A stretch of DNA of 44,496 bases from a virus, in IMG/VR virus record IMGVR_UViG_3300039308_000031, positions 1 to 44,496 of that record. One strand, written 5' to 3'. Shown one piece after another: positions 1-44,496 of the stretch. Position 1 is the first letter of the stretch, and the number at the start of each line of letters is the position of its first letter. The notes beneath the pieces were generated by a model. That model ran no database searches. It had not been told where the DNA came from and saw only the letters and a list, made by a program, of their open reading frames with translations. The position numbers were made by a program, and so were the translations under genes.

Positions 1-1314
1 ATGATTATTGTAATAATCGGCGCTCAATGGGGCGACGAAGGAAAGGGGAAAGTTGTTGATCTGCTCGCCGACCGCTTCGACATCGTCGCGCGTTACCAGG
101 GCGGGCATAACGCCGGGCATTCGGTTTACGTCGGCGATAAGGCTTTCGTTCTACGGCTTTTGCCGTCGGGCATCATCCACGAAGATTCGACCTGCGTGCT
201 CGGCAACGGCATGGTCATCGACCCGAAGGCTTTTTTCGAGGAAGTCGATCAGATGACGTCGCAGGGCATTTCGGTCACGCCCGAAAGGCTGAAGGTTTCG
301 TCGCGCGCGCACCTCATCATGCCGTATCACCGCGCGCTCGATCACACGTCTGAGGAACGGCTCGGCAACGAGAAGATCGGCACGACCCTGCGCGGCATCG
401 GTCCGGCTTACGAAGACAAAGCCGGCCGGCGCGGCATTCGCGTTTCGGACGCGCTCGTGCCGGAACTGTTAAAGCTCCGCATCGAACGCAATTTGGAAGA
501 AGCGAACCGCATCATCGTGCTGTACGGGCGCGAACCGCTGCGCTCGGACGAGATTTTCGAGGAAATTTCGGCGCTCGTCGAAAGATTGCGCCCGTTCGTC
601 GCCGAAACTTCGCATTTTCTGGCCGAAGCCAAAAAGCAAAAGAAAAAGATCCTGCTCGAAGGCGCGCAGGCGACGCTGCTAGACGTCGATCACGGAACGT
701 ACCCGTACGTCACCTCGTCGAACCCGACCGCGGGCGGCGCGGCGGTCGGCGCGGGCATTCCGCCGCATCACATTTCCGGCGTTTTGGGAATCGTTCGCAC
801 TTACGCGACGCGCGTCGGCGAAGGACCTTTTCCGACCGAAATGCTCGATCGGGAAGAGGAAATGGCGAATCTCATTCGGCAGCGCGGCAATGAATACGGC
901 TCGGTCACGAAACGCCCGCGCCGCTGCGGCTGGTTCGACGCGGTCGCGACGCGCTACGCCGCCGAGCTGAACGGCTTCGATTCGGTCGCGCTGACGAAGC
1001 TCGACGTGCTCGACGCGCTCGAAGAGATAAAGGTCTGCGTCGGGTATGAAATCGACGGCGTCAGAATCGACACGTTTCCGGCAGTCTCGCACGATCTGGC
1101 GAAAATCAAGCCGATTTACGAAACGCTCGAAGGCTGGCGAAGCGAAACGCTCGGCATCACGGAGATCGAGGATTTGCCCGCGAAAGCGCGCGCTTACGTC
1201 GATTTTTTGTCAAGCTCGATCGGCGTCGAGATCGGCTTGATTTCGACCGGACCGGAGCGCGACCAGACCATCATTTTGCGGGACTCGGTGATGGAGAGCT
1301 GGTTTAAAAGTTAA
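1..1314 (+). CDS. purA: Adenylosuccinate synthetase PurA
   Basis: Catalyses the GTP-dependent joining of IMP and aspartate, the first committed step from IMP to AMP, in the cytosol. The 437-residue protein is the usual length. The N-terminus has the family P-loop GAQWGDEGKGK (residues 7-17), followed by the GGHNAGHS segment with the catalytic His, then TTLRGIGPAYEDK and GRRGIRVSD around residues 128-149, and the nucleotide-binding C-terminal STGPERDQT. The gene opens the window at its ATG, so its promoter is not visible. It is host chromosomal and ends about 100 bases before a tRNA-Lys gene. Codon use is GC-rich. Nothing suggests damage. Confidence 0.98.
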   Translation: MIIVIIGAQWGDEGKGKVVDLLADRFDIVARYQGGHNAGHSVYVGDKAFVLRLLPSGIIHEDSTCVLGNGMVIDPKAFFEEVDQMTSQGISVTPERLKVSSRAHLIMPYHRALDHTSEERLGNEKIGTTLRGIGPAYEDKAGRRGIRVSDALVPELLKLRIERNLEEANRIIVLYGREPLRSDEIFEEISALVERLRPFVAETSHFLAEAKKQKKKILLEGAQATLLDVDHGTYPYVTSSNPTAGGAAVGAGIPPHHISGVLGIVRTYATRVGEGPFPTEMLDREEEMANLIRQRGNEYGSVTKRPRRCGWFDAVATRYAAELNGFDSVALTKLDVLDALEEIKVCVGYEIDGVRIDTFPAVSHDLAKIKPIYETLEGWRSETLGITEIEDLPAKARAYVDFLSSSIGVEIGLISTGPERDQTIILRDSVMESWFKS

Positions 1315-1343
1315 AAAATATTGAGAATTCTTTCACATCGCGC

Positions 1344-1372
1344 TTGCAAAGTTCGATTTCGATATGTAGAAT
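1344..1372 (+). promoter_or_regulatory. Sigma70-type promoter of tRNA-Lys
   Basis: TTGCAA (1344-1349) and TAGAAT (1367-1372) are separated by 17 bases, 46 bases upstream of the tRNA. Position and spacing make this the likely promoter of the tRNA gene rather than read-through from purA. Confidence 0.6.
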
Positions 1373-1384
1373 CATTGTTTCGGT

Positions 1385-1408
1385 TTGAGGTTCGAAACAA
1401 AACCTCAA
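1385..1408 (+). other. Hairpin between purA and tRNA-Lys
   Basis: TTGAGGTT and AACCTCAA pair perfectly around an 8-base loop. There is no clear U-run, so it may be a weak purA terminator or a 5' leader stem of the tRNA precursor. Confidence 0.45.
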
Positions 1409-1418
1409 TTTGAAAAGT

Positions 1419-1494
1419 GGTCCGATAGCTCAGTCGGTAGAGCAAATGGCTTTTAACCATTGGGTCGAAGGTTCGAGTCCTTCTCGGATCACCA
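1419..1494 (+). tRNA. tRNA-Lys (anticodon UUU), probable prophage integration site
   Basis: A full cloverleaf can be drawn. The acceptor stem is GGTCCGA with TCGGATC, the D arm GCTC/GAGC, the anticodon stem AATGG/CCATT with loop CTTTTAA (anticodon TTT at 1452-1454), and the T arm GAAGG-TTCGAGT-CCTTC. The discriminator is A and CCA is encoded. Phage genes begin directly downstream, and tyrosine integrases often use tRNA 3' ends, so this is inferred to be the attachment site; the partner repeat is not in the window. Confidence 0.97.
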
Positions 1495-1506
1495 TAAATA
1501 TTGAAG

Positions 1507-1534
1507 AAGACGGGCATCAAAACCCGTCTTTTTT
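1507..1534 (+). terminator. Intrinsic terminator after tRNA-Lys
   Basis: AAGACGGG (1507-1514) pairs with CCCGTCTT (1523-1530), followed by a T run. It ends the tRNA transcript and lies at or inside the left prophage end. Confidence 0.85.
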
Positions 1535-1540
1535 GCTTTA

Positions 1541-1562
1541 GGTACTATCTTGGGTGCTATCT
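1541..1562 (+). repeat. Tandem near-identical decamers, possible integrase arm sites
   Basis: GGTACTATCT (1541-1550) and GGTGCTATCT (1553-1562) are direct repeats 12 bases apart just inside the left prophage end. Short direct repeats beside an attachment core are typical of tyrosine-integrase arm sites. They also resemble half of the RHH operator (GGTACTA) found at 6725 and 8531, so a regulatory role is an alternative. Confidence 0.35.
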
Positions 1563-1622
1563 GGACTTTTTATTGTTTCTATCAAACAGTTTTATTCACG
1601 ATAAAACAGCTTACTTAAAGCC

Positions 1623-2258
1623 ATGACTCTAGAGCTCGCATTAAAATCCCTCGACGCGATTTTGAAGATGATCCCCTTCTTGAAAACTCTCACCGGAGAG
1701 CGGCGGCGCGATTATTTTCGAGAAGTCATTAAGCCTTCCTATACGCAATTTGAAATCGTTCACAATTTTTACAACGATTTATTTCTTGAAACCGCTTCCG
1801 AAATGAAAAAGTTAAACGATAAATCTTTATCTGAAACGTCTTATGTACTGGGGAATGTAGAGTCGTTTAGAAAAGTTATGGATGATTACTTCTTAAAGAG
1901 GGTCAAAGATGAGCACGTCAGGGCGGCTTTACGACAAAACGTAAAAATCGCCCATGATTCCATTAAATGGAGTGAAGAAAAACTTTTTTATATATCATTG
2001 CTGAATTACTTCAATAATGATGATCAGCAAAACCACCTGCAACCTACTCGTCAAATTGTTCAATTTTCAGGTGAGGAAGGGAAATCGCCGTCTCGTGAAA
2101 TTTATGATCATTTGACCGAACTCTCGATGTATACTCCTGGCTATTGCGAAAAGGTTTTATACAAACTTGAAAGTGCCAGAAAAAACCAGAATATTCGGTA
2201 TTTGGACGTTAGCAAGCACTACAACAATATAGTTAATATAATCATTCAAAAGACCTAA
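1623..2258 (+). CDS. Hypothetical protein, AT-rich cargo gene
   Basis: I do not recognise this 211-residue protein. It is hydrophilic and mostly helical by composition, with no signal peptide, transmembrane segment or catalytic motif that I can see. It is the only plus-strand gene in the left arm, is clearly AT-richer than its neighbours, and ends tail-to-tail with the next gene (4-base overlap of the two 3' ends). A small perfect hairpin (GTTTTAT/ATAAAAC, 1589-1607) lies ahead of its ATG. Isolation, opposite strand and base composition fit a recently acquired accessory gene expressed from the lysogen; an exclusion or defence role would be a guess. Confidence 0.7.
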   Translation: MTLELALKSLDAILKMIPFLKTLTGERRRDYFREVIKPSYTQFEIVHNFYNDLFLETASEMKKLNDKSLSETSYVLGNVESFRKVMDDYFLKRVKDEHVRAALRQNVKIAHDSIKWSEEKLFYISLLNYFNNDDQQNHLQPTRQIVQFSGEEGKSPSREIYDHLTELSMYTPGYCEKVLYKLESARKNQNIRYLDVSKHYNNIVNIIIQKT

Positions 2259-2548
2259 CGTCTGATCGGTTTTCTCTTTTGCCTTCGCGGCTTCAACTTC
2301 GCCGTCGTTTCCAAAGTCAAATAATTCGCCTTGCCGCCGTCCGCTTGGAGCGGCAGCAGCTCGCCGCGCAGCGCCATATTCCGCGCCGTCGCCTGCGTGA
2401 TGCCGGCGATTTCGCACGCGTCCTTCTGCCGGATGACGATCGCCGACAATAAAATATCGAGTTTCGCTTCGAGCCGGTCGAGACGTTCTTTCGTCGATTC
2501 GTCGTCGGCGTCGTTTAATAATTGCTCTAAAAGTTCCTTTCGTGACAT
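2255..2548 (-). CDS. Small helix-turn-helix DNA-binding protein
   Basis: This 97-residue protein has an acidic helical N-terminus (residues 1-35) and then a segment beginning RQKDACEIAGIT around residue 40 that reads as a helix-turn-helix of the excisionase/MerR-like kind, with a very basic C-terminal tail. It is the last gene of the leftward early operon and so the gene nearest the left attachment site. That is a common place for an excisionase or directionality factor, but identity is inferred from position and motif only. It follows a small membrane-protein gene on the same strand by 9 bases. Confidence 0.7.
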   Translation of the reverse strand: MSRKELLEQLLNDADDESTKERLDRLEAKLDILLSAIVIRQKDACEIAGITQATARNMALRGELLPLQADGGKANYLTLETTAKLKPRRQKRKPIRR

Positions 2549-2557
2549 AAAACCCTC

Positions 2558-2761
2558 TTAATAATTTTTGATTCCTTTCATGCCGAGAACGGCGACGCTG
2601 CCGAAAACCGCGCCCGCAGCCAGCCCGATCGCCGTCGCCAGCTCGTACGGCAGCAGATTGATCAGAACGGCGACCGTTCCGCCGGATGCGACGATCGCCG
2701 CCAGTACGCGCAGGACGTATTTAAGCGCGAGCGTTATTCCCGTTATTTTTCTGAAAATCAT
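2558..2761 (-). CDS. Small two-helix membrane protein
   Basis: The 67-residue product begins MIFRKITGITL and contains two hydrophobic stretches (about residues 14-32 and 40-60) separated by a short turn, so it should be an inner-membrane protein. I chose the ATG at 2761 because GGAG lies 7 bases upstream; a longer frame to 2884 would run through a GC-rich hairpin and has no ribosome site. Function is unknown. Early-region membrane proteins of this size in phages may be superinfection-exclusion factors, which is only a possibility here. Confidence 0.6.
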   Translation of the reverse strand: MIFRKITGITLALKYVLRVLAAIVASGGTVAVLINLLPYELATAIGLAAGAVFGSVAVLGMKGIKNY

Positions 2762-2827
2762 CACTGACTCCGACTTTATTCTTTTAGCTTTGCGGTCGGT
2801 CAGGCAAATGATCTGACCGCTGGCGAA

Positions 2828-2867
2828 GAGCCCCGCGCCGATCCCCCGACTCGGTGGCGCCGGGCTC
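2828..2867 (-). other. Strong GC-rich hairpin between two early genes
   Basis: GAGCCCCGCGCC (2828-2839) pairs with GGCGCCGGGCTC (2856-2867) with one mismatch. On the minus strand there is no U-run after it, so it may pause or process the operon mRNA; on the plus strand it is followed by CTTTTC. Confidence 0.45.
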
Positions 2868-2870
2868 TTT

Positions 2871-3962
2871 TCATTTAGCGGCACTTTCGAATTCGTCGAT
2901 CAACTCCACGATCGCCGCGCAGAACTTCGCTTCGTGCGGCTTCAAGTCAAAAATATTTATGTCGTCCGACATAAATATTTTCTTCCCGTTCGACAACGTG
3001 ACCGAGCGGTAATGCGCCGGGACGGATTCGACCTGGTTGCTGAACTCGAAAGGGAAGTCAGAACTACCGGTTTTACCTTGCGGAACTCTTTCGGCGACGG
3101 CGATCGTGAACGACGACAAAACCGGTTGCCGCTCGCGCAGCGCGATCTGCCGGTCCGGAATTTCGAGAAAGTTCTCTTCAGTCTCGATCGGCGGCATCAG
3201 TTCTTTCGACAGGTTGAATTTCTGCTCGAACTGCTCGTCGCTGAGCTCCAAGATTTCCGCGAGATTTTCGCGCGACAAATTTACCTTCTCGTCGCCGGAT
3301 GCCGGTTGGTTCGCTTCTTCACATGCCGGCGACTTTTTCACGTAACCGCAAGATTTGTGAATTTCTTTTTCGTTAAATTCATAATGATCCCGATTCATTT
3401 TTTCCTCCGATTTCGTTTCGACCTTCGCCGGGGAAAGTGACGCGACGAGCTGCTTGCGGCGTTCTTTGCCGCGCTTCCAAGCTTCGAAAAGATCGAGTCG
3501 GGGTTTTATAGTGCCGAGGTACAGCCGCGCCGTGTTCGGTGAAATGCCGAACCTAATCGCAGCTTCCGGAATGTCCAAACCTTCGAACGCCAGCTCTTCG
3601 ACCGTTTCGGGAGTGACTTTGGATTTACGGACCGGCGGCACGCGCTTTTTAGCTGCCGGCTCATCCTCGCTCGACTTGACGGCGAAGGAATTTTCGCCGG
3701 TGTTATAAAGCCTGCCCTCGGGTTTATTTTCCTTGAGGAAATAAACAGTGATCCCGCCGACCAGCTCGCTCGCAATCTCATCGTCCGCGCCGATCGCCCG
3801 GTCGATTTCCATAACATCGTCGATCGAGACGCCGGAATTTTTGACGAGATGTTTCGCGGATTGATAATGAATCGCTTCGAGCGCCTCGACGATCTTTTCC
3901 CGGGCTTCCGGCGCTTTATATCCTCCCGCGTCTTCTTTATCGAAATCTGTTTCCTTTGCCAT
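2871..3962 (-). CDS. Early-region DNA-binding protein with central HTH
   Basis: The 363-residue protein is acidic and has a recognisable helix-turn-helix near residues 118-150 (segment around DIPEAAIRFGISPNTA), flanked by low-complexity charged linkers. The C-terminal third is acidic and unassigned. The start is firm: AAGGAGG lies just ahead of the ATG at 3962. It is in the leftward early operon downstream of the RecT-like gene and 10 bases from a zinc-ribbon gene, so a role in early regulation or DNA metabolism is plausible. I cannot name a family for the whole protein. Confidence 0.75.
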   Translation of the reverse strand: MAKETDFDKEDAGGYKAPEAREKIVEALEAIHYQSAKHLVKNSGVSIDDVMEIDRAIGADDEIASELVGGITVYFLKENKPEGRLYNTGENSFAVKSSEDEPAAKKRVPPVRKSKVTPETVEELAFEGLDIPEAAIRFGISPNTARLYLGTIKPRLDLFEAWKRGKERRKQLVASLSPAKVETKSEEKMNRDHYEFNEKEIHKSCGYVKKSPACEEANQPASGDEKVNLSRENLAEILELSDEQFEQKFNLSKELMPPIETEENFLEIPDRQIALRERQPVLSSFTIAVAERVPQGKTGSSDFPFEFSNQVESVPAHYRSVTLSNGKKIFMSDDINIFDLKPHEAKFCAAIVELIDEFESAAK

Positions 3963-3972
3963 AAAATCCTCC

Positions 3973-4188
3973 TTACGGTTCGTAGTTGTGAATGCCTTCC
4001 GCGTAAACGAAAGAAGCGTCGCCTTCCAAAACCGTGATTTCTGCGTCCGAAAATTCGCAATCGCATTGCCGTTCGTCGGCGATCAATCCGGCGCTGTACC
4101 AGATGTTGTCGTCATCGCGCTCGGTTTCGATTTCAAAGTTCAAATCCGCTTCTTTGCATTTCGGGCATTCTAAAGTTTGTTCTGCCAT
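3973..4188 (-). CDS. Small zinc-ribbon protein
   Basis: A 71-residue acidic protein with CPKC at residues 9-12 and a second pair, CDC, near residue 43, which together could bind one zinc ion. The rest is an acidic beta-rich stretch. It lies 4 bases from the upstream gene and 10 from the downstream gene in the leftward early operon. Small zinc-ribbon proteins of unknown role are common in phage early regions; no function can be given. Confidence 0.7.
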   Translation of the reverse strand: MAEQTLECPKCKEADLNFEIETERDDDNIWYSAGLIADERQCDCEFSDAEITVLEGDASFVYAEGIHNYEP

Positions 4189-4192
4189 GCGT

Positions 4193-4465
4193 TTATCCGA
4201 TATTCGGTTCTCCGTGATAAATGATTTGCCAGCCGTTTCGAAGCGATTCGCTGACCCGAATCGTAAAATTGACGAGCGCTTCGCCGCGAGTATCGAAATT
4301 CTGATTGCAGACGGGCGGCAGCGCGCCGCGCGCGATCATGTGAATCGCCCTCTTCGCATTCACGCCCGAAAAGCCGAGCGTTCCGCTTTTGCCGTCGACA
4401 TACAGCGCGAGCGCGGCGACACTGCCGTTTTTCTCAAATAAAACGATTCTGCAATCTTCAGTCAT
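4193..4465 (-). CDS. Hypothetical early protein
   Basis: The frame is open further upstream, but the natural start is the ATG at 4465, which overlaps the stop of the RecT-like gene as ATGA. This gives 90 residues beginning MTEDCRIVLFEK. The sequence alternates hydrophobic and polar residues as in a small alpha/beta protein and has no membrane segment. The ATGA overlap implies translational coupling to the annealing protein, so it may assist recombination, but no family is recognised. Confidence 0.65.
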   Translation of the reverse strand: MTEDCRIVLFEKNGSVAALALYVDGKSGTLGFSGVNAKRAIHMIARGALPPVCNQNFDTRGEALVNFTIRVSESLRNGWQIIYHGEPNIG

Positions 4466-5433
4466 GCGGCTTGCCTTTGAAGTTGATGATGAAACGAAAG
4501 CGCGTGAATGTGCGCGCATCGCCAGTGCGGCGCGCCGTGATTGTACGAATCGACGTAATTCGCGCACGTGCACTTGATCACTTTATTGCCGAGCTCCGTG
4601 ACCTGTGTGATCTGATAAATCTCCGCGTCTTCGGTGTCGGTCACTTCGTAGCCGAGATTGTTCCGGGCGACGAATCCGCCTTCCGCCAGCAGACGACCTT
4701 TCGTTTCAGGAGTGACGGCTTTGTTCTGCTCGCGCTGCCGCTGTAATTCGTCGGTGCGCGATTGTTGCGGCTCTTCGAAGACCGGCTCGGCTTGAATCGC
4801 TTCCGGCTCGACCGGTTTCTGCGGCATCTTGACGACGATCGGCTTCGAGGTTTCTTCCGCCGGCATCATCGTCAATTCGTCGTTGTCGCCGATCGAAACT
4901 TCGGCGCCCATTTCCTCGAAGGTATAAATGCCGAGAATGACGTCCGGGAAGACGACGCGCGCGCAGGCGGCGACGGCTCGCCAGCGGAACATCACCGCCG
5001 GCTGTTTGCGGTAATTGTCTTTCGAAAGCAGGCCGAGCGCGTTCGCTTCCTTCGTGCCGAAAAACTCGGTGTGCTCGGTGCGCCCCTTGCGCTTCATCGT
5101 GCAGGAAACCTGCGCGACCGTACCGTCCGGCGAATTGTGCGTTTTGACGACGATGTTTTCGAGCTGCCCGCTGCGCTCGATCAGCGCGAGCATCAGCTGC
5201 GGGGAGACGGTCGGCTTGCCGGAGATGACGTTGATCGTGTTCAAAGCCTGCATCGTGCCGATGCCGAGCTCGCGCCCGGTCAGGATGATCGCGACGGCCT
5301 GTTCCGGCGTCTTGATCGCCTGCGGCAAAAAGTTGGATTTGATCAGCATCGACGCCTGTTCCTTCATGACGGCGAATTCCGACGCCGACGGCGCGAGCTG
5401 GTTATTTTCGCGGATTGCTAATTGTTGCGTCAT
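4462..5433 (-). CDS. RecT-like single-strand annealing protein with C-terminal SWIM zinc finger
   Basis: The 323-residue protein has the RecT-family core in residues 30-185: a helical N-terminus, the signature around AIILTGRELGIGTMQAL, the ISGKPTVSPQLMLALIERSG segment, and VMFRWRAVAACARVVFPD. Proteins of this family anneal complementary strands during phage recombination and replication. Residues 190-250 are a proline/glutamate-rich linker. The C-terminus carries KCTC followed 17 residues later by CAH (about residues 285-307), the CxC...CxH pattern of a SWIM zinc finger, which is not part of the RecT fold. No exonuclease partner is evident beside it. The start overlaps the upstream stop as TAATG. 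Confidence 0.85.
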   Translation of the reverse strand: MTQQLAIRENNQLAPSASEFAVMKEQASMLIKSNFLPQAIKTPEQAVAIILTGRELGIGTMQALNTINVISGKPTVSPQLMLALIERSGQLENIVVKTHNSPDGTVAQVSCTMKRKGRTEHTEFFGTKEANALGLLSKDNYRKQPAVMFRWRAVAACARVVFPDVILGIYTFEEMGAEVSIGDNDELTMMPAEETSKPIVVKMPQKPVEPEAIQAEPVFEEPQQSRTDELQRQREQNKAVTPETKGRLLAEGGFVARNNLGYEVTDTEDAEIYQITQVTELGNKVIKCTCANYVDSYNHGAPHWRCAHIHALSFHHQLQRQAA

Positions 5434-5672
5434 TAATTTACTCCTAAAAATTCAGGTTGAAAGCCGTTTTGGGTAAGCCATTCTCGGCTGATTTGTTTTT
5501 CTTGTTCAGTGATTCCGTTCGACGCCAGTCGGGCTTTATGAACAGCCGCCCAAAATACCTGAATGTTCTGCGGCAGCGGAACTCGGTATTTAATTGCGTA
5601 TTCTCGAATCTTGATTTCGTCGAGCGACCGTAAAGCTTCGTCGCGTTCTTTTACAAAATTCACTAAATCCAT
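5433..5672 (-). CDS. Hypothetical early protein
   Basis: A 79-residue hydrophilic protein with no recognisable motif. It reads into the RecT-like gene through a TAATG stop-start overlap, so the two should be co-translated. AGGTGATTTATGG gives a fair ribosome site at 5672. The helical composition and the conserved-looking FWAAVHKAR segment suggest a small folded protein. It may be an accessory factor for the annealing protein; nothing more can be read from the sequence. Confidence 0.7.
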   Translation of the reverse strand: MDLVNFVKERDEALRSLDEIKIREYAIKYRVPLPQNIQVFWAAVHKARLASNGITEQEKQISREWLTQNGFQPEFLGVN

Positions 5673-5683
5673 AAATCACCTCG

Positions 5684-5788
5684 TTATAAACCTCTGCGCT
5701 CGATCCATCGGAAAAAGCCGTTCGACAACTTTTGAAACCACATCGGCGCGATGTGTACTTTCGGTTTTCGTTTGCGTTTCGTTCTCAT
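5684..5788 (-). CDS. Possible small basic protein
   Basis: An open frame of 34 residues beginning MRTKRKRKPKVH, strongly basic with a Trp/Phe-rich C-terminus, fills the gap between the hairpin block and the next gene. No Shine-Dalgarno is seen, but many genes of this phage lack one. The frame extends upstream to 5866, but that part runs through a perfect 10-base hairpin and is less likely to be translated. Real gene or spacer cannot be settled here. Confidence 0.3.
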   Translation of the reverse strand: MRTKRKRKPKVHIAPMWFQKLSNGFFRWIERRGL

Positions 5789-5800
5789 AAAATTTATTGG

Positions 5801-6467
5801 TTTGAAAAGGGGTTGTGCGCCGGCGAGACTTCTGACGGTAAGCCGGCGCACGCCTGTTTTTAGCAAGTATTTCTTTGCTCCAAATCTAGAAAACGGGATC
5901 TCCTTTTCAAATAAAGTAACCTCTTATGGAGGTCTGGACGATTGAATCGCCAGGCGAAACATCACGAATGGGGAATGAATACTGATTGAAGAAGACAGGA
6001 TTCGAATTCCGTTTGATACCCCGGAGGATCGTGATGCTCGGCTCGACGATCAAATTGTCAAAACGACTGATTGAAAACGGTCGGGAATTGAACCATTATT
6101 TTTTATTTCACTCTTCCGACTTTGCTTCTCGATCTTGATGGACGCGAATTCGAAGCCACTCCGCGCCCGACCGTTTTCAAACTGGCGGCGAAATCGAACG
6201 ATTAATCGTGCTTTTCGGCATTGCTCGGTCTCGCAGACATCGTCACATCTACGCCTACGTTTTCGGCTCCGCTCCGTCTTTTGAGATTGCGTGTCGTGCT
6301 CTGTCAGCCTAGTTCGATCTCGCCATAAATTTTCAAATTGGCGGCGGGTCCCGGAACCGCTCGATCCCGGCTTTCGCGCCCGCCTCTGATTTCCTATAGC
6401 TCCGGACGCACCCGCCAAATGATTTTCAATTCGCGGAGCGGCCAATCACCCCCAAAGACCGCTCCGC
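5801..6467 (-). other. Gene-poor block of five consecutive hairpins, candidate structured leader RNA
   Basis: No convincing gene lies between 5867 and 6507. It holds five successive stem elements: 5801-5911 (ends TTTGAAAAGG/CCTTTTCAAA with an inner 10-base stem 5815-5824/5842-5851); 6071-6180 (perfect 15-base ends TTGAAAACGGTCGGG and complement); 6187-6324 (13-base ends, one G-U); 6343-6416 (7-base ends GGCGGGT/ACCCGCC); and 6433-6467 (perfect 9-base stem). TTTGAAAA recurs at element edges. The block lies downstream of the leftward early promoter, so it would be part of that mRNA. Confidence 0.55.
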
Positions 6468-6507
6468 TTTTCTGCTTCCGAATCTTCCGATAGGGAAGCG
6501 GAACTTT

Positions 6508-6711
6508 TTAAAGCGTCATCGGATCGAAGCTCGGATTTGACAGGATCGACCGGCGGCGACGCCCGGTTAAACCGCTAAGCGTTCTGTGCGTGTCTCTGTC
6601 TAAACATCCGAACGGGCATCCGCAAACCGATTTCCGCGGCTCTTTGTCGTAAAGATGCCGCCAAACTTTCGGCGCGCGCTTTTGTTCCGGTTTTTCTGAT
6701 CCGCTTTTCAT
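6508..6711 (-). CDS. Small basic protein, first gene of the leftward early operon
   Basis: A 67-residue frame begins 9 bases after the -10 element of the repressed leftward promoter, so the mRNA would start almost at the ATG. The product is rich in Lys and Arg (EKPEQKRAPK near the N-terminus, RRRR near residue 53) and has CGCPFGC, a possible metal or disulfide motif. Position as first gene under the repressed leftward promoter, with basic composition and strong RNA structure just downstream, recalls antiterminators such as lambda N, but there is no recognisable sequence similarity. The coding call rests mainly on the promoter and start geometry. Confidence 0.45.
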   Translation of the reverse strand: MKSGSEKPEQKRAPKVWRHLYDKEPRKSVCGCPFGCLDRDTHRTLSGLTGRRRRSILSNPSFDPMTL

Positions 6712-6720
6712 CGTGAAAAA

Positions 6721-6750
6721 ATCTTAGTACCAATTAGTACTATATGTCAA
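6721..6750 (-). promoter_or_regulatory. Leftward early promoter (pL-like) with RHH operator
   Basis: On the minus strand TTGACA (6745-6750) and TAAGAT (6721-6726) are 18 bases apart. Inside lies TAGTACTA-AT-TGGTACTA (6725-6742), two 8-base palindromes with centres 10 bp apart. The same operator layout occurs at 8589-8606 and 8531-8548, so the RHH repressor encoded at 8181-8555 is the likely ligand. Confidence 0.8.
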
Positions 6751-6764
6751 GCGAAATTTAAAAC

Positions 6765-6794
6765 AAAAAAAAGAGAAGCCGGGAAGCTTCTCTT
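6765..6794 (-). terminator. Terminator of the lysogeny operon
   Basis: On the minus strand AAGAGAAGC pairs perfectly with GCTTCTCTT around a 6-base loop, followed by a long U-run. It separates the secreted-protein gene from the leftward early promoter. Confidence 0.9.
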
Positions 6795-6815
6795 AAATCC
6801 AGTATTACGCTTAAT

Positions 6816-7370
6816 TTATAAAAGCGTCAGCTGATAAAAGTTTTTACACATTTCGAGCATCGCGGAGTTAAACTTACCTTCGTCTTTTGCGATCTGGAAT
6901 TCGATGGACTTAGCTTTTGACATCTTTTCAAGAGTGTCGAGCGATAATTTGTAAACGAGTTTTTCCTTCGTCATCGTTTCGCCGAACATCCCGCTGGCGA
7001 ATCCACTGTCTCTAACACCTTGGCCCAGATCGGCGCGCTCGTTATCAATTAGCAATATCAAATTCGAGTCCTTCAAATACCGCCAATCGCGCTGACCATA
7101 CGCGGTGTATACGAGTGCAACGGCTTCCGGTCGCTCTGACATTTCTTTTCCCGGAAATGAGAACGCGACATTTACCCCAAAATAAGGAATTAAGTATTTT
7201 TCGGTTTGAACGATGGTTATGTCTTTGAATTTATCGTAGGTAATTTGATACTTATCGCTTTTCTTAAAGGTTTTTGCTTGGTTTTGTAGAGCCTCAACGG
7301 TCCTTTTAGAAGTCTGTCCGAATCCGGATATGCAGAAAAGAATAAGTAAAAGGGGGATGATTGTTTTCAT
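6816..7370 (-). CDS. Secreted protein of unknown function, lysogeny operon
   Basis: The 184-residue protein begins with a classical signal peptide (MKT, a hydrophobic core to about residue 16, then SGFGQ before the likely cleavage site), with no lipobox Cys at the right place. The mature part is mixed alpha/beta with no motif I recognise. It is the last gene of the operon headed by the RHH repressor, so it should be made in the lysogen, and it ends just before a strong terminator. A lysogenic conversion product acting in the periplasm or outside is the simplest reading. Confidence 0.75.
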   Translation of the reverse strand: MKTIIPLLLILFCISGFGQTSKRTVEALQNQAKTFKKSDKYQITYDKFKDITIVQTEKYLIPYFGVNVAFSFPGKEMSERPEAVALVYTAYGQRDWRYLKDSNLILLIDNERADLGQGVRDSGFASGMFGETMTKEKLVYKLSLDTLEKMSKAKSIEFQIAKDEGKFNSAMLEMCKNFYQLTLL

Positions 7371-7373
7371 AGT

Positions 7374-7727
7374 TTAGATTCCTTCATTTAATCGTTGATA
7401 AAATTTCTTTTTGATCTGCCCGATCTCAAGTTGAAGCATTTTTCTTTGTTTTTCTATTCTTTCTATCTCAGAAAGCAGATTTTGATATTCAATATTAAAT
7501 CTCGAATTTTTAATTCTGGAACAAACATCATTGAATAAGTCTGTTTGAGTTGTGTCGTGCAGCAGTGAGGCGTCGCCTATTATGAAACTGTCTTTGTGCT
7601 TACAGTTTTGATGGATTTTACCCGCTGCGCAATTGCAATATATTCTGACCTTGCTGTCGAAGAATGTGAATGCAACGGTGTAATGCTCGCCGGAGGTGCT
7701 CTTAGCGTATATCGTTAAAGTTTCCAT
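7374..7727 (-). CDS. SWIM zinc-finger protein with C-terminal coiled coil
   Basis: The 117-residue protein has YCNC followed by CKH (about residues 30-44), the CxC-x7-CxH pattern of a SWIM zinc finger. Residues 80-112 form a Lys/Glu/Ile-rich heptad-like stretch likely to be a coiled coil. SWIM domains bind DNA or proteins. It lies between the ImmA-like peptidase gene (4-base gap) and the secreted protein gene (3-base gap), so it is made with the repressor in the lysogen and may take part in immunity or its sensing. The other SWIM protein of this phage is the RecT-like annealing protein. Confidence 0.75.
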   Translation of the reverse strand: METLTIYAKSTSGEHYTVAFTFFDSKVRIYCNCAAGKIHQNCKHKDSFIIGDASLLHDTTQTDLFNDVCSRIKNSRFNIEYQNLLSEIERIEKQRKMLQLEIGQIKKKFYQRLNEGI

Positions 7728-7731
7728 TTAT

Positions 7732-8175
7732 TTATCTCCCGTATAAATCATGCACTTCCTTGCGAAGGAAAATGAATCTTTTTGGATAGCCAAAATCGTA
7801 TTGCAGCTCACGAACCGTTTTTAATTCCACAATATAAGTCGGCATTAAAGACAATGCCGCGACAAAATGCGCCTCTTTCTCGATTTTGTGTTTTGTTTGA
7901 TTGTCGCAAAAGCTCGCCGCGGTGGTCGGATGTAGAATGAAGTGCGCGATCTCGTGCCAGAGAACCCAAGGACGGTAATTATTTTCTATGTATTTATGGA
8001 TTAGAATGCAGTGTCGATTTCGATAAAATCTATATTCTCCCAAGTCGTCGATCGCTTCGGTTTCATGAAGAATTATTTTATGACGATCGCAGAACTTGAT
8101 TGCATCGAGTTCGGTATGAATTCGTTTATTCCAGTCAGGTAAGAACTTTAGAATGGTTGGGATAAATAGGTTCAT
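7732..8175 (-). CDS. ImmA/IrrE-family metallopeptidase
   Basis: The 147-residue protein carries HEIAH at residues 74-78 and a downstream glutamate helix (EKEAHFVAALSLMP, Glu101), the zinc-binding pattern of ImmA/IrrE peptidases. In ICEBs1 and several phages these enzymes cleave the lysogeny repressor after DNA damage or signalling. Here the gene follows the RHH repressor by 5 bases, so the repressor is the natural substrate. Partner repressors in known systems are usually Xre-type HTH proteins, so the pairing with an RHH protein is unusual. There is no HTH domain attached. Confidence 0.88.
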   Translation of the reverse strand: MNLFIPTILKFLPDWNKRIHTELDAIKFCDRHKIILHETEAIDDLGEYRFYRNRHCILIHKYIENNYRPWVLWHEIAHFILHPTTAASFCDNQTKHKIEKEAHFVAALSLMPTYIVELKTVRELQYDFGYPKRFIFLRKEVHDLYGR

Positions 8176-8180
8176 TTCCT

Positions 8181-8555
8181 TTATTCTTTTTTCTCTTCGT
8201 TGTCGATGATTGCATCCAACTCGGCTTCTAGCTGAGAATCTTTCGATTTTTTCTTTCGAGGCTTTTTCCCGAAATTTAATTTTTCTTTAGCCGGAGATTT
8301 CGCTTGAATATTTAATGTATGTTCTCCCTTTTTCACGATAACATCGTGGAGCTGGTCGAGGGATGCTTTACGAAATTCGATCTCTAGAGCGCTCCAAACG
8401 CTCAAATAGCGACTTAAAACTTCTTCCGCTACTTCCTGACCGCTTGACCGACCCGTTTTCTCAGCAACTAACTTCAGCCGGTCGACTAATTCATCCGACA
8501 AATACATTTTAAATTGCGACTTAGCCATTTTGGTACTAATAAATACCACATCCAT
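8181..8555 (-). CDS. Ribbon-helix-helix repressor, candidate lysogeny repressor
   Basis: Residues 10-50 match an Arc/MetJ-type ribbon-helix-helix: a short beta strand (QFKMYLS), helix A (DELVDRLKLVAEKTG) and helix B (SGQEVAEEVLSRYL). The remaining 75 residues are an extra charged domain with Lys- and Glu-rich stretches, possibly the target of the peptidase next door. It lies between two outward promoters that both contain tandem TAGTACTA palindromes, like cI in lambda. The ATG at 8555 has GGAG 7 bases upstream; a second ATG at 8528, where the RHH fold begins, could be used by an mRNA starting near 8533. Confidence 0.88.
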   Translation of the reverse strand: MDVVFISTKMAKSQFKMYLSDELVDRLKLVAEKTGRSSGQEVAEEVLSRYLSVWSALEIEFRKASLDQLHDVIVKKGEHTLNIQAKSPAKEKLNFGKKPRKKKSKDSQLEAELDAIIDNEEKKE

Positions 8556-8568
8556 AAATTATCTCCAA
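8531..8568 (-). promoter_or_regulatory. Candidate repressor-maintenance promoter with third RHH operator
   Basis: On the minus strand TTGGAG (8563-8568) and TATTTA (8540-8545) are 17 bases apart. The third operator, TGGTACTA-AT-AAATACCA (8531-8548), covers the -10 region. Transcription would start near 8533, 5 bases before the ATG at 8528, so binding here would autoregulate the repressor. The -10 and -35 are weaker than those of the two lytic promoters. Confidence 0.5.
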
Positions 8569-8577
8569 CGAATTTAA

Positions 8578-8607
8578 TTGACAAAATTTAGTACTAGATA
8601 GTACTAT
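8578..8607 (+). promoter_or_regulatory. Rightward early promoter (pR-like) with RHH operator
   Basis: TTGACA (8578-8583) and TACTAT (8602-8607) are 18 bases apart. The operator TAGTACTA-GA-TAGTACTA (8589-8606) fills the spacer and overlaps the -10. The start codon of the next gene lies 8 bases after the -10, predicting a nearly leaderless mRNA. A leftward promoter for the repressor (TTGGGA, 16 bases, TAAATT) could also be read through the same site. Confidence 0.82.
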
Positions 8608-8615
8608 CCCAATGT

Positions 8616-8807
8616 ATGGGAAAACAACAATCAAAAATTGAGATGGTCAGCCATCATTTACGACTGCCCAAACCAATGAATGAATGGCTTTCAGAGTATT
8701 CAACTAAAAACAATTTTTCTTCTGAAATGGATGCTGTCCGTAGTATTTTGCGGGAGCATCAGCAAAAAGAGATTAAACAATCAAGCAGATTAAAGCTGGC
8801 GGCTTGA
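8616..8807 (+). CDS. Second ribbon-helix-helix protein in Cro position
   Basis: The 63-residue protein is almost entirely an RHH fold: a beta strand (HHLRLPK), helix A (PMNEWLSEYSTKNN) and helix B (FSSEMDAVRSILREH), with a short basic tail. It is the first gene of the rightward operon and diverges from the larger RHH repressor, as cro does from cI. It probably binds the same TAGTACTA operators to shut off the repressor gene, but this is inferred from fold and position. Out-of-frame ATG at 8612 is ignored because only the 8616 frame is open. Confidence 0.82.
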   Translation: MGKQQSKIEMVSHHLRLPKPMNEWLSEYSTKNNFSSEMDAVRSILREHQQKEIKQSSRLKLAA

Positions 8808-8886
8808 TTGGGGTGAACCGTCTAAATTCAAAGCTAAACGAACAAGCTGAGCTTTTCACTCAATATTTTTGACTTTTTTCTGAGTT

Positions 8887-9363
8887 ATGCCGAGAGAAAC
8901 CTATCCGAGAAGCGACGAAACATTCAAAGTACTGTCCGGGAACGAGGCTGATTTTGCCCGCGAAGGCGACAAGGACGGTTCGCATTTCAACCGCATTAAA
9001 AACGGAGATTACCAGGACCCGTATTCGCTCTTCAGAGCGCTCTTTAGGATCGGCTGCCGCACGAACGCGCCGGTCGAGATATGGCTGAACGACCTGACGG
9101 CGATCTATGTGCGATCGCGCCGGCTTCACCTGCCGGCGTCGGATCTGTCGGGAAAGATCCTCGAAAAAATCCACTCCGACGCGGAAGCCTTGAGCGAGAT
9201 TTTGAAGGCGCTCTCGGACAAGGTTGTGACCAAAGAAGAATGCCATCTCGTGCTGGCGAAGCTCGCCGCAAACGAGGAAACCAACAACCAGATCAAGGCG
9301 GCGGTGCTGCACCGGCTCGGCGAGCTCGGCGACGCGGAAGAAAAGAAACTGAGGGCTGTATGA
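8887..9363 (+). CDS. Hypothetical early protein, possible regulator
   Basis: This 158-residue, mostly helical protein follows the Cro-position gene after 79 bases that hold no obvious gene. Its N-terminal half (SGNEADFAREGDKDGSHF...) reads like an adaptor or CII-type regulator domain and its C-terminal half is a set of amphipathic helices (residues 85-155), but I do not recognise the family with confidence. The start has no clear Shine-Dalgarno. The stop overlaps the next ATG as ATGA, so the two genes are coupled. By place it could act in the lysis-lysogeny decision or in replication control. Confidence 0.75.
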   Translation: MPRETYPRSDETFKVLSGNEADFAREGDKDGSHFNRIKNGDYQDPYSLFRALFRIGCRTNAPVEIWLNDLTAIYVRSRRLHLPASDLSGKILEKIHSDAEALSEILKALSDKVVTKEECHLVLAKLAANEETNNQIKAAVLHRLGELGDAEEKKLRAV

Positions 9364-9548
9364 AATTCGAAATTTATCAGGACGAAAAAGGCGAATGGCG
9401 CTGGCGTTTACGCGCCGCCAACGGCGAAACGATCGCCACGAGCGGCGAAGGTTACAAAAACCACAAACACGCTTTCGTGATCATCACGAAAATCCGCCAG
9501 GCGATCGCCGACGGCGATTACGTGATCGAGTACGGAGAAAAGAAATGA
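9360..9548 (+). CDS. DUF1508 (YegP-like) domain protein
   Basis: The 62-residue product matches the DUF1508/YegP fold: KFEIYQDEKGEWRWRLRAAN, GETIATSGEGY, and the final helix with strand (ITKIRQAIADG). This small alpha/beta domain occurs singly or in tandem in bacteria, and its biochemical role is unknown. The start at 9360 overlaps the stop of the preceding gene (ATGA), and its own stop overlaps the next start in the same way, so three genes form a translationally coupled set in the rightward operon. Confidence 0.82.
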   Translation: MKFEIYQDEKGEWRWRLRAANGETIATSGEGYKNHKHAFVIITKIRQAIADGDYVIEYGEKK

Positions 9549-9634
9549 AAGCAATATTTTTTGTTTTATTTATCGCGATCTGTTTCGGCGCAGTCAAAGC
9601 GCTGCTCGAATATGTGTTCTCGGACGAGGTTTAA
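9545..9634 (+). CDS. Very small membrane peptide
   Basis: A 29-residue frame starts at an ATGA overlap with the DUF1508 gene and encodes MKAIFFVLFIAICFGAVKAL followed by a short acidic end. It is a single hydrophobic helix and should insert in the inner membrane. Coupling to the upstream gene supports translation. Function is unknown. Confidence 0.6.
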   Translation: MKAIFFVLFIAICFGAVKALLEYVFSDEV

Positions 9635-9639
9635 AAGTA

Positions 9640-9711
9640 AAAGAGCCGTCACCAAGCCAATAAGGAAACGACTCTTTGCATTCCACACCGTTAGATCTTT
9701 AGTCGACTAAA
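9640..9711 (+). other. Hairpin and 14-base palindrome after the early coupled genes
   Basis: AAAGAGCCGT (9640-9649) pairs with ACGACTCTTT (9668-9677) with one mismatch, a weak terminator candidate. TTTAGTCGACTAAA (9698-9711) is a perfect palindrome, whose half CTTAGTCG/CGACTAAG also forms the base of the structured element at 18507-18597. Confidence 0.4.
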
Positions 9712-9772
9712 ACAAAAAGCAAACGGAGTTATTTGTCAGTGATTATTTATCCGAAACGATTTTGAGTCAAGT

Positions 9773-10036
9773 ATGCGAGTCGCCAAAGTTTACAACGAAC
9801 AGATTGCTGAGCAGTGGCGGAAGAGGATTTCTGAATTAAATTCAGAAATCCTCTCTCGTCCGCGGCGTCCGATCCTCGGCGTCAGAGTCTCGATCGATTG
9901 GGGCAAAACCTGGAAATTGTACGCTATCTGCGACGAGTGCTGCAGAAACATCGAGCCGCCTACGCAGCGGCGAAAGGAAGGCGAAGCCGGCGCGCGGACC
10001 TGCGACTGGTGCGGAGCGGTCAACGCTAAATATTAA
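9773..10036 (+). CDS. Small zinc-finger protein
   Basis: The 87-residue protein has a helical N-terminus, a beta strand pair around VSIDWGKTWKLYAI, and two Cys pairs (CDECC at about residue 53 and CDWC near residue 77), consistent with a zinc ribbon. A perfect 33-base palindrome lies within its N-terminal codons. There is no good Shine-Dalgarno. It sits in the rightward early operon between a small membrane peptide and an Acb2-like gene. No family is recognised; a small nucleic-acid-binding role is plausible. Confidence 0.65.
   Translation: MRVAKVYNEQIAEQWRKRISELNSEILSRPRRPILGVRVSIDWGKTWKLYAICDECCRNIEPPTQRRKEGEAGARTCDWCGAVNAKY
9822..9854 (+). repeat. Perfect 33-base palindrome inside a coding region
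   Basis: AGAGGATTTCTGAATT (9822-9837), one central A, and its exact complement (9839-9854). At the RNA level this makes a 16-bp hairpin within codons 17-27 of the zinc-finger gene, far beyond what coding needs. Confidence 0.85.
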
Positions 10037-10040
10037 ATTT

Positions 10041-10256
10041 ATGCCAGAAGAAAACAAACAAATCGAAAACGAATACTTGCTGCAATTTTTTGTCTACGAA
10101 CATCTGCCCGAACATCTGCAAAGGATTTCTAAACCGTTCGGCGATCTGGCGCGGCAGATCTGCGACACCGTTCCCCGCAATCCCGAACGCACCGTCGCCT
10201 TGCGGAAACTGCTCGAATCGAAGGACTGTGCGGTCCGCGCGCAATTGTCGAAATAG
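10041..10256 (+). CDS. Acb2-like small helical protein, possible anti-CBASS factor
   Basis: The 71-residue protein has the layout I associate with the Acb2/Tad1 hairpin family: an FVYEHLPEHLQ motif, a helix with FGDLARQICDT, then PRNPERTVALRKLLESKD. Acb2 proteins of phages bind and sequester cyclic di- and trinucleotides made by CBASS and so block that defence. The match is by eye and spans nearly the whole protein, but this HLPEHLQ subgroup may differ in ligand or be inactive. It starts after an AT-rich leader (AAATTTATG) without Shine-Dalgarno, 4 bases after the upstream stop. Confidence 0.6.
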   Translation: MPEENKQIENEYLLQFFVYEHLPEHLQRISKPFGDLARQICDTVPRNPERTVALRKLLESKDCAVRAQLSK

Positions 10257-10318
10257 TCAACTTGTTTTTCTGTCGAAAAAACAACTATCCGTCGCCGACT
10301 AAATTTTGAAAAATAATC

Positions 10319-10471
10319 ATGCGCTATCTGCTCCAAATGTTTTGCCGAAGAAAATACCACTGGTTCACTGGTTGGCAATACAAAACGATGCCGATCCTCG
10401 GAAGGGCGGGCTACGCGTGGTTCGAGCGGCGCTGCAGGTTTTGCAAAACGAAGCAGAAAAGACATTTCTAA
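10319..10471 (+). CDS. Small Cys-containing basic protein
   Basis: A 50-residue frame encodes a very basic, aromatic-rich protein (MRYLLQMFCRRKYHW at the start) with CRFC near the C-terminus, possibly half of a metal site. It lies 62 bases after the Acb2-like gene and 7 bases before the next gene in the rightward operon. The gap ahead holds an AT-rich imperfect hairpin (about 10264-10288). No function can be assigned. Confidence 0.5.
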   Translation: MRYLLQMFCRRKYHWFTGWQYKTMPILGRAGYAWFERRCRFCKTKQKRHF

Positions 10472-10478
10472 AAAGTTT

Positions 10479-10703
10479 ATGAGAAAAACATCGGTTTTAG
10501 CCGCTCTTTTAGGTGTTCAGGCAATGTTCGGAAATTTCGGCGCTACCGACGACGGCGAAAGAATTCGGCACACGCAGATTCAAGGCGTCGGTAAACCCGG
10601 AAAGCAGCGGACTAAGAAGCCGCGTCAAACCGGCGCAATTCGCCGCACCCGACATCGCCGAACTTATACGCACGGCAAAGTCTTTATGAGAAAAGGAATA
10701 TGA
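10479..10703 (+). CDS. Small basic protein
   Basis: The 74-residue product has a short hydrophobic N-terminus (SVLAALLGVQAMFG) and then a strongly basic Arg/Lys-rich tail with GKPGKQRTKKPRQ and RRTRHRR. The start follows AGTTTATG with no Shine-Dalgarno. Its stop overlaps the primase start as ATGA, which supports translation and coupling. Basic tails of this kind bind nucleic acid; the sequence gives no more. Confidence 0.55.
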   Translation: MRKTSVLAALLGVQAMFGNFGATDDGERIRHTQIQGVGKPGKQRTKKPRQTGAIRRTRHRRTYTHGKVFMRKGI

Positions 10704-11725
10704 AAAAAGAAGTTCGTTATCTTCGCGTCAGCAAAAAACGACCTTGCCCGATCTGCGGCAAGCCCGACAACTGCAAGGTCAGCGACGACGGCACGCTCGC
10801 ATATTGTCGCCGCATCGCCGCCGGCGGCGTCAAGGAAGGCAGGGACGGCGGCTACGTTCACGTTTTGATAGAAACCGACGAAAAGCCGCGCCCGAGACCG
10901 GCAATAAAAAAAGCGCCCGACCAACTTCCGAGCGCTTCAGTTTCAGTGAAGGATAAGGACGCGATCTACACGGCCTTTTTGCGCAGCCTCGTTTTGTCGC
11001 ACGACCATCGCGCCGAGCTCTTCGCCCGCGGATTGTCGGAAACCGACATTCATCTGCACGGCTACCGCTCGATGCCGGGCGGCGTTTATTCGCGCACAGT
11101 CTGCCGCCTGCTCGCGCAAAACTTCGATCTTCGAAACGTGCCCGGATTTTATTACCGCAACTTCGCCTGGCATTTCGTCGATTACTTTGGCGCGACCGGC
11201 TACCTCGTTCCGATCAGAAACTTTGAACACAAAATCGTCGCGCTGCAGCTGCGCCGCGACGACGACCGCGCGCCGAAATACCTGATGATCTCGTCCGCCG
11301 ACAAGCCCCGCGGCGCCTCGTCCGGCACGCCGCCGCATTTCGCGACGCTCAACATCACGAACGAAGCCGGGCATCTTTCGTACCGGCACATGTATCGCGA
11401 GGCGATCGTGACGGAAGGCGCGCTCAAGGCGAACATCATCGCGGCTTACTCGAACGTGCCGACCGTCGGACTCGTCGGCGTCACCTGCTTCGGCGAAGAC
11501 TTCGGCTCGGTCTTAAAAGACGCGTTCCCGAATCTCGATACGGTCAAGATCGCGTTCGACATGGACGCCGCGACGAACGAGGCGGTGCGCCGCCAGCGCG
11601 ACCGATTAGTTTTGACCCTCGAAAAAATAAATTTGAAAACCAGAATATTATCGTGGAATCGCCTTTTCAAAGGGTTCGACGATTATCTAGTGAGCAACCG
11701 GAACAACTTACAATTCGCGGCTTAA
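10700..11725 (+). CDS. Phage primase-like protein with zinc-binding and TOPRIM domains
   Basis: The 341-residue protein begins with a four-Cys zinc site (C16, C19, C25, C36) like that of phage primases, which recognise the template. Residues 90-200 contain the GYLVPIRN segment common in the DUF3854/TOPRIM-type primases. The TOPRIM part has VTEGALKANI (about residue 236) and KIAFDMDAATN (about 285), the acidic catalytic residues. It should make RNA primers for phage DNA synthesis, together with the next gene. No helicase domain follows, so helicase supply is open. The gene is coupled to its upstream neighbour by ATGA. Confidence 0.85.
   Translation: MKKEVRYLRVSKKRPCPICGKPDNCKVSDDGTLAYCRRIAAGGVKEGRDGGYVHVLIETDEKPRPRPAIKKAPDQLPSASVSVKDKDAIYTAFLRSLVLSHDHRAELFARGLSETDIHLHGYRSMPGGVYSRTVCRLLAQNFDLRNVPGFYYRNFAWHFVDYFGATGYLVPIRNFEHKIVALQLRRDDDRAPKYLMISSADKPRGASSGTPPHFATLNITNEAGHLSYRHMYREAIVTEGALKANIIAAYSNVPTVGLVGVTCFGEDFGSVLKDAFPNLDTVKIAFDMDAATNEAVRRQRDRLVLTLEKINLKTRILSWNRLFKGFDDYLVSNRNNLQFAA
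11612..11651 (+). promoter_or_regulatory. Phage-specific promoter copy 1, ahead of the replication protein
   Basis: TTGACCCTCGAAAAAATAA (11612-11630) followed by TATTAT (11646-11651), 28 bases after TTGACC. It is inside the primase coding frame (read as LTLEKIN), a different frame from copy 3, so the conservation is at DNA level. A start near 11658 would place the mRNA 5' end about 70 bases before the next gene. Confidence 0.65.
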
Positions 11726-11727
11726 AT

Positions 11728-13377
11728 ATGAACGCATTTGCCGGCGTTCAGGAACGGACGCCGAAAGAACAATCTCAAAAAGACGAAGCCGTCGCCCGCG
11801 GCGCCTCGCGCGCGTTCGTTTCTTTGACTCAAAGCCAGCTGCCCGACAACTGGCAGCTCGTGCACGAATCTTTCAAAGGCGCCAACGATCGGCTGCTGTA
11901 TTCGACCGCCGCCGTCAATTCGATTCTGGCGTGGCTCAATTTTCCTCCGAAGCTGCGCCATTTTTTCGACTGCCTGCTGGTTTTGTCGCGCTACGACGAA
12001 AAGCCGTTCCAGGCGACGAATCTCGACATCGGAATGCAGATGCGGGTCGGCAAGGGCGCGAAAGCCGAGTCGCTTCAAAAAATGATTTCGCGCCATAAAG
12101 CGAAATTGCTCGAATGGCAGAACAATTTGGCTTTCGATCTGATCGGCATCGAGCGCGGGCGTTTTGACGCTCTCAGGCAAAAGAACGACCCGACGACCTA
12201 CACGCCGCACATTCTCGAATGGGTGCCGAAAATCCTCGGCAGCGTCAACATGCGCGAATGGAACAAAGGCCATCTTCAAAAATTGCGCGAGATCCGGCGC
12301 CAGGCGAAAAACTTTCTCGAATCTAATCCCGACTGCCCGCCGCTGCGCGGCTACCAGCCGAAAACGCTTTCCGAAGGGCAAAAATTCGACCGGACCGACA
12401 AAATGCTCGACTCGATGCTGATGGAACAATTGATGCGCATCTGCCGCGAAGAGCTCGAGCCTTCCGTTTATATCAAATACCGCAAGAACCGCGAAAACCA
12501 TATCATCACGAACCAGTTCGGGACGGTCGGCACCATGCTGACGCCCGAAAAGGACGTGCCGCCCGTTTACGATTCGGTCTGGCACATTCTCAAAACCGGC
12601 GAAATCACGGAAGTGATCGAAGCCGGCGAGCAAAAGCTCGAAGAAAAACTGAGCCGCCTCGAGGAAGCCGGATTCGACCATCTGACCTACGCCGTCGAGA
12701 TCGTCAAGGAAGAGCGGCGCGACGTGAAAACGCCGCGCGTTTGGGACAAAGGATCTTGGCTCGAAACGGCTAACGATTTCACTTCCGAAGCGGCGGAAAC
12801 ACCGACGGGACATTTTTCGGAATTTGAGTCCGATAATTTGAAAACGGGCGAAATTCGCCCTACTAAGTCCTTTGAAATCAACGACCACGACGGGACATTT
12901 TTAATCGACACGGAAGAAACAATTTCGCCTTCGGATATAGGGAAAATCCCTAATGATTCGGCAGCTGTATCCGAGCCGGATTTTACCGATTGGTTCAATG
13001 ACGCCGCAGCTCTTCCCGACACGCAGCCGATCACCGAACAATCTTTGCAAAATCTTTTCGATGCCTGGGTTTTGAAGGTTCGTGAGCTCGTGCCGGACAA
13101 GCCGCCGGCGGAATTATGGAAAGGGGCCTGGCAGATCTATCTCGATCTCGAGTTCATGCTCGATAAGCAGCTCGAAGCCTATAAACGTCTTGGAGAAGTT
13201 AAAGCCGACATTCTGGCAGGGAAATGCGAATTAAACGATTTTCGTGAGGCTTTCGCCGATCTGGTCGCGTCGGGCGCGCAGTATTACCAGAACGGCGTCA
13301 CGGTGCCGCAATCGGCTCAAAAACTGAAGGTCTTTCGGGACCGACTGCTGCCGCATTTGATCATCGAGGGCGGCTGA
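11728..13377 (+). CDS. Probable replication protein (initiator position)
   Basis: The frame is open from 11653, but the natural start is the ATG at 11728, 2 bases after the primase stop, giving 549 residues. Residues 55-180 look helical and may be a winged-helix DNA-binding part; residues 370-445 are a low-complexity acidic linker; the last 100 residues form another helical domain. The linker DNA contains two 15-base direct repeats and two palindromes, as the lambda origin lies within gene O. Position after the primase and this repeat array suggest an initiator, but I recognise no family signature, so the role is inferred. Confidence 0.7.
   Translation: MNAFAGVQERTPKEQSQKDEAVARGASRAFVSLTQSQLPDNWQLVHESFKGANDRLLYSTAAVNSILAWLNFPPKLRHFFDCLLVLSRYDEKPFQATNLDIGMQMRVGKGAKAESLQKMISRHKAKLLEWQNNLAFDLIGIERGRFDALRQKNDPTTYTPHILEWVPKILGSVNMREWNKGHLQKLREIRRQAKNFLESNPDCPPLRGYQPKTLSEGQKFDRTDKMLDSMLMEQLMRICREELEPSVYIKYRKNRENHIITNQFGTVGTMLTPEKDVPPVYDSVWHILKTGEITEVIEAGEQKLEEKLSRLEEAGFDHLTYAVEIVKEERRDVKTPRVWDKGSWLETANDFTSEAAETPTGHFSEFESDNLKTGEIRPTKSFEINDHDGTFLIDTEETISPSDIGKIPNDSAAVSEPDFTDWFNDAAALPDTQPITEQSLQNLFDAWVLKVRELVPDKPPAELWKGAWQIYLDLEFMLDKQLEAYKRLGEVKADILAGKCELNDFREAFADLVASGAQYYQNGVTVPQSAQKLKVFRDRLLPHLIIEGG
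12803..12952 (+). other. Candidate replication origin inside the replication gene
   Basis: Two exact copies of CGACGGGACATTTTT (12803-12817 and 12888-12902), a palindrome GGGCGAA-A-TTCGCCC (12846-12860) and an inverted repeat TAGGGA-AAA-TCCCTA (12938-12952) lie in a 150-base AT-richer stretch. Part of the repeat (CGGGACATTTT) recurs as an inverted pair at 16498-16548. Confidence 0.5.
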
Positions 13378-13397
13378 AGCGCCCGCACCGAAAGATT

Positions 13398-13529
13398 ATG
13401 AACAGGGAATTATTGGAATTAGCAGATAATTTAACGCCGGCGCTGATGCTAATCGTTTGCGCCGTCATCCGGTTTATCGATGCGAAAAGGAATTTCGACC
13501 GATTCAATCATGAAAACGAACGCCGATAA
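13398..13529 (+). CDS. Small membrane-anchored protein
   Basis: A 43-residue frame encodes a polar N-terminus, one hydrophobic stretch (PALMLIVCAVIRFI) and a charged C-terminus. It overlaps the next small gene by 20 bases. The ATG is 20 bases after the preceding stop. Translation is supported by the compact, overlapping arrangement only, and no function is visible. Confidence 0.5.
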   Translation: MNRELLELADNLTPALMLIVCAVIRFIDAKRNFDRFNHENERR

Positions 13530-13647
13530 ATGCCTGCGCCATCGATTGAAGGCGACGGCGCGCTTCTGCGATCTGTGCGAAGCGAAACGGCTCGGAAAAG
13601 AGAAGTTCGAAGCCGCGCGACGGCTTTTCATCAATCGGAATAAATGA
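13510..13647 (+). CDS. Small putative zinc-binding protein
   Basis: The 45-residue product has C8, CDLC at residues 20-23 and His11, which could bind zinc, with basic flanks. It overlaps the upstream gene by 20 bases and its stop overlaps the VRR-NUC gene start as ATGA, so all three are likely co-translated. No family is recognised. Confidence 0.5.
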   Translation: MKTNADKCLRHRLKATARFCDLCEAKRLGKEKFEAARRLFINRNK

Positions 13648-14066
13648 AAAATAAAAACCTTTCCGGCAATCTGTTCACTAAAAAGGCGTTGACCATCAAA
13701 GAGACGCCTTTATCCTCTTCTATCGCCGAATGGCTCGACCTCCACAAAATCTATAACGACCGCCTCAATTCCGGCAAAGTCAAAGTCGTTAAATCCTACT
13801 TCAATAAAACGCTTCAAAAATGGATCGATTACGACCCGTACTGGATGCAGCTCTCGCAGACCGGTACTCCCGACCGCTTCGCCATCGTCCGCGGCCACAT
13901 CGTCTTCATTGAAGTAAAGCAGCTCGGTAAAAAGCCCAGTACCGAGCAACTCGCCAAACACGATGAACTGCGCAAAGCGGGCGCAATCGTTTTAATTGTA
14001 GATTCATTCGACGACTTCCTCTTTCAATTTAATGAAATCAAAAACAAAATAACAAAATTTTCTTGA
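13644..14066 (+). CDS. VRR-NUC domain nuclease
   Basis: The 140-residue protein ends in the VRR-NUC type of PD-(D/E)xK fold: GTPDRFAIVRG with the Asp, then IVFIEVKQLGKKPSTEQ with Glu-x-Lys, and a final helix (HDELRKAGA) before VLIVDS. Stand-alone VRR-NUC proteins are common at the end of phage replication modules and are thought to cut branched DNA such as Holliday junctions before packaging. It closes the rightward early cluster. The promoter of the following cargo gene overlaps its stop codon. Confidence 0.88.
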   Translation: MKNKNLSGNLFTKKALTIKETPLSSSIAEWLDLHKIYNDRLNSGKVKVVKSYFNKTLQKWIDYDPYWMQLSQTGTPDRFAIVRGHIVFIEVKQLGKKPSTEQLAKHDELRKAGAIVLIVDSFDDFLFQFNEIKNKITKFS

Positions 14067-14091
14067 TTTAATGTTCGTCCTGGCATAAAAT
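14063..14091 (+). promoter_or_regulatory. Sigma70-type promoter of the acetyltransferase gene
   Basis: TTGATT (14063-14068, positions shifted by at most one) and TAAAAT (14086-14091) are 17 bases apart. No RHH operator overlaps it, so the cargo gene should be expressed in the lysogen. Confidence 0.65.
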
Positions 14092-14134
14092 CTCCACTAC
14101 TCAACCACAATCTTTTTATCAAGAGGTTATTCAA

Positions 14135-14689
14135 ATGGTTTCGATCACATTTGATAATGATTCGGATGTTATTCAATATAACACCGCACAAATCTCTGAC
14201 TCCGATCAAATAGTTTCGTTGAATTTGTTATGGGTCAACGCTTTCGAAAAAGGAAACTTTCAAAAGGGATTCGTTCGGTACGCTTTTAGCCGCGATGAGA
14301 TTATTTCACTTATTAAAGCAAATGAAGTGGTGGTAGCCAGAAACGATTTCACAGTCGTCGGCTACTATTTAATAAACAGCCTTTTTGAAAAGGAAATTGG
14401 CAGGATTAGACGTAAAACAGCCGAGTTGCAAATCGCAGCAGGCACTCTTCCCGGGGCTCGCTACGTTTATCAGTGCCAAGCTGCAGTACACCCGGATTAT
14501 CAGAATAAAGGCATTGGCAAAATGCTGCTTTCAACGCTAAAACGCCAGGTACAGTCTCAATTCGACATTATTATTAGCGGGATCAATAAAGATAACGAAT
14601 ACGCTAAATCGGCTCATCTAAAATCAGGTTGGGTAATTGTGTGCGACAATGGAGGCGAATATCTGGTTTATACCAAAACCGGCCAGTAG
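14135..14689 (+). CDS. GNAT-family N-acetyltransferase
   Basis: The 184-residue protein has the GNAT motif A, VHPDYQNKGIGKMLLSTL (about residues 129-146), where the backbone binds the acetyl-CoA pyrophosphate, followed by the motif B-like segment with SAHLKSGW. The substrate is unknown. It is AT-richer than its neighbours, has its own promoter just upstream and a good ribosome site (AAGAGG 9 bases before the ATG). These features mark a cargo gene expressed in the lysogen rather than a core phage gene. The N-terminal 60 residues are divergent. Confidence 0.85.
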   Translation: MVSITFDNDSDVIQYNTAQISDSDQIVSLNLLWVNAFEKGNFQKGFVRYAFSRDEIISLIKANEVVVARNDFTVVGYYLINSLFEKEIGRIRRKTAELQIAAGTLPGARYVYQCQAAVHPDYQNKGIGKMLLSTLKRQVQSQFDIIISGINKDNEYAKSAHLKSGWVIVCDNGGEYLVYTKTGQ

Positions 14690-15000
14690 CGTTGCGCTCA
14701 GCTATTAAAAATCGAATTGTTAAAACAAAAAATAAAAGCGCCGGAGCGACCGTCATCGCCGTCGATTTATTTGATGTTTCCTGCAGAAATTTGAAGCCGT
14801 CCTGCGAGCCGTTATGTAATGAACGGAACCGAATCGGCCCGCGTCCGCGAAATAAAATCGTTCTCGATTCAGAGCGGCGACCGACGGTCTAGATTTTTAT
14901 GCGAAAGGGGCGTATGGTTAGAATTTGTTAAATCAAAATTCAAACCGGGGTCGTGGTTCGTTTTCGTCGGCTGGTTTTAATTTCGAAAGGACGGACGCTC
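14690..15000 (+). other. Intergenic stretch before the histidine kinase
   Basis: No convincing gene is seen in these 311 bases. A weak promoter can be drawn at 14896-14924 (TTTATG, 17 bases, TAGAAT), and AGGA lies 9 bases before the kinase start at 15001. The rest shows no strong repeat. Confidence 0.4.
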
Positions 15001-16221
15001 ATGAACGACGAACTTTATACTCGTGTGGAAAAGCAAACCGGCTGGAGCAGGGAGCTGCTTTACCAATTGGTCGACAACGTCAGAGACTACGCCATCTTCG
15101 TGTGCGACACCGAGGGGCGCATCGTTTCGTGGAACGTCGGCGCCGAGAAGATCTTCGGTTACAAACCGGAAGAGGCGATCGGACAGAAGACCGCCATCAC
15201 CTTCACCGAAGAGGACCGCGCGAACGGCGTTCCGGAGCATGAAATGCGCACCGCGCGCGAAGAAGGCTGCGCCGAGGACGAGCGTTGGCACGTTCGCAAA
15301 GACGGCGGCTACTTTTTCGCTTCCGGCGTGAAGACTCCGCTTTACGACGACGAGGGGACCTTGACCGGCTACGCGAAGATCGCGCGCGACGTCACCGAGC
15401 GCATCCGGTTTCAGGATCAGCTGCGCGAGGCGAAAGACATTCTGGAAATGAAGGTCGGCGAGCGCACGCGCGAATTGAGCGAATCGAACGAATCGCTGCG
15501 CCTCGAGGTTGTCACGCGCAAGGAGTCGGAGCAGGTGCGGGTCGCGCTGTTGCGGAAAATCGTTCAAACGCAGGAGGATGAAAGGAAACGCATCGCGCGC
15601 GAGATCCACGACCACATCGGTCAGCAAATAACCGCCGTGCAATTGCATCTGCACGCGATTTCGGAAGAAAACGGCGAAGACGCGCGGTTGAGCGAAAAAC
15701 TCGGCAAACTGCAGGCGATCGTCGATCGGATGGACGCCGAAGCCGATTTTCTGGCGTGGGAGCTGCGCCCGTCCGTGCTGGACAATCTGGGGCTCGCGGC
15801 GGCGCTGAGGGATTACATAAATGAATGGTCGAAGCATTTCAAGACGCCGGCTCATTTTCAGCAGATCGGTTTCGACGGTCAAAGGCTGCTGCCGGAAACC
15901 GAGATCAATCTTTACCGGATCGGGCAGGAAGCCCTGAACAATATCGCCAAGCACGCCGGCGCGGGCAACGTTTACGTGCTGCTGGAGCGGCGCGGCGATT
16001 CGATCGTGCTCATCGTCGAGGACGACGGCGTCGGATTCGACGCCAGTAAAGAATCCGTTCTGACGGGCGACGATCGCGGCATGGGGCTGCTCGGCATGAA
16101 GGAGCGCGCCGAGCTCGTCGGCGGTTCGCTCGAGATCGAATCGTCGCGGGGCAACGGCACGACCGTTTACGCGCGCGTGCCGGCGCGGTTCGAGGAAGAC
16201 ATCCATTCCACAGCCAGCTGA
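15001..16221 (+). CDS. PAS-domain sensor histidine kinase of the NarL-partner (HisKA_3) type
   Basis: The 406-residue protein has no membrane segment. Residues 18-135 form a PAS domain with a PAC end (YAKIARDVTER), residues 138-190 a coiled-coil linker, and residues 195-260 a HisKA_3 dimerisation helix with phosphoacceptor H203 in AREIHDHIGQ. The ATPase domain has the N box (QEALNNIAKHA), G1 (DDGVGF) and G2 (GMGLLGM). It should phosphorylate a LuxR/NarL-type response regulator, yet none is encoded in the window, so a host regulator is the likely target. GC-rich host-like codon use suggests capture from a bacterial genome. Its end overlaps a minus-strand gene. Confidence 0.92.
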   Translation: MNDELYTRVEKQTGWSRELLYQLVDNVRDYAIFVCDTEGRIVSWNVGAEKIFGYKPEEAIGQKTAITFTEEDRANGVPEHEMRTAREEGCAEDERWHVRKDGGYFFASGVKTPLYDDEGTLTGYAKIARDVTERIRFQDQLREAKDILEMKVGERTRELSESNESLRLEVVTRKESEQVRVALLRKIVQTQEDERKRIAREIHDHIGQQITAVQLHLHAISEENGEDARLSEKLGKLQAIVDRMDAEADFLAWELRPSVLDNLGLAAALRDYINEWSKHFKTPAHFQQIGFDGQRLLPETEINLYRIGQEALNNIAKHAGAGNVYVLLERRGDSIVLIVEDDGVGFDASKESVLTGDDRGMGLLGMKERAELVGGSLEIESSRGNGTTVYARVPARFEEDIHSTAS

Positions 16222-16406
16222 CGCCGCAGCCCGATCGCTTTGTTCGACTCTTCGACCGCTTGCCGGTTTATCTTCGCCGAGATCTCTTCCGCCTGATGGT
16301 ACGGCATGTGACCGAGCCGCCCTGCCTCGCCGATGATAGTCGCCCATCTAAAGAGACGCACCGCCCTTTCCGCATGCTCGTTCGCCTGCATCCTTAAGCT
16401 TTCCAT
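16167..16406 (-). CDS. Hypothetical helical protein, antiparallel to the kinase end
   Basis: I place the start at 16406, where GAGGA precedes the ATG by about 10 bases, giving 79 residues. The protein is helical, with Ala/Arg/Glu-rich segments and no signal or membrane segment. Its 3' end overlaps the 3' end of the kinase gene by 55 bases, so the two genes converge. It is an isolated minus-strand gene in a plus-strand region, like other cargo genes. Function unknown. Confidence 0.5.
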   Translation of the reverse strand: MESLRMQANEHAERAVRLFRWATIIGEAGRLGHMPYHQAEEISAKINRQAVEESNKAIGLRRQLAVEWMSSSNRAGTRA

Positions 16407-16463
16407 ATTGTTCGTCCTCGAGTATCGGTTATATCTTCCGACAATGTACCGCAATATCGAAAC

Positions 16464-16548
16464 GTCCGCAATAGTTATTTAATACTGCGGACACATCAAT
16501 CCGAAATGTCCCGATATATATATAAGAATGACGGGACATTTTCGGATT
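16464..16548 (+). repeat. Two inverted repeats, one sharing the origin-region motif
   Basis: GTCCGCA (16464-16470) pairs with TGCGGAC (16486-16492). AATCCGAAATGTCCCG (16498-16513) and CGGGACATTTTCGGATT (16532-16548) form an almost perfect inverted pair around an AT-only core (ATATATATAT). The arm contains CGGGACATTTT of the 12803 and 12888 repeats. Confidence 0.6.
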
Positions 16549-16558
16549 AAATATCTTC

Positions 16559-16586
16559 TTTACTAATATCTATCTCATGTTATAAT
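16559..16586 (+). promoter_or_regulatory. Promoter ahead of the HNH and regulator genes
   Basis: TTTACT (16559-16564) and a consensus TATAAT (16581-16586) are 16 bases apart. A 16-base palindrome, ACTAATTTATATTAGT (16594-16609), sits at the expected transcription start and could be an operator. Confidence 0.55.
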
Positions 16587-16682
16587 CAGCGCAACTAATT
16601 TATATTAGTACGACCGTTTACCTGTATTAACCACAACTTGTTTCTCCGTGACTCGTGACGAGCGAGCGCGTGGTGTGCGCGC

Positions 16683-17354
16683 ATGGTGCGCCCTGATGTT
16701 TTCAGCGAGGCTGTCATGGGCGTTTTTATTATGACCTATTCTCGTAAACAAAAATGGAAACTTGCTAACCCCGAACGATGGCTCGAACTTAAAAGACTTG
16801 AGAGCATGCGCGCTCGAGCACGCAAAGCTGGTATTCCATACGAGGAGTATCTAAATCAATACGGAGCGCGAAAACTCAAAGCCGAAACAAATAAAGCAAA
16901 CAAACCTGAGTTCAAGATCAAGAAATGTTTACATTCCAAATGCCCGTTGGTTAAATCTGATTCAAAGCTGGATTATCAAATATACCGCGCACAAAAGAAA
17001 CGTGCTCAAGTTAAACGTTATTATTATCAGAACCTCGAGAAAGCCCGCCAAAAGGTTCGCAACTATAAGCACAACAATCGGCAAGCCGCGTCCGATCAGG
17101 GAAGGCGGCGTAACGCCAACAAAAAGGGCATCGTCACCGTCGAGCAGTGGGACCAGATCAAACAGTTGTTTGACTATAAATGCGCATACTGCTTTCGCAG
17201 GGTTTATTTAACTCAAGACCATTTCGAACCACTATCCAAAGGCGGAAAGCATCACGCGGCCAATATTGTCCCTGCATGCCGTTCATGCAACAGCAGCAAG
17301 CATTCAAAGGGCTATTTGATGTGGCTTTTAAGTCTGGGGTCCTCCGTGGGGTAG
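16683..17354 (+). CDS. HNH endonuclease
   Basis: The 223-residue protein (or 207 if it starts at the ATG at 16731) has a basic N-terminal half and an HNH nuclease at residues 160-210: CAYC, then LTQDHFEPLSKGG with the catalytic His, ANIVPACRSCNSSK with the second Cys pair and Asn. Such enzymes are either free-standing homing nucleases or packaging-associated nucleases. Here it is 4.3 kb from the terminase genes and directly before a regulator gene that lacks a normal start codon, which hints at a homing insertion. The basic upstream region may bind DNA. Confidence 0.82.
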   Translation: MVRPDVFSEAVMGVFIMTYSRKQKWKLANPERWLELKRLESMRARARKAGIPYEEYLNQYGARKLKAETNKANKPEFKIKKCLHSKCPLVKSDSKLDYQIYRAQKKRAQVKRYYYQNLEKARQKVRNYKHNNRQAASDQGRRRNANKKGIVTVEQWDQIKQLFDYKCAYCFRRVYLTQDHFEPLSKGGKHHAANIVPACRSCNSSKHSKGYLMWLLSLGSSVG

Positions 17355-17430
17355 TCCCGATCGAGGGGATCGCGCCACCTCGCTTACTCGCTAGTTATCG
17401 ATTTAAAATTTTTTTCATCAAGCAAATCAT

Positions 17431-17907
17431 CTGAGAGTCAAAAAGGACATATGCGAAGCCGAACTGGTCGGGCTCTCTGCGAAGGGCTGGTCGCACCAAC
17501 GGCTCGCGAACCGGTACGGCGTTTCGATCTCGACGATCCGCCGAAGGCTCCGGACCGACTGCCGCGAAAGGGACGAAAGGTTCATGCAGTTCACGAACGA
17601 GCTCGTCGCGCTCGCGACCGGCGCCGCCGACCCGATCTGCAAAAAAGAACTGCTGCGGCTCGTGCACCGGCTGCGCGTCAAACGCGCGATGACCGACGCC
17701 AAAAAGAAAAGCCTCGTCACACAGTCGCTGCGGTCCGGCGCGCTCGAGCTCGAAGAGATCGCCGGCGACTGCGATTTCACGCCCGACGAAGCCGAGCGCG
17801 TGCTCGAGCTGCTCGTCGAGGAAAGGAAAGTCTCGCGCGAGGCGCGCGGCGGCCTGCAGAACCGCGGTCGGCGAATGAAATTCCACTACAAGCTGATCTT
17901 CAATTGA
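17431..17907 (+). CDS. HTH regulator without a standard start codon, candidate late activator
   Basis: The frame is open from 17407 to the TGA at 17905-17907. An ATG at 17584 would give 107 residues but would remove a clear helix-turn-helix upstream of it (AELVGLSAKGWSHQRLANRY, then GVSISTIRRRLR). No ATG, GTG or TTG lies between the in-frame stop at 17404 and that HTH; I mark from a CTG at 17431. The C-terminal half (EIAGDCDFTPDEAERVLELL) resembles a winged helix. Position just before the lysis genes and the second phage-specific promoter suits a late-gene activator. CTG start, a spliced 5' exon or truncation are all possible. Confidence 0.6.
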   Translation: MRVKKDICEAELVGLSAKGWSHQRLANRYGVSISTIRRRLRTDCRERDERFMQFTNELVALATGAADPICKKELLRLVHRLRVKRAMTDAKKKSLVTQSLRSGALELEEIAGDCDFTPDEAERVLELLVEERKVSREARGGLQNRGRRMKFHYKLIFN

Positions 17908-17943
17908 CCATAGAAAAAATAAAAAAGTGCCCGGGCATAGAAT
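17904..17943 (+). promoter_or_regulatory. Phage-specific promoter copy 2, ahead of the lysis genes
   Basis: TTGACCATAGAAAAAATAA (17904-17922) followed by TAGAAT (17938-17943), 28 bases after TTGACC. The stop codon of the HTH gene lies within the motif. Predicted start near 17950, 13 bases before the amidase ATG. Confidence 0.75.
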
Positions 17944-17962
17944 TTTTAACCAGAGGGATTTT

Positions 17963-18499
17963 ATGAGCAAAACGATTCTCATTTCGGCAGGTCACACCAA
18001 CGTCAAAGGACAGGACCGCGGCGCCGCTTCCGGCGTGTTCGTCGAAGGCGTCGAAGCGACCAGATTGCGCGACGCGACCGCCTCATACCTCAAAGAATTG
18101 AATCCGAATTTGAAAGTGATCGAGGACGGTTTCGACGGCGTGAACGATCCGCTGCAGAAAGCCGTCGCGCTGGCGCGCACCGCATCGGTCGCGATCGAGT
18201 TTCACTTCAACGCGGGACCCGCGAAGGCGACCGGCATCGAGGTTTTATCGAAACTCAAAAATAAAGATTTAGCGCAAAAGATCGCCGGCGCGATTCATTC
18301 GGCGACCGGTCTAGCGCTCCGGGGTGAGCGCGGATGGAAGTCCGATTCTTCCGGTCAGCATCACCGGCTCGCGTTCTGCGAAGCGGGCGGTCTGATCGTC
18401 GAGGTCGCGTTCATTTCGAACCCGGACGACATGCAGTCGTACCGCATCAATTTCGAGCGCCTTGCGCGCGGAGTCGCCGCCGTTTTGGCGCGCTCATAA
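17963..18499 (+). CDS. N-acetylmuramoyl-L-alanine amidase, endolysin
   Basis: The 178-residue protein is an Amidase_3-type zinc enzyme that cuts between MurNAc and the stem peptide of peptidoglycan. Zinc and catalytic residues are H11 (ISAGHTN), Glu28 or Glu31, H81 (IEFHFNAG) and Glu147 (IVEVAFISN). It consists of the catalytic domain only, with no wall-binding domain and no signal peptide, so it needs a holin. The ATG at 17963 is chosen because AGAGGG precedes it by about 7 bases; the longer frame from 17927 would overlap the promoter. It is the first lysis gene. Confidence 0.93.
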   Translation: MSKTILISAGHTNVKGQDRGAASGVFVEGVEATRLRDATASYLKELNPNLKVIEDGFDGVNDPLQKAVALARTASVAIEFHFNAGPAKATGIEVLSKLKNKDLAQKIAGAIHSATGLALRGERGWKSDSSGQHHRLAFCEAGGLIVEVAFISNPDDMQSYRINFERLARGVAAVLARS

Positions 18500-18506
18500 A
18501 AGGAGT

Positions 18507-18597
18507 CTTAGTCGGCGTTTCCAGACGCTTGGCTTTACGTTGCAACAAGAACCAAACCCTTCAGTGACACACCTGAAAAACAGAAGCGTCGACTAAG
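18507..18597 (+). ncRNA. Candidate structured RNA with three-way junction
   Basis: CTTAGTCGGCGTTTC (18507-18521) pairs with GAAGCGTCGACTAAG (18583-18597) through 15 positions with few mismatches. Inside, TTGG/CCAA (18529-18532/18552-18555) and TTCAG/CTGAA (18560-18564/18573-18577) form two further stems. It fills the gap between the amidase and the holin-like gene. It could control holin translation or be processed; no known RNA family is recognised. Confidence 0.45.
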
Positions 18598-18617
18598 GCA
18601 AATTTAGGAAGTGAATT

Positions 18618-18830
18618 ATGGAAAAACTCAGTTGGAAAACCACGCTCGGCGGCATCGCCGCTCTTTTGACCGGGATCGGCATGCTCGGCAAAGTCATTAA
18701 CGATTTCCTTCTCGGCGAACCGGTTTCGTTCGAACAGGTGACGATCGCGATCTCGGCGATCGGCGCCGGCGTCGCGGGAATTGCCGCCCGCGACAATAAT
18801 GTTTCGAGCGAAGACGTCGGCGTCCGATAA
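18618..18830 (+). CDS. Holin-like small membrane protein
   Basis: The 70-residue protein has a short polar N-terminus, a first hydrophobic helix (about residues 9-27), a hydrophilic loop with LGEPVSF, and a second hydrophobic helix (about residues 41-57), then a charged tail. Size, two helices and place directly after the endolysin fit a class II holin, which makes the membrane lesion that frees the amidase. GGAAG lies 7 bases before the ATG. No direct sequence signature exists for holins, so the call is by topology and context. Confidence 0.65.
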   Translation: MEKLSWKTTLGGIAALLTGIGMLGKVINDFLLGEPVSFEQVTIAISAIGAGVAGIAARDNNVSSEDVGVR

Positions 18831-18833
18831 AGC

Positions 18834-18906
18834 TTCGCCGGCGCGGAGGGTGTCACCGGCGGGCTCCGGCAGCCCGTTCGGTTCCCGGGGAAGCCGCGCC
18901 GGCGAA
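18834..18906 (+). other. GC-rich stem between holin-like and lipoprotein genes
   Basis: TTCGCCGGCGCGG (18834-18846) pairs perfectly with CCGCGCCGGCGAA (18894-18906); inside, GGGCT-CCGGC-AGCCC forms a second hairpin. No U-run follows, so it is more likely a translation or mRNA-stability element than a terminator. Confidence 0.5.
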
Positions 18907-18918
18907 TACCTAAAATTT

Positions 18919-19398
18919 ATGAAGAAAATTTTTACCTGCGCTCTTTTAATTTACTCGCTCGTGATGCTGACGGCTTGCCCGGCCAAATCGATCGAGACCG
19001 CCCGCGCGCAGTCGATGAGCATGGCGCGCTACGCGAACGCCGGCGTCGACATCACGCGCGATCTGTTCCGCGAAGGCGTCATTTCGCTCGCGCAAAAAGA
19101 TAAGATCGCCGACGGCTTTCTGAACCTGGCGAAAGCCGGGCAGCTGTTCGACGAGACGCTGGCGGCGATCGAAAAATCCTACGGCTCGAACGTGCCGCGG
19201 ACCGAGCTCGAAAAACTGTTCGAATCCTTCAACGGCATCGTCGTCGCGAAGTTTCTGGATCTCTTAAAGGAAATGAAGCTCGTCGGTTCCGGCTCGCGGC
19301 TCGGCGAAGTGATCGAAATCCTGCGAACGACGATTTTAGCCGCCGCGAAAATCTTCGGCAAAGCTTACGAGGTGCGGCAACAGATCGAGGCGATATGA
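18919..19398 (+). CDS. Lipoprotein of the lysis cassette
   Basis: The 159-residue protein starts MKKIFTCALLIYSL and has a lipobox LTAC near residue 20, so it should be lipid-modified and anchored, probably in the outer membrane. The mature part is helical (DITRDLFREGV, DGFLNLAKAGQ and a long C-terminal helix). In position it matches spanin-type genes, which disrupt the outer membrane at the end of lysis, but its length and helices are not typical of Rz1, so the role is open. The start follows AAATTTATG. It overlaps the next gene by ATGA. Confidence 0.75.
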   Translation: MKKIFTCALLIYSLVMLTACPAKSIETARAQSMSMARYANAGVDITRDLFREGVISLAQKDKIADGFLNLAKAGQLFDETLAAIEKSYGSNVPRTELEKLFESFNGIVVAKFLDLLKEMKLVGSGSRLGEVIEILRTTILAAAKIFGKAYEVRQQIEAI

Positions 19399-19550
19399 AC
19401 GAAAAAATCGAATTTTTAAAGCAGCTGATTTCGATCCTCGGCAACGTGACGCTCGCCGAAGCGGTCACCTGGGCCGAGGTGGAAGAGAACGCCCGGGCGC
19501 TGCGCGCCGAAGGGCACGAAGGGGAGACGGATGAAAACGGTATTTCATAA
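19395..19550 (+). CDS. Small hypothetical protein
   Basis: A 51-residue acidic frame begins at the ATGA overlap with the lipoprotein stop and overlaps the next gene by 20 bases. It is helical (EKIEFLKQLISILG, then a Glu/Ala-rich helix) and has no signal or membrane segment. The two overlaps support coupled translation within the lysis region. Function unknown. Confidence 0.55.
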   Translation: MNEKIEFLKQLISILGNVTLAEAVTWAEVEENARALRAEGHEGETDENGIS

Positions 19551-20295
19551 AGGTCTGATCCTTTGGGCGATCGTCGTCGCGCTGGTGATGGCGAGCCAGA
19601 TCTTTTCCGCGCCGAAAGGAAGCGCGAAAACGCCGCGCAAAGCAGTCGCAGCGAAAAGCATCGTAGCCGCGAAAAACGCCGGCATCTTCGACGCGATCGC
19701 GGCGCTTTTGAAAGCATTGACGTTTCAAAAGTCCGGGTACCGCGCCGTCGAAAAGAATGTTTTCGTCAATATGCCGGAAAAAATGCCGAAAGAATGGCTG
19801 ACACCCAAAAAAGCGAAAGTGCACAGCCTCGGAAAGCCGAGCGCGCTCGAGCTGCAAATCGTCGACGAAAAGATCTCCAAACAGATCGCGAATTTCGAAA
19901 AACCGTTCGACCGGTTCGCGCCCGCCGATTTCGGCAAAAAAGCGAAGAAATTCAAAAAGCACAGCGAGTATCGTTTCTGGCTGCTCGACGACGAAGGACG
20001 GGGGCGCATCGCGCCGGCGATTTCCGAATCGATCAAGGGCTGCCCGCTCGTCGCGACGTCCGCGTCGTCGACCGGCTACGCGTCGGGCGTCACCGGCGGC
20101 TTCGAAGTGACGAGCCGCGGCGTGAAAGCGATCTACCCGTTCATCGTCGTGCCGCGCCTTTCGCCGGCGCAACTCGCCGATCCGCGCTGCCGCGAGCATT
20201 GGGAAACGACGCTCGAAAACGAAATCGATCATTTTCTTGCGTCGAACAGCAGGAATTTATTCACGCAACCGGACGTTCACCCGTTCGACTGGTAA
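19531..20295 (+). CDS. Exported or membrane-anchored hypothetical protein
   Basis: The 254-residue protein has a hydrophobic N-terminal segment (residues 8-27) that is either a signal peptide or an anchor, then a basic linker and an acidic, mixed alpha/beta domain. I see no known family. The ribosome site is good (GGGGAG before the ATG). It overlaps the upstream small gene by 20 bases, so it belongs to the lysis/late block. An envelope function during lysis or exclusion is possible, but not shown by the sequence. Confidence 0.7.
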   Translation: MKTVFHKGLILWAIVVALVMASQIFSAPKGSAKTPRKAVAAKSIVAAKNAGIFDAIAALLKALTFQKSGYRAVEKNVFVNMPEKMPKEWLTPKKAKVHSLGKPSALELQIVDEKISKQIANFEKPFDRFAPADFGKKAKKFKKHSEYRFWLLDDEGRGRIAPAISESIKGCPLVATSASSTGYASGVTGGFEVTSRGVKAIYPFIVVPRLSPAQLADPRCREHWETTLENEIDHFLASNSRNLFTQPDVHPFDW

Positions 20296-20300
20296 TTTTT

Positions 20301-20471
20301 ATGCGAGCTTTAACCAGAGAAGAAATCGAAGCGATCAAAAAGGAATTCAAGCGGCACGCCAACGCCGACGAAGCGATCAAGTTCTGCCTCGGGCATCACA
20401 AGCTCGATTACTGGCATTACGAAGCCAGGCAAACGTTCGAGCGGGTCAAGCGGCAGGTGCTCGCGACTTAA
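20301..20471 (+). CDS. Small helical hypothetical protein
   Basis: The 56-residue product (MRALTREEIEAIKKEFKRH...) is helical and basic, with HKLDYWHYEARQTF near its middle. It starts after AATTTTTATG with no Shine-Dalgarno, 5 bases after the preceding stop. No family is recognised. About 90 bases with no gene follow. Confidence 0.6.
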   Translation: MRALTREEIEAIKKEFKRHANADEAIKFCLGHHKLDYWHYEARQTFERVKRQVLAT

Positions 20472-20560
20472 GAAGGTTTTCGGCATCGGGGTTCAAGGGG
20501 GCAAATCATGACATTACGGATAAGTAGATGGACAACAGAATGGAACAAGGAAACGTCCCC

Positions 20561-20749
20561 ATGAATTTTATACTCGCCGCCGCGAGCGCGCCGTTCGGCT
20601 TTTTCTCGCAGTTTCTCACGGCGCATATTTTTACGCCCGAAAACATCCCTTTCATCAGCGGCATTATTCTGCCGTGCGTTTTTTTCGCGATCGGCAAGGG
20701 CATCGACATCTTGTGGAAGATGCGGCAGGAACGGAGGGGCGGCAAATGA
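20561..20749 (+). CDS. Small membrane protein, holin-like
   Basis: I place the start at the ATG at 20561 (AAGGA 9 bases upstream), giving 62 residues; an upstream ATG at 20528 in frame is the alternative. The product has two hydrophobic segments (about 4-20 and 26-45) and a basic tail (RQERRGGK), the topology of small phage holins or antiholins. Its stop overlaps the next start by ATGA. With the protein at 18618 it makes at least two membrane proteins in the lysis block. Confidence 0.6.
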   Translation: MNFILAAASAPFGFFSQFLTAHIFTPENIPFISGIILPCVFFAIGKGIDILWKMRQERRGGK

Positions 20750-20856
20750 GCTGGAAAACCGAGGTCGTTTTGGCTTTCGTCTCCGCGCTGCTGATCGGCG
20801 GCGCGCTGTTCGGCGCGATCCTTCTGCTCGCCGACAAGATCTCGAGGATGCCGTGA
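20746..20856 (+). CDS. Very small membrane protein
   Basis: The 36-residue product starts at an ATGA overlap and is almost wholly one transmembrane helix (VVLAFVSALLIGGALFGAIL) with a short polar end. Its stop overlaps the GTG start of the next gene (GTGA). A role with the neighbouring holin-like protein is plausible. Confidence 0.6.
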   Translation: MSWKTEVVLAFVSALLIGGALFGAILLLADKISRMP

Positions 20857-21077
20857 CGGAGAGCTTCTTTTTGAAAAACAAACGCGTCGCGACGCAACTG
20901 ACGGAAGCCCAGAGCTTCGCGGTCGAGCTCGAGGCTTTCGCCGTTGTTCGGTTCAGGTACCGAACGGACGAGAAGACGATCGAGCTGCCGATATCGACGA
21001 CGTTTTTGAGGATGAATTACTCGAGAGTGAGAAATTATCTCGATCACTGCATCCGGCATTACCTGGCGAAAAAATGA
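20853..21077 (+). CDS. KTSC-like small hypothetical protein
   Basis: The 74-residue protein starts at GTG, overlapping the previous stop as GTGA, and ends in an ATGA overlap with the next gene. It has beta strands with FAVVRFRYRTDEKTIEL and a C-terminal helix, a layout loosely like small KTSC-type domains, though I cannot confirm the family. The two overlaps argue strongly that it is translated. It links the lysis block with the head block. Confidence 0.55.
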   Translation: MTESFFLKNKRVATQLTEAQSFAVELEAFAVVRFRYRTDEKTIELPISTTFLRMNYSRVRNYLDHCIRHYLAKK

Positions 21078-21664
21078 TCGGTTTTTCAATCAAGAAGAAT
21101 TTTACGAAGGCGCAGATCGCGAAGCAGTTGCCGTTCGCGACCGCCAAAGCTTTGACCGCGACCGCTAAAGACGCGCAAAAGGACGTCGTCGATTCGCTCG
21201 ACGATAAATTCACGCTGCGCAACAACTGGTGGAAGCCGAACACACCGCTCGGCATCAAGGTCAGATCGGCGAAAAAGACGAACCTTCAGGCGGAAGTCGG
21301 CACGAACTTTGACGCGCTCGAAAAATTCGAAACCGGCAAAGATAAAATCCCTTTCGGAAGGTATATTGCCATTCCGACCTCGAACGTACGCCGAAATAAA
21401 CGGCAGATTATTCAAAAAGGACAACGCCCGAAAAACCTACGCCGAGCTTTTATTCTCGTAACGCGAAAAAACAAAGTTCCGATGCTTTTCCAACGGCGCG
21501 GACGAGGCAGGAAAAGCGACATTTTTGCGATGTATCGACTGGAAGAACGTGTCAAAATACGCAAAAATTCGCCGGTCGTCGAGCCGGCTTTGAAATCGAT
21601 CCGCGCGAACCTGAACAAGAATTTCATGAAATCGCTCGACGAGGCTTTGAGAACGGCGAAATAA
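21074..21664 (+). CDS. Probable minor virion protein (gpZ-like)
   Basis: The 196-residue basic protein begins with an Ala-rich helix (PFATAKALTATAKDAQKDV) and has FTLRNNWWKPN, a segment seen in minor tail or head-tail proteins of the gpZ kind, followed by beta strands and a basic C-terminus. Its place before the small terminase is unusual for a tail protein, where gpZ normally follows the portal block. The start overlaps the previous stop (ATGA). I call it a structural protein with moderate confidence. Confidence 0.5.
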   Translation: MIGFSIKKNFTKAQIAKQLPFATAKALTATAKDAQKDVVDSLDDKFTLRNNWWKPNTPLGIKVRSAKKTNLQAEVGTNFDALEKFETGKDKIPFGRYIAIPTSNVRRNKRQIIQKGQRPKNLRRAFILVTRKNKVPMLFQRRGRGRKSDIFAMYRLEERVKIRKNSPVVEPALKSIRANLNKNFMKSLDEALRTAK

Positions 21665-21665
21665 T

Positions 21666-22202
21666 ATGGCGAAAAATGCAGCAAAAAAGCCGGTTTCTGA
21701 AATAAAACCGGCAAATTCCAAGAAGAATCCCGATAATTCGCCCGAAATCGTCGGGAATTTTTATTCCATTTCCGCATTATCGAGAAAATTCAAGCTCGAC
21801 CGCGCGACAGTGCGCGAACGACTCGAAAAAGCCGAGATCAAGCCGAAATCCGTTAAAGAAAAAGAAAAGCTTTACCTGCTCGAAGACGTCGAGATCGTGC
21901 TTTTGCAGAGCGAGCTGAACGAAGCGAAACTGCGCAAGATCGACGCCGAAGCGGAACTGAAAGAGCTCGAAGTCAAGAAAAAGCTCGGCGAATTCGGATC
22001 GGTCGCCGAGTTTACGGAAATCACGCAGAAGATTTTCGGTCAGCTCTTCAAAAAGATCGTCGTGCAGATGCCGGGCCGCATCGCATCGCGCCTGCATAAC
22101 GCGAATTCGTCGGCCGACGTCGCCGCGCTGCTGAAAAAAGAAGCCGGCAAAGAATTCGACGAGCTGCGCGAAAATTTCGAGGAATATCTGGGAATCAAAT
22201 GA
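21666..22202 (+). CDS. Terminase small subunit, Nu1-like
   Basis: The 178-residue protein has a winged HTH at residues 32-75 (SISALSRKFKLDRATVRERL then the wing with LEDVEIV), a long coiled helix (residues 78-110) and a C-terminal part that in Nu1-type proteins binds the large subunit. It recognises the packaging site and recruits TerL. The stop overlaps the TerL start by 4 bases (ATGA), as usual for terminase pairs. The recognised cos or pac site cannot be located from the sequence alone. Confidence 0.88.
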   Translation: MAKNAAKKPVSEIKPANSKKNPDNSPEIVGNFYSISALSRKFKLDRATVRERLEKAEIKPKSVKEKEKLYLLEDVEIVLLQSELNEAKLRKIDAEAELKELEVKKKLGEFGSVAEFTEITQKIFGQLFKKIVVQMPGRIASRLHNANSSADVAALLKKEAGKEFDELRENFEEYLGIK

Positions 22203-24166
22203 CGTCGCCCGCGATAAAAAAAGCCGTTTCTCAGGGGCTGCGGCTCGCCGTTCCCGAAACCGACCTGACCGTTTCCGAGTGGGCGGAAAAATACCGTTTC
22301 GTTCCGGCGGAACGCGTCGCCAACCCCGCGCTCGCCGGCAGGTGGCGGAACGACCGCACGCCGTATCTCGTCGAGATCATGGACGCCGTCACTTCGCCCG
22401 GCATCAACGAGATCGTTTTCGTCAAAAGCGCGCAGGTCGGCGGCACCGAGTTCATCAACAACGTGATCGGGTATTACACGCACATCGACCCGGCGACGAT
22501 CCTTTACGTCTGCGAGACCGAGCCGAAGGCGCGCGCCTGGTCGGTCGAATGCTTCGCGCCGATGATCCGCGACACGCCCGTGCTCGCGTCGATTTTCGGC
22601 GTCGCGAAATCCAGGGATTCCACGAACCAGATCGAATCGAAAAGCTTTCCCGGCGGTCACTTCGCGCTCGCGTGGGCGACTTCTCCTTCGACTTTGTCGT
22701 CGCGCCCGGTCCGGGTGCTGCTTCGGGACGAAACCGACGCGCACGAATCGACGAAAGAAGGCGACCCGCTCGAGCTCTCGGAAGCGCGCACGAAAACCGC
22801 CGGCGACCAGCGCAAAGTGATCGACGTCTCGACGCCGCGCAACGCTTCCGCCGAAGACAACCTTTCGACGATCGAGCGGAGGTTCGAGAATTCGACGCGC
22901 GAAAAGTTCTTCGTGCCGTGCCCGCACTGCGACGAATACCAGGTCCTGCAGTGGGCGAACGTGCGCTGGGACGAAGCGCCGGAATTCGCCTACTACGCGT
23001 GCGACGCTTCCGGCTGCGTGATCGAAAACGACGACAAGGAATATATGCTCGAGCGCGGAGAATGGCGCTCGACGAATTCGGATTATTCCGGCAACCGCCG
23101 CGGCTTCTGGATCAACGAAATTTACTCGCCGTTCACGACCTGGGGACAGATGGCGTGCGCCTTTCTCGAAGCGAAAAGAAATCCCGATCCGGAGCAGCTG
23201 AAAGCGTTCACGAACACGCGCCTCGCCGAATCCTGGAAGGTTTTGGACGAAAAGATCGATTACGCCGATCTTCACTTCATCAAAGAAGATTACGACGCGG
23301 AAGTGCCCGACGGCGTTCTGCTGCTGACGGCGGCGGTCGACGTGCAGGGCAATCGCCTCGAATGCGAGGTTCTCGGCTGGGGCATGGACCGCGAAACGTG
23401 GTCGATCGATTACAAGGTTTTCCCGGGCGACCCGTCGGAGCCGGCGGTCTGGGAAGAATTGCGCGATTATTTAGTGCGGGAATTCGAAGGCCGGGAAACC
23501 AGTTTCAAGGTCAAAGCTGTCTGCATCGATTCGGGCGGTCATCACGCGCAGGAAGTTTACCGGTTCTGCCGCGCGAACGCCGGTCGCCGCTTCTGGGCGG
23601 TCAAAGGCTTGTCGACGCCCGGCAATCCGATCGCGCCGAAAAAGCCGTCCGTAGTCGGCAAGGAAAAGTACCGCCTCTGGGGCATCGGCACGGAAGCCGC
23701 GAAGGACATCATCTTCGCGCAGCTCAAAAAACAGATCAAAGGCGAGGGCGACGAAGAGCATCTCGACATCGCCGGCGGCGGTCCCGGATTCTGCCATTTT
23801 CCGTCGGACAGAGATCCGGATTATTTCAAGCAGCTGTGTGCCGAGAAGAAAATCACGAAGATGGTGCGCGGGCGCACCGTCCATTACTGGGCGAAAGTTT
23901 CGGAAAACGCGCGCAACGAGGCGCTCGATCTGCGCGTTTATAATCTCGCCGCTTTTCATATCCTGAATCCGGATATGAAGTCTTACCGGTCCGCCGTTCG
24001 CCGCCGGCGCGAGGAAAACAAACCGGAAACCGAAGAATCAATTGACCATAGAAAAAATAATCCGCCGGAAGAAACTAATCTTGAACGTAAACCCGCGCCG
24101 CGCACTCAGCGCGCAAAAGGATTCGTAAGCGGCGGTCGCGGCAAAGGGTTTGTCGGAAATTATTAA
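22199..24166 (+). CDS. Terminase large subunit, GpA family
   Basis: The 655-residue protein matches the lambda gpA family: an N-terminal adaptor, the ATPase with the P-loop variant KSAQVGGTE (about residues 76-84) and the acidic motif VLLRDETD (about 173-180), a CPHCDEY zinc-like segment near residue 240, and the nuclease with TAAVDVQGNRLE near residue 375. It powers packaging and cuts the concatemer, presumably at cos. The last 50 residues are a charged tail whose codons include a copy of the phage-specific promoter motif, so the DNA there serves two purposes. Confidence 0.95.
   Translation: MTSPAIKKAVSQGLRLAVPETDLTVSEWAEKYRFVPAERVANPALAGRWRNDRTPYLVEIMDAVTSPGINEIVFVKSAQVGGTEFINNVIGYYTHIDPATILYVCETEPKARAWSVECFAPMIRDTPVLASIFGVAKSRDSTNQIESKSFPGGHFALAWATSPSTLSSRPVRVLLRDETDAHESTKEGDPLELSEARTKTAGDQRKVIDVSTPRNASAEDNLSTIERRFENSTREKFFVPCPHCDEYQVLQWANVRWDEAPEFAYYACDASGCVIENDDKEYMLERGEWRSTNSDYSGNRRGFWINEIYSPFTTWGQMACAFLEAKRNPDPEQLKAFTNTRLAESWKVLDEKIDYADLHFIKEDYDAEVPDGVLLLTAAVDVQGNRLECEVLGWGMDRETWSIDYKVFPGDPSEPAVWEELRDYLVREFEGRETSFKVKAVCIDSGGHHAQEVYRFCRANAGRRFWAVKGLSTPGNPIAPKKPSVVGKEKYRLWGIGTEAAKDIIFAQLKKQIKGEGDEEHLDIAGGGPGFCHFPSDRDPDYFKQLCAEKKITKMVRGRTVHYWAKVSENARNEALDLRVYNLAAFHILNPDMKSYRSAVRRRREENKPETEESIDHRKNNPPEETNLERKPAPRTQRAKGFVSGGRGKGFVGNY
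24042..24081 (+). promoter_or_regulatory. Phage-specific promoter copy 3, within terL
   Basis: TTGACCATAGAAAAAATAA (24042-24060) followed by TAATCT (24076-24081), 28 bases after TTGACC. Read in the terminase frame it encodes IDHRKN, unlike copy 1, so the shared bases are not due to protein similarity. Predicted start near 24088, about 80 bases before the next gene. Confidence 0.6.
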
Positions 24167-24439
24167 ATGAAATTCTTTACGCCCATCGAAAATTTTACGC
24201 ATTTCGCCCGATTTTATCGGGTGCCTTGCTATTTACGTTTCGAAGACGACGGCGAGCCCGTAATCGCCGGAACGAACCTTTTTTTCGAATGGATGCTGAC
24301 TTTCATGACCTGGTTTCACAACACCATTGTCGAGCGGGGCGCGCAGTTTTTTGCTTTTATTCTACAGCGCGAATACGAGCCCGGTTTTCCGATCATGGTT
24401 TGGGAAATGGATTTCGACTCTGAGGTGATAGAAGAATAA
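24167..24439 (+). CDS. Hypothetical protein between terminase and gpW-like gene
   Basis: A 90-residue acidic protein rich in Phe and Trp (FFEWMLTFMTWFHNT), with no signal peptide or recognised domain. It starts directly after the terminase stop and is followed 1 base later by the gpW-like gene. Genes at this place sometimes encode head completion or assembly factors. The aromatic stretch could be a membrane-associated or packed helix. No function can be given. Confidence 0.65.
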   Translation: MKFFTPIENFTHFARFYRVPCYLRFEDDGEPVIAGTNLFFEWMLTFMTWFHNTIVERGAQFFAFILQREYEPGFPIMVWEMDFDSEVIEE

Positions 24440-24440
24440 A

Positions 24441-25004
24441 ATGCGCAGCGCAGTCGTTAAAGAATTCACTATCGGCGAAAGCCTGTCCTGGGAAAAATCG
24501 TTTTCCGATTATCCCGCGTCCGACGGCTGGACCGTAACGTATTATTTTCGCGGCGCCGGCACCGGTTTCGACGTCGTCGGAACTGCGAGCGGCGACGATT
24601 TCGAATTTACGGTCGCAGGGACCGTGACGGCGGGCTGCGCAGCCGGAAAATATTATTACCAGGCGTTCGCGACTAAAGGCAGCGAATCTTTCCTCGTCGA
24701 TAAGGGCGAAGCGAACGTTCTGACCGGTTTCGGCTCGGTCGCGACCGGCACGACCGTCGATAACCGCTCGGAAGTGAAAAAGACGCTCGACGCGATCGAC
24801 GCCCGCCTTCAGGGCGACGTCACGCGCGGCGTTTTGGAATACACGATCGCCGACCGCCAGCTGCAGCGTTACAGCCTGAAAGAGCTCGCCGAGCTTCGGA
24901 AAGTTTACGCGAGCCTTTACGCGCAGGAATTGCAGGCTGAAAACGCGAAGAAAGGCGGCAGCCTGATCAAGAATCATTACGTGAAATTTAATAACCCGCG
25001 ATAG
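24441..25004 (+). CDS. Head-tail joining protein, gpW-like C-terminus with N-terminal beta domain
   Basis: Residues 120-187 resemble lambda gpW: a helix, then ADRQLQRYSLKELAELRKVY and a final helix with a short end. gpW plugs the portal and prepares the head for the tail. Residues 1-115 form a beta-sandwich-like domain (GWTVTYYFRGAG..., KYYYQAFATKG), not present in gpW itself, which may decorate the connector. The gene lies between TerL and portal, where gpW lies in lambda. The domain split is judged by eye. Confidence 0.7.
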   Translation: MRSAVVKEFTIGESLSWEKSFSDYPASDGWTVTYYFRGAGTGFDVVGTASGDDFEFTVAGTVTAGCAAGKYYYQAFATKGSESFLVDKGEANVLTGFGSVATGTTVDNRSEVKKTLDAIDARLQGDVTRGVLEYTIADRQLQRYSLKELAELRKVYASLYAQELQAENAKKGGSLIKNHYVKFNNPR

Positions 25005-25007
25005 TTT

Positions 25008-26825
25008 ATGTCGAACCAACTGCAAAAATATTCAAATCAATCGCCGGTTTCGCGATGGTTTTCTAGCGCGCGAAATCAGTTGCAGCGCATGGTCTCGATG
25101 TCGCCGGTTGCGAGGTTTTTCGGCTTTAAAAAGGCATTGAAGCGGCGTTTCAAAGCGGCGCAGCGCAATCGCTTGACTGCGGACTGGTTGTATTCGCCGA
25201 CCTCGACTAATCAGATCCTTTACGGCGATCTCCGACAACTGCGCCAACGCTCGCGCGATTTGGCGCGAAACGATCCATACGCGAAAAAATTTTTTCGGCT
25301 GGTCCGCAACAACGTCATCGGCAAAGGGGTAACGCTTCAGGTACGACCGAGCGGCACATCGCTCAAATCAGACGCCGCGCTTTCAAAAAAGGTAGAAACG
25401 TCGTTTTACAATTGGGGCAAAAAGGAAACCTGTTCGACCAGCACTAAATTGTCGTGGATCGCCGCGCAGCAGCTCTTCATCATGCACGTCGCGCGCGACG
25501 GCGAAGCGCTCGTGCGGTTCGTTTACGATAAAAACAACAAATTCGGCTTTTCCTTGAAATTCTATAATCCGGCATGGCTCGACGAAACATACACCGACAC
25601 ATTGCCGAACGGCAACCGCGTCATCATGTCCGTCGAGGTCGACGAATTCGACCGACCGGTCGCGTATTACCTGACGCAGCCCGCCGGAGAGTTCCCGCAC
25701 CGCAAACAGCCGCGTTACCGCACGCGCGTGCCTTCAGAGCAGATCCTGCACAAATTCTTGATCGAGGAAGACGAGGACCAAGCGCGCGGCATCCCGTGGC
25801 TGCATGCCGCAATGATCCGCTTCAAGCATTTCGAAGGGTACGAGGAAGCCGAGATAATCGGCAAACGCGCCGAGGCTTGCCAGATGGCGTTTATCGTACC
25901 GCCCGAAGATACAACGCAGCAGACGACCGCCGAGTCCGAAGACGAGGAGGGACGTCGCGTTCAGCCGATTCAGGAGCTGGAACCGGGAGCGATCGCCGAG
26001 CTGCCGCCCGGGTACGACGTCAAGAATTTCAATCCGAAACAGGACGGCGGCGCGCCGGATTTCAAAAAGTCCGTGCTACGTTCGATCGCCGCCGCCGGCG
26101 ATGTTTCTTATCACAGCTTGGCGGGCGACCTGGAAGCCGTGAATTTTTCTTCCGCTCGAATCGGTTCTTTGGAAGAGCGCGACAATTATTCGGCGCTGCA
26201 GGTCTTTGTTATAGAGAATTTCTGCGAGCCGGTTTACGCGGCGTGGCTCGAATCGGCGTTTTTGTCGGGCGCTCTGCAGATCTCCGCAAAGGATTTGGAG
26301 CGCGTGAATGAACCGATGTTCCGGGGGCGCGGCTGGTCGTGGGTAAATCCGAAGGACGACGCGGACGCAGCCGTCACGGGACTCGAAAACGGCTTTATGA
26401 CGCTGACCGATATTTTAGCCGAGAAAGGGATCGACATCGAAGATCATTTCGAGACGCTGAAAAAAGAAAAAGCGCTGGCAAAAAAATACGGCATCGTTCT
26501 CAAACACGGCAATCCGGAAAACCCTGACGCTTCTGACGAGCCGATTGAAAACGAACTGGACCCGATCGAAATCATCAAACGCGAAGCCGATGCTTACGGC
26601 GTCGCCGTCCGCGCCGGCGCGATCACGCCGCAGACCGACGATGAAAAGGTGTTTCGTGAAAAAATGGTTCTTCCCGAGATGAGTCCCGAAGCTCAAAAAG
26701 CCTGGCAGGAAGATGGTGGCGTTCGGCGACCGATCACGCTCGCCAGTTCCGACGGCTCGCATCCGGCTTCTAATGGCAATTCCGATACGACGGACGCCGA
26801 AAAGGAAGATAAATCGGGAGATTAA
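25008..26825 (+). CDS. Portal protein, lambda gpB family
   Basis: The 605-residue protein has the gpB-type portal signature: DLARNDPYAKKFFRLVRNNVIG, then GEALVRFVYD, the SEQILHKFLIEEDEDQARGIPWLHA segment, ELPPGYDVKNFNP and GDLEAVNFSSARIG. It forms the dodecameric channel through which DNA enters and to which the tail joins. The C-terminal 100 residues are acidic and variable. The start follows ATAGTTTATG, without Shine-Dalgarno. The gene is 3 bases after the gpW-like gene. Confidence 0.95.
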   Translation: MSNQLQKYSNQSPVSRWFSSARNQLQRMVSMSPVARFFGFKKALKRRFKAAQRNRLTADWLYSPTSTNQILYGDLRQLRQRSRDLARNDPYAKKFFRLVRNNVIGKGVTLQVRPSGTSLKSDAALSKKVETSFYNWGKKETCSTSTKLSWIAAQQLFIMHVARDGEALVRFVYDKNNKFGFSLKFYNPAWLDETYTDTLPNGNRVIMSVEVDEFDRPVAYYLTQPAGEFPHRKQPRYRTRVPSEQILHKFLIEEDEDQARGIPWLHAAMIRFKHFEGYEEAEIIGKRAEACQMAFIVPPEDTTQQTTAESEDEEGRRVQPIQELEPGAIAELPPGYDVKNFNPKQDGGAPDFKKSVLRSIAAAGDVSYHSLAGDLEAVNFSSARIGSLEERDNYSALQVFVIENFCEPVYAAWLESAFLSGALQISAKDLERVNEPMFRGRGWSWVNPKDDADAAVTGLENGFMTLTDILAEKGIDIEDHFETLKKEKALAKKYGIVLKHGNPENPDASDEPIENELDPIEIIKREADAYGVAVRAGAITPQTDDEKVFREKMVLPEMSPEAQKAWQEDGGVRRPITLASSDGSHPASNGNSDTTDAEKEDKSGD

Positions 26826-26833
26826 AATCCTTT

Positions 26834-26873
26834 TTGACCATAGAAAAAATAAAATCTCTCTCTGTCATAAATT
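26834..26873 (+). promoter_or_regulatory. Phage-specific promoter copy 4, ahead of the capsid gene
   Basis: TTGACCATAGAAAAAATAA (26834-26852) followed by TAAATT (26868-26873), 28 bases after TTGACC, in the gap between portal and capsid genes. The predicted start is near 26880, so the mRNA would begin with the hairpin at 26878-26905. Confidence 0.78.
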
Positions 26874-26877
26874 AATA

Positions 26878-26905
26878 GTCGAAGGTGTAAATCTTCGGCT
26901 TTTTC
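26878..26905 (+). other. Terminator-like hairpin immediately before the capsid start codon
   Basis: GTCGAAG (26878-26884) pairs with CTTCGGC (26893-26899, one G-U), followed by TTTTTC and then the ATG at 26907. It may stop transcription from the portal gene or form a stabilising 5' hairpin on the capsid mRNA started at about 26880. Confidence 0.6.
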
Positions 26906-26906
26906 T

Positions 26907-28916
26907 ATGCCCGAACAAGAATTTAATCGTGAAAAAATCGTCGGCGCCCGGCACGAACGCTCAATCGCGCTCGACGTGCGCGCTCTCGAAGTCGACGAGG
27001 AAAACCGCACGGTCGAACTCGCTTTTTCTTCCAACGAGCCGATTTATCACTGGTTCGGTTATCTCAAACTCGATCACCAAAAATCGTCGATCCGTATGAA
27101 ACGGCTGGAGTCCGCCGGAGCGCTGCTCTGGGCGCACGATTCGCGCCAGCAGATCGGCTGCGTCGAATCCGTCAGTTTGGACGAAAAGGGCGGCGTTTGC
27201 CGCGCGGTCGTCAAGTTTTCCGATTCCGCGCAGGGCGACGAGAATTTCCGCGACGTGAAAAACGGCATCAAGCGATCCGTTTCTTTCGGTTTCCTGATCT
27301 ACGATCTCGAACCGGAAGTCGGCAGCGACGGCAATTACGCGAAGGCGGACGACGGCGAAATGATCTACGTTTCGCGCGATTGGGAGCCGTTCGAGATCTC
27401 GCTCGTTTCGATCCCGGCGGACATTACGGTCGGCGTCGGCAGAAACCTCGATTTAGAAAAGCCCGAAGAACCTAAAGATTTTAATAAACAGGCGCTCGGC
27501 GAACAGCGCGGCGCAGATTCTACAAAAACAACGGAGAATGAAATGGGAAAAGAAAATGAAAACCAGACCGGTCAACCGCCGGTCGAAAACGAACAAACGA
27601 GATCGGCGGAACCCGCCGCGCCGGCTGTTCAAAACCCAATGATCACGCGCGCCACCGAGTTTGCCGTTTTCGGCAGAGTGTTCGGCGAAGAAGAGCTCGC
27701 CCGCGACTTGGCGCTCGACCCGACCAAAACGCTCGACGACGTTCGCGCGGCGATCAAGGAAAAGCGCGAGAAAAATCAGGCGCCGATCCAGACCGATGCG
27801 CCCGAAAACATCGCGCAGCGCAGCGGTCAGCAGATCATCGAGCCGGCGCACGTCGCGCTGCGCAGCGGTCCGCTCAAAGCCTTCAAAGGCCAGGACGCGC
27901 AGAAAAACGCGCTGCGCGCCGGGCACTTCCTCCGCGCGAAGCTTTACGGCGACGAAGAGTCGGTAAAGTTCTGCCGCGAAAACGGCATTTCGCTGTCGCG
28001 CACGCATTCCGGCAGCAACAACGCGAAGGGCGGAATCTTCGTTATCCCGGAAGTCGAAAACGCGATCATCGATCTACGCATTCAATACGGAGTTTTTCGG
28101 GCCAACACGCTGACGGTCCCGATGGGATCGGACACGAAGAATATTCACCGCCGCAAGGGCGGTCTGACGGCGTATCCTTCCGGCGCCGGGCAGTCGGTCA
28201 ACTTCTCCGACACGGATTGGGACGAAATCGAGCTCGTCGCGCGGAAATGGAAAGTTTTGACGAAGCTCGAAGACGAGCTCGAAGAAGATTCGGTCATCAA
28301 TTTCGCGGACATGCTCGTTTCGGAAATCGCTTACGCGTTCACTTACTCGGAAGACAACGCCGGATTCAACGGCGACGGCACTTCGACCTATCACGGAATC
28401 GTCGGCGTCATTCCGAAATTGACCGCGGCGACCGCCGGACTCAAAACGGCTTCGGGAAATGCCTGGTCGGAAATCACCCGTCAGGATCTGCTCGGCGTCG
28501 TCGGCCTGCTTCCGCAGTTCGCGCGCAAGAGCGGCAATATCAAGTGGTACTGCTCGCATGAATTTTGGGCGAACGTGCTGCAGAGCATCGCGACCGCGGC
28601 GGGCGGCGTCACGCACGCCGAGATCGAAGGCGAACTGAAGGAAATGTTCTTCGGCAAGCCGGTCGAGATCGTCGAAGTCATGCCGCACACCGAAGCGAAT
28701 TCGCAGATCCCGCTGCTGTACGGAAACCTCGCGATGGCTTCGACCATGGGCGACCGTCGCGGCGTCACGATCAAGATGTCCGATTCGAACGACACCGATT
28801 TCGAAAAAGATCTCCAGACCCTGAAGGGCACGGAGCGCTTCGACATCAACGTGCACGACGTCGGCGACGCTTCGGCAGCCGGTCCGATCGTCGGGCTCAT
28901 CACCGCCAGCAGCTAA
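26907..28916 (+). CDS. Prohead protease fused to HK97-type major capsid protein
   Basis: The 669-residue protein holds two domains. Residues 10-180 are an HK97-type prohead protease with LLWAHD (catalytic His77), SVSFGF (Ser124 or Ser126) and EISLVSIPAD. Residues 185-300 are a charged scaffold-like linker (delta-domain position). Residues 360-669 are the capsid fold, with VIPEVENAIIDL and the later WYCSHEFWANVLQ and FEKDLQTLKG segments. The protease would cut itself and the linker away during maturation. The combination with a lambda-type terminase and portal shows mixing of head lineages. It is read from its own phage-specific promoter. Confidence 0.92.
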   Translation: MPEQEFNREKIVGARHERSIALDVRALEVDEENRTVELAFSSNEPIYHWFGYLKLDHQKSSIRMKRLESAGALLWAHDSRQQIGCVESVSLDEKGGVCRAVVKFSDSAQGDENFRDVKNGIKRSVSFGFLIYDLEPEVGSDGNYAKADDGEMIYVSRDWEPFEISLVSIPADITVGVGRNLDLEKPEEPKDFNKQALGEQRGADSTKTTENEMGKENENQTGQPPVENEQTRSAEPAAPAVQNPMITRATEFAVFGRVFGEEELARDLALDPTKTLDDVRAAIKEKREKNQAPIQTDAPENIAQRSGQQIIEPAHVALRSGPLKAFKGQDAQKNALRAGHFLRAKLYGDEESVKFCRENGISLSRTHSGSNNAKGGIFVIPEVENAIIDLRIQYGVFRANTLTVPMGSDTKNIHRRKGGLTAYPSGAGQSVNFSDTDWDEIELVARKWKVLTKLEDELEEDSVINFADMLVSEIAYAFTYSEDNAGFNGDGTSTYHGIVGVIPKLTAATAGLKTASGNAWSEITRQDLLGVVGLLPQFARKSGNIKWYCSHEFWANVLQSIATAAGGVTHAEIEGELKEMFFGKPVEIVEVMPHTEANSQIPLLYGNLAMASTMGDRRGVTIKMSDSNDTDFEKDLQTLKGTERFDINVHDVGDASAAGPIVGLITASS

Positions 28917-28947
28917 GCGGCGCTTCGAGCAACTCTCGTTAAGGAAT

Positions 28948-28972
28948 AGGGATGACGTTTCATCCCTTTTTA
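28948..28972 (+). terminator. Intrinsic terminator after the capsid gene
   Basis: AGGGATGA (28948-28955), loop CGTT, TCATCCCT (28960-28967), then a T run. It lowers expression of the following genes relative to the capsid gene. Confidence 0.9.
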
Positions 28973-29001
28973 TAAAAGTTTTTATTTTTGAGGAAAAGAA
29001 A

Positions 29002-29436
29002 ATGAACAATTTGCAGAATTTAAAGTTCGTCAACGTCACGCCGCCGGCGGCGATCGTCGACAACGCGGCCGTGACGACCGGCGCGGTCGACGTGAAGGGC
29101 TGGTCGAAAGCTTGTTTCGTTGTGCAGCTCGGCGCGCTCGACATCGCGATCACGGCGATGAAGCTGCGCGAATCCGACGACAATTCATCGTATTCGGACA
29201 TATCCGGCGCGGACTTTTCGGTTTCGCCTCTGACCCTGCCCAGCGCGACCGACGACAACAAGCTTTTCGCGATCTTCGTCGACCTGCGCGGACGCAAGCG
29301 CTATCTCGATCTTTCGCTGACCTGCGGCGACGGCGCCGCCGGAACTTTCGTTTCCGTGATGGCGATTCTCGACGGCGGCGCGGAACATCCGAACACGGCG
29401 ACGGAACGCGGACTTTCGCAGCAGGCGATCGTTTAA
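29002..29436 (+). CDS. Probable head decoration or structural protein
   Basis: The 144-residue protein is beta-rich with little charge clustering, beginning MNNLQNLKFVNVTPPAAIVD and with the strand pair KACFVVQLGALDI. It directly follows the capsid terminator and has a strong ribosome site (GAGGAAA before the ATG). Decoration and minor head proteins are usually encoded here. No firm family match can be given. Confidence 0.65.
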   Translation: MNNLQNLKFVNVTPPAAIVDNAAVTTGAVDVKGWSKACFVVQLGALDIAITAMKLRESDDNSSYSDISGADFSVSPLTLPSATDDNKLFAIFVDLRGRKRYLDLSLTCGDGAAGTFVSVMAILDGGAEHPNTATERGLSQQAIV

Positions 29437-29466
29437 TCGAAACGTCCTTAAAGCATTATCAAATCG

Positions 29467-29682
29467 ATGTCGCAAACGAAAAAGGTCAGAATGAAAGTCG
29501 CGCGAGGCAATCCGGCAGGCGGAATCATCCGCGCCGGCGCCGTCGTGGTGCTGCATGAATTCTGGGCTGATAAATTCATTGCCGACGGAACGGCGGAAGA
29601 AGTTCGGGAAACCGATTCCGCCGATCCGGAAGCAAAACAGGAAAAGAAAAATGGCGAAAAAAACCGAAAAAGTAAAAGTTAA
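29467..29682 (+). CDS. Small basic hypothetical protein, head region
   Basis: A 71-residue protein with an N-terminal beta domain (KVRMKVARGNPAGGIIRAGA and VVLHEFWADKFI) and a charged tail of Glu/Lys. It overlaps the next gene by 32 bases in another frame. Pairs of short beta-strand proteins of this kind are seen between capsid and connector genes of siphoviruses. Role unknown. Confidence 0.6.
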   Translation: MSQTKKVRMKVARGNPAGGIIRAGAVVVLHEFWADKFIADGTAEEVRETDSADPEAKQEKKNGEKNRKSKS

Positions 29683-29815
29683 GCTCGCCGCGGCGTGCTA
29701 CGTCGGCGGCAAGCTGCGCGCGGAAGGCGACGTGGTCGAGGTGAAAAAAGAGATCGCGAAGGAATTCGGCGAGATCGTCAAGGAACCGAAATCGGACGCG
29801 CCGAAAGATAAGTAA
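29651..29815 (+). CDS. Small hypothetical protein, head region
   Basis: The 54-residue product (start MAKKTEKVKVKL) repeats the theme of its neighbour: a short beta domain with CYVGGKLRAEGDVVEV and a charged end. The two may be a duplicated pair. The start overlaps the upstream gene by 32 bases; the next gene begins directly after its stop. Confidence 0.6.
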   Translation: MAKKTEKVKVKLAAACYVGGKLRAEGDVVEVKKEIAKEFGEIVKEPKSDAPKDK

Positions 29816-30109
29816 ATGGCGTTCACCGAAGACCTCGACGACTTCTTCGACACCGGCGATTTCGCGGTCGACTGCCTGATCAACACCGCGACGCCGCGGA
29901 CGATCGGCGTCATTTTTTCGACTCCGACCGAAGCCGTTTCGGTGTACGAACAATCGGTCGAGGCTTCGGCGCCGTTTCTGATCTGCAAGACGTCCGACGT
30001 CGCGGGCGTTTTCCGCAATCACACGGCGACGATCGACGGCACGGTCTACGAAATCGCCCGCATCTCCGACGACGGAAACGGCACGAGCCGGATTTATTTG
30101 AAAACGTAA
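29816..30109 (+). CDS. Head-tail joining protein, gpFII-like
   Basis: The 97-residue beta-rich protein (residues 8-20 DDFFDTGDFAVDC, then IGVIFSTPTE and ATIDGTVYEIARI) matches the pattern of lambda gpFII and related head-tail connectors, which bind below the portal plug and receive the tail. It lies where FII lies, after the capsid genes and before the tail terminator. ATG follows the previous stop without a gap. Confidence 0.72.
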   Translation: MAFTEDLDDFFDTGDFAVDCLINTATPRTIGVIFSTPTEAVSVYEQSVEASAPFLICKTSDVAGVFRNHTATIDGTVYEIARISDDGNGTSRIYLKT

Positions 30110-30601
30110 ATGCCCGAAACGAAACGCGAAAAATTGATAAACGCTTCCGTTGCCAGAATGCGGACCATTTTGACGACGAACACCTATCAGACCGCTTCCG
30201 GCGAAACCCGAAATTTCGAAACCGATCTCGGAGCGAACGTCGGCGATTGGGAAGTTAACTGGCAGGGGAACGAGCTGCCGGCGTTGAGCGTCTGCGACAC
30301 GGTCGCAGACCTCGATTTCGTAAACGGCAGCGTCGACGCGCCCAGTCAAAAACACGTCCTGCCGGTGCTTTATAGGATTTTTACGAAGGCCGACGCACGG
30401 GCGGCCAAGATTCGGAAAATGCTCGGCGACGTCGTCGCGGCGATCGGAATCGATCCGTACTGGACCGTCGAGGGCAAAAAATTGGCGCTGTTTACACGCA
30501 TCACTAAAGCCGGGCTGATCGTTCCCGCAGAAAATTTCGAGATCGCGGGCGGCGCGGTCGAAGCCGAGATCGTTTATCTCGTCAACAGTTTTGAATTTTA
30601 A
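30110..30601 (+). CDS. Probable tail terminator protein, gpU-like
   Basis: The 163-residue protein starts with a helix (KLINASVARMRTILTT), then LPALSVCDTV and a strand with VLPVLYRIFTK, and a C-terminal strand VEAEIVYLVNSFEF. Helix, strand order and place between the gpFII-like gene and the tail tube fit a tail terminator, which stops tube growth and joins the head. Identity is by position and pattern. It begins directly after the upstream stop. Confidence 0.7.
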   Translation: MPETKREKLINASVARMRTILTTNTYQTASGETRNFETDLGANVGDWEVNWQGNELPALSVCDTVADLDFVNGSVDAPSQKHVLPVLYRIFTKADARAAKIRKMLGDVVAAIGIDPYWTVEGKKLALFTRITKAGLIVPAENFEIAGGAVEAEIVYLVNSFEF

Positions 30602-30626
30602 GTAATAATTTCAGGAGAAAAGACAC

Positions 30627-31388
30627 ATGTATTTTTACGGAAGAGGCGAATTTTTTCTGGGCGAGATCGACGCCGACGGCAACCTTCTCGCGGGCGAAAG
30701 CTTTCACTGCCCCGAATTTGAAATCGAAGTCGAGCAGGAACGGCTGCAGCACGAAAACACGTCGAACGCCGTCGCCGCGCTCGACCTCGACATCGTCATC
30801 AAACACATGCCGAAGTGCCGATTCGTGATCGACACGTTCAGCGAATCGATCCTCGCCAATGCGCTCTCCGGCGAAGCGAGCGTCGTCGAAACCGGAAATT
30901 CGTTTTCCGCCAAGGCCTTTCCGAACCCGGTCGTAGTCGGCAAAACCTACCCGGTGCCGGGCGGCTATTCGAACCTCGAAAGTTTTACGATGACGGATTC
31001 GGCCGGAACGCCGGCGACACCGACGGCCGGCACGCATTACTCGGTCGATTTGCCGAAAGGGCTGGTCAAGTTTTTGAATCTCGGCTCTTTCACGCAGCCG
31101 TTCAAAGCAGCCGGCGCCGAGGTCGACGGCTACAAAGCCATTTCGATCGCGACGATCGGCACCGTGTTGCGCTTCGGCCGCTTCGCCGGCATCAACCTGG
31201 CCGACGAGGAGAATCAGACGCCGTTCACAGCGACGCTTTACAAGATGTCGATCAATTCGAACAAGATCGCCTTGAAATCGACCGGCAGCGAGGTAAATTC
31301 CTACGAATTCAACCCCAGCCTGCTGATCGATCCGAACGCGCCGTTCGCAGGCGCGTTGGGACAATTCGGTCATTTAATGGTCGGTTAA
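30627..31388 (+). CDS. Major tail tube protein
   Basis: The 253-residue beta-rich protein follows the tail terminator and precedes the tail assembly chaperone, the place of the tube protein in lambda-like phages. It has a good ribosome site (AGGAG before the ATG), in line with high expression, and is followed by an intrinsic terminator. The segments FEIEVEQERLQHENTS and the long ending with IALKSTGSEVNSYEF are typical of tube proteins that build hexameric rings. Confidence 0.8.
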   Translation: MYFYGRGEFFLGEIDADGNLLAGESFHCPEFEIEVEQERLQHENTSNAVAALDLDIVIKHMPKCRFVIDTFSESILANALSGEASVVETGNSFSAKAFPNPVVVGKTYPVPGGYSNLESFTMTDSAGTPATPTAGTHYSVDLPKGLVKFLNLGSFTQPFKAAGAEVDGYKAISIATIGTVLRFGRFAGINLADEENQTPFTATLYKMSINSNKIALKSTGSEVNSYEFNPSLLIDPNAPFAGALGQFGHLMVG

Positions 31389-31414
31389 TTATTTCTGCCC
31401 GAGAAAACCTGGAC

Positions 31415-31447
31415 GGGCGGCTTAATCTCCTTTGCCGCCCATTTTTT
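31415..31447 (+). terminator. Intrinsic terminator after the tail tube gene
   Basis: GGGCGGC (31415-31421) pairs with GCCGCCC (31434-31440), followed by ATTTTTT. It separates the highly expressed tube gene from the chaperone genes. Confidence 0.88.
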
Positions 31448-31461
31448 AAGTTTTTATTTTT

Positions 31462-31845
31462 ATGATCACCGTAAACCCTAAAAAACGAATCGTTCGGGAA
31501 ACGACCGCGCCTTATAAATTCGTCAACGATGCGGGCGAAATCGAAACCGCCCAAATCCGCGTGCGTTATTTTTCGTCCACGACCAAGGAACTGAAAGAAA
31601 GATTCGAGGAAGAAAAAGCGAAATTCAAAGCCGCGCAGGCGAATCAGGAACCGTATTTCGCCTGGCACACCGAAAGCCTGGTGCGACGCCTCGAATCGCT
31701 TCCCGATCTGATCGACGGAAGCACCGGCAAACCCTTTCCGATCACGCTCGATTTTCTGGAATCGCTCGAGTCGATGAACGTGACCGCGATCGTCGACGCG
31801 ATCAAGGAAGATGAAAACCCAAAGTCGGAAAGCGGCGACGCCTGA
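31462..31845 (+). CDS. Tail assembly chaperone, short (gpG-like) form
   Basis: The 127-residue protein lies between the tube and tape-measure genes, the fixed position of the tail assembly chaperone. It has a basic N-terminus, a beta part (FVNDAGEIETAQIRVRYFSS), a helix (LKERFEEEKAKFKAAQ) and a helical end. The last codons carry two overlapping slippery heptamers, A-AAC-CCA (31815-31821) and C-CCA-AAG (31818-31824), both in register for a -1 shift. A -1 frame of 65 codons continues past the stop. The start follows a T-rich leader (TTTTTATG). Confidence 0.85.
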   Translation: MITVNPKKRIVRETTAPYKFVNDAGEIETAQIRVRYFSSTTKELKERFEEEKAKFKAAQANQEPYFAWHTESLVRRLESLPDLIDGSTGKPFPITLDFLESLESMNVTAIVDAIKEDENPKSESGDA

Positions 31846-32021
31846 TCGCCCGCTGGTTCGCGAACAAGGAAGGCGGGCAGGCGCCGCCGGGCGCCCAGAT
31901 CATTCAAATGGCGCTCAAATTCCATAAGCTGCCGGAGGAGATCGAACAGATGGACTCTTATTGGTTCAACCGGCTGCAGATCTGGATGGAAGGCGAAGCA
32001 GAGGGCGAAAAGTTGAAGTGA
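31824..32021 (+). CDS. Frameshift extension of the tail assembly chaperone (gpT-like part)
   Basis: This frame is -1 relative to the short chaperone, has no start of its own, and runs from the slippery site to the TGA at 32019-32021. It encodes LIARWFANKEGG, then QIIQMALKFHKLPEEIEQMDSYWFNRLQIWMEG, a helical segment like the T part of lambda gpGT, which binds the tape measure while G binds the tube protein. The long form would be about 190 residues, made by a minority of ribosomes. Confidence 0.82.
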   Translation, partial: VGKRRRLIARWFANKEGGQAPPGAQIIQMALKFHKLPEEIEQMDSYWFNRLQIWMEGEAEGEKLK

Positions 32022-32051
32022 AGCGCGAGCCTTTCGGTTACGCGCTTTTTT
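32021..32051 (+). terminator. Hairpin terminator before the tape measure gene
   Basis: AAGCGCG (32021-32027) pairs with CGCGCTT (32041-32047), followed by TTTTAT. It overlaps the stop codon of the frameshift product. Confidence 0.75.
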
Positions 32052-32060
32052 ATTAAAACG

Positions 32061-35000
32061 ATGGCAGCGAATTATAAAATCGGAGTTTCGATCGACGCCC
32101 GCGGCGCCGGCAAAACGACGGCGGACGTCGAAAAGGTCGACCGCGCGTTGAACCGCGCCGGCAAATCCGCATCCGCGTTTTTAACGTCGTTCGGCGGAAA
32201 CCTCGCCGGCAATCTTGTTTCTTCGACCATCGAAAACGCCATTTCGGGCATTACTTCGCTCGCGATCGAGGGCGGCAAAGCCGTGTTCGATTATTCGGCG
32301 CGCATGGAGCAGACGAAGATCGGGTTCGAAACGCTGATGGGCGGCGCGGAAGCCGCCAATAAACACCTCGCCGAGCTTAAAAAATTCGCCGTCGAAACGC
32401 CGTTCGACTTCGAGACCCTGACCGCCGCGTCGCGCCGCCTGCAGAACGTCGGGCTCGAAGCCGGCAAGATCGTTCCGTTGATGCGCGACATCGGCAACGC
32501 CGCGGCGGCGGCCGGCGCGTCGAGCGAAGAACTCGATCAGATCACGCTCGCGTTCAGTCAAATAATCGCGAAAGGCAAGGTGTCCGCCGAGGAAGTCAAC
32601 CAATTGGCCGAGCGCGGCGTGCCGGTCTGGGAAATGCTGTCGAAGACGCTCGGCAAATCGAAAGCGGAGATCATCAAATTGTCGGAAGCCGGAAAGATTT
32701 CTTCCGAGATTTTCCTGAAAGTCTTTCAGAACTTTTCCCAGGCGAAATTCGGAGACGCGATGGTCCGGCAGTCGCAGACGTTTTTGGGGGCGTGGTCGTC
32801 GATCAAGGACATGGCGATCCAGACCGCCGAGGAACTGTTCAAACCGATCTACGACGAAACGTCTCGCTTCGCCGCCAAGTTTTCGAACAGCCTGCAGGCG
32901 CAGCTGCCCGAAGCGAAAAGCGCGGGCGAAAAATTCGGCTTCGCTTTGGGCGAAGCGATCGGCGACGGCTACCGGCGCTCGCAGACGAATTGGGGGGAAG
33001 TGGCAGGACAGACCGCGCTGCGCGCTTTCCGCTTTTCCCTGGCGGCGGGAACTTCCGGCATCATCCCCGCGCTCGGCAACGAAATAACCGGCGGTTTCGG
33101 CAACGATTTCGGCAAAGGGTTCGGCGAAGGTTTTTTGAAAGGCGCAAAAGTGCCGGCGGCTTCGATCGCCGATCTGCGCAAAATCGACGACTCGGTCGGC
33201 AAGATCTCCGACAAGGTTTTGAAGATGCCGGATCTCGCCGCGAGACTCAACGCCGACGACGCGGAAAAAAAGGCGAAGGCGCTGCGCGACACGATCACCG
33301 ACCTGACGGGCCGGCTCGCCTTCTTCGGGCAGGAATCGGAAGTCGCGGCCGTCAAGCAGAAACTCATCAATCAGGGCGTTTACGATTTCGATTCCGCGCT
33401 GGCGAAAAACGCCGTCTCGCTCGCCGCGCAGCTCGACCGTTTGAAAGCCGCTAAAAAGGCGCAGGACGAATACAACGAGAAAATAAAAGACTGGCGCTCG
33501 CAATTGGCTTCGTTCGTGGACAACGCGTTCGAAGACATGTTCCCGCCGCAGAGCGAGCTCGACCGCTTCAACCGCTGGGTCACGAAAACCAAGGCGGACA
33601 TGGGCGACCTGAAAAAGGAGGTCGCCTCGACGCGTGATTATCTGCAGGGCGCGCTGCGCTTCCGGCAGCTGCTCGAATCGCAGGAACGTGAAACGAATTT
33701 AAGAAAATCGATCGTCGATCTTACTAAACAAATCGGCGATTCGAGCCTCCAGTTCACGCCGCTCGAATCGGCGCTGTTCGACGTCGCGAAAGCCGCGAAC
33801 CTGGTAGAAACGAGCTTCGTCGCGCTAGACAAGATTGGAACGACCAGGACAAGCTTCGACATCACGGACCGAGTATTGACGGGAAACGTGACCGAGTTTT
33901 TGACTAAATACAAAACCGCCGCGGAGGAATATTCCGCGGCGGCGCAGAAACTCAACGAGCAGTACAGCACTGGAAGTTACGAGGTCGGCAAGTGGCAGGA
34001 GACGATCGGGGAAGCGCTCTCCACGCTCGAAAGCAAGCACGCGGAAAGGATGGGCTCCATTATCAAGAGCCTGAAAGATTATTTAGCTACGCTCCAAACG
34101 GTTAATAAAGAAGGCAAAATCGTTCCGCTCTTCGCCGCCGAATACGAGATAGAGGCGTTTATTTCGCAAATCATCAACCTCGACGCGGCTGTAAATAAAG
34201 CTTCCCTGAAAAAAGGGCTCGACGAGCTCGACGAGGTTTTCGCCGATCTCGGGCTCAACATCGCCGGCTTCGGGGCGAAGACCGAGCTCGAAAAATTCGA
34301 TGCGTGGCTCTCAGACGCTAATGTCACGAAAGCGATTGAGCAGCGCGCGAAAGCGATCGGCATGCAGGCGGACGCCCTGAAAGAACTCCTGCGTCAGCAG
34401 AAAGAGGCGCAGCTCGCCGGCGCGACGCGTCCGCGCGTCGTCGGCAAGCCGCCGGAAGACGAAAATCCGTTCGCGACCGGCATCTTCGGCGAGATCGGCG
34501 TCAATAAAATCCAGACCGAAGCGGAGATGATCGAGGACGTTTACAAGCGGCTCGGTTCGACGGTCGGGCAGACGATCAACGATCTGGCGGGCGCGATGGG
34601 ATCGCTGGTCGAAAATTGGGTTTTATACGGAAACACGTCGGACATGAGCGCGCGCAAGGCGATCGCGTCGGCGCTGGCGATGGCGGCCTCCCAGAGCGCG
34701 GTCTCCGCGATCATGGAAACGGCCTACGGCATCGCGGCGCTGACGCCGTGGGGCGCGGCGATCTACGGACCGGCGCCGCTGCACTTCAAATCCGCGGCTT
34801 TGTTCGCGGCGGTCGCGGCGACGACCGGGCTCGCCGGACGCGCGGTCGCGGGCGACAGCTTCAGCCGGGGAAGCGGCGGCGCGGGATCGTCGAACGCCGG
34901 CCAGCCGGATTACCAGCCGGTCGGATCGGCGAACGTGCGAGAGTCGAACCGTAATTTTACGGGTAATTCGAATAATGAATACACCGCGGTTTTCAAAGGG

Positions 35001-35174
35001 CTGCGCGACGAGATCAGCGCGTGGCGCGAAAAGATCGGCTCGATGAAGGCGGGCGAAGTGCTGACGGTCGCCGCGAAGGAAAAACCCGGATTCATCGGGC
35101 AGCAGACCGTCAATGATTTCAATTCGAACGGTTCGCTCAAAACGAAGGCGCTCAGATCGCTCGGCACGACCTAA
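32061..35174 (+). CDS. Tape measure protein
   Basis: The 1037-residue protein sets tail length and sits in the tube lumen. Residues 75-240 form the tape-measure domain (MEQTKIGFETLMGG, KKFAVETPFDFETL, EVNQLAERGVPVWEML). Residues 300-800 are long helices with heptad character; residues 890-950 are Ala/Gly-rich and hydrophobic, as in lambda gpH-like ends that reach the cell membrane. By the usual 1.5 angstrom per residue, the tail would be about 150 nm. The next phage-specific promoter begins at its stop codon. Confidence 0.93.
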   Translation: MAANYKIGVSIDARGAGKTTADVEKVDRALNRAGKSASAFLTSFGGNLAGNLVSSTIENAISGITSLAIEGGKAVFDYSARMEQTKIGFETLMGGAEAANKHLAELKKFAVETPFDFETLTAASRRLQNVGLEAGKIVPLMRDIGNAAAAAGASSEELDQITLAFSQIIAKGKVSAEEVNQLAERGVPVWEMLSKTLGKSKAEIIKLSEAGKISSEIFLKVFQNFSQAKFGDAMVRQSQTFLGAWSSIKDMAIQTAEELFKPIYDETSRFAAKFSNSLQAQLPEAKSAGEKFGFALGEAIGDGYRRSQTNWGEVAGQTALRAFRFSLAAGTSGIIPALGNEITGGFGNDFGKGFGEGFLKGAKVPAASIADLRKIDDSVGKISDKVLKMPDLAARLNADDAEKKAKALRDTITDLTGRLAFFGQESEVAAVKQKLINQGVYDFDSALAKNAVSLAAQLDRLKAAKKAQDEYNEKIKDWRSQLASFVDNAFEDMFPPQSELDRFNRWVTKTKADMGDLKKEVASTRDYLQGALRFRQLLESQERETNLRKSIVDLTKQIGDSSLQFTPLESALFDVAKAANLVETSFVALDKIGTTRTSFDITDRVLTGNVTEFLTKYKTAAEEYSAAAQKLNEQYSTGSYEVGKWQETIGEALSTLESKHAERMGSIIKSLKDYLATLQTVNKEGKIVPLFAAEYEIEAFISQIINLDAAVNKASLKKGLDELDEVFADLGLNIAGFGAKTELEKFDAWLSDANVTKAIEQRAKAIGMQADALKELLRQQKEAQLAGATRPRVVGKPPEDENPFATGIFGEIGVNKIQTEAEMIEDVYKRLGSTVGQTINDLAGAMGSLVENWVLYGNTSDMSARKAIASALAMAASQSAVSAIMETAYGIAALTPWGAAIYGPAPLHFKSAALFAAVAATTGLAGRAVAGDSFSRGSGGAGSSNAGQPDYQPVGSANVRESNRNFTGNSNNEYTAVFKGLRDEISAWREKIGSMKAGEVLTVAAKEKPGFIGQQTVNDFNSNGSLKTKALRSLGTT

Positions 35175-35214
35175 TTGACCCTCGAAAAAATAAATTTTTA
35201 TGAGTTGATATTTT
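35175..35214 (+). promoter_or_regulatory. Phage-specific promoter copy 5, ahead of the tail-tip genes
   Basis: TTGACCCTCGAAAAAATAA (35175-35193) followed by TATTTT (35209-35214), 28 bases after TTGACC. It fills the 47-base gap after the tape measure. The ATG of the next gene is 7 bases after the hexamer, so the transcript would be nearly leaderless. Confidence 0.78.
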
Positions 35215-35221
35215 AATTGAG

Positions 35222-36823
35222 ATGGCGATAACGGATTTTGAGGAATTGGATTTGACGGTTTTGAACGTGACGCAGCTCGGATGGAGCGCGCCGCTTCTGA
35301 CCGCGGACTTCGGCGGCGGCTACCAGGCGGGAGCTTTGAGCGCGCCGTACGGTCTGCACCGCTGGAGCCTTTCAGCCGATCTGATTCCGGATCTCGACGA
35401 ATATTCGATCGATTACGACCTGGACGGTTCGCCCGAATCCGACCCGCGCTTCACTTATCTTTTCGAGTTCATCAAACGTCATTTGCTTTTGGGCAATAAA
35501 CCGTTTTTGATCACCGATCCGCGGACGGGGCTGAAATTCCTCGTTTCCTTCGCGGGCAGGGATTTTTCGTTCAACCAGATCACGGCGAAGATCTTCGCCG
35601 GCGGCGTCGAAATCGTCGAGCGCAGAGTCGGCGATCTGCTTTTTAACGGCGACGGCTCGATCGACGAAGACGAAGAACCGCCCGACGGGCCCGAATCGTC
35701 CGATACGGTTTTGACCTGCGGTTTCGAGTGCGCCGCCGGCACAATGCCGACTCCGCACTGGCAAACCGCGAGCGGGTTTCCGCTGTTCGCGAGCATCCCG
35801 GCCCGCGGCAACGGCAGGAGCATGAAAACCAACTGCCTGTCGTCCGCATCGAGCTGCGTCATAATGTGCACGCGCGCGGCGGCGGAAATACAGGTCGGGC
35901 GCGTTTACGTTTATTTCGATACGCTGCCGAGTCACGACACGAAAATCGTCGGCGCCGACAACCTCGCGGCGGACGGAGCGCTGTCGGTCGCCTATAAAGC
36001 TTCGGACTCGAAACTTTACTGCTCGATCGGCACCGGAAACAGTTACAGTTTCGGCGTCGGCGGCGTAGCCGTGACGACCGACCAATGGTACCGCATCGAC
36101 TTCAAATTCGATCACTCCGACGGCGCGAAAAAAGTCGACGCCGCGATCGACGGCGCGGCTCTCGGTCAAAAAACTTCGACCGGCGCGGGCGGTTTCGCGT
36201 CCGCGAAAATCACGCTCGGACTGACGCTGTCCGCGGCGCAGATATTTTTCGACTGCTTCACGCTCTCGGAGTCGGAATCGGCTTACCCGATCGGGGTCGG
36301 GACGGTGCGCCGCTACATTCTTCAAACCGACGGCAGCCACAACACCGGCGGAGCCGCGAATTTCGAAACGCCTTTCAACGGTTACATCACCGACGCGACC
36401 ACGGAATCGTGGGAAAACATCACGGATTTATCCGGCAACTCCTACGTCACTCAAATTCAGGATTCCGGCGGCGGTTCGAATTACGTGGAGCACATCTTTT
36501 CGGCTCATGACGGCGTGCCGGACGACATCGCGCCTCGATGCGTGGAGGTCGCGATCGCGTATCACCAGCAGGGCAGCGGCGTCGGAAATTCTTCGATTCG
36601 GTTGGTCGACGACGGAACCGAGAACGTGGTCAAGGATTTCAGCGGAGCCGGGTCGACCGCTTTAGCGCACGGCACCAAACATTACCAAAAAATGCCGAAG
36701 GACGACGCGGCGTGGGCGCTTGTCAGATTTTTGGCGCTGAGGATGAGATTCGGTTTCTCGACGGACGCGAATCCCGATCAGCATTTCGACGGCGCGATAA
36801 TCGAAGCCGATTTCGCGGAATGA
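35222..36823 (+). CDS. Distal tail protein with concanavalin-like insertion
   Basis: The 533-residue protein begins with a beta domain (residues 1-140) of the distal-tail kind: ADFGGGYQAGA, APYGLHRWSLS, FLVSFAGRDFSFNQ. An acidic hinge (residues 147-165) precedes a lectin-like beta-sandwich around residues 165-345 with IQVGRVYVYFDTLPS and YRIDFKFDHSDG, the pattern of LamG/concanavalin folds that may bind host sugars. The last part is another beta domain. It should link the tail tube to the tip hub. Domain limits are by eye. Confidence 0.72.
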   Translation: MAITDFEELDLTVLNVTQLGWSAPLLTADFGGGYQAGALSAPYGLHRWSLSADLIPDLDEYSIDYDLDGSPESDPRFTYLFEFIKRHLLLGNKPFLITDPRTGLKFLVSFAGRDFSFNQITAKIFAGGVEIVERRVGDLLFNGDGSIDEDEEPPDGPESSDTVLTCGFECAAGTMPTPHWQTASGFPLFASIPARGNGRSMKTNCLSSASSCVIMCTRAAAEIQVGRVYVYFDTLPSHDTKIVGADNLAADGALSVAYKASDSKLYCSIGTGNSYSFGVGGVAVTTDQWYRIDFKFDHSDGAKKVDAAIDGAALGQKTSTGAGGFASAKITLGLTLSAAQIFFDCFTLSESESAYPIGVGTVRRYILQTDGSHNTGGAANFETPFNGYITDATTESWENITDLSGNSYVTQIQDSGGGSNYVEHIFSAHDGVPDDIAPRCVEVAIAYHQQGSGVGNSSIRLVDDGTENVVKDFSGAGSTALAHGTKHYQKMPKDDAAWALVRFLALRMRFGFSTDANPDQHFDGAIIEADFAE

Positions 36824-36826
36824 TTT

Positions 36827-39022
36827 ATGCCCGAACTGAGCACTGAAATTTTAGAAAAAATTCAGACGCTGCGCGAGATCTCGAACGGATTCAGCCAGCC
36901 GCTCGAAGTGTACGAACTGCTCGAAATCGATTGGCAGACGGGCGCGGTTTATTATTCCGCGATCCAAACGGACGACGTGTCGAGCGTTTCCATGCCCGTC
37001 TCGCCGGTAAATTGTTTAATTATCCCGAAATCTTACCCCGCGCATTTCTTCGAGGTCGAATCGGACTCGTCGCTTTCGGACGGCAAAATTACATTGGAAA
37101 TCTGGGACGGCGGCGTTTTGAATCCTTCGACGAACCTGATCGAAGGCGCAGGGAACTTCGCCGACCTCGTGGAAGCGAACGGCGAGGGCACGCCGGCGGA
37201 AGTGTTTTTCTGGTTTCCCGCGGTAGAGCTTTTATTATCGGTCTGGCAGGGGCATCTCAGAAATTCCGAGGATTCAGACGCGGAAGTCTGGCGCGGCGAG
37301 ATCGCGAACGGTTTCCGCTCGCCGGATCTGCCGCTGCCGCGCAGGGCGCATTATACGGAATGTCAGGCGGTCTTCGGCGGCCTGCTCGATTCTCTGGCGG
37401 AGATCGAAGAAAACGACTGCCCGTACGACATTCATCTTCCGGGAGGGACGGTCGGCACGCCCGGATTTACTTCCTGCCCGCGCAAAAGTCCGGCGGACTG
37501 CACGGCGCGAGGCGTGAATCCTTTGTTCCACCTTTCGCATAATTCGACGGAAGTCACCGTTTTGAATAACCAGACGAAAGGACCGCAGCTTTATTCGATT
37601 TCGCGCGGCAACGAATCGAATCTCAAAGAACCGGTCAGGGTCGTGATGGGCGTCAGGCGCGTGCGCGACATGCAGGTCATCGCGTTCCGGCGCGATTACA
37701 ACAACAACAGTCCCGACAAAGGATTCTTCAACGCCATGTACGAAGCGTGCGAGGGTCCGATCGAGAGCTTTCAGGCCGTGTATGTTAACGGTCAGCAGGC
37801 GGCGGCGCAGCATTACGCCGACCGGCTCGGCGCGCGCGGGCAATCGCTGATCGATTCGACCTCCAATCAGCTCTCGACGCACGGTTATTCCGGTACGGCT
37901 TATTTGCGGTACAACTTCGGCTGGGTCAATCCCGGCACCGTCGGGCCGGACAACATGCGCGCCACGGCGATCGTGTTCGGTCTGAACGACGTTCGCGTCT
38001 TCTTGAACGAAAGTTCGTATTTTTCGATCTGGACGCATTCGCGCCCCTGGCACATCGCGAGGATGCTCTGCGACAAGCGCTGGGGCTTCGGGCTCGATTA
38101 CGCGCGGCTCAATATAGACTCCTTCATCGCAGCCGCCGCGTGGTCGGACGCTTGGGTTTCGTTTACCGATCCCGACGGCACCGAATACCAGTTCTGGCGA
38201 TCGGTCTCGGCGGTCGAGCTCGTCTCGCGATCGACGCAGCAGCAGATCGAAGACATGTGCCTTGCCGGCAGATTTACCAGACCGTTTCTTTTTCAGGGCA
38301 AAATCCACATCGTGCCGCTCAAAGCTCTGACGCCGGAAGAACTCGCCGCCGCGCCGGTATTCACGGACGTGATCGACGGCACAACGGTGCCGAACATCGT
38401 GCGCGATTCGGAAGGGAAATCCAGTCTGACGCGTTCGCAGAAATCGGACCTCGACATTCCGAACCGCGTCGAAGGAACTTTCCACGATTCGACGAAGGAC
38501 TGGACGGAACAGACCGCGCCGGTCGCGGAAGACGTCGATCAGCAGCTGCGCGCGGGGCGCGTCATGGGCGATCATACGCGGCGCGTCGTGACGAAGAAAT
38601 ATTCTTATCTCGGAGTCGTGCAGAAAGGGCAGGCGGCTTCCTTGAGTTATTTTCTGCTCTACTTCGGCGAGTTCGCCGAGGGCGGCATTCTGAACAATTT
38701 AGAGATCAAGTTCAAATGCTGGTTTCTCGACGCGCTTACCTTGTATGAAGGGAAGGTGATCAAGGTCGTTTCCGATCAATTGACGCGGTACGGTTTCGAT
38801 CATTTCCGGATTAAATCGTTGAAGCGTTCCGGGAATCTGATGGTCGAAATCACGGCGCAGGCGCACGACAACGATGCGCTCGACGCGTTCGAGACGGGCG
38901 GAACGGGAGAGCCGGACGATCCGACTTATAATTTTCCGACTCTCAAGCCGCCGTGCCAGTTGGAAATCGAGAACGTTTCCTTCGCGAACGGGGTTTTGAG
39001 CATCGCGATCGGAGTTTGTTAA
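36827..39022 (+). CDS. Tail-tip protein: gpL-like N-terminus fused to gpJ-like hub
   Basis: Residues 1-230 resemble lambda gpL, with four Cys at 179, 198, 217 and 225 spaced like the iron-sulfur ligands of gpL. Residues 270-700 resemble the gpJ hub: VRRVRDMQVIAFRRDYNN, GPIESFQAVYVNG, RPWHIARMLCDKRWGFG and the later EDMCLAGRFTRPF. gpL and gpJ are separate in lambda, with K and I between. Here they are one 731-residue chain and no gpK-type peptidase gene is seen. It should form the tip that carries the fibres. The start follows GATTTATG. Confidence 0.75.
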   Translation: MPELSTEILEKIQTLREISNGFSQPLEVYELLEIDWQTGAVYYSAIQTDDVSSVSMPVSPVNCLIIPKSYPAHFFEVESDSSLSDGKITLEIWDGGVLNPSTNLIEGAGNFADLVEANGEGTPAEVFFWFPAVELLLSVWQGHLRNSEDSDAEVWRGEIANGFRSPDLPLPRRAHYTECQAVFGGLLDSLAEIEENDCPYDIHLPGGTVGTPGFTSCPRKSPADCTARGVNPLFHLSHNSTEVTVLNNQTKGPQLYSISRGNESNLKEPVRVVMGVRRVRDMQVIAFRRDYNNNSPDKGFFNAMYEACEGPIESFQAVYVNGQQAAAQHYADRLGARGQSLIDSTSNQLSTHGYSGTAYLRYNFGWVNPGTVGPDNMRATAIVFGLNDVRVFLNESSYFSIWTHSRPWHIARMLCDKRWGFGLDYARLNIDSFIAAAAWSDAWVSFTDPDGTEYQFWRSVSAVELVSRSTQQQIEDMCLAGRFTRPFLFQGKIHIVPLKALTPEELAAAPVFTDVIDGTTVPNIVRDSEGKSSLTRSQKSDLDIPNRVEGTFHDSTKDWTEQTAPVAEDVDQQLRAGRVMGDHTRRVVTKKYSYLGVVQKGQAASLSYFLLYFGEFAEGGILNNLEIKFKCWFLDALTLYEGKVIKVVSDQLTRYGFDHFRIKSLKRSGNLMVEITAQAHDNDALDAFETGGTGEPDDPTYNFPTLKPPCQLEIENVSFANGVLSIAIGVC

Positions 39023-39028
39023 AAATTT

Positions 39029-39274
39029 ATGCCGAGCAATTACGAACAATTTTACGTGAAGAAATCGAACGAATACGGCGTGCAGACGGTCATGCCGGGC
39101 GTCGACGTGATCATCCGCGACGTCAACACCGACACCGATCTGGTGACCGTTCAGACCGATTCAAATGGATTAGTTGCGGCGGGCAGCGTTTCGGTCGCAG
39201 CTGGATCGCGCATCCGTTTCCGCGTCGAGAACGAGCAGGGATTAGCGGGATCAGTCACGCAGGTGACAACTTAA
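39029..39274 (+). CDS. Small tail protein with Ig-like fold
   Basis: The 81-residue beta-rich protein has TVMPGVDVIIRDVNTDTDLV followed by LVAAGSVSVAAGSRIRFRVE, as in carboxypeptidase-regulatory or Ig-like domains found on virion surfaces. It follows the hub gene after 6 bases, starting at AAATTTATG. A surface or fibre-attachment role is likely. Confidence 0.6.
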   Translation: MPSNYEQFYVKKSNEYGVQTVMPGVDVIIRDVNTDTDLVTVQTDSNGLVAAGSVSVAAGSRIRFRVENEQGLAGSVTQVTT

Positions 39275-39298
39275 TGCCGCCGGGAATTTTTGATAGCA

Positions 39299-39688
39299 AT
39301 GGCTGAAAACCTTATTTTATATGACCTGACATCACTCGGCGGCGCGGAAAATCTCGTGCTGAACGACGCGGTCGTGACCGAATACGAGGAATCGGTCGAA
39401 GGGATCGTTTTCTGGCGATGGGAAGACGAGCCGGCGAGCTTGCCGCAGTTCCTCGGCACGGCGTCCGCCGGCAGCTCGCTCGACGTGCCGTTCACGATCA
39501 GCGGTCAGCGTCAGATCAGATTGTTTTTGATCTCGCGCACGGCGGACGGCGACCAGACCGAAACCGACCCGCGCAGGAGCGAACAGCAACTCGTTTACAC
39601 ACCGCCGGCGGTCGGAGTCGAATCGATCGTTTATCACGAAGGCGAGATCGTGTTTCACGGCGGGGAAATCGTGACGCATTCAGTTTAG
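39299..39688 (+). CDS. Hypothetical tail protein
   Basis: The product is 129 residues from the ATG at 39299; a TTG at 39290 in frame is the alternative start. It has beta strands (VFWRWEDEPASLPQF, RQIRLFLISRTADGD) and an end with two HGGEI-like repeats (YHEGEIVFHGGEIVTH), a pattern seen in tail fibres and their adaptors. It lies between an Ig-like protein and a fibre protein. Confidence 0.6.
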   Translation: MAENLILYDLTSLGGAENLVLNDAVVTEYEESVEGIVFWRWEDEPASLPQFLGTASAGSSLDVPFTISGQRQIRLFLISRTADGDQTETDPRRSEQQLVYTPPAVGVESIVYHEGEIVFHGGEIVTHSV

Positions 39689-39697
39689 AGAGGAATT

Positions 39698-40408
39698 ATG
39701 CCCGAATTAGGACCAGTAACAGCAACTTTAACGAATAAAACGATGTCCGGCGCGGACAACACCTTTTCGAACATTCCGCAGTCGGCGATCACGAATCTGG
39801 TCGCAGATCTTGGAGCGAAAGCGCCGCTCGCTTCGCCCTCGCTGACCGGAACGCCGACGGCGCCGACCGCCGCGCCCGGCACGAACACGACGCAGCTCGC
39901 GACGACCGCTTTCGTCGCGGCGGCGCTTCTTGCTTTGATCAATTCCGCGCCGGGCGCGCTCGATACTTTGGATGAACTGGCGGCGGCGCTCGGCGACGAC
40001 GCGAATTTCGCCGCGACCGTCACGGCGGCGCTGAATAATCGCGTCTCGAAAACCGGCGACGAATCTATCGCCGGCGTCAAAACCTTTTCGAGTCCGCCGG
40101 TCGTGCCGAGCGACACTTACGGCGCCGGATGGGCAGCTTCGGGCGAGACTCCGAGCAAAGCCGACCTTTACGAAAAGATCGAAGACATTGAAGCCGGTAT
40201 CGGCACCGGCTACACCGACGAAGAGGCCGAAGACGCGATCGGCGCGATACTCGACGACGCGACGACGGGCGACATTTTTTTCAGTTACGTCGATGCTCCG
40301 GCGGAAATATCAGGAACCGTCGAGAAGATCGGCGGAAAAAGAGTAACGATTTCGGCGAGCGCACCGAGTTCGCCGTCAACCAATGATATTTGGATAGATA
40401 TAAGTTAA
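39698..40408 (+). CDS. Tail fibre protein with collar-type repeat
   Basis: The 236-residue protein carries the common fibre motif ASPSLTGTPTAPTAAPGT followed by TTQLATTAFVAA (residues 45-80), which is shared by many tail fibres, then ALDTLDELAAALGDD and a coiled-coil-like part. The C-terminus (SASAPSSPSTNDIWIDIS) is the short tip motif seen in fibre proteins. It should be a trimeric fibre or fibre base. A ribosome site GAGAGG precedes the ATG. Confidence 0.8.
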   Translation: MPELGPVTATLTNKTMSGADNTFSNIPQSAITNLVADLGAKAPLASPSLTGTPTAPTAAPGTNTTQLATTAFVAAALLALINSAPGALDTLDELAAALGDDANFAATVTAALNNRVSKTGDESIAGVKTFSSPPVVPSDTYGAGWAASGETPSKADLYEKIEDIEAGIGTGYTDEEAEDAIGAILDDATTGDIFFSYVDAPAEISGTVEKIGGKRVTISASAPSSPSTNDIWIDIS

Positions 40409-40412
40409 AACT

Positions 40413-41294
40413 ATGGCAACATTTCAGGAACAAAAAGCACCGAGCAATTCGACCGACGCGCTTTTTAGGGCGTGGGTAAAATCCGTCATTGACGGACTCA
40501 TCGCGGTCGGATTAGTACAAACCGCCGACACGGGACAAATTAATACGACGACGGTTTTAGCGCCGACCGCCGGCAATCAGAATCGCGGCTATGCGATATT
40601 TCAGTTAAATGACACGCTTCAATCGACTTCGCCCTATTTCTTCAAATTCGAGTTCGGGTCGGGTACTGGCGGCGCGAACACGCTCTGGATGGGGGTCACG
40701 GTCGGCCATTCCACGAACGGCAGCGGCACGTTGTCGATTTCGACGGGTTCGGTGACGGTGCACACCCCCTACGGGACTGGCGGTATGAACGCGCCGAGCA
40801 CTTCGCCTTTCGATATGAACTATTCGGGAAGTTCGGGGAGGTTTGTGATGACTCTGTTTAGAGGCTCGTCCGGCCCCCTCATCATCGGCTTTGAAAGGAG
40901 TCATGACAACAGCGGAGCCGACACGGACGAATACGGCACATTGTTTATCAGTTCGGGGTCGAACGGTGGGAGTAATGCGATCCAGTACACGCTTCTTAAA
41001 AGCGGCTCCGCGACGCCAGTCACACCCGGAATCGACACGATAATTTCGATGAACACGAGTCTCGGCTCATCTGTGTTCAACAACAAACGCGGACTTTCGC
41101 CGCTTTTTCCGTTCGTCGGTAAGTTCGGCAATCCGATGATCGGCATGGTCGGCTTAAAATCCGGCGATTGGGTGACCGATGCGGAAACCTTCACGGCGAC
41201 GCTATACGGGTCGTCGCGCACATTTATGGTCATCAGTCTAGCGACGGCTTTAACATCACCGCGACCGACGAAATTCGCAATGAGATGGGATTAG
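40413..41294 (+). CDS. Putative receptor-binding or fibre-tip protein
   Basis: The 293-residue protein is rich in Ser, Gly and Thr with many short beta strands (WMGVTVGHSTNGSGTLSI, FVMTLFRGSSGPLIIGFER) and no catalytic motif. It follows the fibre gene by 4 bases and is the most variable-looking part of the tail block, as receptor-binding proteins usually are. The base composition is less GC-rich than in the hub gene, which fits exchange of this module between phages. Confidence 0.6.
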   Translation: MATFQEQKAPSNSTDALFRAWVKSVIDGLIAVGLVQTADTGQINTTTVLAPTAGNQNRGYAIFQLNDTLQSTSPYFFKFEFGSGTGGANTLWMGVTVGHSTNGSGTLSISTGSVTVHTPYGTGGMNAPSTSPFDMNYSGSSGRFVMTLFRGSSGPLIIGFERSHDNSGADTDEYGTLFISSGSNGGSNAIQYTLLKSGSATPVTPGIDTIISMNTSLGSSVFNNKRGLSPLFPFVGKFGNPMIGMVGLKSGDWVTDAETFTATLYGSSRTFMVISLATALTSPRPTKFAMRWD

Positions 41295-41295
41295 T

Positions 41296-41640
41296 ATGGC
41301 GGAACACTTTCTCGACTATTATGAAGAATGGACGGCAGACCATTTTTTAAACACCGATTACAACGCCGAGCCGCAGATCGAGAACTATATCCTCGACACG
41401 CCGCTCAATGTCGTCGCATTCCCTTATCTCGAAACCGGCAATTCCGTCACGACCGATTCCGGCGCGGGCGACAGGTTTTTTACCCTGATCGAAGACGCCG
41501 AAGTGACGGTGACGGGCGGAATGAAGGTCTGGAACGGTTCGGCGTGGGTAATCAAACCGGTTAAAAGATGGAACGGCTCGGCGTGGGTGACCGCCCGCGT
41601 TAAATTTTACAACGGCACAAGTTGGGAGTTAATGCCATAG
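41296..41640 (+). CDS. Tail protein with WNGSxW repeats
   Basis: The 114-residue protein ends in three repeats of the form (K/R)xWNGSAWV (residues 80-112: VWNGSAWV, RWNGSAWV, FYNGTSWE), a short motif found at the ends of many phage fibre or neck proteins. It is the last gene of the late operon; a terminator-like hairpin follows 51 bases later. The Trp-rich repeats may contact sugars or fold as a small beta structure. Confidence 0.65.
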   Translation: MAEHFLDYYEEWTADHFLNTDYNAEPQIENYILDTPLNVVAFPYLETGNSVTTDSGAGDRFFTLIEDAEVTVTGGMKVWNGSAWVIKPVKRWNGSAWVTARVKFYNGTSWELMP

Positions 41641-41690
41641 GAAGCATTATTTTGCCGGTTAACTCTTTCGATTTATCGCCCTCTGTTTTT

Positions 41691-41710
41691 ACCCGCTTCG
41701 GCGGGTTTAT
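41691..41710 (+). terminator. Terminator at the end of the late operon
   Basis: ACCCGC (41691-41696), TTCG loop, GCGGGT (41701-41706), followed by TTATTTATTT. It separates the tail genes from the cargo gene. Confidence 0.85.
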
Positions 41711-41727
41711 TTATTTGAAAAAATATA

Positions 41728-41755
41728 TTGCAAAACGAATGTTTTCTGCTATAAA
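41728..41755 (+). promoter_or_regulatory. Sigma70-type promoter of the Ntn-hydrolase gene
   Basis: TTGCAA (41728-41733) and TATAAA (41750-41755) are 16 bases apart, 38 bases ahead of the start. No RHH operator and no phage-specific motif overlap it, so expression in the lysogen is expected. Confidence 0.7.
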
Positions 41756-41793
41756 TGGAGTCTTATCACAATAAGTCGCAAGATTGATAAATT

Positions 41794-42798
41794 ATGACAC
41801 TAAGCGTATTTGGAGCTCATAAAGACGGGGCGATTTTAGCCGCTGACGGCAGATTAACAGTTCGGGTTCTCGATCCTACAATTTCCGCGCGACACAGCAC
41901 TTATGTTTTCGTCGACGGTTATCAAAAGATTTTCACATTAGATTCCCCCCATGATTTTTTCGGCGTCGCGTTTTACGGAGCGAGCCCCATTCCTCATCTG
42001 GATCTGATGCAACAATTAAAGTCGAAACTTCCGGACAAAAGACTGAAAACTGTCGAGTACGCGCAAAACCTTTATAAGCTTTACCGAGAAATCTATTTTT
42101 CGTCGAAAGCGGCTAAAGCCCCGCATAATCCCGCGGTTATATACGTAGCCGGCATAGATTTGAAAGAACCCTTTGGGAAACTATATATGTTTTGCCCCGA
42201 GGAAGGCGTAGTGCCAAATGAAGTTTCCGGCGGGAAAACAATACTCAGATCGGGCGGTGAGACAAGTCACCTTAATTCTGCCGCGACAAGATTCTATAAA
42301 GATTATCTCGATCGGCTAAGCACTAAAAAGACGTCCCTGCGTAAAATAGGTATGAATCTGAATAGCAGAGAACTTGAAATCGCTAAAAAAGTATTGTCGA
42401 AACTGGATCCGGTAGAATTGTTAAATTTTGCAGAATTTACGGATCTTGCAGCAGCACTCATAAAAAATACTGCAAAAGAGCAACTTCGATTGAATGAATT
42501 ACCTACTGTCGGGAATGATGTCGATTTAGTTACGATCACGCCGAAAACCGGCATCAGCATTAATTCCGAAACTGGCGAGAGCAGATTCGCAGAAACGGAC
42601 AAAAACCACATATCGATAACGTGTTGCAATAAAGAGTATCGCATTCAATTGCTGTTTAGCGAGGAGGATCCGATAAATGAAGATTTCATTCCGCTGTCTG
42701 CCGATGCTAGTTTTACTTGCGATGAGTGTAAAAAGACCTACAATTTTACGGGTTTGCTCGGAAACCTCAAGCAGGTTTTAGAAGATATATTAAATTAA
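41794..42798 (+). CDS. Proteasome-fold Ntn hydrolase with C-terminal Cys-rich domain
   Basis: The 334-residue protein aligns by eye with proteasome beta subunits. After Met removal Thr would be residue 1, followed by KDG at 9-11 and LAADGR with Asp17, then YQKIFTL, IYVAGID, SGG/RSGGET and, near residue 245, PTVGNDVDLVTITPKTG, the usual end of the fold. Thr1 and Asp17 are present, but the place of Lys33 seems to hold Asp, so activity is uncertain. Residues 270-334 are additional, with CC near 275 and CDEC near 310, a likely zinc ribbon. It has its own promoter, is AT-rich and lies outside the late operon, so it is cargo. Confidence 0.68.
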   Translation: MTLSVFGAHKDGAILAADGRLTVRVLDPTISARHSTYVFVDGYQKIFTLDSPHDFFGVAFYGASPIPHLDLMQQLKSKLPDKRLKTVEYAQNLYKLYREIYFSSKAAKAPHNPAVIYVAGIDLKEPFGKLYMFCPEEGVVPNEVSGGKTILRSGGETSHLNSAATRFYKDYLDRLSTKKTSLRKIGMNLNSRELEIAKKVLSKLDPVELLNFAEFTDLAAALIKNTAKEQLRLNELPTVGNDVDLVTITPKTGISINSETGESRFAETDKNHISITCCNKEYRIQLLFSEEDPINEDFIPLSADASFTCDECKKTYNFTGLLGNLKQVLEDILN

Positions 42799-43034
42799 AT
42801 TCTCGCCGGCGCGAACGTGTTTTCTTCGAGCGGCGAAAAGTATGTGTCGATCTCTACACGGCCGCCGAAGATACTCGCCAGGACTTCGGCGTGAGCTTCG
42901 GCTTCCGCCTGCCCGTTCCGGCAAAACGCCTGCTGCACGTGCAGTTCTTCGCCTTTATGATCGAACGTGAAATAAACGCACCAGCTCGCTTCGTCGACGA
43001 ACGGCGCGACGGTGATTTGCTTGAGTTTAATCAT
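42795..43034 (-). CDS. Hypothetical protein downstream of integrase
   Basis: A 79-residue alpha/beta protein with EASWCVYFTFDHKGEELHV and a helix with QAEAEAHAEVLASIF. The gene overlaps the start of the next one by 4 bases (ATGA) and its 3' end meets the end of the Ntn-hydrolase gene, again by 4 bases. It is read with the integrase. Function unknown. Confidence 0.7.
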   Translation of the reverse strand: MIKLKQITVAPFVDEASWCVYFTFDHKGEELHVQQAFCRNGQAEAEAHAEVLASIFGGRVEIDTYFSPLEENTFAPARI

Positions 43035-43246
43035 GATTGTTCCTGATCTAATTCTTTTATTAATTCTTCGACCTTTCGAACCGCTTCCTCTTCGGTCAGA
43101 TAATCCTCGACCGTGTATTCTCGAATAAAACTGTCGCCGCCCGAGGTTTCGTACTCGATCTTAACGATCTTAAAGCACTTCGAATCTTCCGCGGTGCGCG
43201 CGAATTCGAACTGAGGCATGATCTGGTAAGTGAAATCTATGTGCAT
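43031..43246 (-). CDS. Hypothetical protein coupled to integrase
   Basis: A 71-residue acidic protein with a beta part (HIDFTYQIMPQFEFA) and a C-terminal helix (EEAVRKVEELIKELD). Its ATG overlaps the integrase stop (TAATG type), so it is co-translated with the integrase. It could be a recombination accessory factor, but it has no recognisable DNA-binding motif. Confidence 0.7.
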   Translation of the reverse strand: MHIDFTYQIMPQFEFARTAEDSKCFKIVKIEYETSGGDSFIREYTVEDYLTEEEAVRKVEELIKELDQEQS

Positions 43247-44496
43247 TAATTATTTTCCGATTTCGTTTCCGTGACGCCGGCGTTTTCCGTGTCGAGCATC
43301 TTTTTCACGATCGCCGCCGCAGCCAGGTCGAATTCCGTATAGTTGAACGACATCTGCATCGTCTGGTGTCCGAGCATCCTCTGCACCATCGTGTCGGGCA
43401 TTCCGAGACGGGCGAGCCGGCTCCTGAAGTCGCGCCTGAGATCGCGCAGCCGAACGTGCTTGAGTCCGGCCTTTTCCCGGACGACTTCCCAGGCTGATTG
43501 AAAGCTCGTCTGCGGGAAAACGAGATTGTCGAGCTCCGCTTGGTGTTCGGGCGTCGTGTTTTTCGCGCGCCGGTCGTATTTAAGATAATTCCAGAGATCG
43601 AGAAACGCGCGCTTCATGCGCTCGGTGACGACGCAAAGTCGTTCTTCGCGCACTTTGCCTTTATAGGAAACGAGCCGGGTGACGTCCTTGATATTGCCGT
43701 CTTCGTCGAAAAGATCGCGCCACCGGAGCGGCTCGAAATTCGTCTCCGCGCCGCTGCCGTAATCCGATTCGTAATCGTTGACCGGGTAAAGTTCCGACGG
43801 GCGCGCGCCCGTGTCGCGCAGCGCGATGATTAAAGGGTAGAGGCGCGGCGCGTAATTCATTTTCTTGGCTTCTTCGAGGATGCGTTTTTCTTCTTCGTCC
43901 GTGATCGTCACGGTCCGCCGCTCTTCCAGCGATTTGTCGATCAGCTCGGAAAAGTCGACCATCTCCTTGAGCCACTTTTTTTTCACGGCTTTGCGCATCA
44001 TCGCGCGGATCGTCTCGAATTCGCGGTTGACGGTAGCGGGCTTTACGCCGCCCTTGATCCTTTTCAGCTTGTACCGGCGCAGGAGAAATTCGTCGACCTC
44101 TTCGATCAGGTATTTGCCGAATACTTCGCACAGGCGATCGAGTTTCTGGTGCTCGTTCTCCCACGATCGCATGCCGGCGATCTTCTTGCCGTTCGTGTAA
44201 ACAGGCGGCACAGCGAATTCTTCCTTGTACCAGTCGGAGAGTTTTTGAAACGTCATCGCACGCCCGTCGAGAAACGCCTGCCCTCGATCGTTGTGCTCGT
44301 CGAGCAGCTCGCGCGCCGTTTGGTCGGCTTCCGTCAGGTTTTTGACGCGGCGCTTAATCGTTTTGTATTTTATTTTCCCGTTTTTGTCGCGCGCGTCGGT
44401 CGGCACCTGGACGCGCGCGTATGAATACCCGGTCGCCGGATCGACCCAGAAATATTTACCGTAATCGCGGATCTCTCGTTTTTTCCTGCGCGGCAT
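43246..44496 (-). CDS. int: Tyrosine recombinase, phage integrase
   Basis: The 416-residue protein has an arm-binding N-terminus (residues 1-60), a core-binding domain (about 80-185) and the catalytic domain. Catalytic residues: Arg232 (DTGARPSEL), Lys279 or Lys281, Arg354, His377 (LGHQTM) and the nucleophile Tyr386 (NYTEF). The usual HxLRH box reads RDLRR (351-355), so the first His is Arg. It should integrate and excise the phage at tRNA-Lys. It lies at the right end, reading inward; in the circular phage it would lie across attP from the leftward early operon, which could read into it. Its promoter is outside the window. Confidence 0.93.
   Translation of the reverse strand: MPRRKKREIRDYGKYFWVDPATGYSYARVQVPTDARDKNGKIKYKTIKRRVKNLTEADQTARELLDEHNDRGQAFLDGRAMTFQKLSDWYKEEFAVPPVYTNGKKIAGMRSWENEHQKLDRLCEVFGKYLIEEVDEFLLRRYKLKRIKGGVKPATVNREFETIRAMMRKAVKKKWLKEMVDFSELIDKSLEERRTVTITDEEEKRILEEAKKMNYAPRLYPLIIALRDTGARPSELYPVNDYESDYGSGAETNFEPLRWRDLFDEDGNIKDVTRLVSYKGKVREERLCVVTERMKRAFLDLWNYLKYDRRAKNTTPEHQAELDNLVFPQTSFQSAWEVVREKAGLKHVRLRDLRRDFRSRLARLGMPDTMVQRMLGHQTMQMSFNYTEFDLAAAAIVKKMLDTENAGVTETKSENN

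Follow-up and report, generated by a model that had tools for sequence, protein, structure and literature searches.

A candidate ImmR/ImmA-type lysogeny switch built on a ribbon-helix-helix repressor in a putative acidobacterial prophage

The prophage described here carries an immunity region in which a putative ribbon-helix-helix (RHH) repressor, RHH1, is encoded together with an M78 (ImmA/IrrE-type) metallopeptidase, and we put the probability that this is an ImmR/ImmA-type lysogeny switch with an RHH repressor at about two in three. This reading was derived from sequence, and under it the operator binding, repression and cleavage of RHH1, as well as the role of a second, probable RHH protein (RHH2), are predictions. 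We lean slightly towards a broader view, in which at least two acidobacterial prophages have exchanged the DNA-binding class of their main repressor for RHH (here probably that of Cro as well) and have kept an ImmA-type protease trigger that inactivates the RHH repressor. If true, the main lysogeny repressor can be of the RHH class, and the ImmA/IrrE protease trigger and the DNA-reading part of the switch are separable modules that have been swapped in evolution. Searches for prophage repressors by helix-turn-helix (HTH) domain would then miss such switches, and the question is raised of how an M78 protease recognises a repressor whose fold is replaceable.

Prophage context and layout of the region

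The window, by which we mean the whole stretch of DNA analysed, is IMG/VR virus record IMGVR_UViG_3300039308_000031 and comprises 44,496 bases. It begins with a host purA gene adjoined by a tRNA-Lys gene, an order also found in locus L070, where the prophage is absent, and the tRNA is the probable attachment site. The best matches to the window PurA are from two metagenome-assembled genomes (85–86% identity), one of them from the Acidobacteria, and the window appears to be a prophage of a soil-type acidobacterium. Past purA and the tRNA, it is a tailed-phage prophage encoding RecT, HNH, endolysin, terminase, portal, a fused HK97 protease/capsid, tape measure protein and a tyrosine recombinase; no Rfam element other than the tRNA was found in the window. 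The sequence stops at the start of the integrase, and a few hundred prophage bases may be missing there. The features on which the analysis draws are as follows.

1–1314: host purA, left end of the window
1419–1494, plus strand: host tRNA-Lys, adjoining purA
4462–5433, minus strand: RecT-type annealing protein, on the side of the leftward transcript (PHROG, 2.7e-22)
6721–6750, minus strand (read 6750–6721): putative leftward, pL-like promoter upstream of the recT side; TTGACA-18-TAAGAT, 10/12 matches
6725–6742: candidate left operator, TAGTACCA-AT-TAGTACTA, 1 mismatch; in the pL spacer and running into the -10
6771–6794, minus strand: intrinsic terminator ending the RHH1–M78 operon; 10-pair stem, then a T run
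6816–7370, minus strand: 184-aa protein, last gene of the operon; hydrophobic near the N terminus and, by eye, resembling a secreted protein; matches a PHROG of unknown function (5.3e-6)
7374–7727, minus strand: 117-aa protein, third gene of the operon; CxC...CxH cluster, SWIM-like by eye; no significant family
7732–8175, minus strand: M78 (ImmA/IrrE-type) metallopeptidase; Pfam PF06114, 31.8 bits (cut-off 22); PHROG metallo-protease, 1.3e-11
8181–8555, minus strand: RHH1, putative RHH lysogeny repressor; 124 aa, or 115 aa from an ATG at 8528
8531–8548: degenerate third site, TGGTACTA-AT-AAATACCA, 4 mismatches to the shared form; 5' end of RHH1
8578–8607, plus strand: putative rightward, pR-like promoter; TTGACA-18-TACTAT, 10/12 matches
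8589–8606: candidate right operator, TAGTACTA-GA-TAGTACTA, 0 mismatches; in the pR spacer and running into the -10
8616–8807, plus strand: RHH2, 63 aa, probably RHH, in the cro position (PHROG Arc-like, 0.086)
8887–9363, plus strand: 158-aa protein encoded second on the rightward transcript; cII by position only, with no family match that counts
43246–44496, minus strand: tyrosine recombinase (integrase), far end of the prophage (TIGR02225 XerD-like, 2.5e-9)

Candidate RHH regulators and paired operators

Assignment of RHH1 to the RHH class draws on several family matches and a structure model. It matches the PHROG family 'Arc-like repressor' at 5.8e-4 and four Pfam RHH families (FitA-like RHH, RHH_5, Arc and RHH_1), all sub-threshold, and an NCBIfam RelB-like model at 0.0031, below cut-off; no curated Pfam or NCBIfam cut-off was passed. 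No HTH model matched it, RHH/Arc models matching instead, and Arc is its nearest solved relative, weakly. Two starts are possible, one at 8555 with a good GGAG upstream (judged by eye) and one at 8528, where homologues begin. Numbered from the latter, an AF2 model places helices at residues 12–25 and 30–76, disorder at 77–95 and a further helix at 96–113, and its extended segment, followed by a helix, a brief turn and a second helix, fits a strand-helix-helix fold. The best Foldseek matches to this model include Arc, CdbA, VapB and an RHH-like TCP domain, none of them significant.

RHH2 is probably an RHH protein too, with support weaker than for RHH1. Its AF2 model has helices at residues 19–32 and 35–62 in a strand-helix-helix layout, and all 12 of its 12 Foldseek matches were RHH or RHH-like chains, none significant; its positional counterpart in the sister prophage, L180, matches RHH_5 at 5e-7. 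It is probably the Cro of the system, judging by its position.

The shared operator form is two 8-bp palindromes separated by 2 bp, TAGTACTA-N2-TAGTACTA (18 bp in total), as would suit tandem binding by two RHH dimers. Allowing up to 3 mismatches, it occurs in the whole 44-kb window only at 8589–8606 and 6725–6742, against an expected 0.00, and these are the best such sites in the window. The region holds 7 promoter-like sequences compared with 5.9 in shuffled sequences, that is, no enrichment, and so the case for pL and pR lies in their coincidence with the operators, which sit in the promoter spacers and run into the -10 elements. The third site, at 8531–8548, is the third-best in the window, with a chance expectation at 4 mismatches of 0.03 in the 2-kb region and 0.13 in the window. 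It lies inside the RHH1 reading frame if translation starts at 8555 and just upstream of the start if at 8528, and it is possibly an autoregulatory site for RHH1. A promoter scan of the region found no clear promoter for RHH1 itself. When IMG/VR was scanned with the operator pattern, 60 loci carried the exact site, none of them encoding relatives of the window immunity proteins, and we treated these as chance occurrences.

These results bear on an earlier note on this DNA, which had placed an RHH gene (8181–8555) between two outward promoters (6721–6750 and 8578–8607), with a second RHH protein as the first rightward gene and three operators of common form, all overlapping a -10 or a promoter spacer. 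The RHH1 reading frame and both 10/12 promoters are as it described. The frame and position of RHH2 (8616–8807) also stand, its RHH class being the less certain part (PHROG 0.086). The two outward operators hold up in form (0 and 1 mismatches) and in promoter overlap, but the third is degenerate (4 mismatches) and overlapped no promoter found by our scan.

The M78 peptidase and its neighbours in other genomes

The key gene of the region (7732–8175) had been overlooked in that sequence-only account. It encodes an M78 peptidase with an intact HExxH motif (HEIAH), which is invariant in the alignment, and lies directly downstream of RHH1 with 5 bp between them, forming one operon. ImmA-type peptidases inactivate HTH repressors whose genes lie just upstream of their own, and by analogy this one is predicted to be an anti-repressor that cleaves RHH1. 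A comparison of the window M78 with plasmids gave no match. The first IMG/VR match to it, L003, was rejected as short and spurious.

To survey the partners of this family, we gathered M78 homologues from 162 host-class genomes, IMG/VR and 396 phylum genomes and read the gene upstream of each. Across 70 distinct M78 loci, an HTH gene lay directly upstream in 40, an RHH gene in 2 and neither in 28, the last being unclassified under a strict rule (no gene, another gene, or an HTH gene one gene farther away); in several of the 28, an HTH gene does lie upstream, separated by one intervening gene. The gene beside a peptidase of this family normally encodes an HTH repressor, so RHH1 stands where a repressor would be expected. 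RHH genes were directly upstream in the window prophage and in L203. For other loci with RHH matches (L201, L202, L206, L208 and L241–L243), the roughly 1.5 kb of flanking sequence covered on either side contained no M78 gene.

The RHH1–M78 module is rare in the databases. The homologues of RHH1 are L201–L203, and no relatives were found in IMG/VR or INPHARED, nor in IMG/VR with a profile (A3). Across some 780 genomes from two further phyla, the RHH profile found nothing in one phylum and three weak RelB-like or chance matches in the other. A terminase search in the L180, L203, L201 and L202 records returned no match.

L203 was found in one of the 162 genomes (the acidobacterial genome G157) with RHH1 as query (E = 0.0019, 27% identity). 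At this locus an RHH gene and an M78 gene (24.3 bits against a cut-off of 22) overlap, within a prophage that has terminase, O-like replication and HNH genes and ends near a tRNA-Met, and a small gene is divergent from the RHH–M78 pair. Identity to the window is low (26–27% for the RHH protein and 21% for the M78 peptidase), and a comparison of the L203 proteins with phages gave no match. The weak similarity to RHH1 would be unconvincing alone; what convinces us of the relation is that the match landed beside the same rare peptidase, so that the relation is judged partly from this M78 neighbour. The divergent promoter region of L203 contains ATTTATGTGTA-AA-TATACATAAAT, an 11-bp inverted repeat whose halves are separated by 2 bp, as in the window; its 8-2-8 score was reached by 0.7% of shuffles at that gap and by 4% across all gaps.

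The M78 peptidase closest to that of the window (53% identity) belongs to L180 (IMGVR_UViG_3300031454_000257), in which an XRE-type HTH repressor (HTH_3, 4e-8) is directly upstream of the peptidase and a 60-aa RHH protein (RHH_5, 5e-7, above cut-off) is divergent from the repressor in the cro position. The L180 switch thus combines an HTH repressor, a protease and an RHH protein in the cro position, whereas in the window the putative repressor also appears to be RHH. An RHH gene in the cro position is therefore not in itself the novelty. The 8-2-8 operator form is absent from L180, which has dispersed AACACTA repeats instead. Apart from the peptidase, the two phages have in common no more than a short segment of one other protein and are otherwise essentially unrelated, which indicates a mosaic of modules. 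In the peptidase tree, the window pairs with L180 (support 99/97), while the two RHH-linked peptidases, from the window and from L203, come together in 0 of 200 bootstrap trees, L203 sitting on a long branch. This separation, with the window next to L180, implies that the RHH pairing arose at least twice.

Proposed switch and comparison with known systems

In the mechanism we propose, RHH1 dimers would bind the paired 8-bp palindromes (10 bp from centre to centre) of pL and pR, and so hold both early transcripts off; the third site may let RHH1 adjust its own expression. Upon a stress signal, the M78 peptidase of the same operon would cut RHH1, probably in the disordered linker before the C-terminal helix, and pL and pR would open. 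RHH2, the first product of pR, would take the Cro-like part, acting at these sites or at ones that overlap them.

Whether RHH1 holds the main position is the point most exposed to another explanation. P22 immI is a secondary region that controls an antirepressor, and the only well-studied phage RHH switch to our knowledge, Arc/Mnt of that region, is secondary. RHH1 might likewise serve only a secondary or accessory circuit, with lysogeny kept by another repressor, either encoded beyond the window or belonging to a type that was not recognised; many ORFs of the window lack a family assignment, and the window ends at the integrase start, where prophage sequence may be missing. We regard this as unlikely, because a local HTH profile run over all window ORFs found no CI-like HTH repressor, both outward promoters, the one towards recT and the one before the early rightward genes, carry the RHH operators, the place of the M78 partner is that of the main repressor in L180 and most homologues, and Pfam and PHROG scans found no antirepressor-type domain in the neighbouring genes tested, which were a subset of the ORFs. 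A 97-aa protein (2255–2548, minus strand) had a weak HTH_17 match (0.011), of the kind seen in excisionases. The earlier proposal that RHH regulators replace HTH repressors here is borne out to the extent that no HTH protein of CI type was found elsewhere in the window, and the survey of M78 neighbours gives it stronger comparative support than the note could draw on.

Less likely again is that RHH1 and M78 form a toxin–antitoxin-like or stress module, with the operators serving its own regulation and lysogeny affected indirectly. RHH proteins are commonly antitoxins, the NCBIfam match of RHH1, below cut-off, is to a RelB-like model, and COG2856–HTH pairs were once listed as candidate toxin–antitoxin systems (PMC2701414). 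However, the two best operators are on the outward promoters, outside the operon's own start, and phage-borne repressor–protease duos (MpaR, ImmA) act as anti-repressors (PMC6872733). We give the lowest odds to a scheme in which the operators are bound by RHH2 alone, as a Cro or CopG-like protein, and RHH1 does not bind DNA but serves the protease as a substrate or partner. The gene for RHH2 comes first behind pR, where autoregulation is usual, and the RHH protein in the cro position of L180 coexists with an HTH repressor; yet L180, which has such a protein, lacks the 8-2-8 form, both RHH–M78 loci have paired sites with a 2-bp gap, and the RHH evidence is better for RHH1 than for RHH2.

Returning to the reading of an ImmR/ImmA-type switch with an RHH repressor, the earlier note had called the region lambda-like. 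This description is apt for the two outward promoters with matching operators around the repressor operon (compare cI, cro, OL/pL and OR/pR), the small regulator encoded first rightward and the recombination gene leftward (RecT in the window). The window differs from lambda in lacking an HTH CI or Cro, in having a protease predicted to act in trans in place of LexA-type self-cleavage, and in carrying a single paired site, not three, at each promoter. The RHH repressors of P22 (Arc/Mnt) are a second parallel, but immI has no M78 peptidase and the RHH pair in the window seems to be in the main position.

The closer kind is ImmR/ImmA. The ImmA protease of ICEBs1 cleaves ImmR, an HTH repressor, between the two C-terminal helices of that repressor (PMC8960796), and repressor–protease duos in which the protease gene immediately follows that of the main repressor have been described as common in temperate phages (PMC6872733). 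RHH phage regulators are also documented, such as YosL of SP-beta (PMC10516654), and our search of the open-access literature found RHH phage regulators and many HTH–ImmA duos and no RHH–ImmA pair. ImmR/ImmA, DdrO/IrrE and the MpaR/CI-like duos share with the window an M78 gene directly downstream of the repressor and a divergent early promoter, and ImmR resembles the RHH1 model in its succession of DNA-binding part, long helix, linker and C-terminal helix. The C-terminal tail of RHH1 has no similarity beyond chance to the tails of HTH partners (213 of 1,000 shuffles score as high), so the parallel between RHH1 and ImmR is one of layout only. By that layout, the window switch would be of the ImmR/ImmA kind, departing from it in that the repressor is predicted to be of the RHH rather than the HTH (XRE) class.

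Genes around the M78 peptidase

Two loci from the survey of genes upstream of M78 (L155 and L152), together with the sister prophage (L180), contribute the following features:

L155:1480-1914, minus strand, M78 gene, with two tandem genes between it and a CI-like HTH gene
L152 5-1477, reverse strand, 490-aa TPR-like protein, the upstream gene, overlapped by the M78 gene
L180:4448-5545, plus strand, 365-aa protein, directly 3' of the M78 gene

The spacing of the L155 HTH-M78 pair is uncommon, and the intervening genes are tandem paralogues encoding coiled-coil proteins (MKSVEENI...). At L152, the gene upstream of M78 is neither HTH nor RHH; by eye, the C-terminal part of its product resembles an S24/LexA-type peptidase. 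The L180 product, which by eye resembles restriction-type proteins, is possibly defence cargo within the lysogeny operon.

Cargo and a gene-poor stretch in the window

Two genes inside the window prophage constitute cargo of an uncommon sort:

14135-14689, plus strand, GNAT acetyltransferase
14953-16221, plus strand, PAS-domain sensor histidine kinase

The interval that separates the leftward promoter from the recT side includes a long stretch (6050-6500) in which no convincing gene was seen; TTTTCAAAnTGGCGGCG-like words are repeated there, and no Rfam family was matched.

CxC...CxH clusters

The RecT-type protein (window 4462-5433, minus strand) carries a C-terminal CxC...CxH cluster, VIKCTCANYVDSYNHGAPHWRCAHIHAL, and akin clusters occur in window 7374-7727 and L180:2623-3138 (both minus strand). 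The RecT cluster looks like a SWIM-type zinc finger joined to the recombinase.
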